Assembly: GCF_027921745.1 (NCBI RefSeq)
Contig: NC_079240.1
Span: 1,915,001-1,979,000, forward strand
Reading direction: 5' to 3'
Source: Schizosaccharomyces osmophilus
Lineage: Eukaryota; Ascomycota; Schizosaccharomycetes; Schizosaccharomycetales; Schizosaccharomycetaceae
Length of the DNA stretch: 64,000 nucleotides
The notes beneath the pieces were generated by a model. The model saw nothing but the letters and a program-made list of their open reading frames with translations, ran no database searches and was not told the origin of the DNA. Positions 1 to 64,000 of this stretch are shown one piece after another; position 1 is the first letter of the stretch; each line of letters starts with the position of its first letter. Position numbers and translations under genes: made by a program.

Positions 1-841
1 TCCACAAAGAACTGCCAGAAGTACCTAAACCATATAGCTGATTTTGCATTCGACCGTCGATACTGCCGTCGAAATACCGAGAGCGAATTTCAAAGAAAAT
101 TCTAGAGGTAAGCAAAGCATCACTACCAGCCTGGTGTTGAGGACCTATACGGTTGATTTGTAAATCATCAGCAATATCCTGAAGGCCTTTCGAATTATTG
201 AGAAGCGACTTCATAATATATTTAATGTCATAGGTTTTAGGGAAGTAAATACATAAAAATTTATAAAATTCTTCGTACTCACTGGGCAAAGACAACTGGG
301 TCATGGCCTTCAACAAATATGCAAAGTCGTACCCACTGTGAAAGGTAACCCAAGTGATACCTTCCTGAAGAACAAGACCGCTTCCAATCAGTAGCTCAGC
401 AAAATCGGCAGGCTCAATTCCTGCATCTTGGTGCTTTTTAAAATCAATTCCGCTTTTCGTGAGAAGCTCAATACTTTCCGGAGCATACATATCTTCCTGA
501 ATATTAAACCGAAAGTTGAACTGCCAAGTGAATGCTTCCGGGGGAACATTTCCTTCCTCATCACTCAGAGCCAATCCAATTTGAATGATTTTTAAAGTGT
601 CTACGTTTGCCCGTAGCGTTTGGTAATGGTAATCTCCGCTACTCTTGAAAACTCCCAAAGGCCGGGCCACAACACCTGGAAACTCTGTATCCATAGAGAT
701 TACGGGATAACGCGAGGCCAAGTTCATGATCAAAGTCATTTCTTGTTCCAGATTTGTTGCCCATACGTCTCGAATTGGTGCCATTTGCGAAGTCATAGAG
801 CTCATTCCCAAAGGAGGATACGATGCATTCCCTGTATCCAT
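1..841 (-). CDS. caf1: CCR4-NOT deadenylase subunit Caf1/Pop2 (3' end off the window)
   Basis: Exonuclease subunit of the CCR4-NOT complex that shortens mRNA poly(A) tails. The ATG at 841-839 opens a frame that stays open to base 1, giving about 280 residues of a family member usually near 335 aa. The DEDD nuclease signature is complete: DTE at about residues 51-53, the HSGYDF motif near 175 and HQAGSDAL near 244. These residues are intact, unlike the altered active site of S. cerevisiae Pop2. No intron is needed. The C-terminal tail lies left of the window. The neighbour order caf1-rpc53-msk1-hnt3 matches S. pombe from memory. Confidence 0.95.
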   Translation of the reverse strand, partial: MDTGNASYPPLGMSSMTSQMAPIRDVWATNLEQEMTLIMNLASRYPVISMDTEFPGVVARPLGVFKSSGDYHYQTLRANVDTLKIIQIGLALSDEEGNVPPEAFTWQFNFRFNIQEDMYAPESIELLTKSGIDFKKHQDAGIEPADFAELLIGSGLVLQEGITWVTFHSGYDFAYLLKAMTQLSLPSEYEEFYKFLCIYFPKTYDIKYIMKSLLNNSKGLQDIADDLQINRIGPQHQAGSDALLTSRIFFEIRSRYFDGSIDGRMQNQLYGLGTSGSSLW

Positions 842-1167
842 TTTTTGCCGAAATTAATAAAGATATAGACAAATCCTGGACTTTTATGAGTTTCGGTTGT
901 TGCTTGGTGTTGTGTTTCGCATCAAACTGAGAGTGAACATTTGAGTAACAAATAAACATGTGTTGCTTTAAGGAACTACATGAAATCCTACCACTTTCTA
1001 CCGAGAATCACTAATCAGTAAACAAAACTCCATCAAATTGAGTCTTTTCGATGGGTTTTTAGAAAGCTGTGATGGGAGTCGAATATTTAAGATTATCGAA
1101 AATTAATAAAAAACAAAACCCTTACTAAGTGGATGCTGTTCCAAGAGACCACATTTCCTATAAGGCT

Positions 1168-1205
1168 AAAAAGTCATAAATTTCAATCGAAATTTATGAC
1201 TTTTT
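1168..1205. repeat. Perfect 17-bp inverted repeat with 4-nt loop
   Basis: Arms 1168-1184 and 1189-1205 are exact reverse complements (17 bp) around the loop AATC, and the right arm runs into a longer T tract (to 1208). It lies between the divergent caf1 promoter and tRNA-Ser, about 50 bp upstream of the tRNA. It could be a terminator-like hairpin, a small inverted-repeat element, or a chance AT palindrome. The perfect pairing is seen directly; the role is not known. Confidence 0.8.
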
Positions 1206-1254
1206 TTTACTAAAGTACTATAAGTACGTTATTGTCAGCAAATATACCAAGAAA

Positions 1255-1349
1255 GACAACGTGGCCGAGTGGTTTTAAGGCGTTCGCCTGCTATCAAGTA
1301 GCCCAGCGGATTCCCTCTGGGAGCGCAGGTTCGAATCCTGCCGTTGTCG
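1255..1349 (+). tRNA. tRNA-Ser (GCT anticodon) with an 11-nt intron
   Basis: Seven-bp acceptor stem GACAACG/CGTTGTC, D arm, anticodon stem TTCGC/GCGGA, a long variable arm typical of class II Ser tRNA, and T arm GCAGG-TTCGAAT-CCTGC. The anticodon loop reads C-T-GCT-A, followed by about 11 nt of intron before position 38. The intron contains TAGC, which can pair with the anticodon as in other spliced tRNA precursors. Discriminator G at 1349, followed after a few bases by T-rich sequence suitable for Pol III termination. Confidence 0.93.
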
Positions 1350-2181
1350 TCAATAATTTTTAATTTTTTTTCAACTTTTCTATCAAGTTGTTTTTTGCTA
1401 TAGTTTGGTTTTATTTTTTGTCTGCCTTTTGACTAAAATCGTTGTACTCGTAACCTTGTCGATTGTCCGCTTCGAATCAACAAGGACGAAGATATTTAAC
1501 TTCTTGTTCGGCTTTACTTGGGTCTATTAGAATTGTTTCCATCACTGAAGTTTCGCTTGTTTTTGTGAAAAAGTACAACGGTTCAACTAGTGTTTGACAA
1601 TGTTGTCACTATCATGAATGAAAACATTCCCTTGGCGAGATTTCATGGAAGAAAAAGGTGAATGTAAAAATAGATAACTGAAAAAAAAACTATCGAATAC
1701 CATGCTCTACAAGGTTCATTCTAATTTTTTTCTTTGCTTGTAAACAAACCATGCTTGATCTTGAAAGTAGCAATGCTACTTTGATAGATGATCCACACTT
1801 ACACAAGTAAAAAGTTACCAAAAGCCATCATAAAGGAGGAAGCTCTTAAAGAGAAAGACACTAGCTTGACAGTTGATTTCTTAACCAGAGACCGAAGTAT
1901 TTGAGCATTGGGAAGTGGAGTTAAGGAATGCTTAAGGATTGAGAATAAAAACTCAACATACATTGAAAAAGTACTTTGTTGAATTCAAAAACGACTAATT
2001 GTCTGTTTGTTTTATATAATTTCTTCCTATTATCTTTACAAGAAGAACAGAATTTAGGAGAAGAGGCGCGAACGAAGAATTCATTTTTGCTATTTTTTGC
2101 CATCTGTTTGATTCACATCGCGTTTTCTCAGTTTGATTGAGTTTACAACTTGTATAATATTATTCATTGGAATTTACAGTA
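1350..2181. other. Intergenic, tRNA-Ser to rpc53
   Basis: About 830 bp with no convincing gene. A forkhead/FLEX-like GTAAACAAAC sits at 1740-1749, about 440 bp before rpc53. Otherwise AT-rich with short A and T runs. Confidence 0.6.
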
Positions 2182-3183
2182 ATGAGAAAGTTCACGCCCA
2201 AGTTTGTTCCTCGAAGAAAAGCTGGTCCTAGTACGGAGGAGAAGGAAGTCGATAGTCGGGTCAAAGTTGAATATAATACTGAAAATCAACAGCAATGGAA
2301 AAAGCAAAGACCAAAGCCTGAGATCAACTTGACCGCCTCCGGTCCTTTTGCACTTGGTCCCAACGCTTCTTCTTCAGGAAGTCGTCCAGCGAGCTCTGCA
2401 TACATTCCTCCACCAAGTGCTGCAGGTGTCAAATCTGAAAGTAAAGAGGATACTTTGTCAAAGCTTGCTGCCACTGGTGATGTGGACGAAGATGGGCATT
2501 CTCGAGACATGGTCAACATACAGAAACTCAGAGCGCTGTCTGGTCGAGAAGGGAGTAGTATCGATCTGGAAGGCACCGATTTGCTTGTTCCTGTTATTTC
2601 AGACCGGACACTTCCAGAATCAGCGGATGAAGTCTTGAAGCATCATGCTGAAAGTGCCATTCAAGCTGTCGTCGTGAATAAAGAGGAAGAGGAACAAGAG
2701 AAGCTTGCCTTTGATTTACAATCACTTGCCCAAGATTTAGGTTTGGCACAGCAAGAAGACAATGATTTTAAAGATCAAATCGTTTTGCTTCAGTTCCCTG
2801 ACAAACTTCCTGAATTTCTTGGTCAAGCAGACGTTGATCCCGTATGGCCTGAAGAGGCTACCCAAGTGAAAGAAGAATCAGACGCTCAGGAAAAGCCTCC
2901 TCAGCCAACAGGAGATAGTGGAAATAAGAAAAAGGAAAGCCGTAAGGATGATTTGACTTCTTTACCAGTTCCTGGTTTTCAACCTCCTGCTGGACAAGTT
3001 GGTGTTATGCGAGTTCACCAATCCGGAAAGACTGTCTTGGATATGGGAGGTGTCGACTTTATAGTTCAATCCGGCTCAGACTGTCTATTTCTTCAAGAGG
3101 TCGCAGCGCTTGATTATGAATCTAAGCGTATGTGGAATCTTGGCACATTCCAGCGAAGAATGGTTGTCAGTCCTAATTTTTAA
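2182..3183 (+). CDS. rpc53: RNA polymerase III subunit Rpc53 (RPC4 family)
   Basis: Subunit of the Rpc53-Rpc37 subcomplex of RNA polymerase III, which acts in initiation, termination and reinitiation at tRNA and 5S genes. 333 aa from the first true ATG at 2182 (the open frame extends five codons upstream only through a TTG). The N-terminus starts [12 protein letters not shown], a basic motif typical of the family. The middle is charged and low in complexity. The conserved C-terminal dimerisation region (about 255-333) has [17 protein letters not shown] and ends with the [11 protein letters not shown] tail. Single exon. A second Pol III subunit gene, rpc34, lies 20 kb downstream. Confidence 0.92.
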
Positions 3184-3780
3184 AATTAGTAGTACAGGAG
3201 GCGATTGTGCTGAATGTCATTGAATGGTTTAATGATAAAAAATGGGGGGGGCTTGTGTTTGGTTATAAGGGTTTGATAATTTAAGAAAGCATGGATTCAC
3301 TTACCATCATGCATCATAAAAAAACATTACTTTTCTATAGATTGGGTATATGCTACATCTTTATAGTTGTTAATGTATAATGTACAATAGAAAGAAAGTT
3401 AGCAAATTGATTTGGTAATTGTTATGAAGCGTAAATTCTGTTTATAAATCAATCAATTTGTTTCATTCTCAGTGAGTCTGTTTGAAATACCATTTAATAA
3501 TAACTTACTAATCTTTCTTGTAATCCTACCGTTTGGCTTTGTTTTCCCGGTAGATTTTTATTCTTCTTCACATTTACTCCTTAACTTAGTTGACTATACA
3601 TTTCTGGCCTTAACTAGAGTATGTTGGATTAGAGCATAGCGCTTTTTGGTACACATAAAGAAACCGTTTCATTTTAATTAAAAAAAAATTTTTTGATACT
3701 TTTAATTCATTGAGTTTACAGAAACGGAGAAGGAGTATCATTTCATAACACATATATTTCTATTCCTTATTGTTAATCTA
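3184..3780. other. Intergenic, rpc53 to msk1
   Basis: About 600 bp, AT-rich, with an eight-G run near 3244. No coding or RNA signal seen. It contains the rpc53 3' end and the msk1 promoter. Confidence 0.6.
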
Positions 3781-5388
3781 ATGCTATTACGAAGGGCTCA
3801 CACACTAAGATGCTTTTCGGCAAGATTTAATATTGGATTTTGTTGCTTAAGATGGAAAAGGTTATATTCAGAAAAGGCAGGTTCGCCTGAAAAACCGGAT
3901 GTTCGAAAGCAAGTATTTGAACGCTTAAAGATGCCGATGTATCCATCTATTTCAAGTACAAAAGGAGTTACATCAATATCGAGGCTGCGGTCTTGGGATA
4001 ATGTTCTTTCGCCGGACGCCAGACAATATGATGAATCCTATACTGTCTGTGGTAGAATCGGCAATTTAAGATACGCAAGTTCAAAACTTGTTTTTGTAGA
4101 CATCTGTGACGGATTGTCGAAGCTACAATTAACCATTAGTAAAAAACTTGTATCTAATAGTGATAATGAGGCTCTTCCTTTTTCCAACATTCTTAAAGCT
4201 TTTCGCCGAGGTGACTATATACAGTGTACAGGGTTCATTGGAAAAACAAGCAAAGGGGAACTATCTATTTATGCAACAGAACTTCCAGTGATGCTGTCTC
4301 CTTGTCTTCACCAGATGCCTACCAACCTCTTGAACCAAGAAAAAAGATTTCAGCAGCGTTACATCGATTTTATTGCAAATCCTGATACCATTTTGACATT
4401 AAAACGGAGATTTCAGATCATAGAATGTATTCGCAATTTTTTTCGAAAAAATGAATTTACAGAGGTAGAAACCCCATTGCTTTCACACCATTTTGGGGGT
4501 GCTATGGCTCGTCCATTTATTACAAACGATGCTCACAAACAGCCACTTTCGCTGCGATGTGCTCCTGAATTATGGCTTAAGCAATTAGTCATAGGAGGCA
4601 TGCACCGGATTTTCGAGTTAGGTAAAAACTTTCGAAATGAAGGTCTAGACGCTACTCATAATCCAGAATTTACCAGCTGTGAGGCCTATTGTGCCTTCAT
4701 TAACTTGGGCACATTCATTGACATGACCAAATTATTGCTAAGCGAAATCTGCATGAATGTTCATGGAAATTTAACGTTACCCCATCTTGGAGTATCTTTG
4801 CACAGCGATTCTTTCAAGACACTTGAATTTATCCCATCTCTTGAAAACAGTCTTAATCAATCTCTAGGCGTTATAGATAACTCCGAAGGGTATCGCAAAT
4901 TTTTGTTAGACATCTTTGAGCAAAGGAATATTAAGCAACCAAAAACACCTACTGTGTCTCATTTGCTTGATAAGCTGTTAAGTCACTGCGTTTTAGAGCA
5001 TCTGAGCGATGGCCCTACGTTTATTGTACACCATCCAGAAGTAATGTCTCCTCTAGCAAAGTCCGAAACGATTAAATATGGGAATACGGAATTTCGCGTT
5101 TCTAAGCGGTTTGAACTATATTTGGGAAAAAGTGAGATTTGCAATGCCTACGAAGAAGAAAATGACCCGATGTCTCAAAAGGAGAAGTTCGAATCTCAGC
5201 AATACGACCGTACCGAGCTAGGAGACCAAGAAGCACCTATTCCGGATGCTGATTTTGTACGTGCATTAGAATATGGACTTCCCCCAACAACTGGATGGGG
5301 CATGGGCGTTGATCGTTTGGTAATGCTTGTTACCGGACAAAAAAGGATAAACGAAGTATTACCGTTTGGATCTTTACGGTATATTTGA
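3781..5388 (+). CDS. msk1: Mitochondrial lysine-tRNA ligase (class II)
   Basis: Charges mitochondrial tRNA-Lys with lysine. 535 aa, single exon, ATG at 3781. The first ~35 residues are basic and hydroxylated without acids (MLLRRAHTLRCFSARF...), as in a mitochondrial presequence. An OB-fold anticodon-binding domain (about 90-180, VCGRIGNLRYASSKLVFVDI) is followed by the class II core: motif 2 around FRNEGLDATHNPEFT (about 285-300) and motif 3 GWGMGVDRLVM near 505-515. Length and order fit fungal Msk1. It converges with hnt3, about 90 bp away. Confidence 0.94.
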   Translation: MLLRRAHTLRCFSARFNIGFCCLRWKRLYSEKAGSPEKPDVRKQVFERLKMPMYPSISSTKGVTSISRLRSWDNVLSPDARQYDESYTVCGRIGNLRYASSKLVFVDICDGLSKLQLTISKKLVSNSDNEALPFSNILKAFRRGDYIQCTGFIGKTSKGELSIYATELPVMLSPCLHQMPTNLLNQEKRFQQRYIDFIANPDTILTLKRRFQIIECIRNFFRKNEFTEVETPLLSHHFGGAMARPFITNDAHKQPLSLRCAPELWLKQLVIGGMHRIFELGKNFRNEGLDATHNPEFTSCEAYCAFINLGTFIDMTKLLLSEICMNVHGNLTLPHLGVSLHSDSFKTLEFIPSLENSLNQSLGVIDNSEGYRKFLLDIFEQRNIKQPKTPTVSHLLDKLLSHCVLEHLSDGPTFIVHHPEVMSPLAKSETIKYGNTEFRVSKRFELYLGKSEICNAYEEENDPMSQKEKFESQQYDRTELGDQEAPIPDADFVRALEYGLPPTTGWGMGVDRLVMLVTGQKRINEVLPFGSLRYI

Positions 5389-5477
5389 TTCATAGATTCT
5401 CATTGATCCTTAATTTATTAATAAATAACTAAAAAAATAAATAATTTCGTAGAGCATACAAATTGGAAAACAAATAT

Positions 5478-6167
5478 TCAAGTATGTAATGCTTCACGTT
5501 CCAAAGTTTCCTGTAACCATGATTCCAACTCCTCTGATAGATGGCCTTTTAGCTTGGAAAATTGCCTTCCAAAAGATTCATCACAACGATAACAACATAC
5601 ATCTTGTTGGAATAAGTAGGAAAGCGATCCCCGAACCGGAAGCTGAGAGACAGGAGTGTCAATGTTAACAAAAAATGGAGAGTTAAATGAAATGTAATGA
5701 GCATTATGTTTAATACTTGGAGACACGTGATCCCGGGTCATAACATGCAAATGAAGATTATTCATGGACGGTCCTGCATGGAATCCTAATTTGATGAAAT
5801 CCCAAAGCGATTTTGAAGGGACCCTTGAGGATAAATCAGAATCCGGAAAAAGACTGTTTCTAGCCTCTTTCATTATTAAATCCGGAAGTTTTTGAAACAC
5901 CATAAAATTCAACTTGTCTACTAATGGCCTGTGCTTTCCTAGGATTTCCAAAGGGTGAACCAACGTTACCGAGGGATCCCGTGGCATCAACAGCAAATGC
6001 ATTTTTGATTTTGGATACTTGTCCCTGATAAAGACAAAATCTTCATCGTAATATAACACATTGTTGTGGGCCTGAGGATGTTCAATGTACGCTCGCAAGT
6101 TATCTCGAAAAGAGAGTCGTTGAGGCTTCCTTTTTACAAGAGGAGTGCTTTTGTTTTGAGTCTCCAT
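5478..6167 (-). CDS. hnt3: Aprataxin-type DNA 5'-adenylate hydrolase Hnt3
   Basis: Removes AMP from aborted 5'-adenylated ligation ends and supports single-strand break repair in the nucleus. 229 aa, single exon, ATG at 6167, close to the ~232 aa S. pombe protein. The HIT domain holds the nucleotide-binding motif NNLHLHVM at about 135-145. A C-terminal C2HE zinc finger (CCYRC...H...E, about 190-215) is the aprataxin hallmark separating it from plain HIT hydrolases. Convergent with msk1. Confidence 0.93.
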   Translation of the reverse strand: METQNKSTPLVKRKPQRLSFRDNLRAYIEHPQAHNNVLYYDEDFVFIRDKYPKSKMHLLLMPRDPSVTLVHPLEILGKHRPLVDKLNFMVFQKLPDLIMKEARNSLFPDSDLSSRVPSKSLWDFIKLGFHAGPSMNNLHLHVMTRDHVSPSIKHNAHYISFNSPFFVNIDTPVSQLPVRGSLSYLFQQDVCCYRCDESFGRQFSKLKGHLSEELESWLQETLEREALHT

Positions 6168-6641
6168 TAAGAGTTTAACTAGGAATAATGGTTAGTATGC
6201 TTTAAATCATGTTTAACTTTTAACTTTCAAGGACCACGAAAGGGCCTGAAATGGCCGCGGTTAACTTCAGAACTTTTGAAAGAGATAGGTGCAGAGTAGT
6301 TCAAAATCAATGAAAAGTCTATTTAAAAATTGCAAAACTCTTTGGTGAAGTCTCCCAGTCATCCCAATATTCGACAAAACATACATGCGTCAGCAGAATT
6401 TGACATCACAAAGTACCATAGAATATAAATAAATAAATAAAATTCTTATTTGTTAACAAAATTTTCAATCGGTTTCAATAAACAGCATTCAAACTTGTAG
6501 AATTTTTGGTTGGGTTGGTAATGACTAAATGCTTTGGAGGAAGAAATTCGAGGGCTTCGCCTTGCGAGTTAGTTAACTACTTTTGAGAAATTTATAGTAG
6601 AATTGAAAGTAACGCTGAGAAATAAAACAGCTTGGTCGTTT

Positions 6642-6974
6642 TTATTTTAATTCAATGCCTGCCAGTTTGTAATTTGTGATATGAAGAAACTCGATATGAG
6701 AAAAACGACCAGCCGCTGTGTGAGCTACTGCAGATATATTGCCGTTTAATCTGATTATTTCATATTGCGTTGCCCAAGTTCTCGCCAGCATCTTATACTG
6801 GAGAAAAAGAGTCAATGATGATTAAGAATACCCATTCTAAAACCAATACCCGGATCATCCTGTACTTGCTCTCTATATTGCTCTTCTTCATGGATTTTTA
6901 GTTCGTCAATCTCAAGTGTTAGATGCTCCTTTTTTCCAAAGCGCTTTGTCTCTTTTTGAATGGTCAAAGACACG
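6642..6974 (-). CDS. Probable spliced small gene, last two exons only (unrecognised)
   Basis: Two minus-strand exons join in frame: 6974-6866 (1 nt plus 36 codons, Lys/Glu-rich, coiled-coil-like around HLTLEIDELKIHEEEQ) and 6797-6642 (52 codons with stop). The intron between them starts GTACAG and ends TTTTTCTCCAG. The predicted peptide has a balanced composition and a heptad-like helix, unlike random AT-rich DNA. The 5' exons are not settled: a possible start ATG at about 7426 (MYMNIWMAKVLQGQ) and a further exon near 7230-7050 exist, but phases do not all agree. Not recognised. It lies between hnt3 and the kinase in divergent orientation to the latter. Confidence 0.42.
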
Positions 6975-7455
6975 CTTTAAAGAACACAATCCAATTGCAA
7001 AGAAAGTTTGTTTTACACTAGTTTGCAATACTTCAGCTTGTTCAAACTTGCTTTATCCCATTGTTAAGTCGAGTAGCGTAAGACAAGCCGTTGATTTTCA
7101 AAGCTCGTATTCCACCACGTATTTCCTGGTCTATTCCTCTATTTTTTCTTTCATATACGTTGTAACAGTATTGAAAACCAATGCAAGGTGCATTCAGCTT
7201 GTATGGTCCTAGAACAATGTAATGAACCAACTTTTGTTTCAGTCCTTTAGAAAATAAAAAAAGTAAAGAAGTAAAAACCAAAAGACAGTAGCAATATAAA
7301 ATTCGAAATACTACTAAAAAAAGTATTGGCAAGCTGCCTATAAGTACCACTGCTTTTTCTCACCTTCCATTTTCCATTGACGAGTTGTCCTTGTAGTACT
7401 TTAGCCATCCATATGTTCATGTACATAATTTAGTGCAATAAATAGTTTCATTCAA
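6975..7455. other. Divergent intergenic/unresolved exon region
   Basis: About 480 bp upstream of the kinase. It may hold 5' exons of the unrecognised minus-strand gene ending at 6642. No other signal seen. The stretch 6168-6641 on its other side (474 bp, hnt3 promoter) shows nothing recognisable. Confidence 0.5.
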
Positions 7456-8722
7456 ATGCCAGTCTCAGAAGTTGCGAAGAGAGTTCTATCTATTCAAGTA
7501 TGTCTTTGAACAGATTTTTAAACTAACAGCTCTTACCTAGTCTTCTGTCAGCCACGGCTATGTAGGTAATAGATCTGCTACGTTCCCCTTGCAATTGCAT
7601 GAATGGGAAGTGGATGTTGTACCTACAGTTCACTTTTCTAACCATCTTGGTATGTTTGGTTCCAACAAGGGAAAATAACAATTTTCTTAGTATGAAGGTT
7701 TTTTAAACAGAAAACGGAGTGAAATTTTCGATTTTATATAATTCACCTTCCAAATCATCCTAGTTTGTAGCTTGCTCCAAGTGATTTCTCTTGTCTAATG
7801 TATATTTAGGCTATGGTAGTACAAGAGGTCGTGCATGCAAGCCATCGGAGGTTCTGGAGCTCCTGGAGGCTTTGTTAGAAAAAAATCATTTTGTCTACGA
7901 TGCAATTTTGACAGGCTTCATCCCAAATCAACGGATCCTCCAAGTGGTTTCGAAGCTTCTAATTGAGTACCAAAGTCGACACCCACATGTGAAATGGATA
8001 GCAGATCCTGTCATGGGAGACCAAGGAGAAACTTATGTAGAGGAAGACGTTTTAAACACGTATAAAGATGTTTTATCACATGCCTTTTTGATAACGCCAA
8101 ACGCCTTTGAAGTCAAGTAAGTATTACAAAATGATGTGCTTTCCGACTCTTTTATTAACTGAATTTACATAGATTGTTGACAGATGTTTCTGTGGTGAAC
8201 AAAGCCACTGCATTATATGGACTAAAGCGTATTTATGAATTATACAAGGTTCCACAGGTAGTAATTACTTCGTTTGAAGACGCGGATAATTCAGATTTAC
8301 TATTTTCTATGGGATATTCCCTCAAAGAAAACACCTTTTACTCCTTTTTGTACTCGTATCCTTCACTTTCCGGAATATTTACAGGGACAGGAGACTTATT
8401 TTCAGGTTTAACGTTGGCCAAGTACGTGGATGAGGAATCTCGACAAAAAGATAAAACATCAAAGAATGAAAGGGAGAAAAATTCAAGTTTGGGGTTTTTC
8501 ACAGAAGTGATTGGGCAAGTTTTGACTTGTATGCGTTTTGTCCTTATAAGAACAAAAGAATATACACTTCAACAGCTGAAGCATGACAGTAGCATTGAAA
8601 AAAATCGGTTTTTACTTAGCAATGCCTGCGAACTTCGACTCGTCCAATCCAGGGATGATCTTATTTCGAAGAAAAATATCTATACACCTGAAGAGTGGAA
8701 TGGTTTGGAGCGAAACTTTTAA
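7456..8722 (+). CDS. Pyridoxine/pyridoxal/pyridoxamine kinase (BUD16 family)
   Basis: Phosphorylates B6 vitamers to make pyridoxal 5'-phosphate. Four exons: 7456-7497, 7541-7649, 7810-8116 and 8173-8722, giving 335 aa. Introns are 43, 160 and 56 bp; the first has branch CTAAC and acceptor CTAG. The N-terminus [14 protein letters not shown] joins [18 protein letters not shown], the start of the PfkB-like fold. [13 protein letters not shown] is the conserved ribokinase-family segment, and [14 protein letters not shown] carries the GTGD anion hole and catalytic Asp. The 3' end overlaps by a few bases an antisense candidate small gene. Family assignment is firm; the symbol is left blank. Confidence 0.9.
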
Positions 8723-9075
8723 GCTAAAACGTAACGATTGCTATTTAATTTTTTTGTTGATGAAAAGGAAAAAATGGAGATGAACGTCATCATCATCGTT
8801 CTAAGTTGGTTGTTCATGTCAGTCCAGTTTTTCTCCAGTTCTTCAGCTAAAGTTTGATATTTAGGACAACGCAATAAAAGCAATTGCTTTAATCGTTTAT
8901 ATTAGATTGTCGAATACTAGGCTTCGCTGCTTTATAGTGACTGTACTTTCGGTGGTACTTTATCTCTTGTATAATTCATATGCCTACTAGACGATTCACT
9001 GTAAGTATGCCAAATCTTGTCAGCAAAATACATAGTGGAACCTTTGATTAGTTTTACTTACAGAGTATCCAACAT
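8719..9075 (-). CDS. Candidate 77-aa spliced small protein (unrecognised)
   Basis: Three minus-strand exons, 9075-9062, 8998-8947 and 8886-8719, keep phase throughout and give 77 codons plus stop. Intron 1 is canonical (GTAAGT, branch CTGAC, TTACAG). Intron 2 starts GTACAG, with branch CTAAT and acceptor AAAG. The central stretch KYQTLAEELEKNWTDMNNQL is helical and clearly protein-like. The reading ends antisense to the last codons of the kinase. Size and helix recall tiny kinetochore/DASH-type subunits, but I do not recognise it and would not name it. Confidence 0.4.
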
Positions 9076-9148
9076 TAAAAAAAAAGTTACTAGTTTTTAA
9101 CGTATATTAGTCTCTCTATATGTCTAACGTTTTGACTCACCAACCAAG

Positions 9149-9230
9149 TCCCGGGTAGCTCAATCGGTTAGAGCGTCTGACTCTTACGAAGGTAATCAGA
9201 AGGTTGCGAGTTCGATTCTCGCCTTGGGAG
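9149..9230 (+). tRNA. tRNA-Lys (CTT anticodon) with an 8-nt intron
   Basis: Acceptor TCCCGGG/CTTGGGA with two G-T pairs, D arm AGCTCAATCGGTTAGAGC, anticodon stem TCTGA/TCAGA, T arm GCGAG-TTCGATT-CTCGC and discriminator G. The anticodon loop C-T-CTT-A is followed by the intron CGAAGGTA, whose AAG can pair with the anticodon. A T7 run follows, a Pol III terminator. Confidence 0.95.
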
Positions 9231-9370
9231 TTCCTTTTTTTCCCTTTAGATGATAGAGACTAAAAGAATTAAAAACTAAACACGTTTACGACTTTGTGGA
9301 TGCGAAAGGGAAGCCGGTGCTTGAAAAATCCCAAGACACATTTTCGTTTCTGTCGAAAGCGTTTAGAAAG

Positions 9371-9600
9371 CTACTCTAGCTCAATGGTTCCTAGTCTTTG
9401 TAAGTGACGGTCTCGAAGACGAATGAATTTGTCAAAATGAGGATCTAACTCTTTATAAACTAATTCTTACTATCGGGTTTTACAGCGATCTTCCGAGTTG
9501 TTTGTTCTTTCCAATGATATGGTTATGTCAGCTATTCCTTACAAGTCAATAAGTCAATGGGATAAATGCCTAATAAAGGTTTTAGGAAAATACGTCGTCC
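9371..9600 (-). CDS. Candidate spliced small gene, last exons (unrecognised)
   Basis: The last exon 9459-9371 reads 28 codons and stop, ending ...FDKFIRLRDRHLQRLGTIELE. It joins in phase across a GTAAGG...ATTAG intron (9542-9460) to an upstream open stretch ending at 9543 that contains FGRRIFLKPLLGIYPIDLLT. The 5' exon and start ATG were not found; a possible ATG lies near 9680. The peptide looks protein-like but is not recognised. By position it could be one of the small genes that S. pombe carries next to utp23. Confidence 0.35.
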
Positions 9601-10077
9601 AAATCCTGGAATAAACACACTTAATTTGGCAATTTCTCGTCAAGTACTTCATTTAATACTCTATATTTAGTTGATAACATCGTTGTAAAATATTCTTTGG
9701 GTGACAGAAAAGGTAGCATTCTCTTTAATATGATATATGATAGTTCGTTAATTAAGACCTAATAAAATGCCATTGTAAGACTAACTTTTTCTACTCTCTA
9801 AATTATGACTTAATGAATATAGTATTCTACCGAGTAAAACACTTTGTCCAGCCGACCTTTCCTTGCCATGTTGGTTCCCTACGATAGACAGATACATTCC
9901 TAACTTCCTCTTACCTTCGAGTCTATCCACTTCTTACTGGAACTTACAAAAGGGTTTTTTTTTTCTCTACAACGTCTCATGTAAAATTTCTTTTATACCG
10001 TACCAGATTACCTTAAACAATATACAAAATAAAACGAATATGCATAACCCGAATCTATGATTTTTGTTGGAAGCACC
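9601..10077. other. Intergenic downstream of utp23
   Basis: About 480 bp, AT-rich, nothing firm. It may contain the first exon of the candidate gene ending at 9371. Confidence 0.5.
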
Positions 10078-11161
10078 TTAATGTCTCTTCCGACGATGTC
10101 TCTTGCGTTGACCCACGTCTCCAACAATGTTTACCGGAGGAGAGTCCTCAGAAGGAGCGGGCTGTGATGATGAGTTTTTCTTCCTAACACTCAAAGGATT
10201 GGGACCCTTAGGGCCTTTACGCTTCTTCTTCTTTGGTTGCTCCTCTGCATTTTCAGAAGCTTCATTACCATCCTTTTTACCAGTTTCTTCCCCTTCGGAT
10301 TCACTAAGTGGTCTCTTGCCAGATAGAATTTGCTTTTCTTCTTTTGATAAACCCATCTGGGAAGATTCCTTGGCATGCTTTTCCAATATAGTAGCTCTGG
10401 AAGCAGGCTCTAGAACAACTACAGAGCGCTTCATATAAATAAGTGGTACTCCAGGTACAGAGCGAAGGAAATCACGAAGTTGAGTATTCTGAGTTGCAAC
10501 AACATATCGGTGTTTGTTTTTTCCGTTGACGCCGATACAGCTCTGCATGCATTCCAAAGGAGACTTTGCCTCATCGATATGACCACAACGTCTTCGTTCA
10601 AACGATTTGGCGATTTGAATTTCTTGCTTTGCTTCCTGGGATCGACTGTAAAGTTCGCGTATACAGCACTGAGTAATCACTAGACAGGGAGTTAGTAAGA
10701 ATAGAGATACTTTTTCAGCTCAACGGAAAGTTGAATAGTAGAGAAAGTATATACATAATATCTTTGTTCTGGGTATTTTCTATCTCTGTAGACCTGTACT
10801 ACAAGATGAATGCATCCTGTACCACAAAAAACTTTTCTCTTTTTCGAACTTTCCTACTAGTTCTACATACTTGGTTTAATATCTCCTTGCACTGTTCTCT
10901 TAATAGCAGCCTTGATGTCCATTTTCGATTTCGTCAAATCTGAGATAAAATCAGAATCAACTAGAGCATTCATTAGCTTTTTCATCTTTATAAGTATGAT
11001 TAGAAATAGATAATTCCTACATGCTACCACGGTTTTCTGGTAGCTATATAAAAATTAGAGAAAAATTGAATACCTAAAACTTGATATGGCTCACGAAAAC
11101 CGAAAGTAAGTTGATACGTATGCATCAACTTTCTGTAAGTCTTTGCGCGTTTTTGTCTCAT
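10078..11161 (-). CDS. utp23: U3 snoRNP/18S processing factor Utp23 (PIN-like)
   Basis: SSU-processome factor needed for 18S rRNA maturation and release of an snoRNA. Three exons: 11161-11074, 10960-10871 and 10679-10078, giving 259 aa. The first exon gives the family signature MRQKRAKTYRKLMHTYQLTFGFREPYQVL. Exon 2 starts with VDSDFI, carrying PIN-domain acidic residues. Exon 3 holds the CX2-type metal site region with CGH and C-x3-C residues, then VATQNTQLRDFLRSVPGVP. The tail is very Lys/Arg rich, as in nucleolar proteins. Introns of 113 and 191 bp have normal donors and CTAG acceptors. Confidence 0.9.
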
Positions 11162-11781
11162 CTTTTCCAAAAACCGACAAAATTACTCGTCAACTGAGCA
11201 GGCTTAGATATCCGGTAATACTTTCAAATAGAAGAGCGTTTTAGCTCAATATTTTTTAAAGAGAAAGCAATATCAAAAGTACTTTCTTAAAAACTCGTGA
11301 ATCTGGCGGAATCCAATGTTTGGTAAACTGAGAGCCGGATGGGCAGAGAGTAGCTTCACATAGAAAAGTTTTCAAATTTGATACCCTCAACCAACCCTTC
11401 CTAAATTGAAAATTACAGGTTTTTTACCATCAAGTCTTGTTATTTGAAGTACAAAAGTCTAAAAAAGTTGAAAATTTTGAATCCTAACCGGTTATTTGAA
11501 AGAAGTTGTCAAAAGGGTACTAGTATTGTGATATTTCGAAACTTTTCCAAGTTTTGTCACCCTAATAAAGCATAGTTTAGTGAATTTTATTCAAACAATA
11601 TACAAATAGTTCTCAGCTACTTTGTGCATCCCAGAAAGCCCAATTCTGAAAGGAATTTAAAGATTGGGTATACGAAAGTTATAAAGTGCATTTCTTTAAT
11701 ATCTGCATTGTCTTTCAATAAGGAACAAAACAATTTGGTTGATTTACTCTTCTATTTCCTCATTCTAAAGACAAAAGCAAG
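11162..11781. other. Divergent promoter region utp23/trm82
   Basis: About 620 bp shared promoter. Several A/T runs, no gene or RNA recognised. Confidence 0.6.
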
Positions 11782-13033
11782 ATGACAGAAGCATCATTAA
11801 AAACAGGTTCTTTTTACCATCCTTGCCAGTTCATTTCCTATCTTCCTAAAAAACAGTTACTCGTGTGCTGTTCTGGTCCGTACTTACTGGGTTTTTCTTT
11901 GGCTACTGGAGAAAAAAACTTTGAGTTTTGCTATCAAGATGACTTACAGCAGAAAAATAAAGAGGCAGCAGCTTATGGACAAGCATTTCGCCAAGCCGCA
12001 TTTTCAAAAGATGAATCTCGTCTGGTTGCTGTAAGCGAAGATAAATGTTTACGACTATGGGAGATCGATGAGGCCGCTAAAGTCCATTTGCGTTACGAAA
12101 AGACAATTCCTAAACGATGCGCAGATATGAAGTTTGACGATTCTGGTGACCTTATATTTGGTGACAAATTTGGTGATGTTTACCGCATAAATGAAGAGTG
12201 GTTCAAAAGTGCATCCTCAGAAAACCAAAAGGAAAAAAAGGAATCAAAATTAGAGCCTATTATGGGACATGTTTCAATTTTAACTCAACTTTGCCTTACA
12301 AATGACCCACATAAACCTGATCAAAAAATCATCGTCACATCTGACAGAGATGAGCATATTCGAATTTCTCGGTTTCCTTCAGCTTATATAATTGACGGTT
12401 TTTGCATGGGCCATGAAGAGTAAGTATTGTAAAACTTTCTTGGTCAATTGAAAATTAACACCATTTAGCTTTATCTCTCGTATATCATTATACGATAATT
12501 CTACTTTAATATCTGGCGGAGGTGATAACCATGTCTTTTTATGGGACTTAAAATCCTGTCAATGTTTGGATGCTTTTGACGTCCGCTCGGCTTTTGCCAA
12601 TTATTTATCTGTCGACAAGCCAATGGTGATTTCTTCCATAATCCCTATCCCTCCCAAAAATCTGATAGCTTTTGCATGTGAGGGTATCGCCGGCCTAGTT
12701 TTTGCAACCGTATCTTCTGAAAAACGTTTAACTTATCATTCCGCTATACCTCTTGCAGGACCCGTGCTTCATGCCATTTTCCTACAGAAGCCAAAGGAAC
12801 GCATCATTGCTTCTTTAGATTCAAGTGTTACATTCGGTCCATGCTTTCAGGAAATAGGCTTCACGGATGAAGGATCTATTCAGTGCGTGGAGAATCCCAT
12901 TTTAGACCGCATCGAAAAGCAAGGCTTAATAAAGACAGAGACGAGATTCTGCCCTTTGGCCCAGTTACACACTATGAGAAAAAATCATTCAAAGTTTTTA
13001 AAGTCGGATTCCACTCAACAACCTAAAGAGTGA
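11782..13033 (+). CDS. trm82: tRNA (guanine-N7) methyltransferase WD subunit Trm82
   Basis: Non-catalytic partner of Trm8 that makes m7G46 in tRNAs. Two exons, 11782-12419 and 12469-13033, around a 49-bp intron; 400 aa. The WD-type propeller is seen from repeats such as [35 protein letters not shown] and [18 protein letters not shown], the last only restored by splicing. The basic tail [12 protein letters not shown] is typical. Neighbour order with rpp0 matches S. pombe from memory. Confidence 0.88.
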
Positions 13034-13262
13034 ATTGATAGTACATAGTACATAGAACAATGGGAATCATATGGTTGGGATGTTTAATGTATTTAATAGA
13101 ATATAGCTAGGCAGAAGTTCAAACTTTCCTATTTGGGTAAAACCCTTACGCCAATTTTACAACTAAAGAAAACAATAGCTTGATACTACATTCAGATGAC
13201 TACAGCAAATCAAGTTTTGGAAAAAAGAAACCATCCTATTTATAGACTATCAAGGGAGGAGT

Positions 13263-14498
13263 TTAGTCAAAGAGACCGAGACCCATGTCCTCATCGGATT
13301 CCTCAGGCTCTTCAGCCTTTTGCTCAGCAGCGGGAGCCTCAGCGGGGGCAGCAGCGGGAGCAGCGGCGGCGAAAGCAGAGGGGTCAGCAAGGAAAGCCTT
13401 AGCCTAAAAAAATAAGTTAGTAAATGTTACAAATAAGGAATCATATAAAAGGTTCCAAAAGATTGGTACAACTTGATGTTTCAGCAAAAAATTAGAGTGT
13501 TTAACATGCGCTCACAGAAATAGCGAGTTATAAAGCCTCATCAATCAACATCAAGTGAACAGTACCATTTTTCTTGAATTCGAGGCATCAAAGGCTTAAA
13601 GTTACATTGCTTCATCTTACCTAAAAAGCAAGAAAAAAAACAGCAGCTAAAAACCAGTCGAAAACCCCTACAACGGGAAAAATGACTTTTGAAACCTACA
13701 TAAAATACATACCTGTTCAGTACCCTCGAAGGTATATTCGGTAGCCAAAGAGACACCGACCAAGTTCTTGTAAGAGTTGACAATGGAGTGCAAAGCAGAA
13801 ACAATGGTGGGGTAGTTGGCAGCCAAAGAGACGGAAGCAACAACCTTGGCGGCATTCAAAAGACGAGCAACGAGATCATCCTCAGAGACATCAAGAATGG
13901 CGGGGTTGAAGAGGTTACCTTGGTCGTAGACGTGAATAACATCCATACCATAGGTGAATGGGGAGATGTTCAACATGTTAAGCAAGACAGCTTCGGAAGG
14001 ACCGACCTTGTGATCCTTCTCGACCAAGTGGACATCACCAGTAATTTCGATGGTACCACGAGTAATCTTGGTAGGGATACCAAGGGCTTGGAAGAAAGAA
14101 GTCTTACCGGGTTCCATACCAGTGTTACCGGCAGGAAGGAAAACATCCAAAGGAGCAATAGCGTTGGGACGGGCAGGAGCGGCAACGACATTGGTAACGA
14201 TGGCTTGACGGACTTCCTTCAAATCACCGTTGGTGAAAACAAAACCAACATTACCACGAACGTTAGGCATAAGACGCTCGAGCTCCGGCAATTCACTGAT
14301 GAAACCGCGCATGGCACGACGGATCATAGTGTTCTTACCCATGATCAACTCAGCAGAACCACGCAAGTCCTTACGGACAGTGTGCATTTGTTGAGAAGAA
14401 ACATTGTCAATGTTAACAACAAAGACGGAGTGGTACTTTTGGAAGAGTTGGTGGAGCTTCTCGAAGTATTTAGTCTTGTATTCCTTGCCGACAACCAT
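13263..14498 (-). CDS. rpp0: 60S acidic ribosomal protein P0 (uL10)
   Basis: Base of the ribosomal P-stalk that recruits GTPase translation factors. Two exons: 14498-13713 (262 codons) and 13403-13263 (46 codons and stop); 308 aa against 312 in S. pombe. The N-terminal rRNA-binding domain has [13 protein letters not shown]. The last exon encodes the Ala/Pro hinge and the conserved acidic tail ending [13 protein letters not shown], slightly different from the usual GFGLFD. The 309-bp intron is long for this genus and hosts a C/D snoRNA. Codon use is strongly biased, as expected for high expression. A HomolD box lies about 85 bp upstream. Confidence 0.97.
13472..13555 (-). ncRNA. Intronic C/D-box snoRNA in rpp0
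   Basis: Within the rpp0 intron and on its sense strand, a 9-bp terminal stem (CTTGATGTT with AACATCAAG) closes an ~84-nt unit with a C box TGATGA (13543-13538) and a D box CTGA (13484-13481). The 16 nt upstream of the D box read AACACTCTAATTTTTT. Their complement AAAAAATTAGAGTGTT is, from memory, an exact stretch of eukaryotic 18S rRNA (after ...TACTTTG). By the D+5 rule the guided base would be an A in that run. The base before TGATGA is T rather than A/G. A possible D' (CTGT) lies inside. Size, stem, boxes, guide and intron location all fit. Confidence 0.82.
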
Positions 14499-14580
14499 TT
14501 TTCGTGGTGTTTAATTTGTTTTGTTGGTTTATGAAGAAAAGGCAACTGCCAAATTTTTGTTGCTCCTGCTATAACAATTG

Positions 14581-14588
14581 TGTGACTG
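14581..14588 (-). promoter_or_regulatory. HomolD box of rpp0
   Basis: TGTGACTG on the plus strand, i.e. CAGTCACA reading toward rpp0, 83 bp before its ATG. HomolD replaces TATA in fission-yeast ribosomal-protein genes. No perfect HomolE partner was seen nearby. Confidence 0.75.
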
Positions 14589-14811
14589 TTTTCTGGGTAC
14601 TTCCCATTTCGCAGTCCATAGTTTCGTGTATTCTAGGAAGTCTGTTTGTGTATTGGAACGTAGTGCGTACCCATAATATACCGAATTGTAAATTCATTTT
14701 TCGTTGCTTTCGTTTGGTTGCGTAAACCGTTGTAGCACGCCGCATTGAGAAATACAATTCACGTTTGAGCGATTGACTAAATGCAACTTGGCATTTTCCA
14801 ACTTGGCAAAT

Positions 14812-16040
14812 ATGGCGGTTCAAGGTGTAAAAGGACTTGCTACAGACTACACGGATTGGCCGGCAGACGTATGCAAGTATTCCGCTGTGTTTGAAGACAT
14901 TCTGGTTGTAGGCACGTATATGTTGGATGAAACAACTAGATTACGACATGGAAAACTTGTTTTGTACGATACTCAAGAGAAGCAACTGTAAGGAAAAAAG
15001 TATTTTCATTCGTAAGAATGCTAATGATCCCAGAAATCGAATCTTTGTTATGCACTGCGATGCTATTCTAGATTTCAAATGGTAAGTGTCTATATAATGC
15101 GCGCTGGTAGAGTGCTACGCTATCGTCTGATTGAAAATTTTTTTTGCTGAAGAGGTTTTGAACCGTTTTACGGTTTGCTAGATGGTAGCTGTTGTGTTCA
15201 CAGTTTAGTGCACGGTTGCGTTTTATTCGTTTTCTTGTCTTTGATTGTCTAACATCGAATTCGAATAGGTCTCCTCGTGATCCCTCTATTCTAGCAGTCG
15301 CCCATTCTACTGGTCATATTTCGTTTTATCGCCATCAATTCCGTGCGGAACTTATGTTTTTACGAGGAATTAGGTTAGCTGATTCTAGTGTGCTTATACT
15401 TGCTTTGGATTTTTCAGATGATGGCAAAGACCTCTCCGTTTCACTCTCCAACGGTGCTGTTATTACTATTGACATCATATCCGGAGTCATAAAAAATACG
15501 TGGAAGGAGCACCAATATGAAGCTTGGACTGTTCATTATTCTCGCGACGACAACAACCTACTGTATTCTGGTGGAGATGATGCAGTATTAAACTGCTACG
15601 ATCAAAGAATTCCTTCTTCTTGTGTGTGGAAGGATATCAAATCGCATCAGTCAGGAGTTGTCTCTGTCCTTTCTCGTCCCACCTTTGGTTCGTATATAGC
15701 CACTGGCGAGTATGGAGATCTTATGCACACGTTAGATACAAGACGCATTGGTCGACCTGTTGCTGATGCCAATCTTGGCGGTGGTGTCTGGCGACTAGAG
15801 CACATGTATTCCAACGACGATTATCATCAAGTTTTAGGTGTCTTGATGCACCGTGGTGCCCAAATTCTTCGTATCGCTAATGACTTTTCCTCCATCGATG
15901 CCAGTAGCGGCGTTTTTCATGATCACCAGAGCATGTGTTATGGAGGTGATTGGCGACGTAAGGATAGCTTGATTGCTACTTGCTCTTTTTATGATAAACG
16001 TGTTTGTCTTTGGGAAGATGCAAATCACCCCTTGGATTGA
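14812..16040 (+). CDS. dph7: Diphthine methylesterase-type WD protein Dph7
   Basis: Acts late in diphthamide synthesis on elongation factor 2, demethylating methylated diphthine. Three exons, 14812-14987, 15034-15081 and 15269-16040, give 331 aa. Both introns have good signals (CTAAT...CCAG; CTAAC...ATAG). The middle 48-bp exon, ending ILDFK with the Trp split across the second intron, is needed to keep the first blade. WD repeats include ILAVAHSTGHISFYRH, LLYSGGDDAVLNCYDQR, YIATGEYGDLMHTLDTR and LIATCSFYDKRVCLWED. The ATG at 14812 is the first in frame. Divergent from rpp0 with only 313 bp between start codons. Confidence 0.87.
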
Positions 16041-16628
16041 GGAGAGTTGAAAATCCGCTCTTTGCTGCATTTAATTTATTTTGTTTGGACCTTTGCTTTT
16101 CTATATGAAAATATATATTGCTCCAGCCTGTTTGATACCACAAAAAAAAAAAAAAAAAAAAAAAAAGTTAGAAATTCGTTTTGTGTTAACCGTTTGTTCC
16201 ATCTGTTTCCCCACCAGGATCATGTATTAAAATAAGCTGTTGATTGTGCTTGTGATGTTATATACCCTTATGATTGTTTAATTCATCCAATTTCTGTCAG
16301 TCGCTTTTGTTTCGTTAACCAGTACTTTCGTTTTACCAACAACAAACAAGATTTATTCCCTCCATAGTTGATTTTTGTTTCGTTTTGTTTTGTTTACTAT
16401 AATTGAAGTCGTTATTCATACAAAATCTATGTCTGATTTTTCAAGAACTTGCATATTCATTACAGGCGCAAATTGTAATTAGCGTTAAATTAAAAATAAA
16501 AATAAGTGAATTCAGGATATCTAAAGTATGGATTTCTTGTAAATATTATTTTATAGTGACTCTTTCGTTGCATATTATTCCATTTAAAAATCACAAAGTT
16601 TCAGAAGAGTACGTATATAGCATGGCTT
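16041..16628. other. Intergenic, convergent dph7/fmn1, with A25 tract
   Basis: About 590 bp. A run of 25 A at 16142-16166, otherwise AT-rich with TTTTGTTT-type repeats near 16380. No gene seen. Confidence 0.7.
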
Positions 16629-17120
16629 TCAGCTCTTAAAAAAGCCATCCTCTTTATAGTGAGCATAATTAGGACGCTCAAGACTGTTTAATGCCACTTG
16701 AATGTCTATTTGGATATCTTCAATTAATTTTTGTACCCCTTCATAATTCAGCTCGGGACGGATATATCCCAAAACAATCACTCGGATCTGTTGATCGTAG
16801 AAATCCGACCCTTTTCTGTTTATTAGATGAACCTCTGCACTCCTTAAGGTGTTGTTGTAGTATGGGTTCCATCCAACACTCATAACCATTGGGAAGATCT
16901 GTTGGGATATCTTAGCGAATCCATAGTAGACACCTGAATCTTTATGTTTTAAGAGCTCTTGAATTGAATCTTCGGATACGTTTGCAGTAGGGATCCCTAG
17001 ATCTTTGGATCCTCTGCCAAATCCACGAACAACCTTCCCTTCAAAACGAATTGGATAGGGAGCTTCAACTTTATCACTTCCAACAACTTTTGGCCGTTGA
17101 TTCTCTAATTTAGCCGTCAT
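16629..17120 (-). CDS. fmn1: Riboflavin kinase (FMN1)
   Basis: Makes FMN from riboflavin and ATP. 163 aa, single exon, ATG at 17120. The monofunctional eukaryotic flavokinase fold is complete: [20 protein letters not shown] (residues about 30-50, with the PTAN Mg/ATP motif), GVYYGFA, and [13 protein letters not shown] followed by EVHLI. Length matches the family. Found between dph7 and the ARM protein, as in S. pombe from memory. Confidence 0.95.
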
Positions 17121-17708
17121 ATCTAAGTCAGTTTATCACGCTTTGTCAAAAGCCTGAATTCCCTTCAGTTTAGTGCAGTTTTGTTGTTCAACTAACCTAC
17201 GCCGAAGATTGAAACTATGATGGTTGAAAAAATTTACTTCTTTTTTTGAATCTTTATTTCATTATATATATATAAAAAAAAAAAAAAAAAGGCAAAGCTC
17301 ATAAATAGTTCACATGTCTATAGTACGTTGATATAATTTGGGTGAATATAGACTAGGCTGAAATAAAATATTCATAAACTAAAACTTTTCGTTTTCATAC
17401 TCTTTAAACAACAACAAAAAGATCCTGATAGTTCCACAGGATTAGGTCTACTAGTCTTTGCTAAGGATAGACGTAACAAGCAAAGACGGTTTATTAACTC
17501 GAAAAGCTTCTTTCTGTCCAAGCATCAATATATATGCGGATGCGAATGCAAAACAATATCAATCATCTCGTCTAAATAGACTGGGTACATTGGCAAATAT
17601 AAATCAACAATCCCAAAAGTCGACTTTATAATCAGATTAAGGATTGTTCGCAACATTGCCCTTTTTTAGTGAAATATTTTGAAATATTTTTTTATTGTAT
17701 CTCGAATA
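17121..17708. other. Intergenic with (TA)n-A17 tract
   Basis: About 590 bp with a short TATATATATA repeat running into 17 A (17274-17290). Nothing else recognised. Confidence 0.7.
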
Positions 17709-19175
17709 TTAGGCTGTTTTCGTAGCAACTTTTAAAGTAACTGAAGGACCAGCAAACGCGCCTCGTTGAAGACGCTTTTGGATTTCATCCTGATACCTTC
17801 CTAATGGCAAGTCCTTTCCTTCATTCGAAGATTCCCACAAAGCTTGCAAAACCTTGTAGCGAAGAACACAAGTTTCATGGTCTCCATCGGTTGCCAATAA
17901 ATATTTGATGGCAAAAGCCTGGGAAGCCAAGTGAATGGGCGATCTTTGTGCGATATGCAGTAGACATTGAAAACCTAATTGGCGGGTCCGACGAAGAGGA
18001 GAAGACGAAGTCTTTATGATACTTGATAAACTATCGCCGGGAAGGGTCTTCCAAAGCTTGGTCCATAAATCTGTATTTGGTTGGTCTAAGGCCAAAGCCA
18101 AAGAGGTAAGGCCGGTATCATCTATCAGAAACCTAGACAGCAGTGAACGAGGAATGTATCCTTCAGATGATTCCGCTTCGTAATTCTGGACTAAGAGAGA
18201 GGTAATTGTCTCACTAGTTAAGAAATGGCCATATAAAAGAACGGAAGTTGTATCCTTTATGTCAATTCTTTTACGAACGACATTGACTAGGTCATAATTT
18301 TCATTAATTGCTTGATATGCATCAGGGTACTTTCGGCAGAGTACCGGGAGAAAGGTGAGACCAATGTGATCTGTAAAAGAACTTATTTCTTTTTTAAAAC
18401 ATCTAACAACTTGGTCTAATAATCCAGACTCACTCGTTGAAACGTACGTAAACGTAAACGGAGTTTCCAACATTATATTTAAAACATCAACATAACAAAG
18501 TCGTAAAAAAACATCGTTAGTTTTTTCAAAATCAAATGCAAATAGTCCTTTCTTTACTACTTTATTCATATACTCTGGGGATTTGATTGCAAGTTTCGCG
18601 AAAAGCATTAACCAGCGAACTTTTAAAGTGGTATCCAAAATCTCATAGTCCATATCTGTAAACTCTTGTAATATTTGTTCAAAGTAAGCAGGGTAATCAG
18701 ACATGTCCAAAAGAAGCTGAAACGCTTCTTCAGAAACTTCAATACTCTCAGAATTCAAGCACGTGAGGATCAATTCAAAAGTATTCTCCGAAATATCATT
18801 TTCTTTCCAATTCGCTCTTCGAATCAACTTGAAACAAAATAGTTGTACTTCCGGGGAAGGGTTTTGGAAACCTGTTGCCAAATATGCTTCAATGCCAAAA
18901 TGCTTCAAATCACTCCAACTCATCGGCTCTATTAACTTTTCGAGTGCTTTAACAATAGGTTCATCTGAGAACGGCAATTCAAAGCATCCTAGTAACGTTT
19001 CTAAAAGGCCAAGACAAGCCGGACGATTCTCTTCCGTAATAGAATCGCGGAAAGCGTAGATAGCTCTAGGTATTTCCCTTATTATTGCAGCAGGATCTAA
19101 AATAATGTCTTTCAGCAGTCTCAATAGATGCCTTCCTTCTTCAGGAAGACCAGGAATAAGTTTTAAATCTTCCAT
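17709..19175 (-). CDS. ARM/HEAT-repeat protein, probable proteasome base chaperone (Hsm3/S5b-like)
   Basis: 488 aa from the ATG at 19175; the frame is open 26 codons further but only from a TTG. The sequence is all-helical with repeated ~40-residue helical pairs (e.g. LLRLLKDIILDPAAIIREIPRA, LILTCLNSESIEVSEEAFQLLLDM), no signal peptide and no membrane span. Length, helical repeats and position beside fum1 suggest the PSMD5/Hsm3 family that chaperones the 19S base, but no diagnostic motif is visible, so the function is inferred. It could be another ARM protein. Confidence 0.6.
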   Translation of the reverse strand: MEDLKLIPGLPEEGRHLLRLLKDIILDPAAIIREIPRAIYAFRDSITEENRPACLGLLETLLGCFELPFSDEPIVKALEKLIEPMSWSDLKHFGIEAYLATGFQNPSPEVQLFCFKLIRRANWKENDISENTFELILTCLNSESIEVSEEAFQLLLDMSDYPAYFEQILQEFTDMDYEILDTTLKVRWLMLFAKLAIKSPEYMNKVVKKGLFAFDFEKTNDVFLRLCYVDVLNIMLETPFTFTYVSTSESGLLDQVVRCFKKEISSFTDHIGLTFLPVLCRKYPDAYQAINENYDLVNVVRKRIDIKDTTSVLLYGHFLTSETITSLLVQNYEAESSEGYIPRSLLSRFLIDDTGLTSLALALDQPNTDLWTKLWKTLPGDSLSSIIKTSSSPLRRTRQLGFQCLLHIAQRSPIHLASQAFAIKYLLATDGDHETCVLRYKVLQALWESSNEGKDLPLGRYQDEIQKRLQRGAFAGPSVTLKVATKTA

Positions 19176-19811
19176 GGATTTGGTGTCTTGGTGAATGGCA
19201 ATGTGCAAAGTCTTTGTGCTACTCGCTTCGCTGTGCTTATATTTCGCCGCCAAGAGTCAGTCTAAAAGAGTAAGAATGTACAGTCTTTTAGTTTCAGTTC
19301 TTTTGGTATCGAATTTTTGCCATACAGACAAATTGTCTATACTCTCGAATCTGGTGATCAAGCTTCCTTGCCTGTCGATTCAATTTCTAGTAGTCGACAG
19401 AATGAATTATTTTGAAAGTGTATACTATTTATTTCTATTAAATTTTTGAAATACCTTACTTCTCATAGTTTGCTTTATGACAAATAGAATTTGTACGTCC
19501 TCACAGAAGGGCACACTTATACAAGGGGATTGAAGTATCAAAAAGAACTTTTGAGTTTATTGCTAAATTATTTGCAACAATACATGTTGAAACCTCTACG
19601 ACTCCTAGAGTAAAACATTAGAAGTAGCGTGGAACATAAAAAAATTTAGAGTACCTATACGTAGTGAGAAGGGATGTTGTAAATAGGACTAGCCATCATT
19701 GACAAGAACAAAGTAAATGTTATGCAGCAATAAATTCACTCTGGTTGGCATAGACTTAAAAAATTTTAAACAATGGCCTATAGAAGGCTATGCTAGCAAA
19801 CAAAGCATTGT
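19176..19811. other. Intergenic, ARM protein to fum1
   Basis: About 640 bp between two minus-strand genes: promoter of the ARM gene and 3' region of fum1. No further feature seen. Confidence 0.6.
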
Positions 19812-21473
19812 TTACTTTTTTGGGGAAATCATTAACTCGGGACGAACCCATTGCTCAAACTGTTCGGCAGAGCCATAACCCAAATCAACAAACTCCTTTT
19901 TAAGGGTAGTTTGGTTCTTGTGAGCAGTCTTGGCAACCTTGGCACAGTTGTCATAACCAATGTGGGTATTTAGAGCAGTGACAAGCATCAAAGAGTCATT
20001 CAAATGACGGGCAATACCTTCACGGCTGGCTTCAATACCGTCAACACAGTGTTCGGTAAAAGACTCACAAGCATCACCGAGTAAGCGAACACTGTTCAAG
20101 AGGTTCTTGGCCATAACCGGCTTGAAGACGTTCAATTCGCAGTGGCCAGAAGCTCCGGAGAAAGTAATGGTGGCATTGTTACCCATAACTTGAGCACAAA
20201 CCATGGTCAAAGCTTCACATTGAGTAGGATTGACCTTACCGGGCATGATAGAGCTACCTGGCTCGTTGGCAGGAAGGACCAACTCACCCAAACCACAACG
20301 AGGACCGGAACCAAGTTGGCGAATGTCATTGGCGATCTTCATGAGAGAGCAAGCAACGGTGTTCAAAGCACCACTCGTTTCAACAATGGCATCGTGAGCA
20401 GCCAAAGCCTCGAACTTGTTGGGAGCAGTCTTAAACTCAATTCCAGTAATCTCAGTGATTTTGTCGGCAACCTTAACGTCAAATCCTTTGAAAGTGTTAA
20501 GACCGGTACCTACGGCGGTACCACCTTGGGCAAGAAGAGAGAGACGAGGAAGGGCATTGTGGACACGAGCAATGCCGTATTCCATTTGAGTAACATAACC
20601 CGAAAATTCTTGACCTAAAGAGAGAGGAGTGGCATCTTGCATGTGAGTACGGCCAATCTTGATTATATCTTGGAACTCGTCTTGCTTCTTCTTCAAAGAG
20701 TCGCGAAGAAGCTCCATGGCGGGAAGGAGATGCTTACGAATTTGCAAGACGGAAGCGATATGCATAACAGTGGGGAAAGTATCATTAGACGATTGAGACA
20801 TGTTGACATGGTCGTTAGGGTGAACAGGCTTCTTGGCGCCCAAAGTACCACCAAGCAATTCAATAGCACGGTTGGCGATCACCTCATTACTGTTCATGTT
20901 GGATTGGGTACCTGAGCCAGTTTGGAAGACAACCAAGGGGAAGTTGTCATTTAAGCGGCCGTCAATAACTTCTTGGGCAGCCTGTTCAATGGCACCAGCA
21001 AGCTTGGGGTCCAAGCCAAAAGTTTTGTTGACGGAAGCGGCAGCAAATTTCAAGATACCAAAGGCTTGGACTAAAGGAAGGGGAAGACGCTCGCCAGGAC
21101 CTCCGATACGGAAGTTTTGAAGGGAACGTTGAGTCTGTGCACCCCAGTACTTTTCGGCAGGCACTTGTACGGGGCCAAAGGTGTCAGATTCTTGGCGAAA
21201 TTCACCAACTTGAGCGCCCTTTGGGCGCAAAGGCTCGGCGGAAGTAGTAGAGTTCATCCTCTTTTGTTCCGAAAAAGTCTAGATAGAGAAATTAGTACAG
21301 GAGATTCAGACTACATGGAGCATCCGAGTAATCAACGTCGATGATCATGCAAGTGAAAAAAAAAAAAAAAAAAGCCTTACGTTCAAAGTGGATTGAAGAA
21401 GTCGTTTGCAAGAGAGGGCAGAACCAGGAGCCAAAGCAGCTTTTGCTGGACTAAAAGAAGAAGCTATGGACAT
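19812..21473 (-). CDS. fum1: Fumarate hydratase, class II, mitochondrial/cytosolic
   Basis: Interconverts fumarate and malate in the TCA cycle; a cytosolic pool also serves the DNA damage response in yeasts. Two exons, 21473-21381 and 21278-19812; 519 aa. Exon 1 encodes 31 residues, [17 protein letters not shown]..., an Arg/Ser-rich presequence without acids. Exon 2 starts TFSEQKR, then a Met ([10 protein letters not shown]) that could start a leaderless form. The core has [19 protein letters not shown] and the superfamily signature [15 protein letters not shown]. The 102-bp intron has 18 T just after the donor, on the coding strand, and branch CTAAT. Codon use indicates high expression. Confidence 0.96.
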
Positions 21474-23176
21474 GAGAAATGCAGTCAAATAAGCCGTATT
21501 TAAACGATAGAATAGAAAAAAAAAAAAAAAAAGACGAAACTAGATTACGATCAATCTGATCAGTAGGCTACTTCAACCTATCACAGTAACGAGAAAAATG
21601 AAAATGTACAGATAAATACGGGAAACGTTTAATAGATTGTATAAAACAAACTACTATTTTTCAATCTTGTTAGAACGCCAACGGACTGTCAACCGGGTTT
21701 GTTACACGGGTCGTACCTTCAGAAACGAACGAATGGGGAAGAAATTAGTAGTTTGGATCTAAAACCAACAAAATCTAGGCAATTTGATCCGTAGAATCAA
21801 GAAATCTGAATCAAACCTTGTAGAGTTGTAGCGATTGTTACAAAGAAAGAAAGAGCGGATTCTTGTTTTGGGCAAGTTGTCCTCACATATGACTCAACCG
21901 CTACAGATATCATCGGAATTGTTACTCGATCGCGGGTAACGAATAACTCGCGGTAGAGGATGTTATGAAGCTTAACGATACGTAAAAAAGTGAGCTGTAT
22001 TACGTAAAGCCATATAGTGAGGCGGTTGGTAGGAAAGGGGAATCTTTTGTGTTTCGGCTAAAATGGTTTGTTTTCAATAAGTGACGTCGTGAGTTGTTTG
22101 TAAATAAACCGAAAATAACAAATAAATAATAATAAATAAATAAATTGCATGAGACAGGTTGGAGGATCTATTTATAAATGTTTCATGAAAGAATGAAAAG
22201 CATTGCAGAAAGAGTTACCATTCACAATAAATCCCTGGTCGAGAAACAGTCATCTCTTTGTTGCTAAGCTTTAGTAGAATGAGCTTTTCAGTTCTTTCGA
22301 CTTTTCAACTATCCGTTGAGTAAGATGGTGATTGTTTTCAATTTGTAACTCGAGTTTTCTATTACAGATTCTGCTTTCAGGACAGAGGTGATGGAATTCA
22401 GGTACGATAATGTTCCCATTCAAAGGAAGAAACAAACGATTCCTAATTGTACTTATGAAAATTCAGATGGCGAATGAAATCTCTTATTTATTCAGTTACT
22501 TTACTAGTTTACAGTTCTTAGTACATCTATTATGAAAGATAAAACAGCGCATGTGCACCAACTCATGTATCCCATTGTGTACATTGTGTACCTTTTTGGA
22601 TGCTTTTCGGATCTTGGAAGGGTATCAATGGGAAAAAATATTGTAAAATTGTAGAAAACTCGAGAAATATGGGAGCGAAAATCCAAAAGATTCAAAATTG
22701 CTTGAAATGTTTGATAATTCCTACCAGGATTCCCTGTGAGCCCTTTCTCTCGCTACCCTTCCCTTGAAAAAAATTCTTCTGTTAAATAGAATTTATTAGC
22801 TCAAAATTGACCTTTATTTAAGACATCTCCAACGTTCATGCAGACACAAAGAATGTCAAGCGAAAGCTCAACAGATCAAATCCGTCATGCATGAATTCGT
22901 TTCACACAAAAAAAAAAATAAGAAAGAAAGAAAAGAACTCCAATACTTCAAGGAAAAAACCGCATTCTTAGGAAAATGCTTCTCTGTCTCCTTTCAAAAA
23001 AATTTCGTCGCACAAGACCTTGAACTCTTTCAGCAATAAACGTTTCTTTTTTTTTATACTATAAACCCAGTCTTAAGGAAGAGAGAAGCTATTTTGACAC
23101 GTTTCAAGGGTTTGACTTTTGTTGAGCGCCTGTTGCTCTCACTTTTCCTTCACCCATACCTCTAATAATTTTCATA
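21474..23176. other. Long divergent intergenic region fum1/rpc34
   Basis: About 1.7 kb. A17 run at 21516-21532, AAATAAATAATAAATAAA repeats near 22120, and a near-repeat of CATTGTGTACATTGTGTACC near 22570. No convincing ORF; short open frames lack coding character. Confidence 0.6.
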
Positions 23177-24168
23177 ATGGCCGACCAACTCAAATCTTTA
23201 CCTCGTACAGCTCGTCAATTATATGATTTTAGTTCAACAAAGATTCCCAATGCATTAACTCAACAAGAACTACTCGATGGAGTTGGCGGTTCTGTCTCGG
23301 TGAACAATTTGAGCAGTTCTCTCAATTTGCTGCTCAGTAAGCGGCTTTTAGAAGCTCTCCAGCAAGGAAATACCCTAGTTTATCGTGCTGTTCCCTTGGA
23401 AGAGGCTAAAACGTATGTATAATCCCAATTTCCTATCCTTGAATTCCCATCCATCTTCCCCGTTTCGCGCTATGGACGTTTACTAACAGTTTGTTTAGAG
23501 TTTCTACTATGGAAGGAGATGAACAAATCGTTTATGATTTTATCAAGAATGCTGGCAATGAAGGTATATGGACAAAGACGTTAACCCTGCGAACCAACTT
23601 GCATGTTCACGTAGTCAATCGATGCCTGAAGGCGCTCGAATCCAAAAATTTGGTAAAGCCAATTAAGAGCGTGAAAAATCCTACCCGCAAAATATACATG
23701 CTATATGACTTGGTACCCAGTAGTGAACTTACTGGTGGTCCTTGGTTTACTGACCAAGAACTCGATGTCGAATTTATTGAGAATCTAAAAAAGGTTGTAT
23801 ACAGGTTCATTCATGCTAAAAGCTTTCCACCAAAGAAAAACGCTACTGGCCCCGATATGATATGGTCTCCTGAGTACAATGGGTTTCCTACAGCTTTACA
23901 AATACATACATGGCTTCGCAACACGAATATTACTGAAGTAGAACTTTCTCTTGGAAACGTTATTTCCTTAGTTGATGTTTTAATATACGATGGTAAGGTA
24001 GAGAAACGCTCTGATGGCGTTTCCTACCGTTCTGTTCGACCATCTCCCGATACTACAAATGCCTTCACCGAGGTACCTTGTGGTGCTTGCCCAGTGGCAG
24101 ATATATGTGGTGTAGGAAGTCGGGTTTCACCAGTTACTTGTGAATATCTTGACAAATGGTTGAGCTAG
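23177..24168 (+). CDS. rpc34: RNA polymerase III subunit Rpc34 (Rpc6 family)
   Basis: Winged-helix subunit of the Rpc82-Rpc34-Rpc31 heterotrimer that contacts TFIIIB and opens the promoter. Two exons, 23177-23412 and 23499-24168, around an 86-bp intron with branch ACTAAC; 301 aa. Tandem winged helices cover about 1-155. The C-terminus has the iron-sulfur cysteines in CGACPVADICGVGSRVSPVTCEYL, the conserved 4Fe-4S site of RPC39/Rpc34. The stop is followed at once by 21 T. Confidence 0.93.
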
Positions 24169-24573
24169 TTTTTTTTTTTTTTTTTTTTTATTTCTTGTGA
24201 TCTACACTTGAAACTAATATTGTACGATAGTTAAAGGTTTATTATTTGTTATTTCTAATTTTTTGGTTTTTGGTTTGGTTTGGGTTTCGGCGGTGCTCAA
24301 GGGTCAGAAAACATCAGCTGGAAAACAGCTTAATAAAATTGCAGGTTTTATATTCAATTCGCTCCAATTCGATTTTTTTTTTTATCGCTTATTCGAACAA
24401 GTTTGTCTTAGGAAATTTATATTTATACCTAATGTTTTACCAACTATTGTCAGAAAAGTATAGTTAATAACCGAGTTACCCGTTGATCATTTTATTTAAA
24501 CCTCTATGTTAGATAAGCATTAAAATATAGTGTAATTTTCTTCACCCTTAGCCGGGACATTCATCAGTAGCTT
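24169..24573. other. Convergent intergenic rpc34/nup186, T21 tract
   Basis: T run 24169-24189 directly after the rpc34 stop, otherwise AT-rich. No gene. Confidence 0.7.
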
Positions 24574-27500
24574 TTATTCTCTATGAAGATCCAAAAGTTG
24601 ACTTATTACTTCAACATACTTCTTCACGGTAACGGCTTCTGTGCTCCAAGCTTGTTCTGCATTAATTTGAACAGAATCCTGTAACTTTCTTGAAAGTGAA
24701 AACACAGACTGTAAGAGTGCTTTGTCTTTATTAGACATTACCTTTAAAGGTACCTTCATTAATGCCAATATAAAGATTTGCAAAAGTTGAAGCATTAAAC
24801 GCTGAACTTGAGGTCGAAGGTGTTGAATACCGCCTATATTTAGTTAATTATTTTTTCATCATGACTTGTACGAGATGACATACCTTGTTTACATAACTGC
24901 AACAACAATTGAACCACTAATCGTATATAATCCATCGTTAAAACAGAATGAACAGCAATTTTGTTTTGTGCAAGTGTAATCAAGAAGCACTGTCCTGCTT
25001 CCAAACCACTTATGACTTCAATAATTTCTTTCCCGGAAGCCAGTATATCTGAAAATATTTTTGAGAAGGCATCAACAAAGGAGCCAATAAAGTTGCGACG
25101 CAAGTAATATTTGTACAAGTGAGTTGAAATGTCCGGTGATAGTCTGTGTAGGAAATTCAACGTGATTACCGATAATTCCCAGCACGATCCACTTGTGTAC
25201 AACGCATCTTTGGTTAAAACATCCAAAAATGAAGAGCTCAATAAGCTCGAATTCATACACTTATCTAAAGTTTTTAAGAATTCCGGATCCCCATCTTCCC
25301 TGCTCAGTGTACTAGTACATTTTTGAAAAGTAGTCAAAATACTTAACAAAGATCCATATAGATTCTCACGTATGCTTTCATCAGATGACTGACACTGAAT
25401 GCCTTTAATTAAGCTAACAATTATTCCATGTACTCCTTCAACAAAATAAGTTAGCTTTCCATATTCTTCTGATTTTAAAGCATTCATCTTTTTTAGTGCA
25501 TAAGGAACAATAGTTTCGATGACTGCAGTGGTAACTGAGACAGTATTCTGGTTTTCTAAGCTGTAATTTGATGCACCTGGAAGTAACAAACGCAACAATT
25601 CCCAAATAAATTCATCAAAATATACTTCAGGAATTGAAGAATGACAATCCTCAATTAAGACACCAGTTAGTCTAGCCCATGACTCTAAGCAATCATGAAC
25701 ATGCTGAAGGAAAACAACCCGTGCGTTGAAAAGATCTAGGCGATTGGAAAGATCCTGTAACTTCTCTCTCTTTTGGTTGTACCAAACTTCTTTTTCTTCA
25801 TTAGTTCCTTCCATGGTCGATGCTTCAGTATCGAATAGGAGTTTGTACATTTTAACAACTCTATCAGTGTCGAATTGAAAATCATTGACTCCATTATCGA
25901 ACTTTGTCACAAACATGCTTAAATTAAAACCTGGCACTTTAGGTAATTCGGATGCTATTTTTCTGTTGTCGATCCTCAGAATATCCATAAAATCTAGTAT
26001 CTTAAAACCAGACGATTTCTGAGATAACTGCGAAGTCCTTAGTCGATCTGCGCTTCCAATAAGGGAAGTAACATATTCTTTTGACTGCTTCTTTTTTCCT
26101 AACGAGGAGGTAAAATGGATTTCCGTCAGTAACATTGTCATTACTTGTGCACGAGCATGCAAGCATCTCGAAAAAACATTGACTTCTTCTGTAGATAAGC
26201 TTTCGAGATTTTGTATGCTACTTTGAGAGATTATAGGCTCGACATTAACAAGGTTCACAAGGAAATGAGGACGGTCCCTAAGAACTGCCAGAGTAGCTTC
26301 ATAAGTCAACGGAGAAGAACAGAGATGGGCAACAATTTCCAAAGCTTCGACCATAACTAAAGGAGTCTCCAAAACGACATCATCTTGTGTTCTCAATTCT
26401 ATGAAGTTTAAGAGCGAGTTCAATAGAGAGATCTGTGAGCCAACATAACCAGGTTCATCTCTAACGATTACTGCGTTTGTGGAAGATATATCGAATCCTA
26501 AAATCAACAAAGCAAGTGAAAAAATACCCTTGCTTTGTTTTAAATTATTCAATAGAAAACGCAGTATAAATGAGGATTCACTACCGGAAGATAACAACAT
26601 ACGCGATCTGAATTCAAAAGCCCGGATAAAACCAAAAATAATGCGCTTCGACTCATTCGCGGTTCTAACAATTGAGCACAACAGCTTATTTTCGTCAGTA
26701 CTGCCTTTATTCATAAAGCCTTCGGAATCTACCAAGAAACCCAAAATTTCAATCGCTGGTTGTACGAAACATTGATGCCGAGATCCTACCAATAAAGCAA
26801 GGTGAACAATAGAAGATATCCTAGTCATGAACACTTCCCGATAAGCTCTCCTGGAAATAGTCAAATCTAAAATATGTTTACTTATTCCCAATTCAGTAAT
26901 ATAAGGAATTACATTTTTAAATAACTCCCTTTGCAGAGCGAGAACGTCACGAAGAATAAAAAGAGATTGTAAGACGGTAGAAACCAGTAGCGGAGGAACT
27001 GCAACATCTTCAATTTGGTCAAAGCCGAACTCAACAAGGTCGAACAAACCAGAATAGACATTTTCAACAAAAACTGCTTCCAGCAAGTAAATCGCCGGAT
27101 GCCTTGTCAAATAAACATATAAGCTATTGTTCTGAACTTTGTCTTTGATTCTGTTACCAAAAAGTCGGAAATAAATTAAGAGATTCAAATTGAGATCATC
27201 AAAAACAGCAGAGATAAATTGAAGGCATGAGTTTGTTATTTTTAGGGACTCGGCATCATGCATAGTTCTCCATTGAGTAGAAGATAGAACCAAAGTTTCA
27301 ATTACAAAATCCACGTAAGGCTTAACACCGGATGCACGATAGGAAGATCCCAAGTTTTCTGGGAAAGTAAGGGTCACACTGAGTTCATTTTTAGACCGAA
27401 TCAAAGAAGTTAAAAATTTAATAAAGGCAATTCTCATGCCTGGAGTAGCCGTCAACCTTCTTATATTATTTAATAAAGGACCAAATGCACTAGGTGACTT

Positions 27501-29564
27501 AGGGAATACATTTTTAGAATTAATGGCAAACGGTATCGGTGCAAGCCCACCATCGATGTCAAATAGAACTGAAGTAATGAACCAGTTATCCAAATAGTTC
27601 CATAAGGCATTATTAAGAAAACCAGATGATTGGTGCGACATTGATTCAAGTGCCGTTAATATCGTGCAGCGCACGCTTTCTATTAATCTGCATTCTAATA
27701 ATTCAAAGAAAGTCCCGGTTGGGTTTAGTGTCTGATCTTCACACAGGGAAACCAAGATTTGCGAGCTGTTTCGAGTTACAGTAGCAAATAACAAAACATA
27801 TCCTTGTAAGATGAAGGAAGAATTAATGTCAATTTCGCCAGGTTCAGTATGAACGCGTGCAACACCCGAAGAAGTTACAACGGTCTGAATGGGTTTTAAC
27901 TGAGAAATATAGTAATGGAATACATTAAATATATATGACCAATTTGTTCCAGTTACTGCAGAGTTGTCGAAATGACTAGTTTCCGCGGCCGGTTCCGACA
28001 TCAATTCATGAACTTTCGTTGCGGTAAATTCGTTGGTACATATAGAAACCAGTAAAAGTGTAAATGAGGTGGTAATTCCCGGAATCTGAGATTCCATAGA
28101 CCAGGTTAAAAAGCCATACATATCGCTTTCGATGTCGGACCAAAAGTCCAATGACCACGACTTATCGTATGTATATATGGAAGATAACAAATGATAAAAT
28201 TCCTCAAAAGGAAAAAAAACATATTGAAGATCTTCAGTAGCTGAATCAGAATGAGCGGCGTTTGTTAGGTACTTGTCCTCTTCAAGGAGCCTAAGTACTT
28301 TCAGAATCTCAGGCATATAACTTATAAATGATTGACAAAAAGAACGGAACTTGGAAAATATTATATTTACCAACAGCGGACGAATAGTTGGCCAGCTGGT
28401 TGAAAGGCGTGACCGAGGCTTGAACGCAAAACTCCATTCCATTCGTTCGTCATCCGCTTGTCGAAAGGGAAGTATAACAAAAGTTATTATATCAGAAAAT
28501 ACGCCTGCGTGAATAATGTCACTAGCGGGATCCTTGATTGTCAAAGCATAATCTATAAAAGAGGGAACATTTACAATATGTTTACAGGCTTCGTTAAGGT
28601 ATGTAAGCCACCATATTCCTAATATCTGCTTGAACTGAGGACAACTCCAGCTTGAGGCCGCTGTCTTTATAAGCAAGTGATGTATATGCTGTAAAGTGGG
28701 AGGTGCAACACTGAGTTTACCATCTCCTTCTGGAAGAAACTCGACCTGAAGAAGCTTTTTCAAAAAGCTTAGCAGTGAAGGTAATATGAGAACTGCAATT
28801 TTACTGTTAGGTTCATTCTTGCTGAGTGTGGACAAAAGAGACTCAAAGTGGGATTGCTGCAACAATCCAAGCTCTGATAAATGATAAAGAATAATAGCAA
28901 CAGTTTCCAGTTCGGCGATATGAGCTTCATGAGACAACTTGATGTATTCCTGAAAATCAACAACATCAGCGATGCCTAGTACTTGACCATTAGCTTCACT
29001 TCGAAGTGTTTCTGTTATTTTTGTATCCAAAATAGTAACAAAATCACAGCAAGTTTTTACAATGTCTTTTCCCGCGTTACATAGACTGTTCAAGTAGGAA
29101 CGCAAAGCCTTTGCAATTTCAGAATCCAAATCTCTAAAGGATGCAATTTTCGTGAGCAACTCTAAGGATTCAAGGAGCTGTTCACGAGACAAGAAAAACA
29201 TGTATAAAGCAGCTTGAATTGGAGTACGGTCCAAGGCTTGCGAGGCTTCTACACCTTTTTGCAGAAGACAAGCAGACTGAATTTCATCCATAGAAAGCTT
29301 TGATGAAATTGTAAGAGACTGCTTGATAAAAGTCTCATTCAGCTTGCAGACCATTCCATTCAGTTCTGCTTCCCCAGATTCCAATTTATTTCGAGATGCT
29401 GCATTTGGAGGATCTATAGTAAGAAAGTTTTGAAAATCTTTTGTATAAGAATCCAAACACTGCACTAATAAGCGCGAAGAGACATTGGGATTGCTGGGAT
29501 TGCTTTCGATGCACTGCAAGAGGTAAAAGAGAGCGGAAAAGTGCTGAAGCTCCCAGACATCCAT
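24574..29564 (-). CDS. nup186: Nucleoporin Nup186 (Nup192/Nup205 family)
   Basis: Large inner-ring scaffold nucleoporin. Exon 1, 29564-24884, and exon 2, 24833-24574, are joined across a 50-bp intron (GTATGT...AACTAAATATAG); 1646 aa, matching the ~1650 aa family member. The protein is an alpha-solenoid throughout, beginning MDVWELQHFSALFYLLQ. Near the C-terminus are ELSVITLNFLHRLSPDISTH and a final helical exon ending VEVISQLLDLHRE. The splice restores frame and removes a stop close to the intron. Between rpc34 and ams2, as in S. pombe. Confidence 0.92.
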
Positions 29565-30757
29565 GGTGCAGAGCTTAAATGGTTTTTAAAAACAAGCCTG
29601 CAAGTGTAAGCCGTTTATAAAAAAAGCAAACTTCGAGTTTTGTGGAGGTGAGATGGGACTTGGGGAAATGTAGGTATCCTATACGAGGTGTATGGACAGA
29701 CAGGTAATTTGTCTTTAGTATTATAGGATCAACCAGAAAGAGGGTAATCTAAATAAATAATGAATTCAAAAAGGTATTTAACGAAGGAAAATGAAAACTC
29801 AGTCTCAAACAAAGTCAGGTAAAGCTTCTGTCTGAATAGTAAATCCCGACTCGGAGAGGGCTTTACAGAGGGGAAAATGACAGAAGAGAGAAAATTTGCA
29901 ATCAAGTATTTTGAGCAAACAGTTGATTGCAGAGACAGTGAAAGTTGTACACAGCAGCAAAGGCAAAGACACCAAGGAGTAATGAAGCGATATCATTCTA
30001 CACTCTATAATGAATAGCAATGATTCTTTGCCTCGTAGAAATTACAATAGGATTGACTGAAGATGCCTTTCGTGTACAAGTCTGTATACATTTTTTCGAA
30101 GAAACTCGAAATTAAATAGCAGCAACAAACCGCGTTCTTCATGTTGTTTTTTATCTAAATCTCTCCTAAAATTGCATTTTCCTCGTTGTTTACCAACGTG
30201 TCCAAGCGTATCTTACAATAGGATGCAGCGCACTCTAACAAACTTGTTTATATTTATTAGAGCATAAACAAAGAGAAGTATACGCATTTTGTGAAGTTAA
30301 CGGTTTTTTGAAAATAAAAAATTAAACAAGTAAGAAACTGTTTCTGGATTTGGAAAACCGAGGTATTTGCGGAAATTCCATTTCTTAGTGTTAGGGAATA
30401 AAACTGGAAAAGGCATATGCTCATAAAAAAACAGCATATGCTTAAATGCGTCTAGTTTTGCTCTTCAGCTTTTTTACAAAACGCGGCTATAAACGCGTTT
30501 TTATTATTAGAAGTTTTATAATAGATTTAGTTTTGTAAAATATGTAAAAATACATGTAAAAAGAGATATACCTCGTTTTTATTTAGACGCGACTCGAGTC
30601 TTGTGTTTACACCGTGTACGTGTTTCATGGGCTTTCAAACTTACCAACAGCACATCGCCGCATTGGCACTAACATCTAACTGCTTTTTCGTTTCAGTTTA
30701 TTAATTGGTCTGAAATTTGCTGATGCCAGAGGCTGAGAATTCTCTTGGTTAACAGCT
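29565..30757. other. Divergent promoter region nup186/ams2
   Basis: About 1.2 kb. It holds MCB-like elements near ams2 and a 9-bp inverted repeat (30413-30421 with 30433-30441, each containing CATATG). The open frames here look random. Confidence 0.65.
30481..30592. promoter_or_regulatory. MCB-like (MBF) cluster upstream of ams2
   Basis: ACGCG at 30481-30485, a perfect ACGCGT at 30493-30498 and ACGCGA at 30587-30592, 165-280 bp before the ams2 ATG. MBF binds ACGCGT in G1/S genes. Ams2 is known in S. pombe to be cell-cycle regulated ahead of histone gene expression, so the sites fit, but binding is inferred. Confidence 0.55.
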
Positions 30758-33041
30758 ATGGAAGAAAGATTGGGTTCTGTATTAGTAGTACCGTGTATGT
30801 AAGCTTTAATTGCTCCTTCTAAGAAACAATTTTTGATGAACTTTATATATTTGTTTGCTAAAATACTAACTGCCTCTTGTTGCTTTTAGTACGTGTTATT
30901 TACAGCATTGACCGTGCGTCCTCCATCCGTTGCTTAGCAAAATCGAGACATGCTGTGCCTGTCCAAGTCTTGATTACATTTGATAAGGGAAAAATCATTT
31001 GTCAAGTAGATGCCCGACATGCTGTCGAGGCTATTTTGAATTGCAGGTATGATGATGAATTTTATGCCTTACAATCAAGAAATCAGAATGCCGATTCAGT
31101 TTCCATATGAAAAGACAGTCTTGGGTCTTTTGTTGGGCTTGGTATTAATACCGTCGCTTAAATGTTTTGATGATTATTTCGTTTACTAACCTTCGTAGCC
31201 CAGAACTCAATTGCAAATCGGATCAAGAATTCAGTGTGTATGCCTTGGATCATTTAGAAGCTGATGAACTGTTTGTTGGATTAGGATTCCTTTCATCGCT
31301 GTCATCCCAGTCTATTCCAGGTCCTCCCAAAAATCTTTCACCGGAAACTGTCTGGCTGAACGGAAAAGTTGTAGAGACTGGTTTACAACGCTCCCTGGAA
31401 ATTCACCTTCGTTTACAAGCCGTTCCTTCCACAACTAATTCAAAGGTTCACAATGAAGCTCTTCCTCCTTCTCTCATCCTTGACAACTCCTCTTCTGACC
31501 AATCTGACTCCGCAAGCTTCTTTGACTCTGCCTATTCTTCTGCGAACCTGGCTACAATTCCAAACCCCGAATCTGATTTGTATCCTAGCCCCGTACCTTT
31601 ATCATCTCGATTTACGGATCCTCCTTCAGAGGGCTTAGATTTTGATTCTATTTATCCCCACAGTAACAACCAAAATGACTACTCAACAGCTCCCTTTTCA
31701 GAACCCTATGGCATGGAACCACCGTCATCCAATGTCCATCCTGCGACAGATCCTGTATGTCCGTCCACTTCAATTACAGAATCCATATCCAATGCTGTAT
31801 CCAAGAAGAAGCGTAAGCGTGATCCGACTCCCCTTTGCACATTCAACTCTTCTGATTCAAACGTTCCGTCTGAACGCGAACATGTTCAAGACTTTATAAA
31901 AGAGCAAGTTAAAATAGCACGTGCACGTATAGAAAAGCGCTTGCCAACTATACGGGGAAAAGATCGAATCGAGGAACAGCTTACAAATAGTCTTCGTGAA
32001 GGAAAAATCCCTCCTTATTGTCAAAATTGTGGTGCTATAAAAACTGCAAATTGGCGTAACGCTAATTTCATGAACACAACGATCATGCTTTGTAATGCTT
32101 GTGGAATTTATTGGACTACAAGACACTCAATGCGGCCAAGATCCCTCTGGAGCACGTACAAAAGCTTAGAATTGGAAAAACCTTCTGAACTAGATTCTTT
32201 TGCTCAACTAGAAATTGCCGTGTACAAATTATCTCAACAAAGAAAGCCCTTAATTCCAGTTTTTCGTCAGCTAGAAACAGCAGGTCGTCATTCTCCCCTT
32301 CCAAAAGTGACTTCCAAATCCTCAGGTTCCACAACTGAATTAAAGAACACGTCAAACAAAATCGGGCTACAAGGAACACGGTCCGAGAATTTACTTAATA
32401 ATGATTTACGACAGATTCAGTCTTCTCCGGTTGTGAAAACGACTAACAATAATGTTCGAGAATCGTCAAGAGAACCATTATCTGAAATAGGCACAAACAG
32501 CACATGGCTTGTATTACCGTCATCGGCGAGTGACGATATTCGAAGGCCCGAGCCTGAAAAAGTAATGAGCAGTAATCCAAATAAAGAGAATGAAAATCGG
32601 CTGCCAAAGCAATACATGAAGCAAGTAATCAGAAAGCCAGACGAAGATGCAGAACCTACCCTTCCCGTTTGTGACTTGGAAAAGGATGTAGATGATCAAT
32701 TGGAGAGTTTATTTAAAACACCCCCGAAGCCGAAAAGAGCCAAACAAAGTCCATCACCTTGGCGTTCAGAACTGTTTGTGTCCGATTTAGGTCAAATTAA
32801 TCTAACCCCCGAGTTTAAACCCAAATTTGATTTAACCAAGGCATTGAGTGCAGCTGTGAGATCCGATAATAAAGAAAATTCACCCCACTTACCTGAAAAC
32901 ACGGAAACTGCTGAACTGTTTCCAGAGTTCATGCAGTCGCCCTTGGTTGATGCGGATGAAAGAAGAACAGTTTCATTAGCGACAGATTTGGCGATGCCGA
33001 GTAGTCCTCCAATGGCTCCAATTGACAGGTTTATATCTTAA
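30758..33041 (+). CDS. ams2: GATA-type factor Ams2 (histone gene/CENP-A loading regulator)
   Basis: Cell-cycle regulated GATA factor that activates core histone genes and supports Cnp1 loading in S. pombe. Three exons: 30758-30794, 30890-31046 and 31199-33041; 678 aa. Both introns have perfect ACTAAC branch sites. The N-terminal ~90 residues (VIYSIDRASSIRCLAKSRHAVPV...) form the conserved Ams2 domain. One zinc finger, CQNCGAIKTANWR...LCNACGIYW, lies near 290-325 with an unusual Trp/Arg spacing. The rest is low-complexity Ser/Pro/Asn-rich with basic patches (KKKRKRD). Confidence 0.9.
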
Positions 33042-34298
33042 GGTTCCATAAAATTTGCCAAGTTTGCTTCCTGTCTTACTCAATGGGACTTATATTTTCT
33101 AAATTTCATTTATTTTTGGATCTCTGTGCAATTCGCTCGTTCTATTTAACCTATACCTTAATGTTTTTATGATTTTACTTTCTTCCGTTTGTTGCGGATG
33201 TGGTTATTACCTTTTTGTACTTAACCTTATAAATCAAATGTTCGCACTGGCTAATTCAATTCTATTTATCACAAGGTCTGGCTAATGAACATAATATTTT
33301 TTTGACTAATTGAATATCACTATTGGATTTGAGGGAGTCCTCCTGAATTCTCTATTTATATTCTTCTCTTTTTATTAGTTTAAGTGAGTTACGCTTCCAA
33401 ACAGCAAGACTGTTGAAACCTCTACTGTGTTTGACCTGAGTATGTCATTTATTGCTATTGGGTTTGACATGACTATTTCACTAACGTATTGGACCGTCTG
33501 ACATGGTACAAGCAACTGTCATTTCTCACTTTTTGATGTTTGTTGTATAGAATATAAACTTCATATGGAGGTATAATCGCTTTGATACGACCTAAATTAA
33601 TAACTTTGCTAATAAATAATAACTTATTCCTTGGATTCATCAGCTTATTCCGGCATTGAAAAAGCGTATAACCAAGGCTTGCAAGTTGAAAATTGAAGCA
33701 CCAATTTACCTTTAGAGAGAAAGATGAGACAAGGCAAGGATACAACATCCCAAGTAAACTCTTCTTTAAAACACAGTTTGGCAATTACCTGAGGCAATTC
33801 TCAAACAGCGAAGAATGGAAGAGATATCAATGGTCAGACATTGCTTTTCAAAGTCTTGCACCGTTGTTTCGCATTTGCTTCTTTCAAATCCAAGTAACTT
33901 TTACATTCCTACCTTTTTCAAAAAACATAATTGCAGTTAATGACTCTAAAGATGAATTTTATGACGCCTAAATACATTTTATCATTTGTTTACTAAGATA
34001 ACGTAAGGCAAAGTAAAGAACTGAACCGTAATATATAAAGGCAGCATTATGTTAGATTGGGCAGTACATTGCAGAGCACTATAGATGACGCAAAGCATTC
34101 GTTCACTCGAAACCCTTCAGAATTTTATAGTCGATTCTGACCTGAACACGTATTTCAATTACGAAGTTTGTACACGGAAAGCCAAAAAAATAAAGAAATA
34201 TTGAATTTCTTCTCGAAATTTGAATTCCTTTGATATAGCTACCTTGGATACTTTTTTTTGCGGCCAAAAAGGCCAAATTTTGTTTAGGTTGTTCGACT
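33042..34298. other. Intergenic ams2 to ptc1
   Basis: About 1.26 kb. Two overlapping open stretches near 33473-33971 on opposite strands are ambiguous: neither has an ATG with clear splice sites. They might hide a small spliced gene, but I could not support one. Confidence 0.5.
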
Positions 34299-35345
34299 AT
34301 GAAAGGACATAACACAGTGTCTAGTGCATTGCTGGAACCATTACAAAAGATGAATCCATTTAAAGATTCAGCACCTGCAAATCATGGCCGACGAGCAAGT
34401 ATTTCTTACGATGAAGGAGAAGGGCGAAGTCATCTTGTCGATGCAAAAGACAACGAAGGTCAAACAATGCGAATTGGCAGTACGAGGCCTAGCAGAACAT
34501 CCAACTGGCTAGCGGGTATGGTTGAAGACAAGAATCAACGATGGAGGAGAGCCATGGAAGACGCTCATAGTTGTTGGTATGATTTTGGCGGTAACCAGGA
34601 TGATGGCTTTATAGGCGTTTATGACGGCCATGCTGGAGCCCAAGCTTCTGACTACTGCAGAAAAGTTCTGCATAAGATTTTATTGGAAAAACTGAGAAAA
34701 TTCCCCGACCGCCTTGTGACAGATTTGCTTGATGAAACCTTCGTTGAGGTCAACGATAGCATTGCAAAAGAAACCAAGAACGAAGTATGCGGTTGTACCT
34801 CTGCTGTTGCATTTTTCCGCTATGAAAACAATAGATCTCGAAGAGTATTGTATACAGCTAACGTGGGTGATGCTCGTGTTGTTCTTTGCCGCGATGGAAA
34901 AGCTATTCGTCTCTCTTACGATCATAAAGGATCCGATGAGAACGAGTCTCGCCGAGTCACTCAGTTAGGAGGAGCGATGGTGCAGAACCGGATTAACGGT
35001 GTTCTTGCCGTTACAAGAGCCTTAGGCGACACTTATCTGAAAGAACTCGTGAGTGCTCATCCCTTTACGACAGAGACACGAATTTGGTCAGGTCACGATG
35101 AATTTTTTATTGTAGCTTGCGATGGACTTTGGGATGTAATTTCAGACCAAGAAGCTGTTGATTTCGTTCGGAAATTCACCAGCTGTCGCGAAGCTGCCTT
35201 ACGACTAGTCGAGCATGCATTAAAACGATTGAGTACAGATAATATAACCTGTATTGTTGTGAACTTGACGAGGACTCCTGGTGATGTTGACGAACCCGGA
35301 GTTATGGTTGATTCTAATAATGATTATAGCAATGATTATTATTAA
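34299..35345 (+). CDS. ptc1: PP2C-type protein phosphatase Ptc1
   Basis: Metal-dependent Ser/Thr phosphatase that damps stress MAPK signalling. 348 aa, single exon, ATG at 34299 (S. pombe Ptc1 is 347 aa from memory). PP2C motifs in order: RWRRAMEDAHSCWYDF (metal-binding Glu-Asp, about 83-98), GVYDGHAG (about 106-113), GCTSAVAFF, ANVGDARVVL, VTRALGD, ACDGLWDVISD (about 275-285) and TDNITCIVV. The extended N-terminus and Asp/Asn-rich tail vary. Neighbour order with imt2 supports the orthology call. Confidence 0.9.
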   Translation: MKGHNTVSSALLEPLQKMNPFKDSAPANHGRRASISYDEGEGRSHLVDAKDNEGQTMRIGSTRPSRTSNWLAGMVEDKNQRWRRAMEDAHSCWYDFGGNQDDGFIGVYDGHAGAQASDYCRKVLHKILLEKLRKFPDRLVTDLLDETFVEVNDSIAKETKNEVCGCTSAVAFFRYENNRSRRVLYTANVGDARVVLCRDGKAIRLSYDHKGSDENESRRVTQLGGAMVQNRINGVLAVTRALGDTYLKELVSAHPFTTETRIWSGHDEFFIVACDGLWDVISDQEAVDFVRKFTSCREAALRLVEHALKRLSTDNITCIVVNLTRTPGDVDEPGVMVDSNNDYSNDYY

Positions 35346-36031
35346 TCTGCTTTTTCCGAATGCGTATGCTTTATCTTTAGGACTTACCTTTTTGAGAAAA
35401 TCAATCGGATCGAATGAAGTAATAAAAATAGCAACGATTTGGGGGTTGCGAATTTTTGTGAAGGTTATGTTAAAAAAGGAAACTGCATCATCTAAGCTAT
35501 ACACATTGGTACAGGCTATTCCATTCTAATAATTATATATGTATTTCCGGACTTTGTCTTCTTATGTTTCTTGTTCTATCTATATTGGTTTGACATAATG
35601 ACTTATATAGATGTTTGAATCCCTTATTGTAATAACCCGTCCTATGCTGTCTACACATATCATACCCTCTTCCTATGGACTAATTATGATTGATACATAC
35701 TCATTTTTTGAATGAAGATGTTCAAAACTCCATCATGACCTTCCTCTTTAATTCGTAGTTCATAGCCAGCACTTAGAAAGGATTAAAACTTTGATGACAA
35801 TACGGAGCAAAACTGACCAGACCAATCTTACTTTTCAACCGTTTTCAATTGCATATAAACACAATACATATAATTTTAATTCGTATAAGAAAAAATTAGA
35901 ACGAAAACAAGTAAGTCATAACATTCATGTCATAAAAGAGCGTCTAATTAATGTAAAAACTAAATCTAACGAAATGCCAAAAGCATCAAACAAACGAAGC
36001 AAATTCTTCCTAATTGAAAATGATCTCCGGT
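35346..36031. other. Convergent intergenic ptc1/orphan
   Basis: About 690 bp, AT-rich, no feature recognised. Confidence 0.6.
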
Positions 36032-37111
36032 TTATGAGTTGTTTCCTGACATGGTAAAATCAAACGATTCACCAAACAAATCATTAATGCTTTCTGTAGA
36101 GGGCATATCTGTAGGCAAACCAAGAGAGTTGTTACCAAAAGAGTTATTCAAATGGGCTGCAAACGAGTTGTCATTACCGAAAGCAGCACTATAATTTTCC
36201 TGCGTTTTGGTGTCTAAGGTAGAGGCAGCAGAAGGAGGATAAGATGCATTGGCAGGTTTAGGTCGCTTTGAAGACGGAGAAACCAGCTGCTGCTGTTGCT
36301 GTAAAAATCCATAATTACTAGGCACAGATCCTTGAGCAGTGTCTAAGCTGGGAAAAGACATATTTGATAAATTATCTTGTGGGGAGGTGGACGTATTTCC
36401 TAAGACATTTGGCAGCAGATATTCATTTGCCTGCAGCGCCTGGTCTGAAGAGGCTTCTGGTGGCATGCTAAATTGGAAGGCATCGTTTTCACGAGAAACA
36501 CCAGTGGGTAAACCGGAGGGTAAATTCGGATACCCTTCAGAACGTGCTTCGCTACCAACGGATTCCACACCACTAGTAGTCGGCTTTAGTTTAGGTGAAG
36601 GCGACACATTTGTTTTCACATTCATGCCCTCAAAAGCTTTTACATCCGAAGATCTGAGAAAAGCATTTTCATTTGGCATGGACTGGGAATTGAAAGGGGA
36701 AAGGTTAAAAAAGTTACCCCCATTATTCCTATTTTGAAATGCATCAGACTGCAATCCTTGTTCCAAAGCGCTGGTGTTTCCGTCTGACGGTGGATAGTTG
36801 GCGGTCAAGTCCATTGGCAATTCCGGTTTTACTGTTGCATTGGTCGTAGTTGGGACATTCTCGGCAGCTTCCAAAATGCGTAGATCTCTTTCAAGTACTT
36901 TTTTAGCATCTAAAAGACGAACCTCAATTAAATCACAATAATCTTGAAACTTATGGCATTCCCCTTGCAGTTGAGTATGATATAATGCATTGGGAACATT
37001 GGCAAGCAAGGATCGTAACAAATATCCGACGTTTAGAAAAACTTCATCCAAAACTATACCAAGTTGAGATGCATACTCTACAACTTCATTCTGGGTGGAA
37101 TGTCCTTCCAT
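36032..37111 (-). CDS. Unrecognised helical/low-complexity protein (position of an S. pombe orphan between ptc1 and imt2)
   Basis: 359 aa from the ATG at 37111. Residues 1-95 are helical and partly coiled-coil (LDEVFLNVGYLLRSLL; CDLIEVRLLDAKKVLERDL). The remainder is Ser/Asn/Pro/Gln-rich and disordered, with a short Q5 run and a KRPKPANA basic patch. It ends with an acidic-aromatic motif DLFGESFDFTM that could be an activation-type or binding motif. A fungal Mediator-tail (Med2/Med29-like) layout is possible but not shown. No signal peptide or membrane segment. Confidence 0.75.
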   Translation of the reverse strand: MEGHSTQNEVVEYASQLGIVLDEVFLNVGYLLRSLLANVPNALYHTQLQGECHKFQDYCDLIEVRLLDAKKVLERDLRILEAAENVPTTTNATVKPELPMDLTANYPPSDGNTSALEQGLQSDAFQNRNNGGNFFNLSPFNSQSMPNENAFLRSSDVKAFEGMNVKTNVSPSPKLKPTTSGVESVGSEARSEGYPNLPSGLPTGVSRENDAFQFSMPPEASSDQALQANEYLLPNVLGNTSTSPQDNLSNMSFPSLDTAQGSVPSNYGFLQQQQQLVSPSSKRPKPANASYPPSAASTLDTKTQENYSAAFGNDNSFAAHLNNSFGNNSLGLPTDMPSTESINDLFGESFDFTMSGNNS

Positions 37112-37475
37112 TAGATACACAGAGCCGAGACAGACAAAATCAAGCCTACACTTTCAAAAAATAAAAGAGCCTTTGACTGGTCAATCAGCCTTGAGCGACT
37201 TTTCTTTACCAGATGTTTATCTCACTCAACAGATTTCTGTTGAGATGGGTTCGAAAAAATTTTAAAGTACAATCACCTTACCTTCGGGTCTCCAAAAAAT
37301 ACGCTTCGGCTCGGTATATCACGATATTGCAGATTCGGCACTTTGAACGAGACTTTGTGCACGCTCGATGTAAGCGTCAAGCACCTATGTAATCAATTTC
37401 GATAAAAGCAGAATTGTTAAATGGTAACGAAAACAAAGCAAGTTTAATTTTTCAGTCAAGACGACCAGGAATGAG
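37112..37475. other. Intergenic, possible 5' leader/upstream ORF
   Basis: About 360 bp. On the minus strand a short open stretch near 37320-37385 (VLDAYIERAQSLVQSAESA) preceded by an ATAG acceptor looks protein-like. It could be a tiny last exon of another gene, or an upstream ORF in the leader of the 36-37 kb gene. Confidence 0.4.
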
Positions 37476-38513
37476 TTAGACGTCTTCTTGTTCTGAAAGT
37501 GGCAGCGCAACTTTGTGTTGGCGAGAGAAAAAGCATCGTTCGTAAATACGACTATCAAGGAGTATGGAAAAAACGGAATATGAAAGAAGGAAATAAGCAA
37601 TGAAGCCAGTGGAAATCAAACCCAAGATATGTTTGTTAGCCCATAAAATTAAGGAGGCATCTTTGTCGTGCCAGGAAGAGCCTTCATAAAAAGTGAAGTA
37701 AGATTGGTTGGAGAACTTGTAATCTTGTTCCAAGAGAATACGTATTCTTGCAGATGCGGAACTGTCTCTCGGTAATAGGTTTTGATAACGTTCCCAAAGA
37801 AAGCTGATGGACAGCGGACCTGTGCTAAACATAATGGTCGGATATGGAAAGACATAAGACTTTGCATTGCGCGCTAGGTTGCTTAAAATAAAAGAAAAAA
37901 AAGGATGACCAGGAACAGTGCCCATAACATCATTGGAGATGCCTACTGGGTCGGTCCTACGAAAGACAGCAGGATAGTACAATAGGCTATCGAGGGACTG
38001 TCGGCAGCCATCATCAAGGTCGATGTAGATGCCTCCATAATGAAAAAGCACGAAGTAACGAATTGCGTCTGCGCGCTGCACGTTATAGGGATAAGCGTCA
38101 AAGTACTTGAGAAACCATGAATAATGTTCAGCAATGAAATTTCTGGACATTTCGTCAGTCCATAAAATATATTGATAGTTAGGATGCATAGATATGCAAC
38201 TCTCTTGGGCAGCTTTCCATTTTTCAGGCACTGTATCTGTCTTCCATGTTTGGTGAATAATTTTAGGAATTACGGGTTCATGTCCAAAAACAGATGGGAG
38301 CCATTCTGGAAGTTTGGAATTCTCTACAGACGTGTTTTTAGAAGCAAGAAAAATCTGTTCTCTTGAGTATCGAAGCTCGGCAGAAGGAATGATGTCCTTT
38401 TGGAAATCATCCGTAAACATAAAGAGCGCGTTGCGAAACCAAACAACGAGGATTCCAAGAAGAAAGAGATGAAAACCCAAAAAGATACTAATTTTGTAGC
38501 GGGTCGGTGCCAT
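37476..38513 (-). CDS. imt2: Inositol phosphoceramide mannosyltransferase (GT32)
   Basis: Type II Golgi glycosyltransferase adding mannose from GDP-mannose to inositol phosphoceramide. 345 aa, ATG at 38513 (the frame extends 8 codons upstream only via TTG). Signal anchor at about 10-27 (ISIFLGFHLFLLGILVVWF), then VIPKIIHQTWKT and the DXD motif YIDLDDG (nucleotide-sugar/Mn site). A second membrane segment near the C-terminus (GLISTGFIAYFLLSY) matches the Sur1/Csg1/Imt family. imt2 is chosen over the paralogues imt1/imt3 by gene order. Mpg1 next door supplies GDP-mannose. Confidence 0.82.
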   Translation of the reverse strand: MAPTRYKISIFLGFHLFLLGILVVWFRNALFMFTDDFQKDIIPSAELRYSREQIFLASKNTSVENSKLPEWLPSVFGHEPVIPKIIHQTWKTDTVPEKWKAAQESCISMHPNYQYILWTDEMSRNFIAEHYSWFLKYFDAYPYNVQRADAIRYFVLFHYGGIYIDLDDGCRQSLDSLLYYPAVFRRTDPVGISNDVMGTVPGHPFFSFILSNLARNAKSYVFPYPTIMFSTGPLSISFLWERYQNLLPRDSSASARIRILLEQDYKFSNQSYFTFYEGSSWHDKDASLILWANKHILGLISTGFIAYFLLSYSVFSILLDSRIYERCFFSRQHKVALPLSEQEDV

Positions 38514-40800
38514 TTTATTGGTGCGTATACAACACAAAAAGTTCGTTTTTTTGGATTTACTTCAATTGACTTCGTATCTCTCACGAAATATAATCGTTAC
38601 AAAGATTGCTTTTGAGAACACAATTGCTTTTTTAACGACTAAAATGTCTTTTATCAATAGCAGAAACTTTTCGCGATGACAATGAATTGATTCAATGCAA
38701 CTAAAATAGAAAAAAGTAGTTTGTGGCAGTGAAATTTTCTTTCTTTAATATTTCAATAACCTTTGAAACAAAGAACGGTTCACCATTCTCGTTATTAGGT
38801 TCATATTTTATGGAGGCTCATTGTCCAAAATCGCGTGTTTTCTGTTTACCAAATATGTATTCCTGGCGCGCAAAGATCATGCTATTCGCTTTTCCTTAGT
38901 TTATATGCAGAGGTAAAGAATAGTCATATGATATTCATTTTAAAGTAACTGAATACTCCGTAGGAAATCAATTCGTACTTCTTGTTCTCTCAAACATGTA
39001 CCGGCCATTCATGAGTACGCGGTTCCTAAGAGATGCGATGCGGCGAATGAAAATTGCTTACTGCAGATAATTTCTTTTATCTTTTTCTTTTCCATTTTTT
39101 TTATTTATATTTTAAGAAGCTTCCCTTTTTCTCGTACTGCTTAATTTTTAATCTTAGCATTGCAAATACTAAAATATTCAACCATTCAACTTGCGCTGTT
39201 TGCTAAACGGCATTTTTTATTCAACGATGAAACAATTATCCTATCGCTTCAGCAAAAAATTACATGGCCTATTCTTAAAATTGTTTCGGTAACCAAGAAA
39301 AAAGTATGCAAAGGTAGGAAACGACACGCTTCTATATTGCATGGTCGACACGCCTTGAGCGCATATAGTACGCATATACAAGGAAATAAATCTATAAACA
39401 GAAAAACAAAAAACTAAAAAACAAATTGACTATTTTTTCCAGGCGGAATTGGTTGCACGAGACAGAAACCACCATTTGTTTACGGTGCAAAACGCGTAAA
39501 CGCGTGTTCAACAAGTACCAACTTGGGTAATCATGGATGGTGATTCAAGCAAGAATTCATTGAAAAAAAGCGATATTAATTCATAGGAATCATAGAAATT
39601 TACCAAAGGATTGTTGGACCTAAACTACAAATGTATGTTTCTGCGTTAAGGATGCTTTTCCTCCTTTAAATCTTGGAGCGTGTTTCCTATTCACTTATTT
39701 CTCGTGTACACATGAATGGATGATTGAGAGTATGCTTTCATAAATAATCGATCTGCTGGTTCTAACCTCACAATCCACAATCGCGTCTTTTTGCGCTACA
39801 AGACAAGAACAAGAAATCCGCTCCCAAGAAGCTTTATCTCCTTTCCTCCTTTGTAGGAGCAAGGAATGTCAAGCAGTTTTTCCTGGCAGAACTCCCGAAT
39901 TCCTATTCTTGCGCCTCTTTCTTTTTCTTTCGTCCATTCCTCCGTTTCATTGTTTCTGTCTTGTTTTGCTGGTTATCGTGACAATCTCCTATGCGCCTCT
40001 TTGAAGCTTAGTACGGTCGTTGCAACCGTGCGACATTGCACCTTTTGACAAGCCTTTTTTGACCTCTTGGCTACGAGTACAAATATTCTAAGAAAATTGA
40101 TTTCCAAGCTACACTCCTGCTACGGTACGGCCATTGTTATTCTTCAAGTCATTCTCGTTGACAAGAATCCTTGTTTTATTTATTACCATGTTCATTTCGC
40201 GAGTTTCCTTTTTATTTTTGCGACTGCACTCCATAACTATTAAGGAATGAACTTCTTCCTTAAAGAAGCGTTCCACGAGTCGCTAATATCAGCCAAACGC
40301 ATGAAAGCCATGCATACGCAACTGTGAGTCAACAAGTGCAGAAGAAAATTTGTCACTATTTGTGTTTGATTATGACTGGCAATTTCCCTAATGTTGATAC
40401 TTTCGTGACATATTTTCAGGCCTTACCCTTCCCCTCACATACATGGTAGTTGTGGGGGACTTGTGTTCACCTGATCTTTACCAACCACTCTAAATAACTT
40501 TCCATAGGAGGTTTGTCTTCAGAAAACCTGACATTAGGAAAGACCATCTTTCTTATTTATTTGGATTCTTTACTTGAGCACTTGAGTAAGTCTTAAACAT
40601 TGTATTGTCTTTGGATGGCTTAGATTTCGAACGACTCAATTTTTGGGAAATGTTTTGATTAACTCTTTTTCGTCCAAAGAGAAAGAGCGATTTATAAGCA
40701 CGATTCGAACGAATTAGCTATGCTATTGAGACGACGTTTTTGCATTCCCGTATACTAACTTCTTTCAAGGTTTCCCTTGTCTCTATATATCTCTGCAGCA
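38514..40800. other. Long divergent intergenic region imt2/mpg1
   Basis: About 2.3 kb, the longest gap outside the accessory stretches. It contains tandem MCB sites and a 60-codon ATG-started frame at 39866-40048 that lacks coding character and may be an upstream ORF. A possible leader intron runs from GTGAGT at 40324 to TTTTCAG near 40420. mpg1 probably has a long 5' leader. Confidence 0.5.
39492..39505. promoter_or_regulatory. Tandem MCB boxes (MBF)
   Basis: Two perfect ACGCGT hexamers separated by two A. MBF-controlled G1/S promoters carry such clusters. The nearest starts are imt2 (about 1 kb left) and mpg1 (about 1.3 kb right), or an unseen transcript. Function is inferred. Confidence 0.6.
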
Positions 40801-41892
40801 ATGAAGGCACTGATTCTCGTCGGCGGTTTTGGTACTCGTCTCCGTCCTTTGACCTTGACTTTGCCAAAGCCTTTGGTTGAATTTGGCAACCGTCCCATGA
40901 TTCTCCATCAAGTCGAAGCCTTAGCCGCTGCTGGTGTCACCGACATTGTCTTGGCAGTGAACTACCGCCCTGAAATCATGGTTCAAGCTCTTAAGAAGTA
41001 CGAAGAAGAATACAAGGTCAGAATTACCTTTTCCGTGGAGAATGAGCCCTTGGGCACCGCTGGCCCTCTTGCTCTTGCTCGTGAAATCCTTGGCAAAGAC
41101 AATACTCCTTTCTTTGTTTTGAACAGTGATGTCATCTGCGAGTATCCTTTTGGTGATTTGGCCAACTTCCACAAAGCCCATGGTGCCGAAGGTACTATTG
41201 TTGTAACCAAGGTTGAGGACCCCTCCAAATATGGTGTCGTTGTTCACTATCCCAACTCGGAGTCCTTAATAGAGCGCTTTGTTGAGAAACCTTCTGAATT
41301 TGTTTCCAACAGAATCAATGCCGGTATCTACATTCTCAACCCTTCCGTCCTTGACCGCATCCAGCCTCGCCCTACTTCCATCGAAAAGGAGGTTTTCCCT
41401 GCCATGGTTAAAGACAAGCAGTTGCACTCTTTTGATTTAGAAAGTTACTGGATGGACGTTGGTCAACCCAAGGACTATCTTACTGGTAGTTGCCTTTATT
41501 TGTCCTCTGTGAGAAAGCACAAGCCTGAGATGTTAGCCCCTGCTGGCCCTTCCATTATTGGCAATGTCTTGATTGACGCTTCTGCCACCATTGGCAAAAA
41601 CTGCAAAATTGGCCCTAACGTCGTTATCGGTCCTAATGTTTCGATCGGTGACGGTGTTCGCCTTCAACGTTGCGCTATCCTCAAGTCATCCCGCGTACGC
41701 GACCATGCCTGGGTGAAGAGCACCATTGTCGGATGGAACTCTACCCTTGGATCATGGAGCCGTTTAGAAAATGTTTCTGTTTTGGGTGACGACGTTGTCG
41801 TCAATGATGAAATCTATGTTAATGGCGGTAGCATTTTACCCCACAAGAGCATTAGCGCCAATATTGAAGTCCCTGGTACCATTGTTATGTAA
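40801..41892 (+). CDS. mpg1: Mannose-1-phosphate guanylyltransferase (GDP-mannose pyrophosphorylase)
   Basis: Makes GDP-mannose for cell wall, N-glycan and GPI synthesis. 363 aa from ATG 40801, the same as S. pombe Mpg1. The nucleotidyltransferase signature [18 protein letters not shown] is at about 9-26. [19 protein letters not shown] is the sugar-binding segment. From ~250 on, hexapeptide repeats ([19 protein letters not shown]...) form the left-handed beta helix, ending IEVPGTIVM. Codon bias is strong, signalling high expression. Confidence 0.97.
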
Positions 41893-42465
41893 AATTGCTT
41901 GTGTATAGGATCCTTTTATTCTTTTACATCAACTTCCCTCTTTCCGTTTTATTCTTTTCCATCTTTGTACCTAATACTACTCTTTTTCCTTCTATTGCCC
42001 TTTTTTAATTCTTTTTAAATCACACACTCTTTTTGCCTATCTCTTCTTCTTTTATTGAATTAGTAAAGGATGCAGATTTCTGTCTTTTTAATTTCTCTTG
42101 CATTAGAAATGGAGATAATCATGTACATTTGTTCATTTAAACTCGAAGTGTTAGAAAGGCAGATTAATTTAGCAAGTCTTGAAGAGCTTTTTCTTTGCTG
42201 ATATGGTTTTCTTTGTGATTTTTTATTTGCCTAGTAGTAAAGCAGCCATCTGTTTTATTGGATTCACCAGTATTGCACAACAAGTTGTGGAAAGTATAAA
42301 AAGATAATAAGTTCAATAAATTCTAAGATTTTATTTATTTTTACTTACATGATATAAGTGAACCAAAAAATGGTTTGAAGCCCCATTGAGTATTAGCGAA
42401 ATTTATCCATTATCAATAGTATAACTTATACATAAATATCCAACAAAAAGACAGATGCAAAAGTA
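41893..42465. other. Convergent intergenic mpg1/CUE gene
   Basis: About 570 bp, T-rich then AT-rich; no feature recognised. Confidence 0.65.
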
Positions 42466-44154
42466 TTATTTTTTTTCATTAGACGATTTAGTTGGTTTTC
42501 GTCGAACATATTTCTTTTTTGCCAATGCTGGGTTGGGAGGAGGTCTTGAAGGTCTAGCGGTGGACGGTTTCTCGACAGTTTCTTCGGTCTTGTCATTTGA
42601 TTTTCGGTATTTGGAGCGGTTGAGAGACCCAGCGTTTTGGTTTCCAGTTTCAAACTGGACTTCACGTTTGATGAGAGACGCAAACTTGGTATCTTTGGTG
42701 AACATACGACGCCAACCTTCAATTTGTTCATGAGTCATAGCATTATCGACTTGCTTGATAAGATCCGCACGTTCTTTTGTTTTTCTAGCGCTTTGTTCAA
42801 AAAGCATGGGATCTCTCTCAAAAGCACTCAAAAGCACTTGATTGATATAGCGCTGGTAGTCGTGGGCAATATTGGGAGCTGCTTCTGGATTATCGTCCTG
42901 AACACCAGGATCCACGGGCACAACTGCATCTGTGTTATCGTATGTATCATCATACTCATCATCTTCAGCCAAAGCAAGCAAGTCAAAAATTCTCGCTTTT
43001 TGGTTGCTGGAAGCAGAAGACTTCCAGAAATCGGCATCTTCTGGTTTCTTGTTTACGTAAATATTCTCTGGATCAATATTTAAAAGATCTAAGCGCTCTT
43101 GCTCTTGGGAAGATTGTACATTAGAAGAGGAAGTATCACGGTTGGGGATGACTGCTTTGACAGTATCATTTAGTTTCAAAGGTGCAGAAGGTGCAGAAGG
43201 ATGAGAGGAAGAAGAGGATGCATCAACAGTCGAGTTGGTTAAAATGGCTTCACAAGCCAGGTCCATTTGACCATTGTTGTGGGCTAAATAGTCACCAGCT
43301 TCTTCTATGGTCAGTTGAGGGAAAAGTTCGACAAGATTCTGAATGTCATTTGAGTCGACGCCAAAAGTATTAGAAGTGTCACGGGAGACAGCAGAAGCTT
43401 GTTTCGCTTGTGCTTGTCTGTAATGCTTAAGGGCGTTGTCCAGCATCATGCGGATTTCAGGGTTGCCGTTATCCTTAACGCGCTTCAAAAGTGTGTGATC
43501 CTCCAAGATGACGGCAAGACACTGTTGCAGTTCATGGGAATCTAAAAACATTTCTAGGTAGAAGAGTAAAGATGAATCGGAAGCATGGTAAAGGCAATGC
43601 TGAACAAGGCGCTTTAGCCAAAACTCCTTTTCCATCTCTGCAACATTATTAGGATTATCTATGTTTTGTTGGACAACTTTGGAAAGAATGGGTAAGAGGT
43701 CGAGTAAGGCGGGATAATATACAGAGGAGGTCATGCAATGCACTGCAGTCCAAACGGTAAAGAGACGGCAAAGGTCAATGGAGAAGATAGTTTCAAATCT
43801 TTGAAAGTACTGTGTAAACTGCAAAGCCATTCCATCCGAGTCAGAGTCCTTACAAAACGACCAAGCAAGGTTCTTGACGGTGTCGCTGGAGGTGAGAAAG
43901 CATGCGCAGACCTGCATGATTGTTTTTGGGGTTACTTTATGTGTCTTTAGACAACGATGTAAGAGATAGAGTAAGCGTATTTCGTCCTGCTCATTTCTAT
44001 GGAGTTGAAGGCTTCCTGTTTGCTGCCAGATTTGGTCCATCTGTACGGTCACCAATTCGACAACCGCGGGCGCTAAATTTTTCCAGGCATCTTCTTTTGT
44101 GCTCAGTAATTGCCGCACAAGGCTTGCTTCTAAGGGACCCACATGTTGTTCCAT
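42466..44154 (-). CDS. CUE-domain protein, Cue3/ASCC2-like (ribosome quality-control trigger complex)
   Basis: 562 aa, single exon, ATG at 44154. The helical N-terminal region (1-250) fits the Cue3/ASCC2 layout. A CUE ubiquitin-binding domain lies at about 268-312 (IQNLVELFPQLTIEEAGDYLAHNNGQMDLACEAIL), with the FP and LL-type residues. The C-terminus has short conserved segments (ARIFDLLALAEDDEYDDTYD) and a basic end rich in KKKYVRRKP. Cue3 works with Slh1/Rqt4 to split collided ribosomes. This role is taken from the family, not visible directly. Next to mpg1 as in S. pombe. Confidence 0.82.
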   Translation of the reverse strand: MEQHVGPLEASLVRQLLSTKEDAWKNLAPAVVELVTVQMDQIWQQTGSLQLHRNEQDEIRLLYLLHRCLKTHKVTPKTIMQVCACFLTSSDTVKNLAWSFCKDSDSDGMALQFTQYFQRFETIFSIDLCRLFTVWTAVHCMTSSVYYPALLDLLPILSKVVQQNIDNPNNVAEMEKEFWLKRLVQHCLYHASDSSLLFYLEMFLDSHELQQCLAVILEDHTLLKRVKDNGNPEIRMMLDNALKHYRQAQAKQASAVSRDTSNTFGVDSNDIQNLVELFPQLTIEEAGDYLAHNNGQMDLACEAILTNSTVDASSSSSHPSAPSAPLKLNDTVKAVIPNRDTSSSNVQSSQEQERLDLLNIDPENIYVNKKPEDADFWKSSASSNQKARIFDLLALAEDDEYDDTYDNTDAVVPVDPGVQDDNPEAAPNIAHDYQRYINQVLLSAFERDPMLFEQSARKTKERADLIKQVDNAMTHEQIEGWRRMFTKDTKFASLIKREVQFETGNQNAGSLNRSKYRKSNDKTEETVEKPSTARPSRPPPNPALAKKKYVRRKPTKSSNEKK

Positions 44155-44817
44155 GACAGGAATAGGTAGGAAATTGGCAGGTCAACTAGAGGCATCCTTG
44201 CGTTCCTCCGGATAGCGCATCACTGGAGTTGGTTAAACAACAAGGAAAGGAAAAGTCAGGAAGCTTTGTTTTGTAGGGTTGTAATTTGTAAGAAAAGGAA
44301 AAAAAAGATGCACAGAGGAAAAGGCAGACAGAGACAGAGGAAGACAGACAGAAAGGGAAGGATCAAGAAAGAGGAGTGAGAGAGACTGCAGAGTAAAGTT
44401 GGGAGGGGAATAGGGGTTGTAAAAGAGGGCTTCCTTTCCATAGGATCAATTCTGTTAGAATTGGAAATCGCATTGGCTTTGTAGATGCAGTATTTGCTAT
44501 AGAATGGATCCTAGAAGAGTATCATAGTATGTCTCATCTTTTATGATATGTATCGTAATAAAGAATATTGGTAGGTAGTATCGTCTTATTATGCATATCG
44601 TAAAAACCTGATTTCTTACGAGAGAGTGTGTAGGTGAAATAGTATGAAATCAACGATGCCAACGAAACAGTTTTTCAGACTGTTCCCTTTCAAACGATTT
44701 TTTTATAATGTAACATTAGACAAAAGATTTCATCGTATTTCATACATGCTTGAGTTGTTCTATGCCTGTATCGTTCGGTCAACTCATAAAAGCCAAATTC
44801 TGTCAAGGCCGAAATAT
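44155..44817. other. Upstream region of the CUE gene, GA/TC-rich leader
   Basis: About 660 bp. On the minus (sense) strand a TC-rich tract (44280-44420) suggests a pyrimidine-rich leader. No gene. Confidence 0.6.
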
Positions 44818-45110
44818 TGTAATATAATATTACAAAAGAGTCGTTTATTACGAAATATAAACAACGGAAGTTACTAACAAAAAACTTTATCAAAAGGAAC
44901 AATGTTATTTACTTTAGAAGAGATATATCTCTCCAGTTGGAAATACGAATCTTCAGATTGGAAGGTTCGACTGGTCTGGCTTGATTAATCAGATTGTCGT
45001 TTGATTTAGCTAATCAAGTCAGTGGACTCTGAAAATACTTAAAGAAACTAACTAAGTAGAATCCAACATATACTTGAATAACTCTTACAACTCACAAACT
45101 CATACACTCA
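44818..45110 (+). mobile_element. LTR-like dispersed repeat, copy A (solo, old)
   Basis: Shares blocks with two other places in the window: AAAGAGTCGT...TTTATTAC with copy B near 63.8 kb, AATCTTCAGATTGGAAG with copy C (62068-62052, minus), and a 3' end AAACTCATACACTCA identical in A and C. It would begin TGT and end CA like an LTR. Flanking duplications were not found, so the ends are approximate. The divergence between copies suggests age. No coding interior is recognised next to it. Confidence 0.45.
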
Positions 45111-46240
45111 GCCATATAATAATACAGCGTAAACCCCCAGCTGTGACAAATCCAGTATTATTATTATTGCTCGCCAAGGGGCTGCTGAGTCTTGTTATAT
45201 TGATTATCAAAGAGCGAGGATTTTCACTGATGGATGCATGTCAATAGAGATCGACATTTAGCCGACAAAGTGGTTAGCGAGATGAAAAATAGAAACCATC
45301 GAATGCAAATCTCCTCCAGTAGACTGGAAGGACAACTTGGGATCCACCCAAAAGTTATTTGTATTGATATGAAAGAAACAATGAATTAAAACACTTTCCG
45401 AAGATTTACAATCTTTAATGCTTGGAAGAACAAATATGTACATGCTTATTCATTGATAAGAAGTGTCAATAGTGGTGAGGACTGGTCAAGAGTTGACCGA
45501 GTGTCCACTCCATGAGCAAGAACGAAACGATATGACAAAAGATGCAATGGACAACGGGTTCCAATCTGATCTGAAAAAGGAACCAATTGCGATTCGCTAC
45601 AGATTTGCATTTCGAGACTTGTTTGCTTGCAATCCTGATGAAGAAGATCGATCTCTCTTGTAAACAAGAACCACGTCATCTGGAAACCGATCTCCGATGT
45701 ACAAGAGAAAGTATAGTAGCAAATCGGTTTTAACGTAATAGAAACAGTTTTCATTTTAATAGAAAAAAACAATATAGAATTAAAAAGGAAAAGGAAAAAC
45801 AAATCGATAAATTCAATAGTGGACGCAGCATTATTCCTTAAATATAATTCTTCCCCTGTATAACAATAAACCTTTTCGAGATTTAACATTTTGTCTCTTT
45901 TTTACCTCTTTAAGCTTATCTGTCTTTCGTTAACTCTGTTACCTGAACGAAAAAACATTGTTATCAAGGATACGTAATCCGAGGCAGCAATTCCATTAGC
46001 TTTCCTATGCAGGTTCCCAATATAGCAGTTGATGAGCGCGTAAAAGACGAGTTTGCAAGCTCCTGGGTGGTCAACTTTTTATTGATACGCGACGATATTA
46101 AGATTATCTTGTAGATGAACGATAGTTTGTGGATAGAAAAGAAAAGAGGAGGAAAAACAAGAGACAAAAGGCATTTTGAGACGCATATAGCCAACTTTTT
46201 ATATATAAAAAAGAAGAATTGATTTTTTTATTTCATTTAA
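45111..46240. other. Gene-poor stretch after the LTR-like repeat
   Basis: About 1.1 kb. An ATG-started 50-codon frame at 45236-45388 and a 66-codon frame at 45463-45663 have protein-like composition but no recognised family. A short frame on the minus strand at 45964-46194 is similar. S. pombe carries wtf genes at this syntenic place (from memory); no clear wtf sequence was seen here. Confidence 0.45.
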
Positions 46241-47223
46241 ATATATAAAACCGGGAAATTTCCAAAGTCCCAAATTGGAGTTATCAGCTCTTTGTCTTGT
46301 TGCTAATCATTCAACAACTTGCCGTGAACCAACTACGAAAAGTCATTACTTTCTGAGAATAGAACTCTCGAGACAATTGAAGAGAGCTGAATATACCAGC
46401 AGCTTCTCCATCCAAGCTAAGCTCTCTTGGCGGGTATCCTGTTTTCCTCCAATTACAAAAACGTTGCCAGTCTTTCGGGGCTTTTTTATGTATACGGATT
46501 TACGTTTCAGGACTCTTCTTTTTTGTTTCTGCTGACTGCAATTGATTTCTCTGTTCAATTCTGCTGATTGCTGTTTCCTTTTTCCTCCCCAAAAAAATCT
46601 TGTATATCTATCGATTCTTGTCTTTGAATCCAATCCACGCCTTAACCTTGAATTGGACATTGCATTTTAGTCCAATTCCTTTTCTCTAATCAATTTCTTT
46701 CTTTTTTTTCCGCTCCCTTTTTGGAAGCATTTCTATCCGGCCACTGCTTGTCAGAAGTATCTTCGCCTGACTGTTTTGGTTTGTGCGCTTTTTTTTTTTG
46801 TCATCTCCAAGTCGTGTTTTCTTTCCCATTTGAAAAAAGGTTTGTATCTTGACTTCTTTTTCCTCTCCTTTTTTCCCTTTACGATCATATTCATTTACGT
46901 ATCTCCTAATATTCTTGGATTCCTTTTGCCGTTTATCCCGATATTTTGACCTTTTGGTTTTTCTTGAATCCAGGAGTTTTTTGTTCCTTTTATATTCCAA
47001 TTTGTGATCTTTGATTTGTTCCTGCATAGGTTCGCCATTGTATCATCGTATCCCAAACTAAACATCAATAATTTTTTCCTGTTTCTTTTCACATTCTTTT
47101 GTTTTTTTTTTCTTTTGAATACACATATTTATCTTTTCCCCCATCCTGTTATTTCTTTGCTCTTTGAATTTCTGTTTCCGTTCTTGGTGAGTTTTCTTTT
47201 TTCTTCTTTTTGGAATGATCACA
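46196..47223 (+). promoter_or_regulatory. TATA elements and long pyrimidine-rich leader of the CCCH gene
   Basis: TATATAAAA-type elements at about 46201 and 46242, then roughly 950 bp of T/C-rich sequence running to the ATG at 47224. This looks like a very long 5' leader. The antisense frames over it are Lys/Arg-rich only because the sense strand is pyrimidine-rich. Confidence 0.55.
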
Positions 47224-48943
47224 ATGTCTATTGCTCCTTCCGCTTCTTCCGCTACTGATAAACGAATGGAGCGTCCTCTCGACAACCGCAAAGCGGTCAA
47301 ATCCCCCATGCCAAAGATAGCACAGGATCACGTTGCTCCTGTGAAAAGTATGTGGAAAAATTGATTTTTAGTTTTCGTCCTTACTAACCTTTGTCCTTTT
47401 AGATTTGCAACATGTTCCCTGCAAGTTCTTTCGTCATGGTACATGTACTGCCGGTGAGAATTGCCCTTTTAGTCATTCTCTTGAAACAGAGCGTCCAGTT
47501 TGTAAATACCATCTGAAAGGAAATTGCAAATTTGGCTCCAAATGTGCTCTTTCTCATTCGCTCCCAGTCAATGACTCTGCAATCCCCTCTGGCTTGTCTG
47601 AAACCAATCCCCCTCCAAATCATCTTCCATTTGGTAACTCTATGAAACACATGCCGAGCTCTTCCATTTCCTCTTCGTTCCCCCAGAAAATTCAAAGAAC
47701 CGCGTTTGATCAAATGGATTTGAAGGGCTCCATCGGCATGAAAAGTAATCTTCTTAATCCTGGCTTTTCTGCGTCCCCTCCGTCTTTGCCTCCCTTCTCT
47801 CATTCTCCAGGACGTTCTTCTACGTCTTCTTATCTAAATAATCTCACGTCTACTCAACCACTGTTAGGCACCGCAAATCATGGTAAACAGCTCGACGATT
47901 ATTCTACCGATATTAATTCGGGATTGGCTTCCTCTATGAATGGTGTTTCTATTGCATCCTCCTTGGCTACGTCGCCATCTTCATTTAGCGCTGCATCGAG
48001 TGCATCCTCAAACAACCTCAATGGTTCCAAAGGGCTTTTACATCAACAAATGAATAATGAAAACAACCGAGATTACATGATCCGCCATCCATCTCTCTTA
48101 ACCACTTATGCAAATCGGCCTTCTTCTGAGAAAACCACTTCTTTGTCGAAATTGCCTGCAGAATTGGTGAAACCTAATGCACCATTACAGAGTCCTCAAC
48201 TGAATGGTAAGGTTAATAGTAATTTACCCAAGCATCGTCCTTCCGTTAACCCTTCTCTTACCGGGATTCAGCTTTCGTCAGGTGCTACACGTCGATATGC
48301 AGTTCGCAGTAATTCTTATGCCGATGCATTCCCCTCGGTGGTTTCCACAAGTCTGCCAAATCGTGTGGATTTGAATCATCAAATGGACATGAGTGACGAT
48401 GAACAGAGGTACCTGAATACTCCAATGGGTAGCTTTGACGAGCCATTTTTGGGTTCATCTCCTGTTGGTAAAACGAGTTCAAGTATGAAACAATTATCTG
48501 CTCCTTTGTCCATGATGAGTCCTACTTTGCCATCTCGTTCCACAGCAAACACTTTGCAAAACAGTAGATTTGGTGCTTATTTTTCAAAATCTAAATATGT
48601 TGACACGAATGCCGGTTCTACTAAAAGTACCACCCCTCAACAGGCTGGCGTTGCCGGTGCTCCCATGAAAATGCCCTCTTCGTTTGGTGTTCGTGAAGAA
48701 TCAGTGTTCAGTTCTCCGATAAATGAATTAACCAGACCTCAGCAACTTGCAAGGCTCAAGAGCGAACCGATTTTTAGAGCCGGATCTGTATCACCTGTGA
48801 CTACAGGTGGAATTAATGAATCTAAGAATGATTATACGTTGAGTCCAGGAAGCAATGGATTATCGCGGGTATCCGTTGCAAACACATCTCCTGCTTGGAA
48901 CTCAACGCTAGAAGAAGAAACGACATTTCAAATGGATGACTGA
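47224..48943 (+). CDS. CCCH zinc-finger RNA-binding protein
   Basis: Two exons, 47224-47347 and 47403-48943, around a 55-bp intron with branch ACTAAC; 554 aa. Exon 1 supplies 41 residues and restores an ATG start. Two tandem C-x8-C-x5-C-x3-H-like fingers (about 46-95: CKFFRHGTCTAGENCPFSH and CKYHLKGNCKFGSKCALSH) match the Makorin/Lee1-type fungal family. The rest is Ser/Pro/Asn-rich with several SP sites and a short acidic end, EEETTFQMDD. Probably an mRNA-binding regulator. Same neighbour (mrpl22) as S. pombe SPCC1739.01. Confidence 0.88.
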
Positions 48944-49714
48944 CTATCACAACATGCTCTTTAACACAAATGATAGAGCTTCAAAAAATAAAAATAGCTG
49001 TTTGATGATTACTAGCAACAAATATTTTGTAAGTAATTTGTCATGGTTTCCCAGAAAAGTTTCCCTTATTCCTTATTTCAAGGGGAACTCATACAATCAT
49101 TCTTGCAAGTAATAATTGTACGACTGCATTTTATTTATGGGTCTGATTTATAAGAAAACGAAACGAAAAGGATGAATTTGTTTGGGGATGCTTTGGCATG
49201 TCTATGAATCTATTTCTACGAAAAAGGAGGTGATGCATCCAACCTTCTATAAAATAAACCGAATACCCATAAAGGAAAAGTCGTTGGGAAACGAATGTTC
49301 TTACTTCGGTAAAAAGTGAGATTTATTATTATGCTTGTTGAATTTTCTAAAAAAATTTAAATGTAATTAAAATGCTTGATTTTAGGGCCACTGTGCGTTG
49401 GCCTTTTATAATTAAGAAAAGTAAATGTCTTTGATAAGAACGATTTCTACTGAAATATGAAGCGCGTAAAGATTTGATGTTCGCGCGGAAAAGATAATTT
49501 CGTTATAGCTGTAATTATAAAGATTTAATGAATGTATTGATCTAAAGATGGATACAACAATGAATAAGACAAGAAAATTAATTGGAATAAATTTGGTTTA
49601 CTTTTTAACTATTGGTAAATACCACAAACGGAAAGAAAGGAAAATTGGATAAAGTAAAAAGGGAAAGCGATATTAATTATAATTGATCACGCTTAGTTGT
49701 CGTTGGGAAATGGT
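48944..49714. other. Convergent intergenic CCCH/mrpl22
   Basis: About 770 bp, AT-rich. No gene or RNA recognised. Confidence 0.6.
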
Positions 49715-50464
49715 TTAGCAGGTGAAAGCATTAAGTTTGTGGTAAACAGGTCGATTGGGAAGAGGAGACCAAACACGACGGCTGTTGATTCTATCGTTTC
49801 GACGTTTTAAATCACGTAAAAGGGCTCGTTCATCTTTAAGAAGGACGGTTATACGAACTCTAGGACGTCTGTGAACAGCATGACCACCCCGACCTCGAGT
49901 AACGAGTTTTTTGATGTAAGTGGCTTTTCCAACCCATGCTTGGTCAATGTAAAGGGTTTTTTCATCAAGACCAGCTTTCGCAACGGCATCCTCGCGAGCA
50001 TTTACGAGAGCAGAAGCGATAGATTTAGAGACGCGTTTTTCGGAAAATTTCATCTGTAAAAGGGCATGGTAAAAAGGCTTTCTAGAGATTTGGCGACAAA
50101 GGTTGCCAGCTTTTTTCAAAGATGAGCGAAATATTTTTGATTGATGAGTGTGGGAAGGATCCATGGTTAAAAGGCGTTTTGTAGATATCCGTTTCCATGG
50201 GCGAGATTTTTGTTCAGGAGTTTCAGTGGAAGGTGTCTGAGATTGTTCTTGTAAAGTAGAAAAAATACTAGACCCTGTTCGCTCTCCGGTCTCTAATGAG
50301 CCTGGGGCTTGATTCCATGAACTAGGGGTCTGAGAGAAGCATCGGATAGGGCGTAAAGTACAAATTTTAGAGAAATGCAATGATGAATTTCCATAGAGAC
50401 CCAAATTGCCCACAAAACGATTGCTGAATTTGGGCAAATGGATCGAACAAGTCCAAATACTCAT
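49715..50464 (-). CDS. mrpl22: Mitochondrial large-subunit ribosomal protein L22 (uL22m)
   Basis: Lines the exit tunnel of the mitochondrial large subunit. 249 aa, ATG at 50464. The N-terminal ~60 residues are Arg/Ser-rich and fit an import presequence. The L22 domain (about 120-240) has HALLQMKFSEKRVSKSIASAL and the long beta-hairpin tip ITKR-like RGRGGHAVHRRPRVRITVLLKDE. The gene is single-exon and divergent from hrr1. Confidence 0.92.
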   Translation of the reverse strand: MSIWTCSIHLPKFSNRFVGNLGLYGNSSLHFSKICTLRPIRCFSQTPSSWNQAPGSLETGERTGSSIFSTLQEQSQTPSTETPEQKSRPWKRISTKRLLTMDPSHTHQSKIFRSSLKKAGNLCRQISRKPFYHALLQMKFSEKRVSKSIASALVNAREDAVAKAGLDEKTLYIDQAWVGKATYIKKLVTRGRGGHAVHRRPRVRITVLLKDERALLRDLKRRNDRINSRRVWSPLPNRPVYHKLNAFTC

Positions 50465-51002
50465 TTCGAAGCGCTGCCAAAATGTTCAGAAAAAAAAACT
50501 AAACAGAAATAAAAAGTAAATTGAAATATCTTGCTTACAACATAAACAAACTCCAAACTTAAAAGACCGCGTCCCCTTAATGAAATGAGAGAAAAGCCAG
50601 GTCTTGCTCAAAGGTACCAAGGAACAGAATACGATAGTACGCCTGTTTACGTTAATGACTTTACCAGCCTTACGGTAGTAACACGCTAAAGTAATAGAAC
50701 ACAAAATAGCAATACTGAACAAAACATAAAACAGCTCGTAATATGAAAGGCTTAAATGTTAAAGGTGTATCATCACTTCAATTGTAAACAAACTGCTCCT
50801 TCTAAGCGTATACAATTAATATCAAATCTTACGCGTAATTTTGTACTCGGGACGAACTTTTAAAGAAGCAAATGATATTTTTTTTAATTTTTGAGAGTTT
50901 AGGCGAATGAACTGTTATGATTAATAAAGATTTGAGCAAAGAAAGGTTGAATTGATTCCACTAGAAAAGGTCCGCATTGATTATAAAAGTGAATTAATAA
51001 GT
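50465..51002. other. Divergent promoter mrpl22/hrr1
   Basis: About 540 bp. The open frame of hrr1 extends to 50952 through a TTG; an upstream ATG exon cannot be excluded but no clear splice was seen. Confidence 0.55.
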
Positions 51003-54000
51003 ATGGAAGAGATAACTATAGCCAAACGGGCGCACAATCCGTATGAGGGTGTGAAGAACAGTACATTGGAAATGTGGGATCAACTGAAAAACACTACAGA
51101 CGCTCAAGAGGTTGTCTTTGATGATATTCCAGACGAGGCCTTAATTCATCAAATGAAAATCCATCAAGAGAAACGATTAGACTACCAGTCCCAAAGTTAT
51201 GCCGTGGACGAAGTGAATGAAAGCATAGCGAATTGCAACTTATCACCAAAAAGAAATGCTTTCTTGGATGGGAATGCAATAGAAAAAGAAAATGCTATGA
51301 ATAATTCTGTACCTTTGGAATCAAAGACGAACAGTGCAAATCAAACCAGGGTACGACACAGGCCTCACGATGTAGACAGGAAAGAACAAGGGAATCATTG
51401 GAGGACCCTTCCGGATATTCCCATTTTCCAAGAACTTTCATCTGCGTCTGTTGATTTGCCAAAAAATGATGTTTTTGGTGGATACAACAATTTTGAACAT
51501 TATCTAAGCGTGCATTATAAGTTGCTTCGAGAAGATGCTATTTCTCCTCTTAGGGAAAGTGTGTTAAGATACAAAAAGGATCCAACCTGTACCTCCTCTC
51601 CTTCATTCGCTGTTTACGATCATGTTCGTATTATTGGACAAATAATCGCTACTAGTTCAGTCGTCACCAAACTTTCGTTTTCTGTTCGAGCTCAAAAACG
51701 GATATCTTGGGCCACGAGTCGACGTTTGATTTCTGGAAGTATCGTTCTTTTAAGTCAAGATAATTTTGAGCATTTTCGTGTGGGTACGGTTTGCGCTCGT
51801 CCATTAAGCGGTTTAAGAAAATATCCTCACGAAGTCGATGTTTTCTTTCACGACTTTAATCTTGAATTGGATTCAAGGAAAGAATTCGTGATGATTGAAG
51901 CAACTTCTGGCTATTGGGAAGCTTACAAGCATGTTTTATCTAACCTCCAAAAACTTTCTGGGCACCGTTTTCCCATGAAAGACTATTTTGTTAGTTGTAA
52001 GCAAAATTCTGAAGTTGCTAGGTATGTACAACATGATCCCCTAATGCGAATCAACTCTATTTTAGGGAGCTCTCAGCCGCCAATCGATATATTGGAACCT
52101 TTTCCTTCTTACGATGATTACTTGTTAGACAAGTCTCAGTTAAAAGCATATCAATCCATGCTTACACAGAAACTAGCAATCATACAAGGGCCGCCTGGAA
52201 CAGGAAAAACTTTTGTTGCTTTAAAGGCAATCCAAACTCTTTTAGAAAATTCAAACCCCAATGTACTTCCCATCTTGGTTGCATGTCAAACGAATCATGC
52301 TGTTGACCAAATTCTCCTTCAACTTCTGCGCGAAGGCGCAGAAGTTGTACGACTCGGTGGTCGTACTCGAGTCCCTGAAATCCAAGACGTATCTGTTTAT
52401 GAGAAGCTCAAGTCGATGAGAAATACATTCCATGCGTCTTATAAGGAGATAAAGAGAAAGAAAAGTCGGCTTATGAAACAAATGCTAAACATTATGTCAA
52501 ACTTTTCAAATGAGTATCTAAAGTTTACGTATCTACATAGTGAAGGAATTATTACAACGGCTCAATTACAATCATTCATTCAAAACTCTGCTTGGGTAAA
52601 TGTTGTTTCCGATAGTGATGACTCAACAGAAGAAGAACAGATCGAGTGTTGGTTAGGTGAAACGAAATTAGATTTGGTAACACCAAAACAGACCGTTTAT
52701 GATTATGAAGAAGAGCTGCAGATTGAGGCTGAACAACTAGAAGAACTAGAACAAGAAGCAAAGGAAAATCTTACTTTTGAGGATGACGAATTGCGCGGCG
52801 TCTTTGCAGATTTTAGGCGAAAGTACGACTTTTTTGAAGGTGTTGAGCTTCATAAGGAAGAGTTGAAAGGCTTTTTAACCATAGAAAACGTTTGGGATAT
52901 TCCAGAATTTAGCAGAGGCATGGTTTATAAGCATTGGCTTCAATTAGCTTATGAAAATGCAGAATCCCGATTGAGACATTTGCATAAAATATATAGTAAA
53001 TTGGATAAAGAAAGAATCAATCTTTCTAACAAGCGAGTCGGTGCTCTCCTTCGTAATGCTAATGTTGTTGGGATGACTACAACGGGGCTAAACAAGTATC
53101 GGAATATCTTGGAAAGCATTCGACCTAAGATTTGCTTTATCGAAGAAGCTGCAAATATTCTTGAAGGACCAATCATACCTGCCGTCTTTCCATCCTTAGA
53201 ACAATTGATTTTAATTGGAGACCATAAACAATTGCGTCCAAGCTGCTCCACATTTGCGCTTGCTAGATCCCCATTTAATTTATCTGTTTCGATCTTCGAG
53301 CGTTTGGTGGAAAATGAAATGGTTTGCGATATGTTAAGTATACAAAGGCGTAAGTAGAGTAAGTTGAGGTTTGGTATTAACAATAAAAGGTATGCATCCT
53401 AAAATCCGTCAGTTAGTCGATTCAGTCTATTTTGGATTATCCGATCATCCAATTGCGAGGTGCAGGCCTGCTATTCCAGGAATGGGACAATTGCGAAGAT
53501 TCTTCTTTACCCATACTAATGTTGAAGATACAGATGGATTTTCTTCTAAATGCAACCAATTTGAAGCTGAGATGTTGGTTCAATTTGCTTCTTATTTGAT
53601 TCTTCATGGAGTGAATCCACTTCAGATTACATGCTTGACATTCTATGTCGCACAGAAAAAAGAAATAGAAAATCTGATCTCGATACATTTACCAGATAAA
53701 AAAGAAAACATAAGAGTTGCAACTGTTGATGGCTATCAAGGCGAAGAAAATGATGTGATACTTTTATCTTTAGTTCGAAACCATGATCAACGGTCAGTGG
53801 GTTTCTTGGATTCGAGCTATCGTGTTTGTGTCGCTCTTTCGCGTGCGAGGCGTAAGGAAATTCATGTGTCATGATTTCTACTAACACCTTATATAGAAGG
53901 TTTATACGTGTTTGGAAATGCTGAAATGGTAGCAAATGCAAATCCCCTTTGGTGGGACGTAATTAATACCTTAACCCAGGATGAGGAACTTCCAGGACTC

Positions 54001-54156
54001 GGAGACTACCTTCCTTTGGAACCGAAAATTGAGAACGATGAGGTATATATATACGGTATGTAAGAGAGGTTCGGTAGTTTTGATTACTGACCATTGTTAG
54101 AACTGAATGATTTGATTGAACTTAACATGAAGTTAAAGAATATGAACGCTGATTGA
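51003..54156 (+). CDS. hrr1: SF1 helicase Hrr1 (RNAi heterochromatin; NFX1/ZNFX1-like)
   Basis: RNA helicase of the RDRC complex (Rdp1-Cid12-Hrr1) that makes double-stranded RNA for heterochromatic RNAi. Four exons, 51003-53349, 53390-53851, 53897-54055 and 54101-54156, give 1007 aa. Walker A in IIQGPPGTGKTFVALK (about 395-410), DExx-box variant IEEAANI, Q/motif III LILIGDHKQLRP. After the first intron come MHPKIRQLV, TVDGYQGEENDVILLSLVR (motif V) and ALSRARQGLYVFGN (motif VI, completed by splicing). The three 3' introns are only 40-45 bp. The start is the first ATG in frame. S. pombe Hrr1 is 1015 aa from memory. Confidence 0.93.
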
Positions 54157-54425
54157 TGTCATGAAGCTATGAATAGTGTTGTGTCTTTGAGTAACTGAAG
54201 ATGAGGAATGGAAGCTACTGTAATATGTGAAGTGGTGGAAGTTTCATAATAAAAGCACAAAGATGAAGGTTGCTTATGCAGAGTTTTGACCGTTCGATTT
54301 AGCTGTACGTATATGGAACAGAAAGGACAAACGTAACACTCAAAGGTTATTTCGAATGATGGAAGATGATAAACAATGAAATGAATTCTCTAAAATAATA
54401 ATAAATAACTTTTAAACATGGTTGG

Positions 54426-55367
54426 TTACGAGGGACGAGTTTTGGAAGGATTAGGCTTAGACGAAGTGTAGAAAACGGAAAAGAGGACAAGGGCAATCAA
54501 AAGGACTATGCTAGCCTTAATGTAGTAGAAAGATAGAAAAGGTTCCCACACGCCAGTAATGGGTGACGGAGTACTGTCTTTTTGGGAAGGGTTGGACTCT
54601 GTAATTTCCGATATTACTTTCGAGGAAGAACGGCGTCTAAAGGAGGGAAGTGAAGCTTCTGATTCCTTACGAATTCCGACAAGCTGAGACGAAATATCCT
54701 AAAAGAATTTGTCAGACATTAAACTTTAATAAATCGGCATACCTCTTTCTTGACATTCTGGATAGAACCGATACAATTTTGGATATTTAAAAAAGCTGAC
54801 TCAATTAGGGAGTCTGAATATGCAAAATGAGATTGAGTTTTCTGGAATGCTGCAACAAAAGAGTTATCAGAAAGTTTCTCAGGAGAAGGGAATCGAGATA
54901 AACTGTGGGTAAATGGAACAGGCTGAGGTAAGAGACTGGAACTGGCGATGTGTTAGAAGTAGAAAGAAAAAGTACAAAGATCGACAAGGCATACTCTACG
55001 GAAAAATCAGTAGACATATCATCAATACTTGTGGAATGTAAGGGAGTATTAGATGACATGGACTGTTTATCAAGCGATGTTAACGGCACATTGATAAACG
55101 CTTCTACGAGGTCGCAAGCATCATGTTTTGAAAGCTGATGATTTGGATCATTTTTGACAAATTCATAGGCTAGTTTTTTGATTTCCTTTTTCATCCATGG
55201 GTTTACGTGGAACATGTCGTTGTAATGAATGTCTAATAGGGTAATCAGTTCGGGGACAGATATCTTTTAGAAAAAGTAGTTAGATAAAATGAAACATGAA
55301 CAAATAAGCTACAAACCTTTTCATGTGAGAGCTTCGATATTTGATCAACCAGCTTTCTGTGGTCCAT
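54426..55367 (-). CDS. Unrecognised tail-anchored protein, four exons
   Basis: Exons 55367-55317, 55263-54995, 54941-54743 and 54698-54426 hold phase throughout and give 263 aa. Intron signals are GTTTGT...AAAG, GTATGC...CTAAC...CCAG and GTATGC...TTTTAG. The N-terminal ~85 residues are a compact helical region (IKKLAYEFVKNDPNHQLSKH). The middle is Ser/Pro-rich. A single hydrophobic segment near the C-terminus (ASIVLLIALVLFSVFYT) followed by a short basic tail fits an ER, mitochondrial or peroxisomal tail anchor. No named family recognised. It converges with hrr1 and matches the slot of SPCC1739.04c. Confidence 0.8.
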
Positions 55368-56701
55368 TTTTTGAGAGTCCAACATTTGCATTGGAGACCG
55401 CACCCGCGTTTATGAAATGAATACTGGGAGGTAATAAGGCAGGATGAGATTGGTAATCCTAAGTGTTTATTTTTTTTTAGCTTTAGCAAACTATCAATAT
55501 CAAGAAGGAAACGCTTAAACGACACAGTCACTGTAAAATTCAAGAGTCACAGAAGTTTCTAATTTCTCATTCTAAAAAGAAGAAAACTTGTCAAAGAAAC
55601 TTATAACACAGAAGTACGAAAAAAAGTGATATGAATGGAAAGACCTGTCGTTGTAGTGTTTACTTGGCTACGTTGCAGTGACTTGACGAGATGACATTGT
55701 TACCAGAAAAGCAAGTGGAAGAGTCTGGTATAAACAACAATGCCGGTGGACTGGATCAGTCAGTTTAGAAAAACATTGATATTTTCATAGAGCAGTGATA
55801 AAAGCTGCCGAAAAAAATAAGCTCATCGTTGGGGCGTGAGGGCGGAAAATGTGTGAAGGGTCTGTCACAAAGTTATCTCATTCTCATTACCTCTCAAGAC
55901 AAGCTCCGAATCCTTCAACATCTCAAATAATTTCCCTTTTTTGTTTCTCCAGTAGCGTTCACAGGCATGGAAGACGTAAGTTTTATGATTTGGAACAAAA
56001 GGAAAGCAATTTTGTTGACGAAGCTTAAGAAAATATAATTTCACGATAAGACGATTGTAAATAAAATAAAGAACGAAAAGAGCCTTTTGTGATCTGTGTT
56101 CAAGTAAGGAAAAAGTTTGCAATGGTCTTAAGAACTAATAGGTTATTAAAAGGTTGCTCCTTGTCAATTTTTTATTCCCAATGATTCAAAATACTTTTGG
56201 TAAAAAAGTCTTGAAAGTCATCGACAACAAGATCGCAGTATGGCATATGTAAATAAAAGTATTTTGATCATTTTCATCAATATATAAATCTATTAGCAAG
56301 GACTTGACTTTTCGTTTGAAGGGGTGCTTATGTTTGTTCTGAATAAAGTTCCTCTGTTTGGCCATTTCTTTAATTGGCATTTAATCATCTCTTATTCCCC
56401 ATCTTTATATATCAGTTGTTTTAAGCTTCCGAGAAATTACAGACTGTTTGGTAGTATTTGGAAAGAAAATTTGGCAAACCCTTTGGCAAACCCAATTGAG
56501 GTTATGTTTGACTATACACGATCTGCTCAAAAGGTTGTACCTCTAACTTCAAATGCCCTTCGCTGCGCTCTTATGAACTAGACGCTTTCCAGTAGATCTC
56601 TTGTAAAAAAAATCTTCCTCCGAAATCGCTGTAAAAGCCCATCCAGCAATTGGTGTCATGATCCTAAACAATCTTTGTTGAGAAGATCCTTTAGCTCAAA
56701 T
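55368..56701. other. Intergenic between the tail-anchored gene and the adh pseudogene
   Basis: About 1.3 kb. A minus-strand frame ending at 55865 has a protein-like end (ERYWRNKKGKLFEMLKDSE) but no ATG or homology that I can support. The rest is AT-rich. Confidence 0.5.
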
Positions 56702-57760
56702 GGTATCCCCTCACAAAAGGAAATCCCAAGTCGACCAATTTGCTGTTTTTCAATAATCATGGTGGCCCTGAACAAACCCATTTTGAGGAAGTTCCCGTGC
56801 CTGAACCTGCATCAGACGAAGTTCTGGTGAATATTAAATACTCGGGTGTATGTCATACAGACTTGCATGCTCTTCAAGGAGACTGGCCTTTGGACGTTAT
56901 ATTACCTGTCGTTGGAGGCCACGAAGGCACTGGCATATAGTGGTCAAATTTGGATATTCTGTTCAAAATGTCAAATAGGCGATCGTGTAGGAATCAAATG
57001 GATAAATGGATCTTGCCTTAAGTGTGAATATCGCCTTTCATCTTGCAAAAGTATTTACCCTGATATAAGCTTGTCTGGTTATTGGTGGATGGAACTTTTC
57101 GGTCCTATGCACTAAAAAAAGCCTCTCATGTCACACCGATTCCTCGAAATGCCCCTCTGGAAATGGCTGCTCCCGTTATGTGTGCTGGGGTTACTGTATC
57201 GAGCTCTCAAAGAAGCGAATATCAAACCTGCTGGCTGGGTTGTTCTTCCTGGTGCAGGAGGCGGTCTTGGTCATCTTGCCGTACAATATGCCAAAGCCAT
57301 GAATATGAGAGTGCTTGCTATTGACACTGGCACTGATAAAGAAGAGCTATGTAAGAGCCTTAGGGCTGAAGCTTTTGTTGATTTTCGAAAGGTGTCGGAT
57401 CTTGTTAGTACAGTAAAGGATCTTATGAATGGAGGTCCTCGTGGTGTTCTCGTACTTTCGACGAGTGCTAAATCTTATCAGCAAGCTACTTAGTTTGCCC
57501 GTCCTGGATCAACCATAGTAACCCTGTCCATGCCAGCTCAAGCTCAACTGAATGCAGACATTTTTTGGTTGACAGTGAAAATGCTCAAAATTTGTGGCTC
57601 GCACGTTGGTAATCGTCTAGATTCCATTGAAACTTTTAAATACGTGTCCCGAGGTCTCGTCAAACTTCATTACAAGGTTCAGCATTTCTCTACCCTTCCT
57701 GAGATATACAAGCAGATGTTTAAAGGAGCTATCGCTGGACGAATTGTTCTACAGCTTTAA
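56702..57760 (+). pseudogene. Decayed adh1-like zinc alcohol dehydrogenase
   Basis: Clear similarity along the whole of fission-yeast Adh1: [14 protein letters not shown] with catalytic zinc Cys, GGHEG with its His, PGAGGGLGHLAVQYAKAM (NAD fold), STSAKSYQQA, IFWLTVKMLKICGSHVGNR and the terminal AGRIVLQL. It is broken at least five times: a frame change near 56740, an early stop at about 56938, frame changes near 57080-57100 and 57200, and an in-frame TAG at 57491. One structural-zinc Cys (CLKCEYR) is also lost. No intron, ATG at 56702, stop at 57760. It is probably an extra copy, since adh1 is essential for fermentation and should exist intact elsewhere. Confidence 0.93.
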
Positions 57761-58288
57761 TGAATTTGCTCAAAGTATAATAACTTTTAATTCTTAACGG
57801 GATGTGATCGCAATTTTTTACTTTAACCATGAATTAGCAAGCAAGAATCAAGAGGAACATCTTTGTTTACCTTTATTTCTTACGGTGCATTCCTTTTTTG
57901 TTTTATGCCAATTGTCTATTAATTACCGTTTTAGTACGTTTGAGTTTCCAAGTATTGCTTTTATATTTAGGAGACATCCAGGCTTTTTTAAAAAAGATAG
58001 TCATAGCTAGATGGAAAATCCTTCAAAATATAATGAAGACCCGATATTTCTTTGTTTCGACACTATGTATGTGAAGTGGTTAGACTATACCCAGAAGAAA
58101 GAGAAATATATGGATTTTTTTAAGAAAAAATTTTTTTATTTTTTAATTTTGAAGAAAAAATATATTAGAACCACCTTGAAAGCGCAGAAAGAGTTTTGTA
58201 AAGTTTTTGTTTATTCTGTTGTTTCCCTATAACTGCCACGGAACCATTTTATTTAGTTCTTACTTGAACGAATGCAAAAGTATTCTTT
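57761..58288. other. Intergenic adh pseudogene to set5
   Basis: About 530 bp, T-rich, with nothing recognised. The small open frames here are A/T-run artefacts. Confidence 0.65.
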
Positions 58289-59242
58289 ATGAACCCATAT
58301 GAAACAAATTTATACAAAGTAACTCCCATTCCTGGAAAAGGAATGGGTATGGTTGCGAAAATTGACATTCCTGCAGGTTCAAGGATATATTCAGAAACGC
58401 CCTTAATCCGAACCAAAAGTGATGCAAAGGAGATTGAAGAAGCGCTTTCGTCCAAAACAAAAGAGGAACAGGAGGCTTTTCATAACTTGTTCAATGCGCA
58501 TCCTGAAAGCATGGGTCCTTTTTTGGGGCCCTTTTATTCCAATGCTCTAACGATTGATGAAAGCAAAGGTGGAATGTTTCTCTTAGGTTCAAGGATGAAT
58601 CATGATTGCAGTCCAAACGTGAAACATACGTGGAATTCAATTCTGGATCAGGTTACTGTTCACTCGGTTCGTGATATCCACTGTGGAGAAGAAATTTTGA
58701 CTACTTATATTGACTTACATAAAAGTCGAAGTGAACGGAAAAAAGTTTTATTGGGACATTTTGGATTTCCCTGTAGCTGTAGTGCATGTTCAGTGAAGGA
58801 CAAAAAGGAAGCGAAGATAAGTGATATTCGAAGAAAGCAACTGGCATACTATGATCGCACAATGCCAAAAATGTGTATTATGAATCCTAGAGGTGCGCTT
58901 CGTGCCTTGCGACACAGAATTTCACTTGCTAATCAAGAACGTCTCTTTGGGCGAATGGACGTTATTTCATATTTTGACGCTTTTCGAACATGTGTGGTGC
59001 ATGGTGATTTTGAACGAGCTTCCAATTTTGGAAAAAGAGGCATTGAAGCTCTTGTGCTTTGTGAAGGTGCCGATTCGTCTCGGTACGAGTCCATTGCAAA
59101 ATATGTAAAACAGCCGGAGCTACATCCTTTGGCGGAAGGGGTACGCCCTATGTCGTTGGTCCCCTTGGACGATTTTCAAGATCCAGAAGACTCATTATGG
59201 GGTTGTGAAATGGAAGAGGATGTATATAGTGATAGTGACTAA
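58289..59242 (+). CDS. set5: SET-domain protein Set5 (SMYD-like lysine methyltransferase)
   Basis: Predicted histone/protein lysine methyltransferase. 317 aa, single exon, ATG 58289. The split SET domain starts GKGMGMVAKIDIPAGSRI (about 16-33). The cofactor motif GSRMNHDCSPN (a variant of NHSCxPN) is near 109-119. GEEILTTYID lies near 145 and the post-SET cysteines in FPCSCSACS near 166-174. The C-terminal helices and acidic tail (EMEEDVYSDSD) resemble fungal Set5/SMYD proteins. Confidence 0.92.
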   Translation: MNPYETNLYKVTPIPGKGMGMVAKIDIPAGSRIYSETPLIRTKSDAKEIEEALSSKTKEEQEAFHNLFNAHPESMGPFLGPFYSNALTIDESKGGMFLLGSRMNHDCSPNVKHTWNSILDQVTVHSVRDIHCGEEILTTYIDLHKSRSERKKVLLGHFGFPCSCSACSVKDKKEAKISDIRRKQLAYYDRTMPKMCIMNPRGALRALRHRISLANQERLFGRMDVISYFDAFRTCVVHGDFERASNFGKRGIEALVLCEGADSSRYESIAKYVKQPELHPLAEGVRPMSLVPLDDFQDPEDSLWGCEMEEDVYSDSD

Positions 59243-59590
59243 ACCTTCTTTTGATATTGTTGTACTTTTAATTGTTAGACAGTGTAATATTTTTGGAAAA
59301 CAATGGGACTATTGAATTTTACAAGCAAAGTTATTTTCTCGATGTATTTTAGGTGGATGGGAATGAAATATGGTGCATCTTCTACAAGTAGAGTAATTCA
59401 TGTTTGGATTTTTCTGTAGAAAGTTGACTTTCACTCACCCAAAAAGTAAGTTCATCGATCGGTCAAAACCTTTTATAGAGAAGTATGTTTATGAGCATGA
59501 TGAATACATTAAATTAATAGTTTTTTGCTATTCAGCATAAGTGCATTCATGATGGAAAAATAATGAACTGAAAAGTTACACGAAAACTTA
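59243..59590. other. Intergenic set5 to tRNA-Gly
   Basis: About 350 bp; nothing seen. Confidence 0.7.
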
Positions 59591-59661
59591 TGCTTCGGCC
59601 GGGAATCGAACCCGGGTCGCTTCGATGGCAACGAAGCATTATACCACTAAACCACCAAAGC
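59591..59661 (-). tRNA. tRNA-Gly (GCC anticodon), no intron
   Basis: On the minus strand: acceptor GCTTTGG/CCGAAGC with G-T pairs, D arm, anticodon stem CTTCG/CGAAG with loop TT-GCC-AT, T arm CCGGG-TTCGATT-CCCGG, discriminator A. 71 nt, all invariant bases in place. A T-rich tail follows within 15 bp. Confidence 0.95.
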
Positions 59662-60520
59662 AGTTATTAAGTAGTCAATGAGAATGTATGTATATGAAAC
59701 GGTAACCCAAGTGCCATATGGATGAAAGCTGAAGTAAAAAGTTTACATGAAAAAGCCTTTGTGAAACTCGTTTTTCATACTTAGAGTGTCAAGAATTGAA
59801 GTAGCAAGTTAGCAAGGACAAAGCTATGTGTGCTATGTGATTTTGACAGAGAAAGCATCGTAAATTATGGGTTGTTCTTTGTTTATTCAAGTGGAAACAA
59901 AAGACTTGTGTTACTTGGCTAATTGTGACTTGACTATGATAAAACAGCTGCACAAGGAAAGCGAAAGAATTGCGTTTTGAGGCAGTTTTTCTCCTTTAGG
60001 ATCATCCAAATTGAGCTTTTTCTATTCTATCTTTAGTTTTTTTTTTAAAATGAAAAAGTAGAATCGATTTTTTTTTTCCTGCTATTACTCCCAATTAGCA
60101 ATTCGTCACCATTTACAAGTTTCTCGTCTAAGAAGAAATACACCTTGTCTTGATTATATTCTATTGTTTGCGAATTGCTAACGACATATAGCCCCTTTTT
60201 CGAGTTATTCTTTAAGTAGCAAGGGGCAGCATCATGGTTGGTTTATCGGTTTTTATTATAGCAAGCAATTGGATTGGTTTCAGCTTCTCTTATATGCTGG
60301 ACATATAACATCTACATTTACAAGGGCGCAATTTGTTTTGGTTATTTATTAATATTGATATTTTTCAATAATCACAAAGTCTGTAAATTATCAACTATAG
60401 CTAATGCTTTTCTTCTTCGCTAGCGGGGTTTGTGATAACGTAGTTTAAATAGTTGAAGAATATAAAATGATTTACACTTAGAAATTATCCATAGACTTTT
60501 CATCCATTTGGAATTCAATG
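59662..60520. other. Gap at the edge of the accessory patch
   Basis: About 860 bp of AT-rich DNA with no gene recognised. From here to the window end the content differs from the conserved S. pombe-like order. Confidence 0.55.
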
Positions 60521-60539
60521 AATGGTATAATTGCTGAAA

Positions 60540-61129
60540 ACCTGGTTGATTTACATTTCTATAAACAAACCAGAAATCGCAACGATTGTTATCTACAATT
60601 ATTCCCTCTTTGGTGTGTGTCTGTGCGATATCTTCCTACTTCCGAACATATACTTTTCTATTCGATGGCTTTAAAGATTGGGGCAATTGGCCCTTGGGTC
60701 TTCTGATTAATCATATTGTGATATTCATAGTATTTCTAGCTGCTTTTTTTTGTGAGTTCAACCATTTCCAGTTTATCGGTACATTTTATTGTTTACTAAC
60801 TAAAATATTAGGCCTTCATTCAATTATTCTTGGAACTGTTAGAGGATTGCTTTATGTGGTCATCTTGATGGGTTGTGTCCTTCCATTCCTTTTCAGTGCT
60901 ATTGGAAAAATCATTGGTATGGTCGTAGGTACCATAATGTACTGTGTTGGCTATGTATTGTACTGCACTCTTTTAGCCTGTCTTGGTTTTGAATTTTGTT
61001 AGCTCAACGGAGCACACGAGTTCGCCTACGCTTCCCAGCTATCAGCAAAGAGACAATACACTTGCTCCTCCACCGACGGATACGAATGAAGAAATAGAGT
61101 TGCAGAGTAATCCTGGTACTCAAATTTAG
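60540..61129 (+). pseudogene. wtf-like membrane gene remnant (fossil)
   Basis: A strongly hydrophobic stretch with several membrane-spanning segments (about 60590-61000) is followed by a Ser/Pro/Thr/Glu-rich tail (to the stop at 61129). The tail shares the run NEEIELQ with the tail of the wtf-type gene at 62.4-63.5 kb. The family's usual first exon was not seen, so it looks incomplete. It lies head-on to that gene with a 5S rRNA gene between. Wtf proteins are multi-pass; the tail match and context suggest an old copy, but a different small membrane family is possible. Confidence 0.45.
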
Positions 61130-61601
61130 TTCCGTTCATTTGTCTTCTTTTCTCTAGTTTGTTTGGACTTTACTGCTTACTCTGATCTCGATTGGTTATG
61201 AATTGGTTTGATGAACCATTATTTACTAACTTTATTATTATTATTATTTCAATTTCAGTTCGAATTGGCTTGAAACTGAGAAAGAATTCTTGTATTAGTA
61301 TGAGTTGATGACCGCAATTACAAGAAATGCATTTTAATTTCTCATTTCAAAGGCATTGAGTTGGTATGACCGCGGAAATTGAAAACGCAAGACTTACTGC
61401 AGCTACTTAATTTATTATGACTAATATTGTTGAATTCCCTAATCAGACGACTTTGAATTCATTTCATTCACATTAGGTCCCTTTTTTTTGTTTCCTGTTA
61501 CTTGTCGAGGAACGTCTCACAAGAAGGGAATTGAGAAAAGCATATCCAAGCATGAATTTACGTTCAACAAATCAAAAAATAAATAGAGAAAAAAATGAAA
61601 A
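61130..61601. other. Intergenic between wtf-like remnant and 5S
   Basis: About 470 bp, AT-rich with an (ATT)n-like stretch near 61230. Nothing else recognised. Confidence 0.6.
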
Positions 61602-61720
61602 AGCCTACAGCATCCCGGATTCCCATGTTGTCTCCAACCATAGTACTAACGAGACCCTCAGACGCTTAACTGCAGTGATCGGACGGGAACTGGTGTTTTC
61701 GCCTAGGTATGGCCGTAGAC
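61602..61720 (-). rRNA. 5S ribosomal RNA gene
   Basis: 119 nt on the minus strand, almost identical to fission-yeast 5S from memory: 5' GTCTACGGCCATACCTAGGC, internal control region around AGTTAAGCGTCTGAGGG, and 3' GGGATGCTGTAGGCT. Box A/IE/C order is intact. A T-rich terminator follows on that strand. In fission yeasts 5S genes are dispersed rather than in rDNA repeats. Confidence 0.97.
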
Positions 61721-61925
61721 ATTTGTTATGGTCTTTAAAGACAATTTATTAAAGTAATGATCCAGTCTTTTTGGCTTGATGAACTACAAGATCCAATTCA
61801 ACTCAGTTCTATCTGGTATTTTTGACGGCTAAATGGTGAATGCTTTCGAATCATAAGAATAATATTTGAAAACACACTGTTTTCTCTTTTTTATTGATTC
61901 ACATAATGGTCGCAGGAGCATCAAT

Positions 61926-62140
61926 TGAGTGTATGAGTTTATGGGTTGAAAATGTTACTCAATATAAATTGGGTACTACTTGAATCAAGGTCCGTCGACT
62001 TGACTCCCAAAGTAAACGGTAATTCAATGTTTTAAACTATATCAATCGATTCTTCCAATCTGAAGATTTATACTTTCTATGCTGTGAACGAATTTTACCT
62101 CTGGCGGTAATCACTTTCGTTCTTACAATTAATGAAAGAC
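61926..62140 (-). mobile_element. LTR-like dispersed repeat, copy C (old)
   Basis: Read on the minus strand, AATCTTCAGATTGGAAG (62068-62052) and the end AAACTCATACACTCA (61940-61926) are identical to copy A, with similar spacing (143 against 163 bp). The sequence between is much diverged, and the 5' end is uncertain. It lies between the 5S gene and the wtf-type gene. Confidence 0.42.
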
Positions 62141-62408
62141 ACGACACAGTGTTGAGTAAAAAACTAGTTAATTACGATGGTATTTTCCTCAGAATAATTA
62201 AATAATCATTAAAAAGGGTGTCTATTCATGCAGAAAATGAACGATGCCGTGAAACGAATAAGAAGATTCATGAAAGAGAAATGAGAAAAGCAATCAAAGT
62301 CTGCTGGTTTCAGCTGATCCAAGCTTTTGTGGAAACGAACACAGGAACTTGGTAGACTGCAATTGACAAGATGCGAAATATAAAGAACGAAAGCAGGTTC
62401 GGTAAAAC

Positions 62409-63474
62409 TCAAACATCAGCCCTTTGCTCAGCAAGAGGCTGAAGTTCGATTTCTTCGTTACGAGGTGGACCATTCCTGCTAATTCTGTTCTGACAGGTTA
62501 TTAAGAGATCCTAGATTAAGAATAATAAATGTACTTACTACACGTGTCATATCTTGAATATCTTCAATCACATCTGGGTTTCCTAGAGAAGTTAGAAAGG
62601 TTGATAGAAAATAGCACCTTACGAATGAGAAGAACAAACAAGCATATGTTCAGTACAGCTAAAACCATTAACACCGCAGCTGAATGTATAAATTCAAAGC
62701 TTCCTGATAATTTTAAAGCACCACCCCCAACTCCATTGAAAATAATGAGTGTAATTAGGTCTTTACACACAGCTGGCGCTCCTCCACCTTTCTTAATGTA
62801 CTTCTTTGTTGCTCTTCCAGCTTGCGTGAACAATCCCAGATAGAGCATATGCGTTGCTAATAGTTAGTAAATTGCTCAAAGTGAAAGACATTGTTGTTAA
62901 CTTACCAAATAAAAACAACCCTAACACTACAAAAAAGCTGCCAAAAAGCCACCAAAAGGCTTGTGCATTCACAGAAACCTTCAAACCGAAAAATAACACA
63001 GGTAAAACAGCATAGGCCGCAATGTAGGCAAAAGATGTAGAAAACAACAAGTACATTATTATCTGCCACTTATCCATCGAACTCGACCTAGTATTATTAA
63101 CAGTATCTTGGGCGGAATTTTGAGCGGATCCATCAGCCATTTCTAAATCAATAAATTTGCTTGAAGCTAATGGATGTATTAGTAAATAGTTCGTTGTTTG
63201 TGAAAAGATAAAGGTGTCTATTATGTTTGCTGACAGTTATCGACAAGGTTATTGATTTCAAACCCAACAATCAAATAAACAAGCATGATTCTTCCATCAA
63301 GAACCGTTCAAAAAGCACGCAAAGAATTAACCTCTCTATTTTAATTCAACAAATCTTACCTGTATACGGAGGAGGCGTACCATCTGAAGGAGACGACCGA
63401 CTATCTGCCTTTTCATCATTGAGCGTTTTGGAAGAGTCATCAGAATCTGAAATAGGAGAGTACTTGTTTTTCAT
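62409..63474 (-). CDS. wtf-type (killer meiotic driver family) gene, five exons, looks whole
   Basis: Exons 63474-63360, 63142-62906, 62856-62623, 62582-62539 and 62510-62409 keep phase throughout and give 243 aa; all introns have normal donors and TAG-type acceptors. Exon 1 starts MKNK, is rich in acidic and Ser residues, and ends in a PPPY motif, the hallmark of the soluble wtf N-terminus. The following exons encode several membrane segments and a polar C-terminal tail. As in known wtf genes, an ATG lies in frame at the very start of exon 2 (63140), giving a possible shorter form without the PY-containing part. From memory, wtf genes of the S. octosporus group lie beside 5S genes, as here. 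Whether it drives is unknown. Confidence 0.72.
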
Positions 63475-63794
63475 ATTTACAATCGCAATTAGATCCCTTT
63501 AATAATACCGATTTTTACACTCTAAACGAAATCAACTTTTGAATCGCCGAGAAAAGTCCGTAGGAACTGGTTCCGCTCTTCACAATTCTGTCAGAAAAAG
63601 GAATTGGACCTTGCTTAAAAAGCAAGCTAATCTTGCAACACGAGTGTTCCCTTAAAACCAAAGATACGAGTTTGAAAAACCTTGGTAATGGCTTTTCGCA
63701 TGTCTCAATTCATAAAAGCAGCGACATTATGTCACTGACTGGTCACAGTCCTCGTTACGATTATTCAACGTTGGTTTTTCATTGCGATTTTTCG
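63475..63794. other. Upstream region of the wtf-type gene
   Basis: About 320 bp between the start codon and LTR-like copy B. Nothing specific recognised. Confidence 0.5.
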
Positions 63795-64000
63795 TAATAG
63801 TATAATATAAAAGAGTCGTCATTTATTACAAAAAGTAAACAAAGGAAACATTTGGCAAAACAACCATGCTGTTTGCTTAAATTATAAATAGCAGGATTAG
63901 AAATGCAAATCTTTGTATTGGAAGGTTCCGTGACTTTGGCTTAACAGGTTTCACAGTTTTCATTTCGTTAATTAGATCCTAAACTTGAGAATAATTGGTC
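63795..64000 (+). mobile_element. LTR-like dispersed repeat, copy B (cut by window end)
   Basis: Matches copy A in AAAGAGTCGTC/TTTATTAC, then in ATTGGAAGGTTC and the CTTTGGCTT region, at similar spacing. It runs off the window. Same orientation as copy A; diverged, so old. Confidence 0.42.

What the first reader, a model, noticed from the sequence alone, without database searches (positions are those of the whole stretch)
62409..63474. Apparently whole wtf-type gene with the two-start layout
The gene splices cleanly into five exons. Exon 1 has MKNK and PPPY, and an in-frame ATG opens exon 2, exactly the layout by which known wtf drivers make a long and a short protein from overlapping transcripts. 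Beyond exon 1 it is strongly diverged from the S. pombe members I remember, so it may be an undescribed lineage. It lies in the only window segment without S. pombe-like gene order.
Basis: partly seen in the sequence, partly recalled or inferred. Interest (0 to 1): 0.9.

Follow-up and report, generated by a model that had tools for sequence, protein, structure and literature searches.

The report
Fission-yeast spore-killer gene, wtf family
The stretch holds an apparently intact gene of the wtf family, selfish fission-yeast genes that can make both a spore poison and its antidote; such genes outside S. pombe were described in 2022, so this is a well-preserved example of a known kind.

Summary
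On the minus strand, 63474..62409 splices into five exons with ordinary splice sites. All five exons score best in the proposed frame by codon use, and 0 of 200 dinucleotide shuffles gave a spliced frame that long. The long protein has 244 aa. A second in-frame ATG at base 27 of exon 2 gives a 197-aa form without the only PY motif (PPPY). A 5S rRNA gene lies 688 bases downstream on the same strand. These are published features of wtf genes outside S. pombe (PMC9562144, PMC10721834, PMC11892871). Sequence evidence alone is weak: Pfam WTF is the top hit, but E = 8e-4 and below the curated cut-off. Intron 1 lacks a convincing Mei4 (FLEX) site, and the exon-4 heptad repeat is absent. Most likely it is a poison-antidote meiotic driver or a recent derivative; activity is untested. 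'Undescribed lineage' is not supported: 83, 42 and 5 wtf genes (pseudogenes included) are catalogued in S. octosporus, S. osmophilus and S. cryophilus. I could not name the species or match the gene to a catalogue entry.

The parts
63360..63474 (-). Exon 1, antidote-specific: MKNK start and single PY motif PPPY (residues 34-37)
   Evidence: splice model; motif and codon score (0.218 in frame)
63167..63359 (-). Intron 1 (193 nt), where the short (poison) transcript would have to begin; no convincing FLEX/Mei4 site (best 9 of 11, reached by 20% of simulated introns)
62906..63166 (-). Exon 2; second in-frame ATG at 63140 (base 27 of the exon); encodes the first two membrane segments
   Evidence: compare base 27 of exon 2 in the S. 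octosporus wtf25 legend of PMC11892871
62623..62856 (-). Exon 3; encodes two further membrane segments, one of them marginal
62539..62582 (-). Exon 4 (44 nt); no IGNxxxG-type heptad repeat
   Evidence: (read from the translation)
62409..62489 (-). Exon 5 and stop codon; alternative in-frame 3' splice site would start it at 62510
61602..61720 (-). 5S rRNA gene, same strand, downstream of the wtf gene
   Evidence: Rfam RF00001, 107 bits, E 1.7e-22, model positions 1-120 of 120
60049..61130 (+). Possible decayed membrane-protein gene (limits set by eye), convergent with the wtf gene across the 5S gene; its tail (NEEIELQ) resembles wtf exon 5. Kinship not established
   Evidence: no Pfam hit for two pieces, no long intact frame, no DNA similarity beyond shuffles; tail similarity reached by 18 of 5000 shuffles, chosen after seeing it

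Best explanation
This is an intact member of the wtf family, of the kind found in the S. octosporus / S. osmophilus / S. cryophilus group. It most likely works as a single-gene poison-antidote meiotic driver or a recent derivative of one. A transcript from upstream of exon 1 makes the 244-aa antidote, whose exon-1 tail carries one PY motif that recruits Rsp5/NEDD4-family ubiquitin ligases and sends it from the Golgi to the endosome. A shorter transcript starting inside intron 1 makes the 197-aa membrane poison without that tail. The antidote co-assembles with the poison and carries it away, so only spores that inherit the gene survive. Shown here: gene structure, the two starts, the PY motif only in the long form, predicted membrane segments, the 5S neighbour. 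Inferred from published family members: transcripts, ubiquitination, toxicity, drive.
For: Five exons with good splice sites and an in-frame second ATG at base 27 of exon 2, the same base given in the S. octosporus wtf25 legend of PMC11892871 (the sentence there says 'Wtf4 poison', which I take as a slip for Wtf25, since it describes the wtf25 cartoon with exons 1-5). Open frame beyond chance, 0 of 200 shuffles, and codon bias in 5 of 5 exons. One PY motif in the antidote-only tail, as stated for the antidotes of intact wtf genes in S. octosporus, S. osmophilus and S. cryophilus (PMC10721834). About four membrane segments, within the four-to-eight range given in PMC11892871. Pfam WTF is the top hit, residues 1-144 on profile 1-156. 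With the first 46 residues shuffled, 2 of 3 proteins lose it and 1 of 3 keeps it at E 0.09; with the rest shuffled, 3 of 3 lose it. 5S rRNA gene alongside, as for 72 of 83, 33 of 42 and 2 of 5 wtf genes in the three species (PMC9562144).
Against: The Pfam WTF score (19.7 bits) is below the curated cut-off (25), and the short form alone gives no WTF hit. An unrelated membrane model (DUF2207_C) reaches E 0.0037, 0.0088 and 0.0085 in the three proteins with a shuffled N-terminus, so E 8e-4 is not strong by itself. There is no FLEX site in intron 1 beyond chance, and no exon-4 heptad repeat, which all functionally validated S. octosporus drivers have (PMC11892871). An intact layout does not guarantee toxicity: 1 of 5 non-pombe poisons tested in budding yeast (S. 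osmophilus wtf19) was harmless. No expression or functional data.
Confidence: 0.85

Rival explanations
1. An intact wtf gene that in practice makes only the antidote (a suppressor-like member): the exon-2 ATG is present but intron 1 no longer carries a meiotic promoter, so no poison is made.
For: Best FLEX-like match in intron 1 is 9 of 11 bases, reached by 20% of simulated introns. The heptad repeat present in all validated S. octosporus drivers is absent.
Against: 14 S. octosporus wtf genes without confident FLEX sites still show short transcripts (PMC9562144). None of 31 intact S. osmophilus genes has a confident FLEX site, yet the S. osmophilus wtf41 poison is toxic in budding yeast when expressed from another promoter.
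Confidence: 0.3
2. A membrane-protein gene of another family whose five-exon layout, second ATG and PPPY only look like wtf.
For: Pfam WTF below its cut-off and dependent on the N-terminus. PPxY motifs and internal ATGs are common in general (recalled).
Against: Several wtf features coincide: base 27 of exon 2, PPPY in exon 1, exon count, 5S neighbour, and an MKNK start (S. pombe side recalled). No other Pfam family scores better on the true protein.
Confidence: 0.05
3. A wtf gene with a hidden defect (for example a wrong exon-5 boundary or lost splicing), that is, a young pseudogene.
For: Exon 5 has the weakest margin in coding signal, two competing 3' splice sites serve intron 4, and the splice search preferred another 3' end. 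Pseudogenes are common: 35 of 83 in S. octosporus, 11 of 42 in S. osmophilus, 3 of 5 in S. cryophilus.
Against: No stop, frameshift or lost splice site in any exon of the model; both 3' choices stay in frame.
Confidence: 0.1

Closest known systems
wtf genes of S. octosporus, S. osmophilus and S. cryophilus (e.g. S. octosporus wtf25, S. cryophilus wtf1 = SPOG_03611), PMC9562144
   Different: No exon-4 heptad repeat (reported for many, not all, S. octosporus and S. osmophilus genes) and no confident FLEX site (absent from 28 of 48, 31 of 31 and 1 of 2 intact genes).
S. pombe wtf drivers (wtf4, wtf13, cw9)
   Same: MKNK start (S. pombe side recalled), PY motif in the antidote tail, poison from exon 2 onwards, membrane protein; Pfam PF03303 is the best hit.
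   [quoted passage not shown] pombe reference members. No GTAAACAAACA FLEX in intron 1, which all verified S. pombe drivers have. A 5S neighbour; no Tf LTR was looked for.
wag genes (wtf-associated genes)
   Same: Gene family often beside wtf and 5S genes outside S. pombe (PMC9562144).
   Different: wag genes are described between wtf and an upstream 5S gene and divergent from wtf. The decayed stretch at 60049-61130 is downstream and convergent, so by position it is not this gene's wag; a true wag neighbour could lie beyond the window end.

Membership tests
wtf (non-pombe type) | Five-exon structure | tested here: met
   introns GTAAG...YAG; no RNA to confirm, and the longest-frame search gave another 3' end
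[quoted passage not shown]
   ATG at base 27 of exon 2; same base in the S. octosporus wtf25 legend
wtf (non-pombe type) | Single PY motif in the antidote-specific N-terminal tail | tested here: met
   PPPY at residues 34-37, the only L/P-P-x-Y in the protein; family statement
wtf (non-pombe type) | Multi-pass membrane protein (4-8 segments) | tested here: met
   Four hydropathy segments, one marginal; range
wtf (non-pombe type) | Sequence similarity to the family profile | tested here: inconclusive
   PF03303 best hit, E 8.3e-4, 19.7 bits against cut-off 25; lost in the short form; controls
wtf (non-pombe type) | Association with a 5S rRNA gene (common, not universal) | tested here: met
   61602-61720, same strand; frequencies
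wtf (non-pombe type) | FLEX/Mei4 site in intron 1 (in all verified S. pombe drivers; optional elsewhere) | tested here: not met
   Best 9 of 11, 20% of simulated introns reach it; 0 of 31 intact S. osmophilus genes have a confident one
wtf (non-pombe type) | Heptad repeat in exon 4 (many genes, not all) | tested here: not met
   No IGNxxxG in the translation; no 21-base array in 59600-64000
wtf (non-pombe type) | Two transcripts, poison toxicity, antidote rescue, drive | not testable with these tools
   No RNA or strains
wag | Divergent gene upstream of wtf, between it and a 5S gene | not testable with these tools
   Window ends 526 bases upstream of the start codon

The most novel reading that the evidence does not exclude
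An uncatalogued, active wtf driver (for example in S. lindneri, for which the listings showed me no wtf catalogue) that makes its poison without a FLEX site and without the exon-4 repeats, so that poison timing and poison-antidote specificity rest on other sequences.
Probability: 0.12. Interest if true: 0.45.

Novelty: already known. Interest (0 to 1): 0.25.

Why it matters
wtf genes are well-studied killer meiotic drivers that have persisted over 100 million years (PMC9562144). A compact copy without the repeat and without the Mei4 site would help to tell which parts are needed for poison expression and for matching of poison and antidote. The kind itself is already described.

Tried and rejected
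Locus-tag text search, the taxonomy list and solved-structure matches did not give the species. Of the three structure searches only one search points to fission yeast (best match an aprataxin-like protein, S. pombe by recall); one search found no solved relative of the wtf protein.

FLEX site in intron 1: rejected as no better than chance. A guessed DNA pattern for an IGN-type heptad gave 18 matches in the window against 13.7 expected; the only one inside the gene (63093-63112) is on the opposite strand and not in exon 4.

The stretch 60049-61130 as a second wtf copy: not supported at DNA level (92 of 300 shuffles as good locally, 133 of 300 semi-globally) or by Pfam (0 families for 2 pieces). 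Of its three frames against the wtf protein, two are ordinary (73 and 72 of 300 shuffles as good) and one stands out weakly (6 of 300), but in a frame other than the long open pieces and across a stop. A tail match NEEIELQ is reached by 18 of 5000 shuffles, chosen after seeing it; its window-wide tblastn E is 17. In 59665-61600 the longest plus-strand spliced frame is 79 aa, lies outside the stretch, and is reached by 20 of 100 shuffles. As this gene's wag: wrong side and orientation.

A wtf21-set5 link in S. pombe came to mind from recall only and was not tested. An exon 5 starting at 62510 was set aside because it leaves a 28-nt intron.

Full report
Observation. The gene is on the minus strand. 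Joining 63474-63360, 63166-62906, 62856-62623, 62582-62539 and 62489-62409 gives a 735-base coding sequence (stop included) for 244 residues, and each intron starts GTAAG and ends in YAG. For intron 4 a second 3' splice site is in frame, but it would leave a 28-nt intron. The second in-frame ATG is at 63140, base 27 of exon 2; the short form has 197 residues. As a control, a splice-aware search for the longest open frame was run on the minus strand of 61721-64000. It found 266 aa, sharing exons 1-3 with this model but skipping exon 4 and ending elsewhere; the five-exon 3' end therefore rests on splice sites, codon use and family resemblance, not on this search. In 200 dinucleotide shuffles the mean was 68, the largest 156, and none reached 244. 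Codon scores trained on 17 other reading frames of the window favour the proposed frame in 5 of 5 exons, least clearly in exon 5.

What it is. Pfam's WTF model is the top hit among 24,736 models, residues 1 to 144, with E 8.3e-4 and 19.7 bits against a curated cut-off of 25. This is weak and I tested it. The short form alone has no WTF hit, nor has the N-terminal 47-residue piece. The first 126 residues (exons 1-2) have E 0.01. With the first 46 residues shuffled, 1 of 3 proteins kept a WTF hit (E 0.09), and another membrane model rose to E 0.0037-0.0088 in all three. With the rest shuffled, 0 of 3 had any hit; the one fully shuffled protein had no WTF hit. The hit therefore needs both halves, but membrane composition alone can give E values near it. 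No solved relative was found. The case rests on the combination of features.

Those features match what is published for wtf genes outside S. pombe. PMC9562144 (sections 5, 7, 8, 9, 11, 28, 34 and part 1 of 2 of section 6 read, plus passages) describes 83, 42 and 5 wtf genes, pseudogenes included, in S. octosporus, S. osmophilus and S. cryophilus. [quoted passage not shown] pombe-S. octosporus pair. PMC11892871 (sections 6 and 17 plus passages) gives base 27 of exon 2 as the poison start in its S. octosporus wtf25 legend, the same base as here (the sentence names 'Wtf4 poison', which I take as a slip). PMC10721834 (passages) states that antidotes of intact genes in these species carry a single conserved PY motif, and shows in S. 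pombe that PY motifs recruit ubiquitin ligases that keep the antidote harmless. Here there is exactly one PY motif, in exon 1. A complete 5S rRNA gene lies at 61602-61720 on the same strand, 688 bases downstream.

Differences. Intron 1 has no FLEX site beyond chance (best 9 of 11; 20% of 2000 simulated introns do as well). In PMC9562144 confident sites occur in 20 of 48 intact S. octosporus genes, 1 of 2 in S. cryophilus and 0 of 31 in S. osmophilus, and 14 S. octosporus genes without one still make the short transcript. The heptad repeat of exon 4 is absent (read from the translation). All functionally validated S. octosporus drivers have it, while one functional S. pombe driver lacks it.

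How it most likely works. Long form: antidote, diverted to the endosome through its PY motif. Short form from an intron-1 transcript: membrane poison. This is inferred from published members; nothing here tests expression or toxicity. Of five non-pombe short forms tested in budding yeast by others, four were toxic. An antidote-only state is the main rival.

Which organism. The window is a non-pombe fission yeast by inference. An aprataxin-like gene matches the solved aprataxin-like protein 3sp4 (S. pombe by recall) strongly but not identically (E 1.4e-81), and 5S-linked wtf genes are typical of the S. octosporus / S. osmophilus / S. cryophilus group. I could not name the species. If it is the reference strain of one of those three, the gene should already be in the 2022 catalogue. 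If it is S. cryophilus, wtf1 (SPOG_03611) is the likely identity, since the only other intact gene there lacks the exon-2 start; the missing FLEX site speaks neither clearly for nor against this, as I do not know which of the two S. cryophilus genes has one. For S. lindneri I saw no catalogue in the 10 papers listed by each (of 698; of 29). PMC10721834 said in 2023 that S. lindneri has wtf genes but lacked a high-quality genome, and PMC12930445 (passages) mentions a telomere-to-telomere S. lindneri assembly whose description is in preparation. Passages of PMC10085805 describe S. osmophilus wtf genes but do not identify this locus.

Neighbourhood. To the left lie a tRNA-Gly gene (59590-59662, minus) and a SET-domain gene (58289-59242, plus; S. 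pombe set5 by recall). Between the tRNA and the 5S gene, about 60049-61130 on the plus strand looks by eye like a decayed membrane-protein gene with a probable intron and a tail containing NEEIELQ, similar to this gene's exon 5. Tests do not establish kinship.

Verdict. 'Already known' here means the kind and its features; I did not match this copy to a named gene.

Noticed in passing
60049-61130 (+): Decayed-looking hydrophobic reading frames with a probable intron (about 60752-60811, by eye) and a C-terminal tail LPSY...NEEIELQ resembling wtf exon 5, convergent with the wtf gene across a 5S gene; no firm similarity found.
   Followed up: partly
56867-57493 (+): Two adjacent open pieces match alcohol dehydrogenase domains (ADH_N E 0.054, below its cut-off; ADH_zinc_N E 5e-13): a broken or spliced adh gene.
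   Followed up: partly
63224-63285: Two 9-of-11 FLEX-like matches in intron 1, not beyond chance.
   Followed up: yes
1740, 50784 (+) and 57860 (-): Better Mei4/FLEX-like sites (10 of 11 bases, intact GTAAACA core) elsewhere in the window; neighbouring genes might be meiotic targets.
   Followed up: no
62490-62538 (-): Intron 4 has two in-frame 3' splice sites 21 bases apart, so two C-terminal variants of the protein are possible.
   Followed up: no
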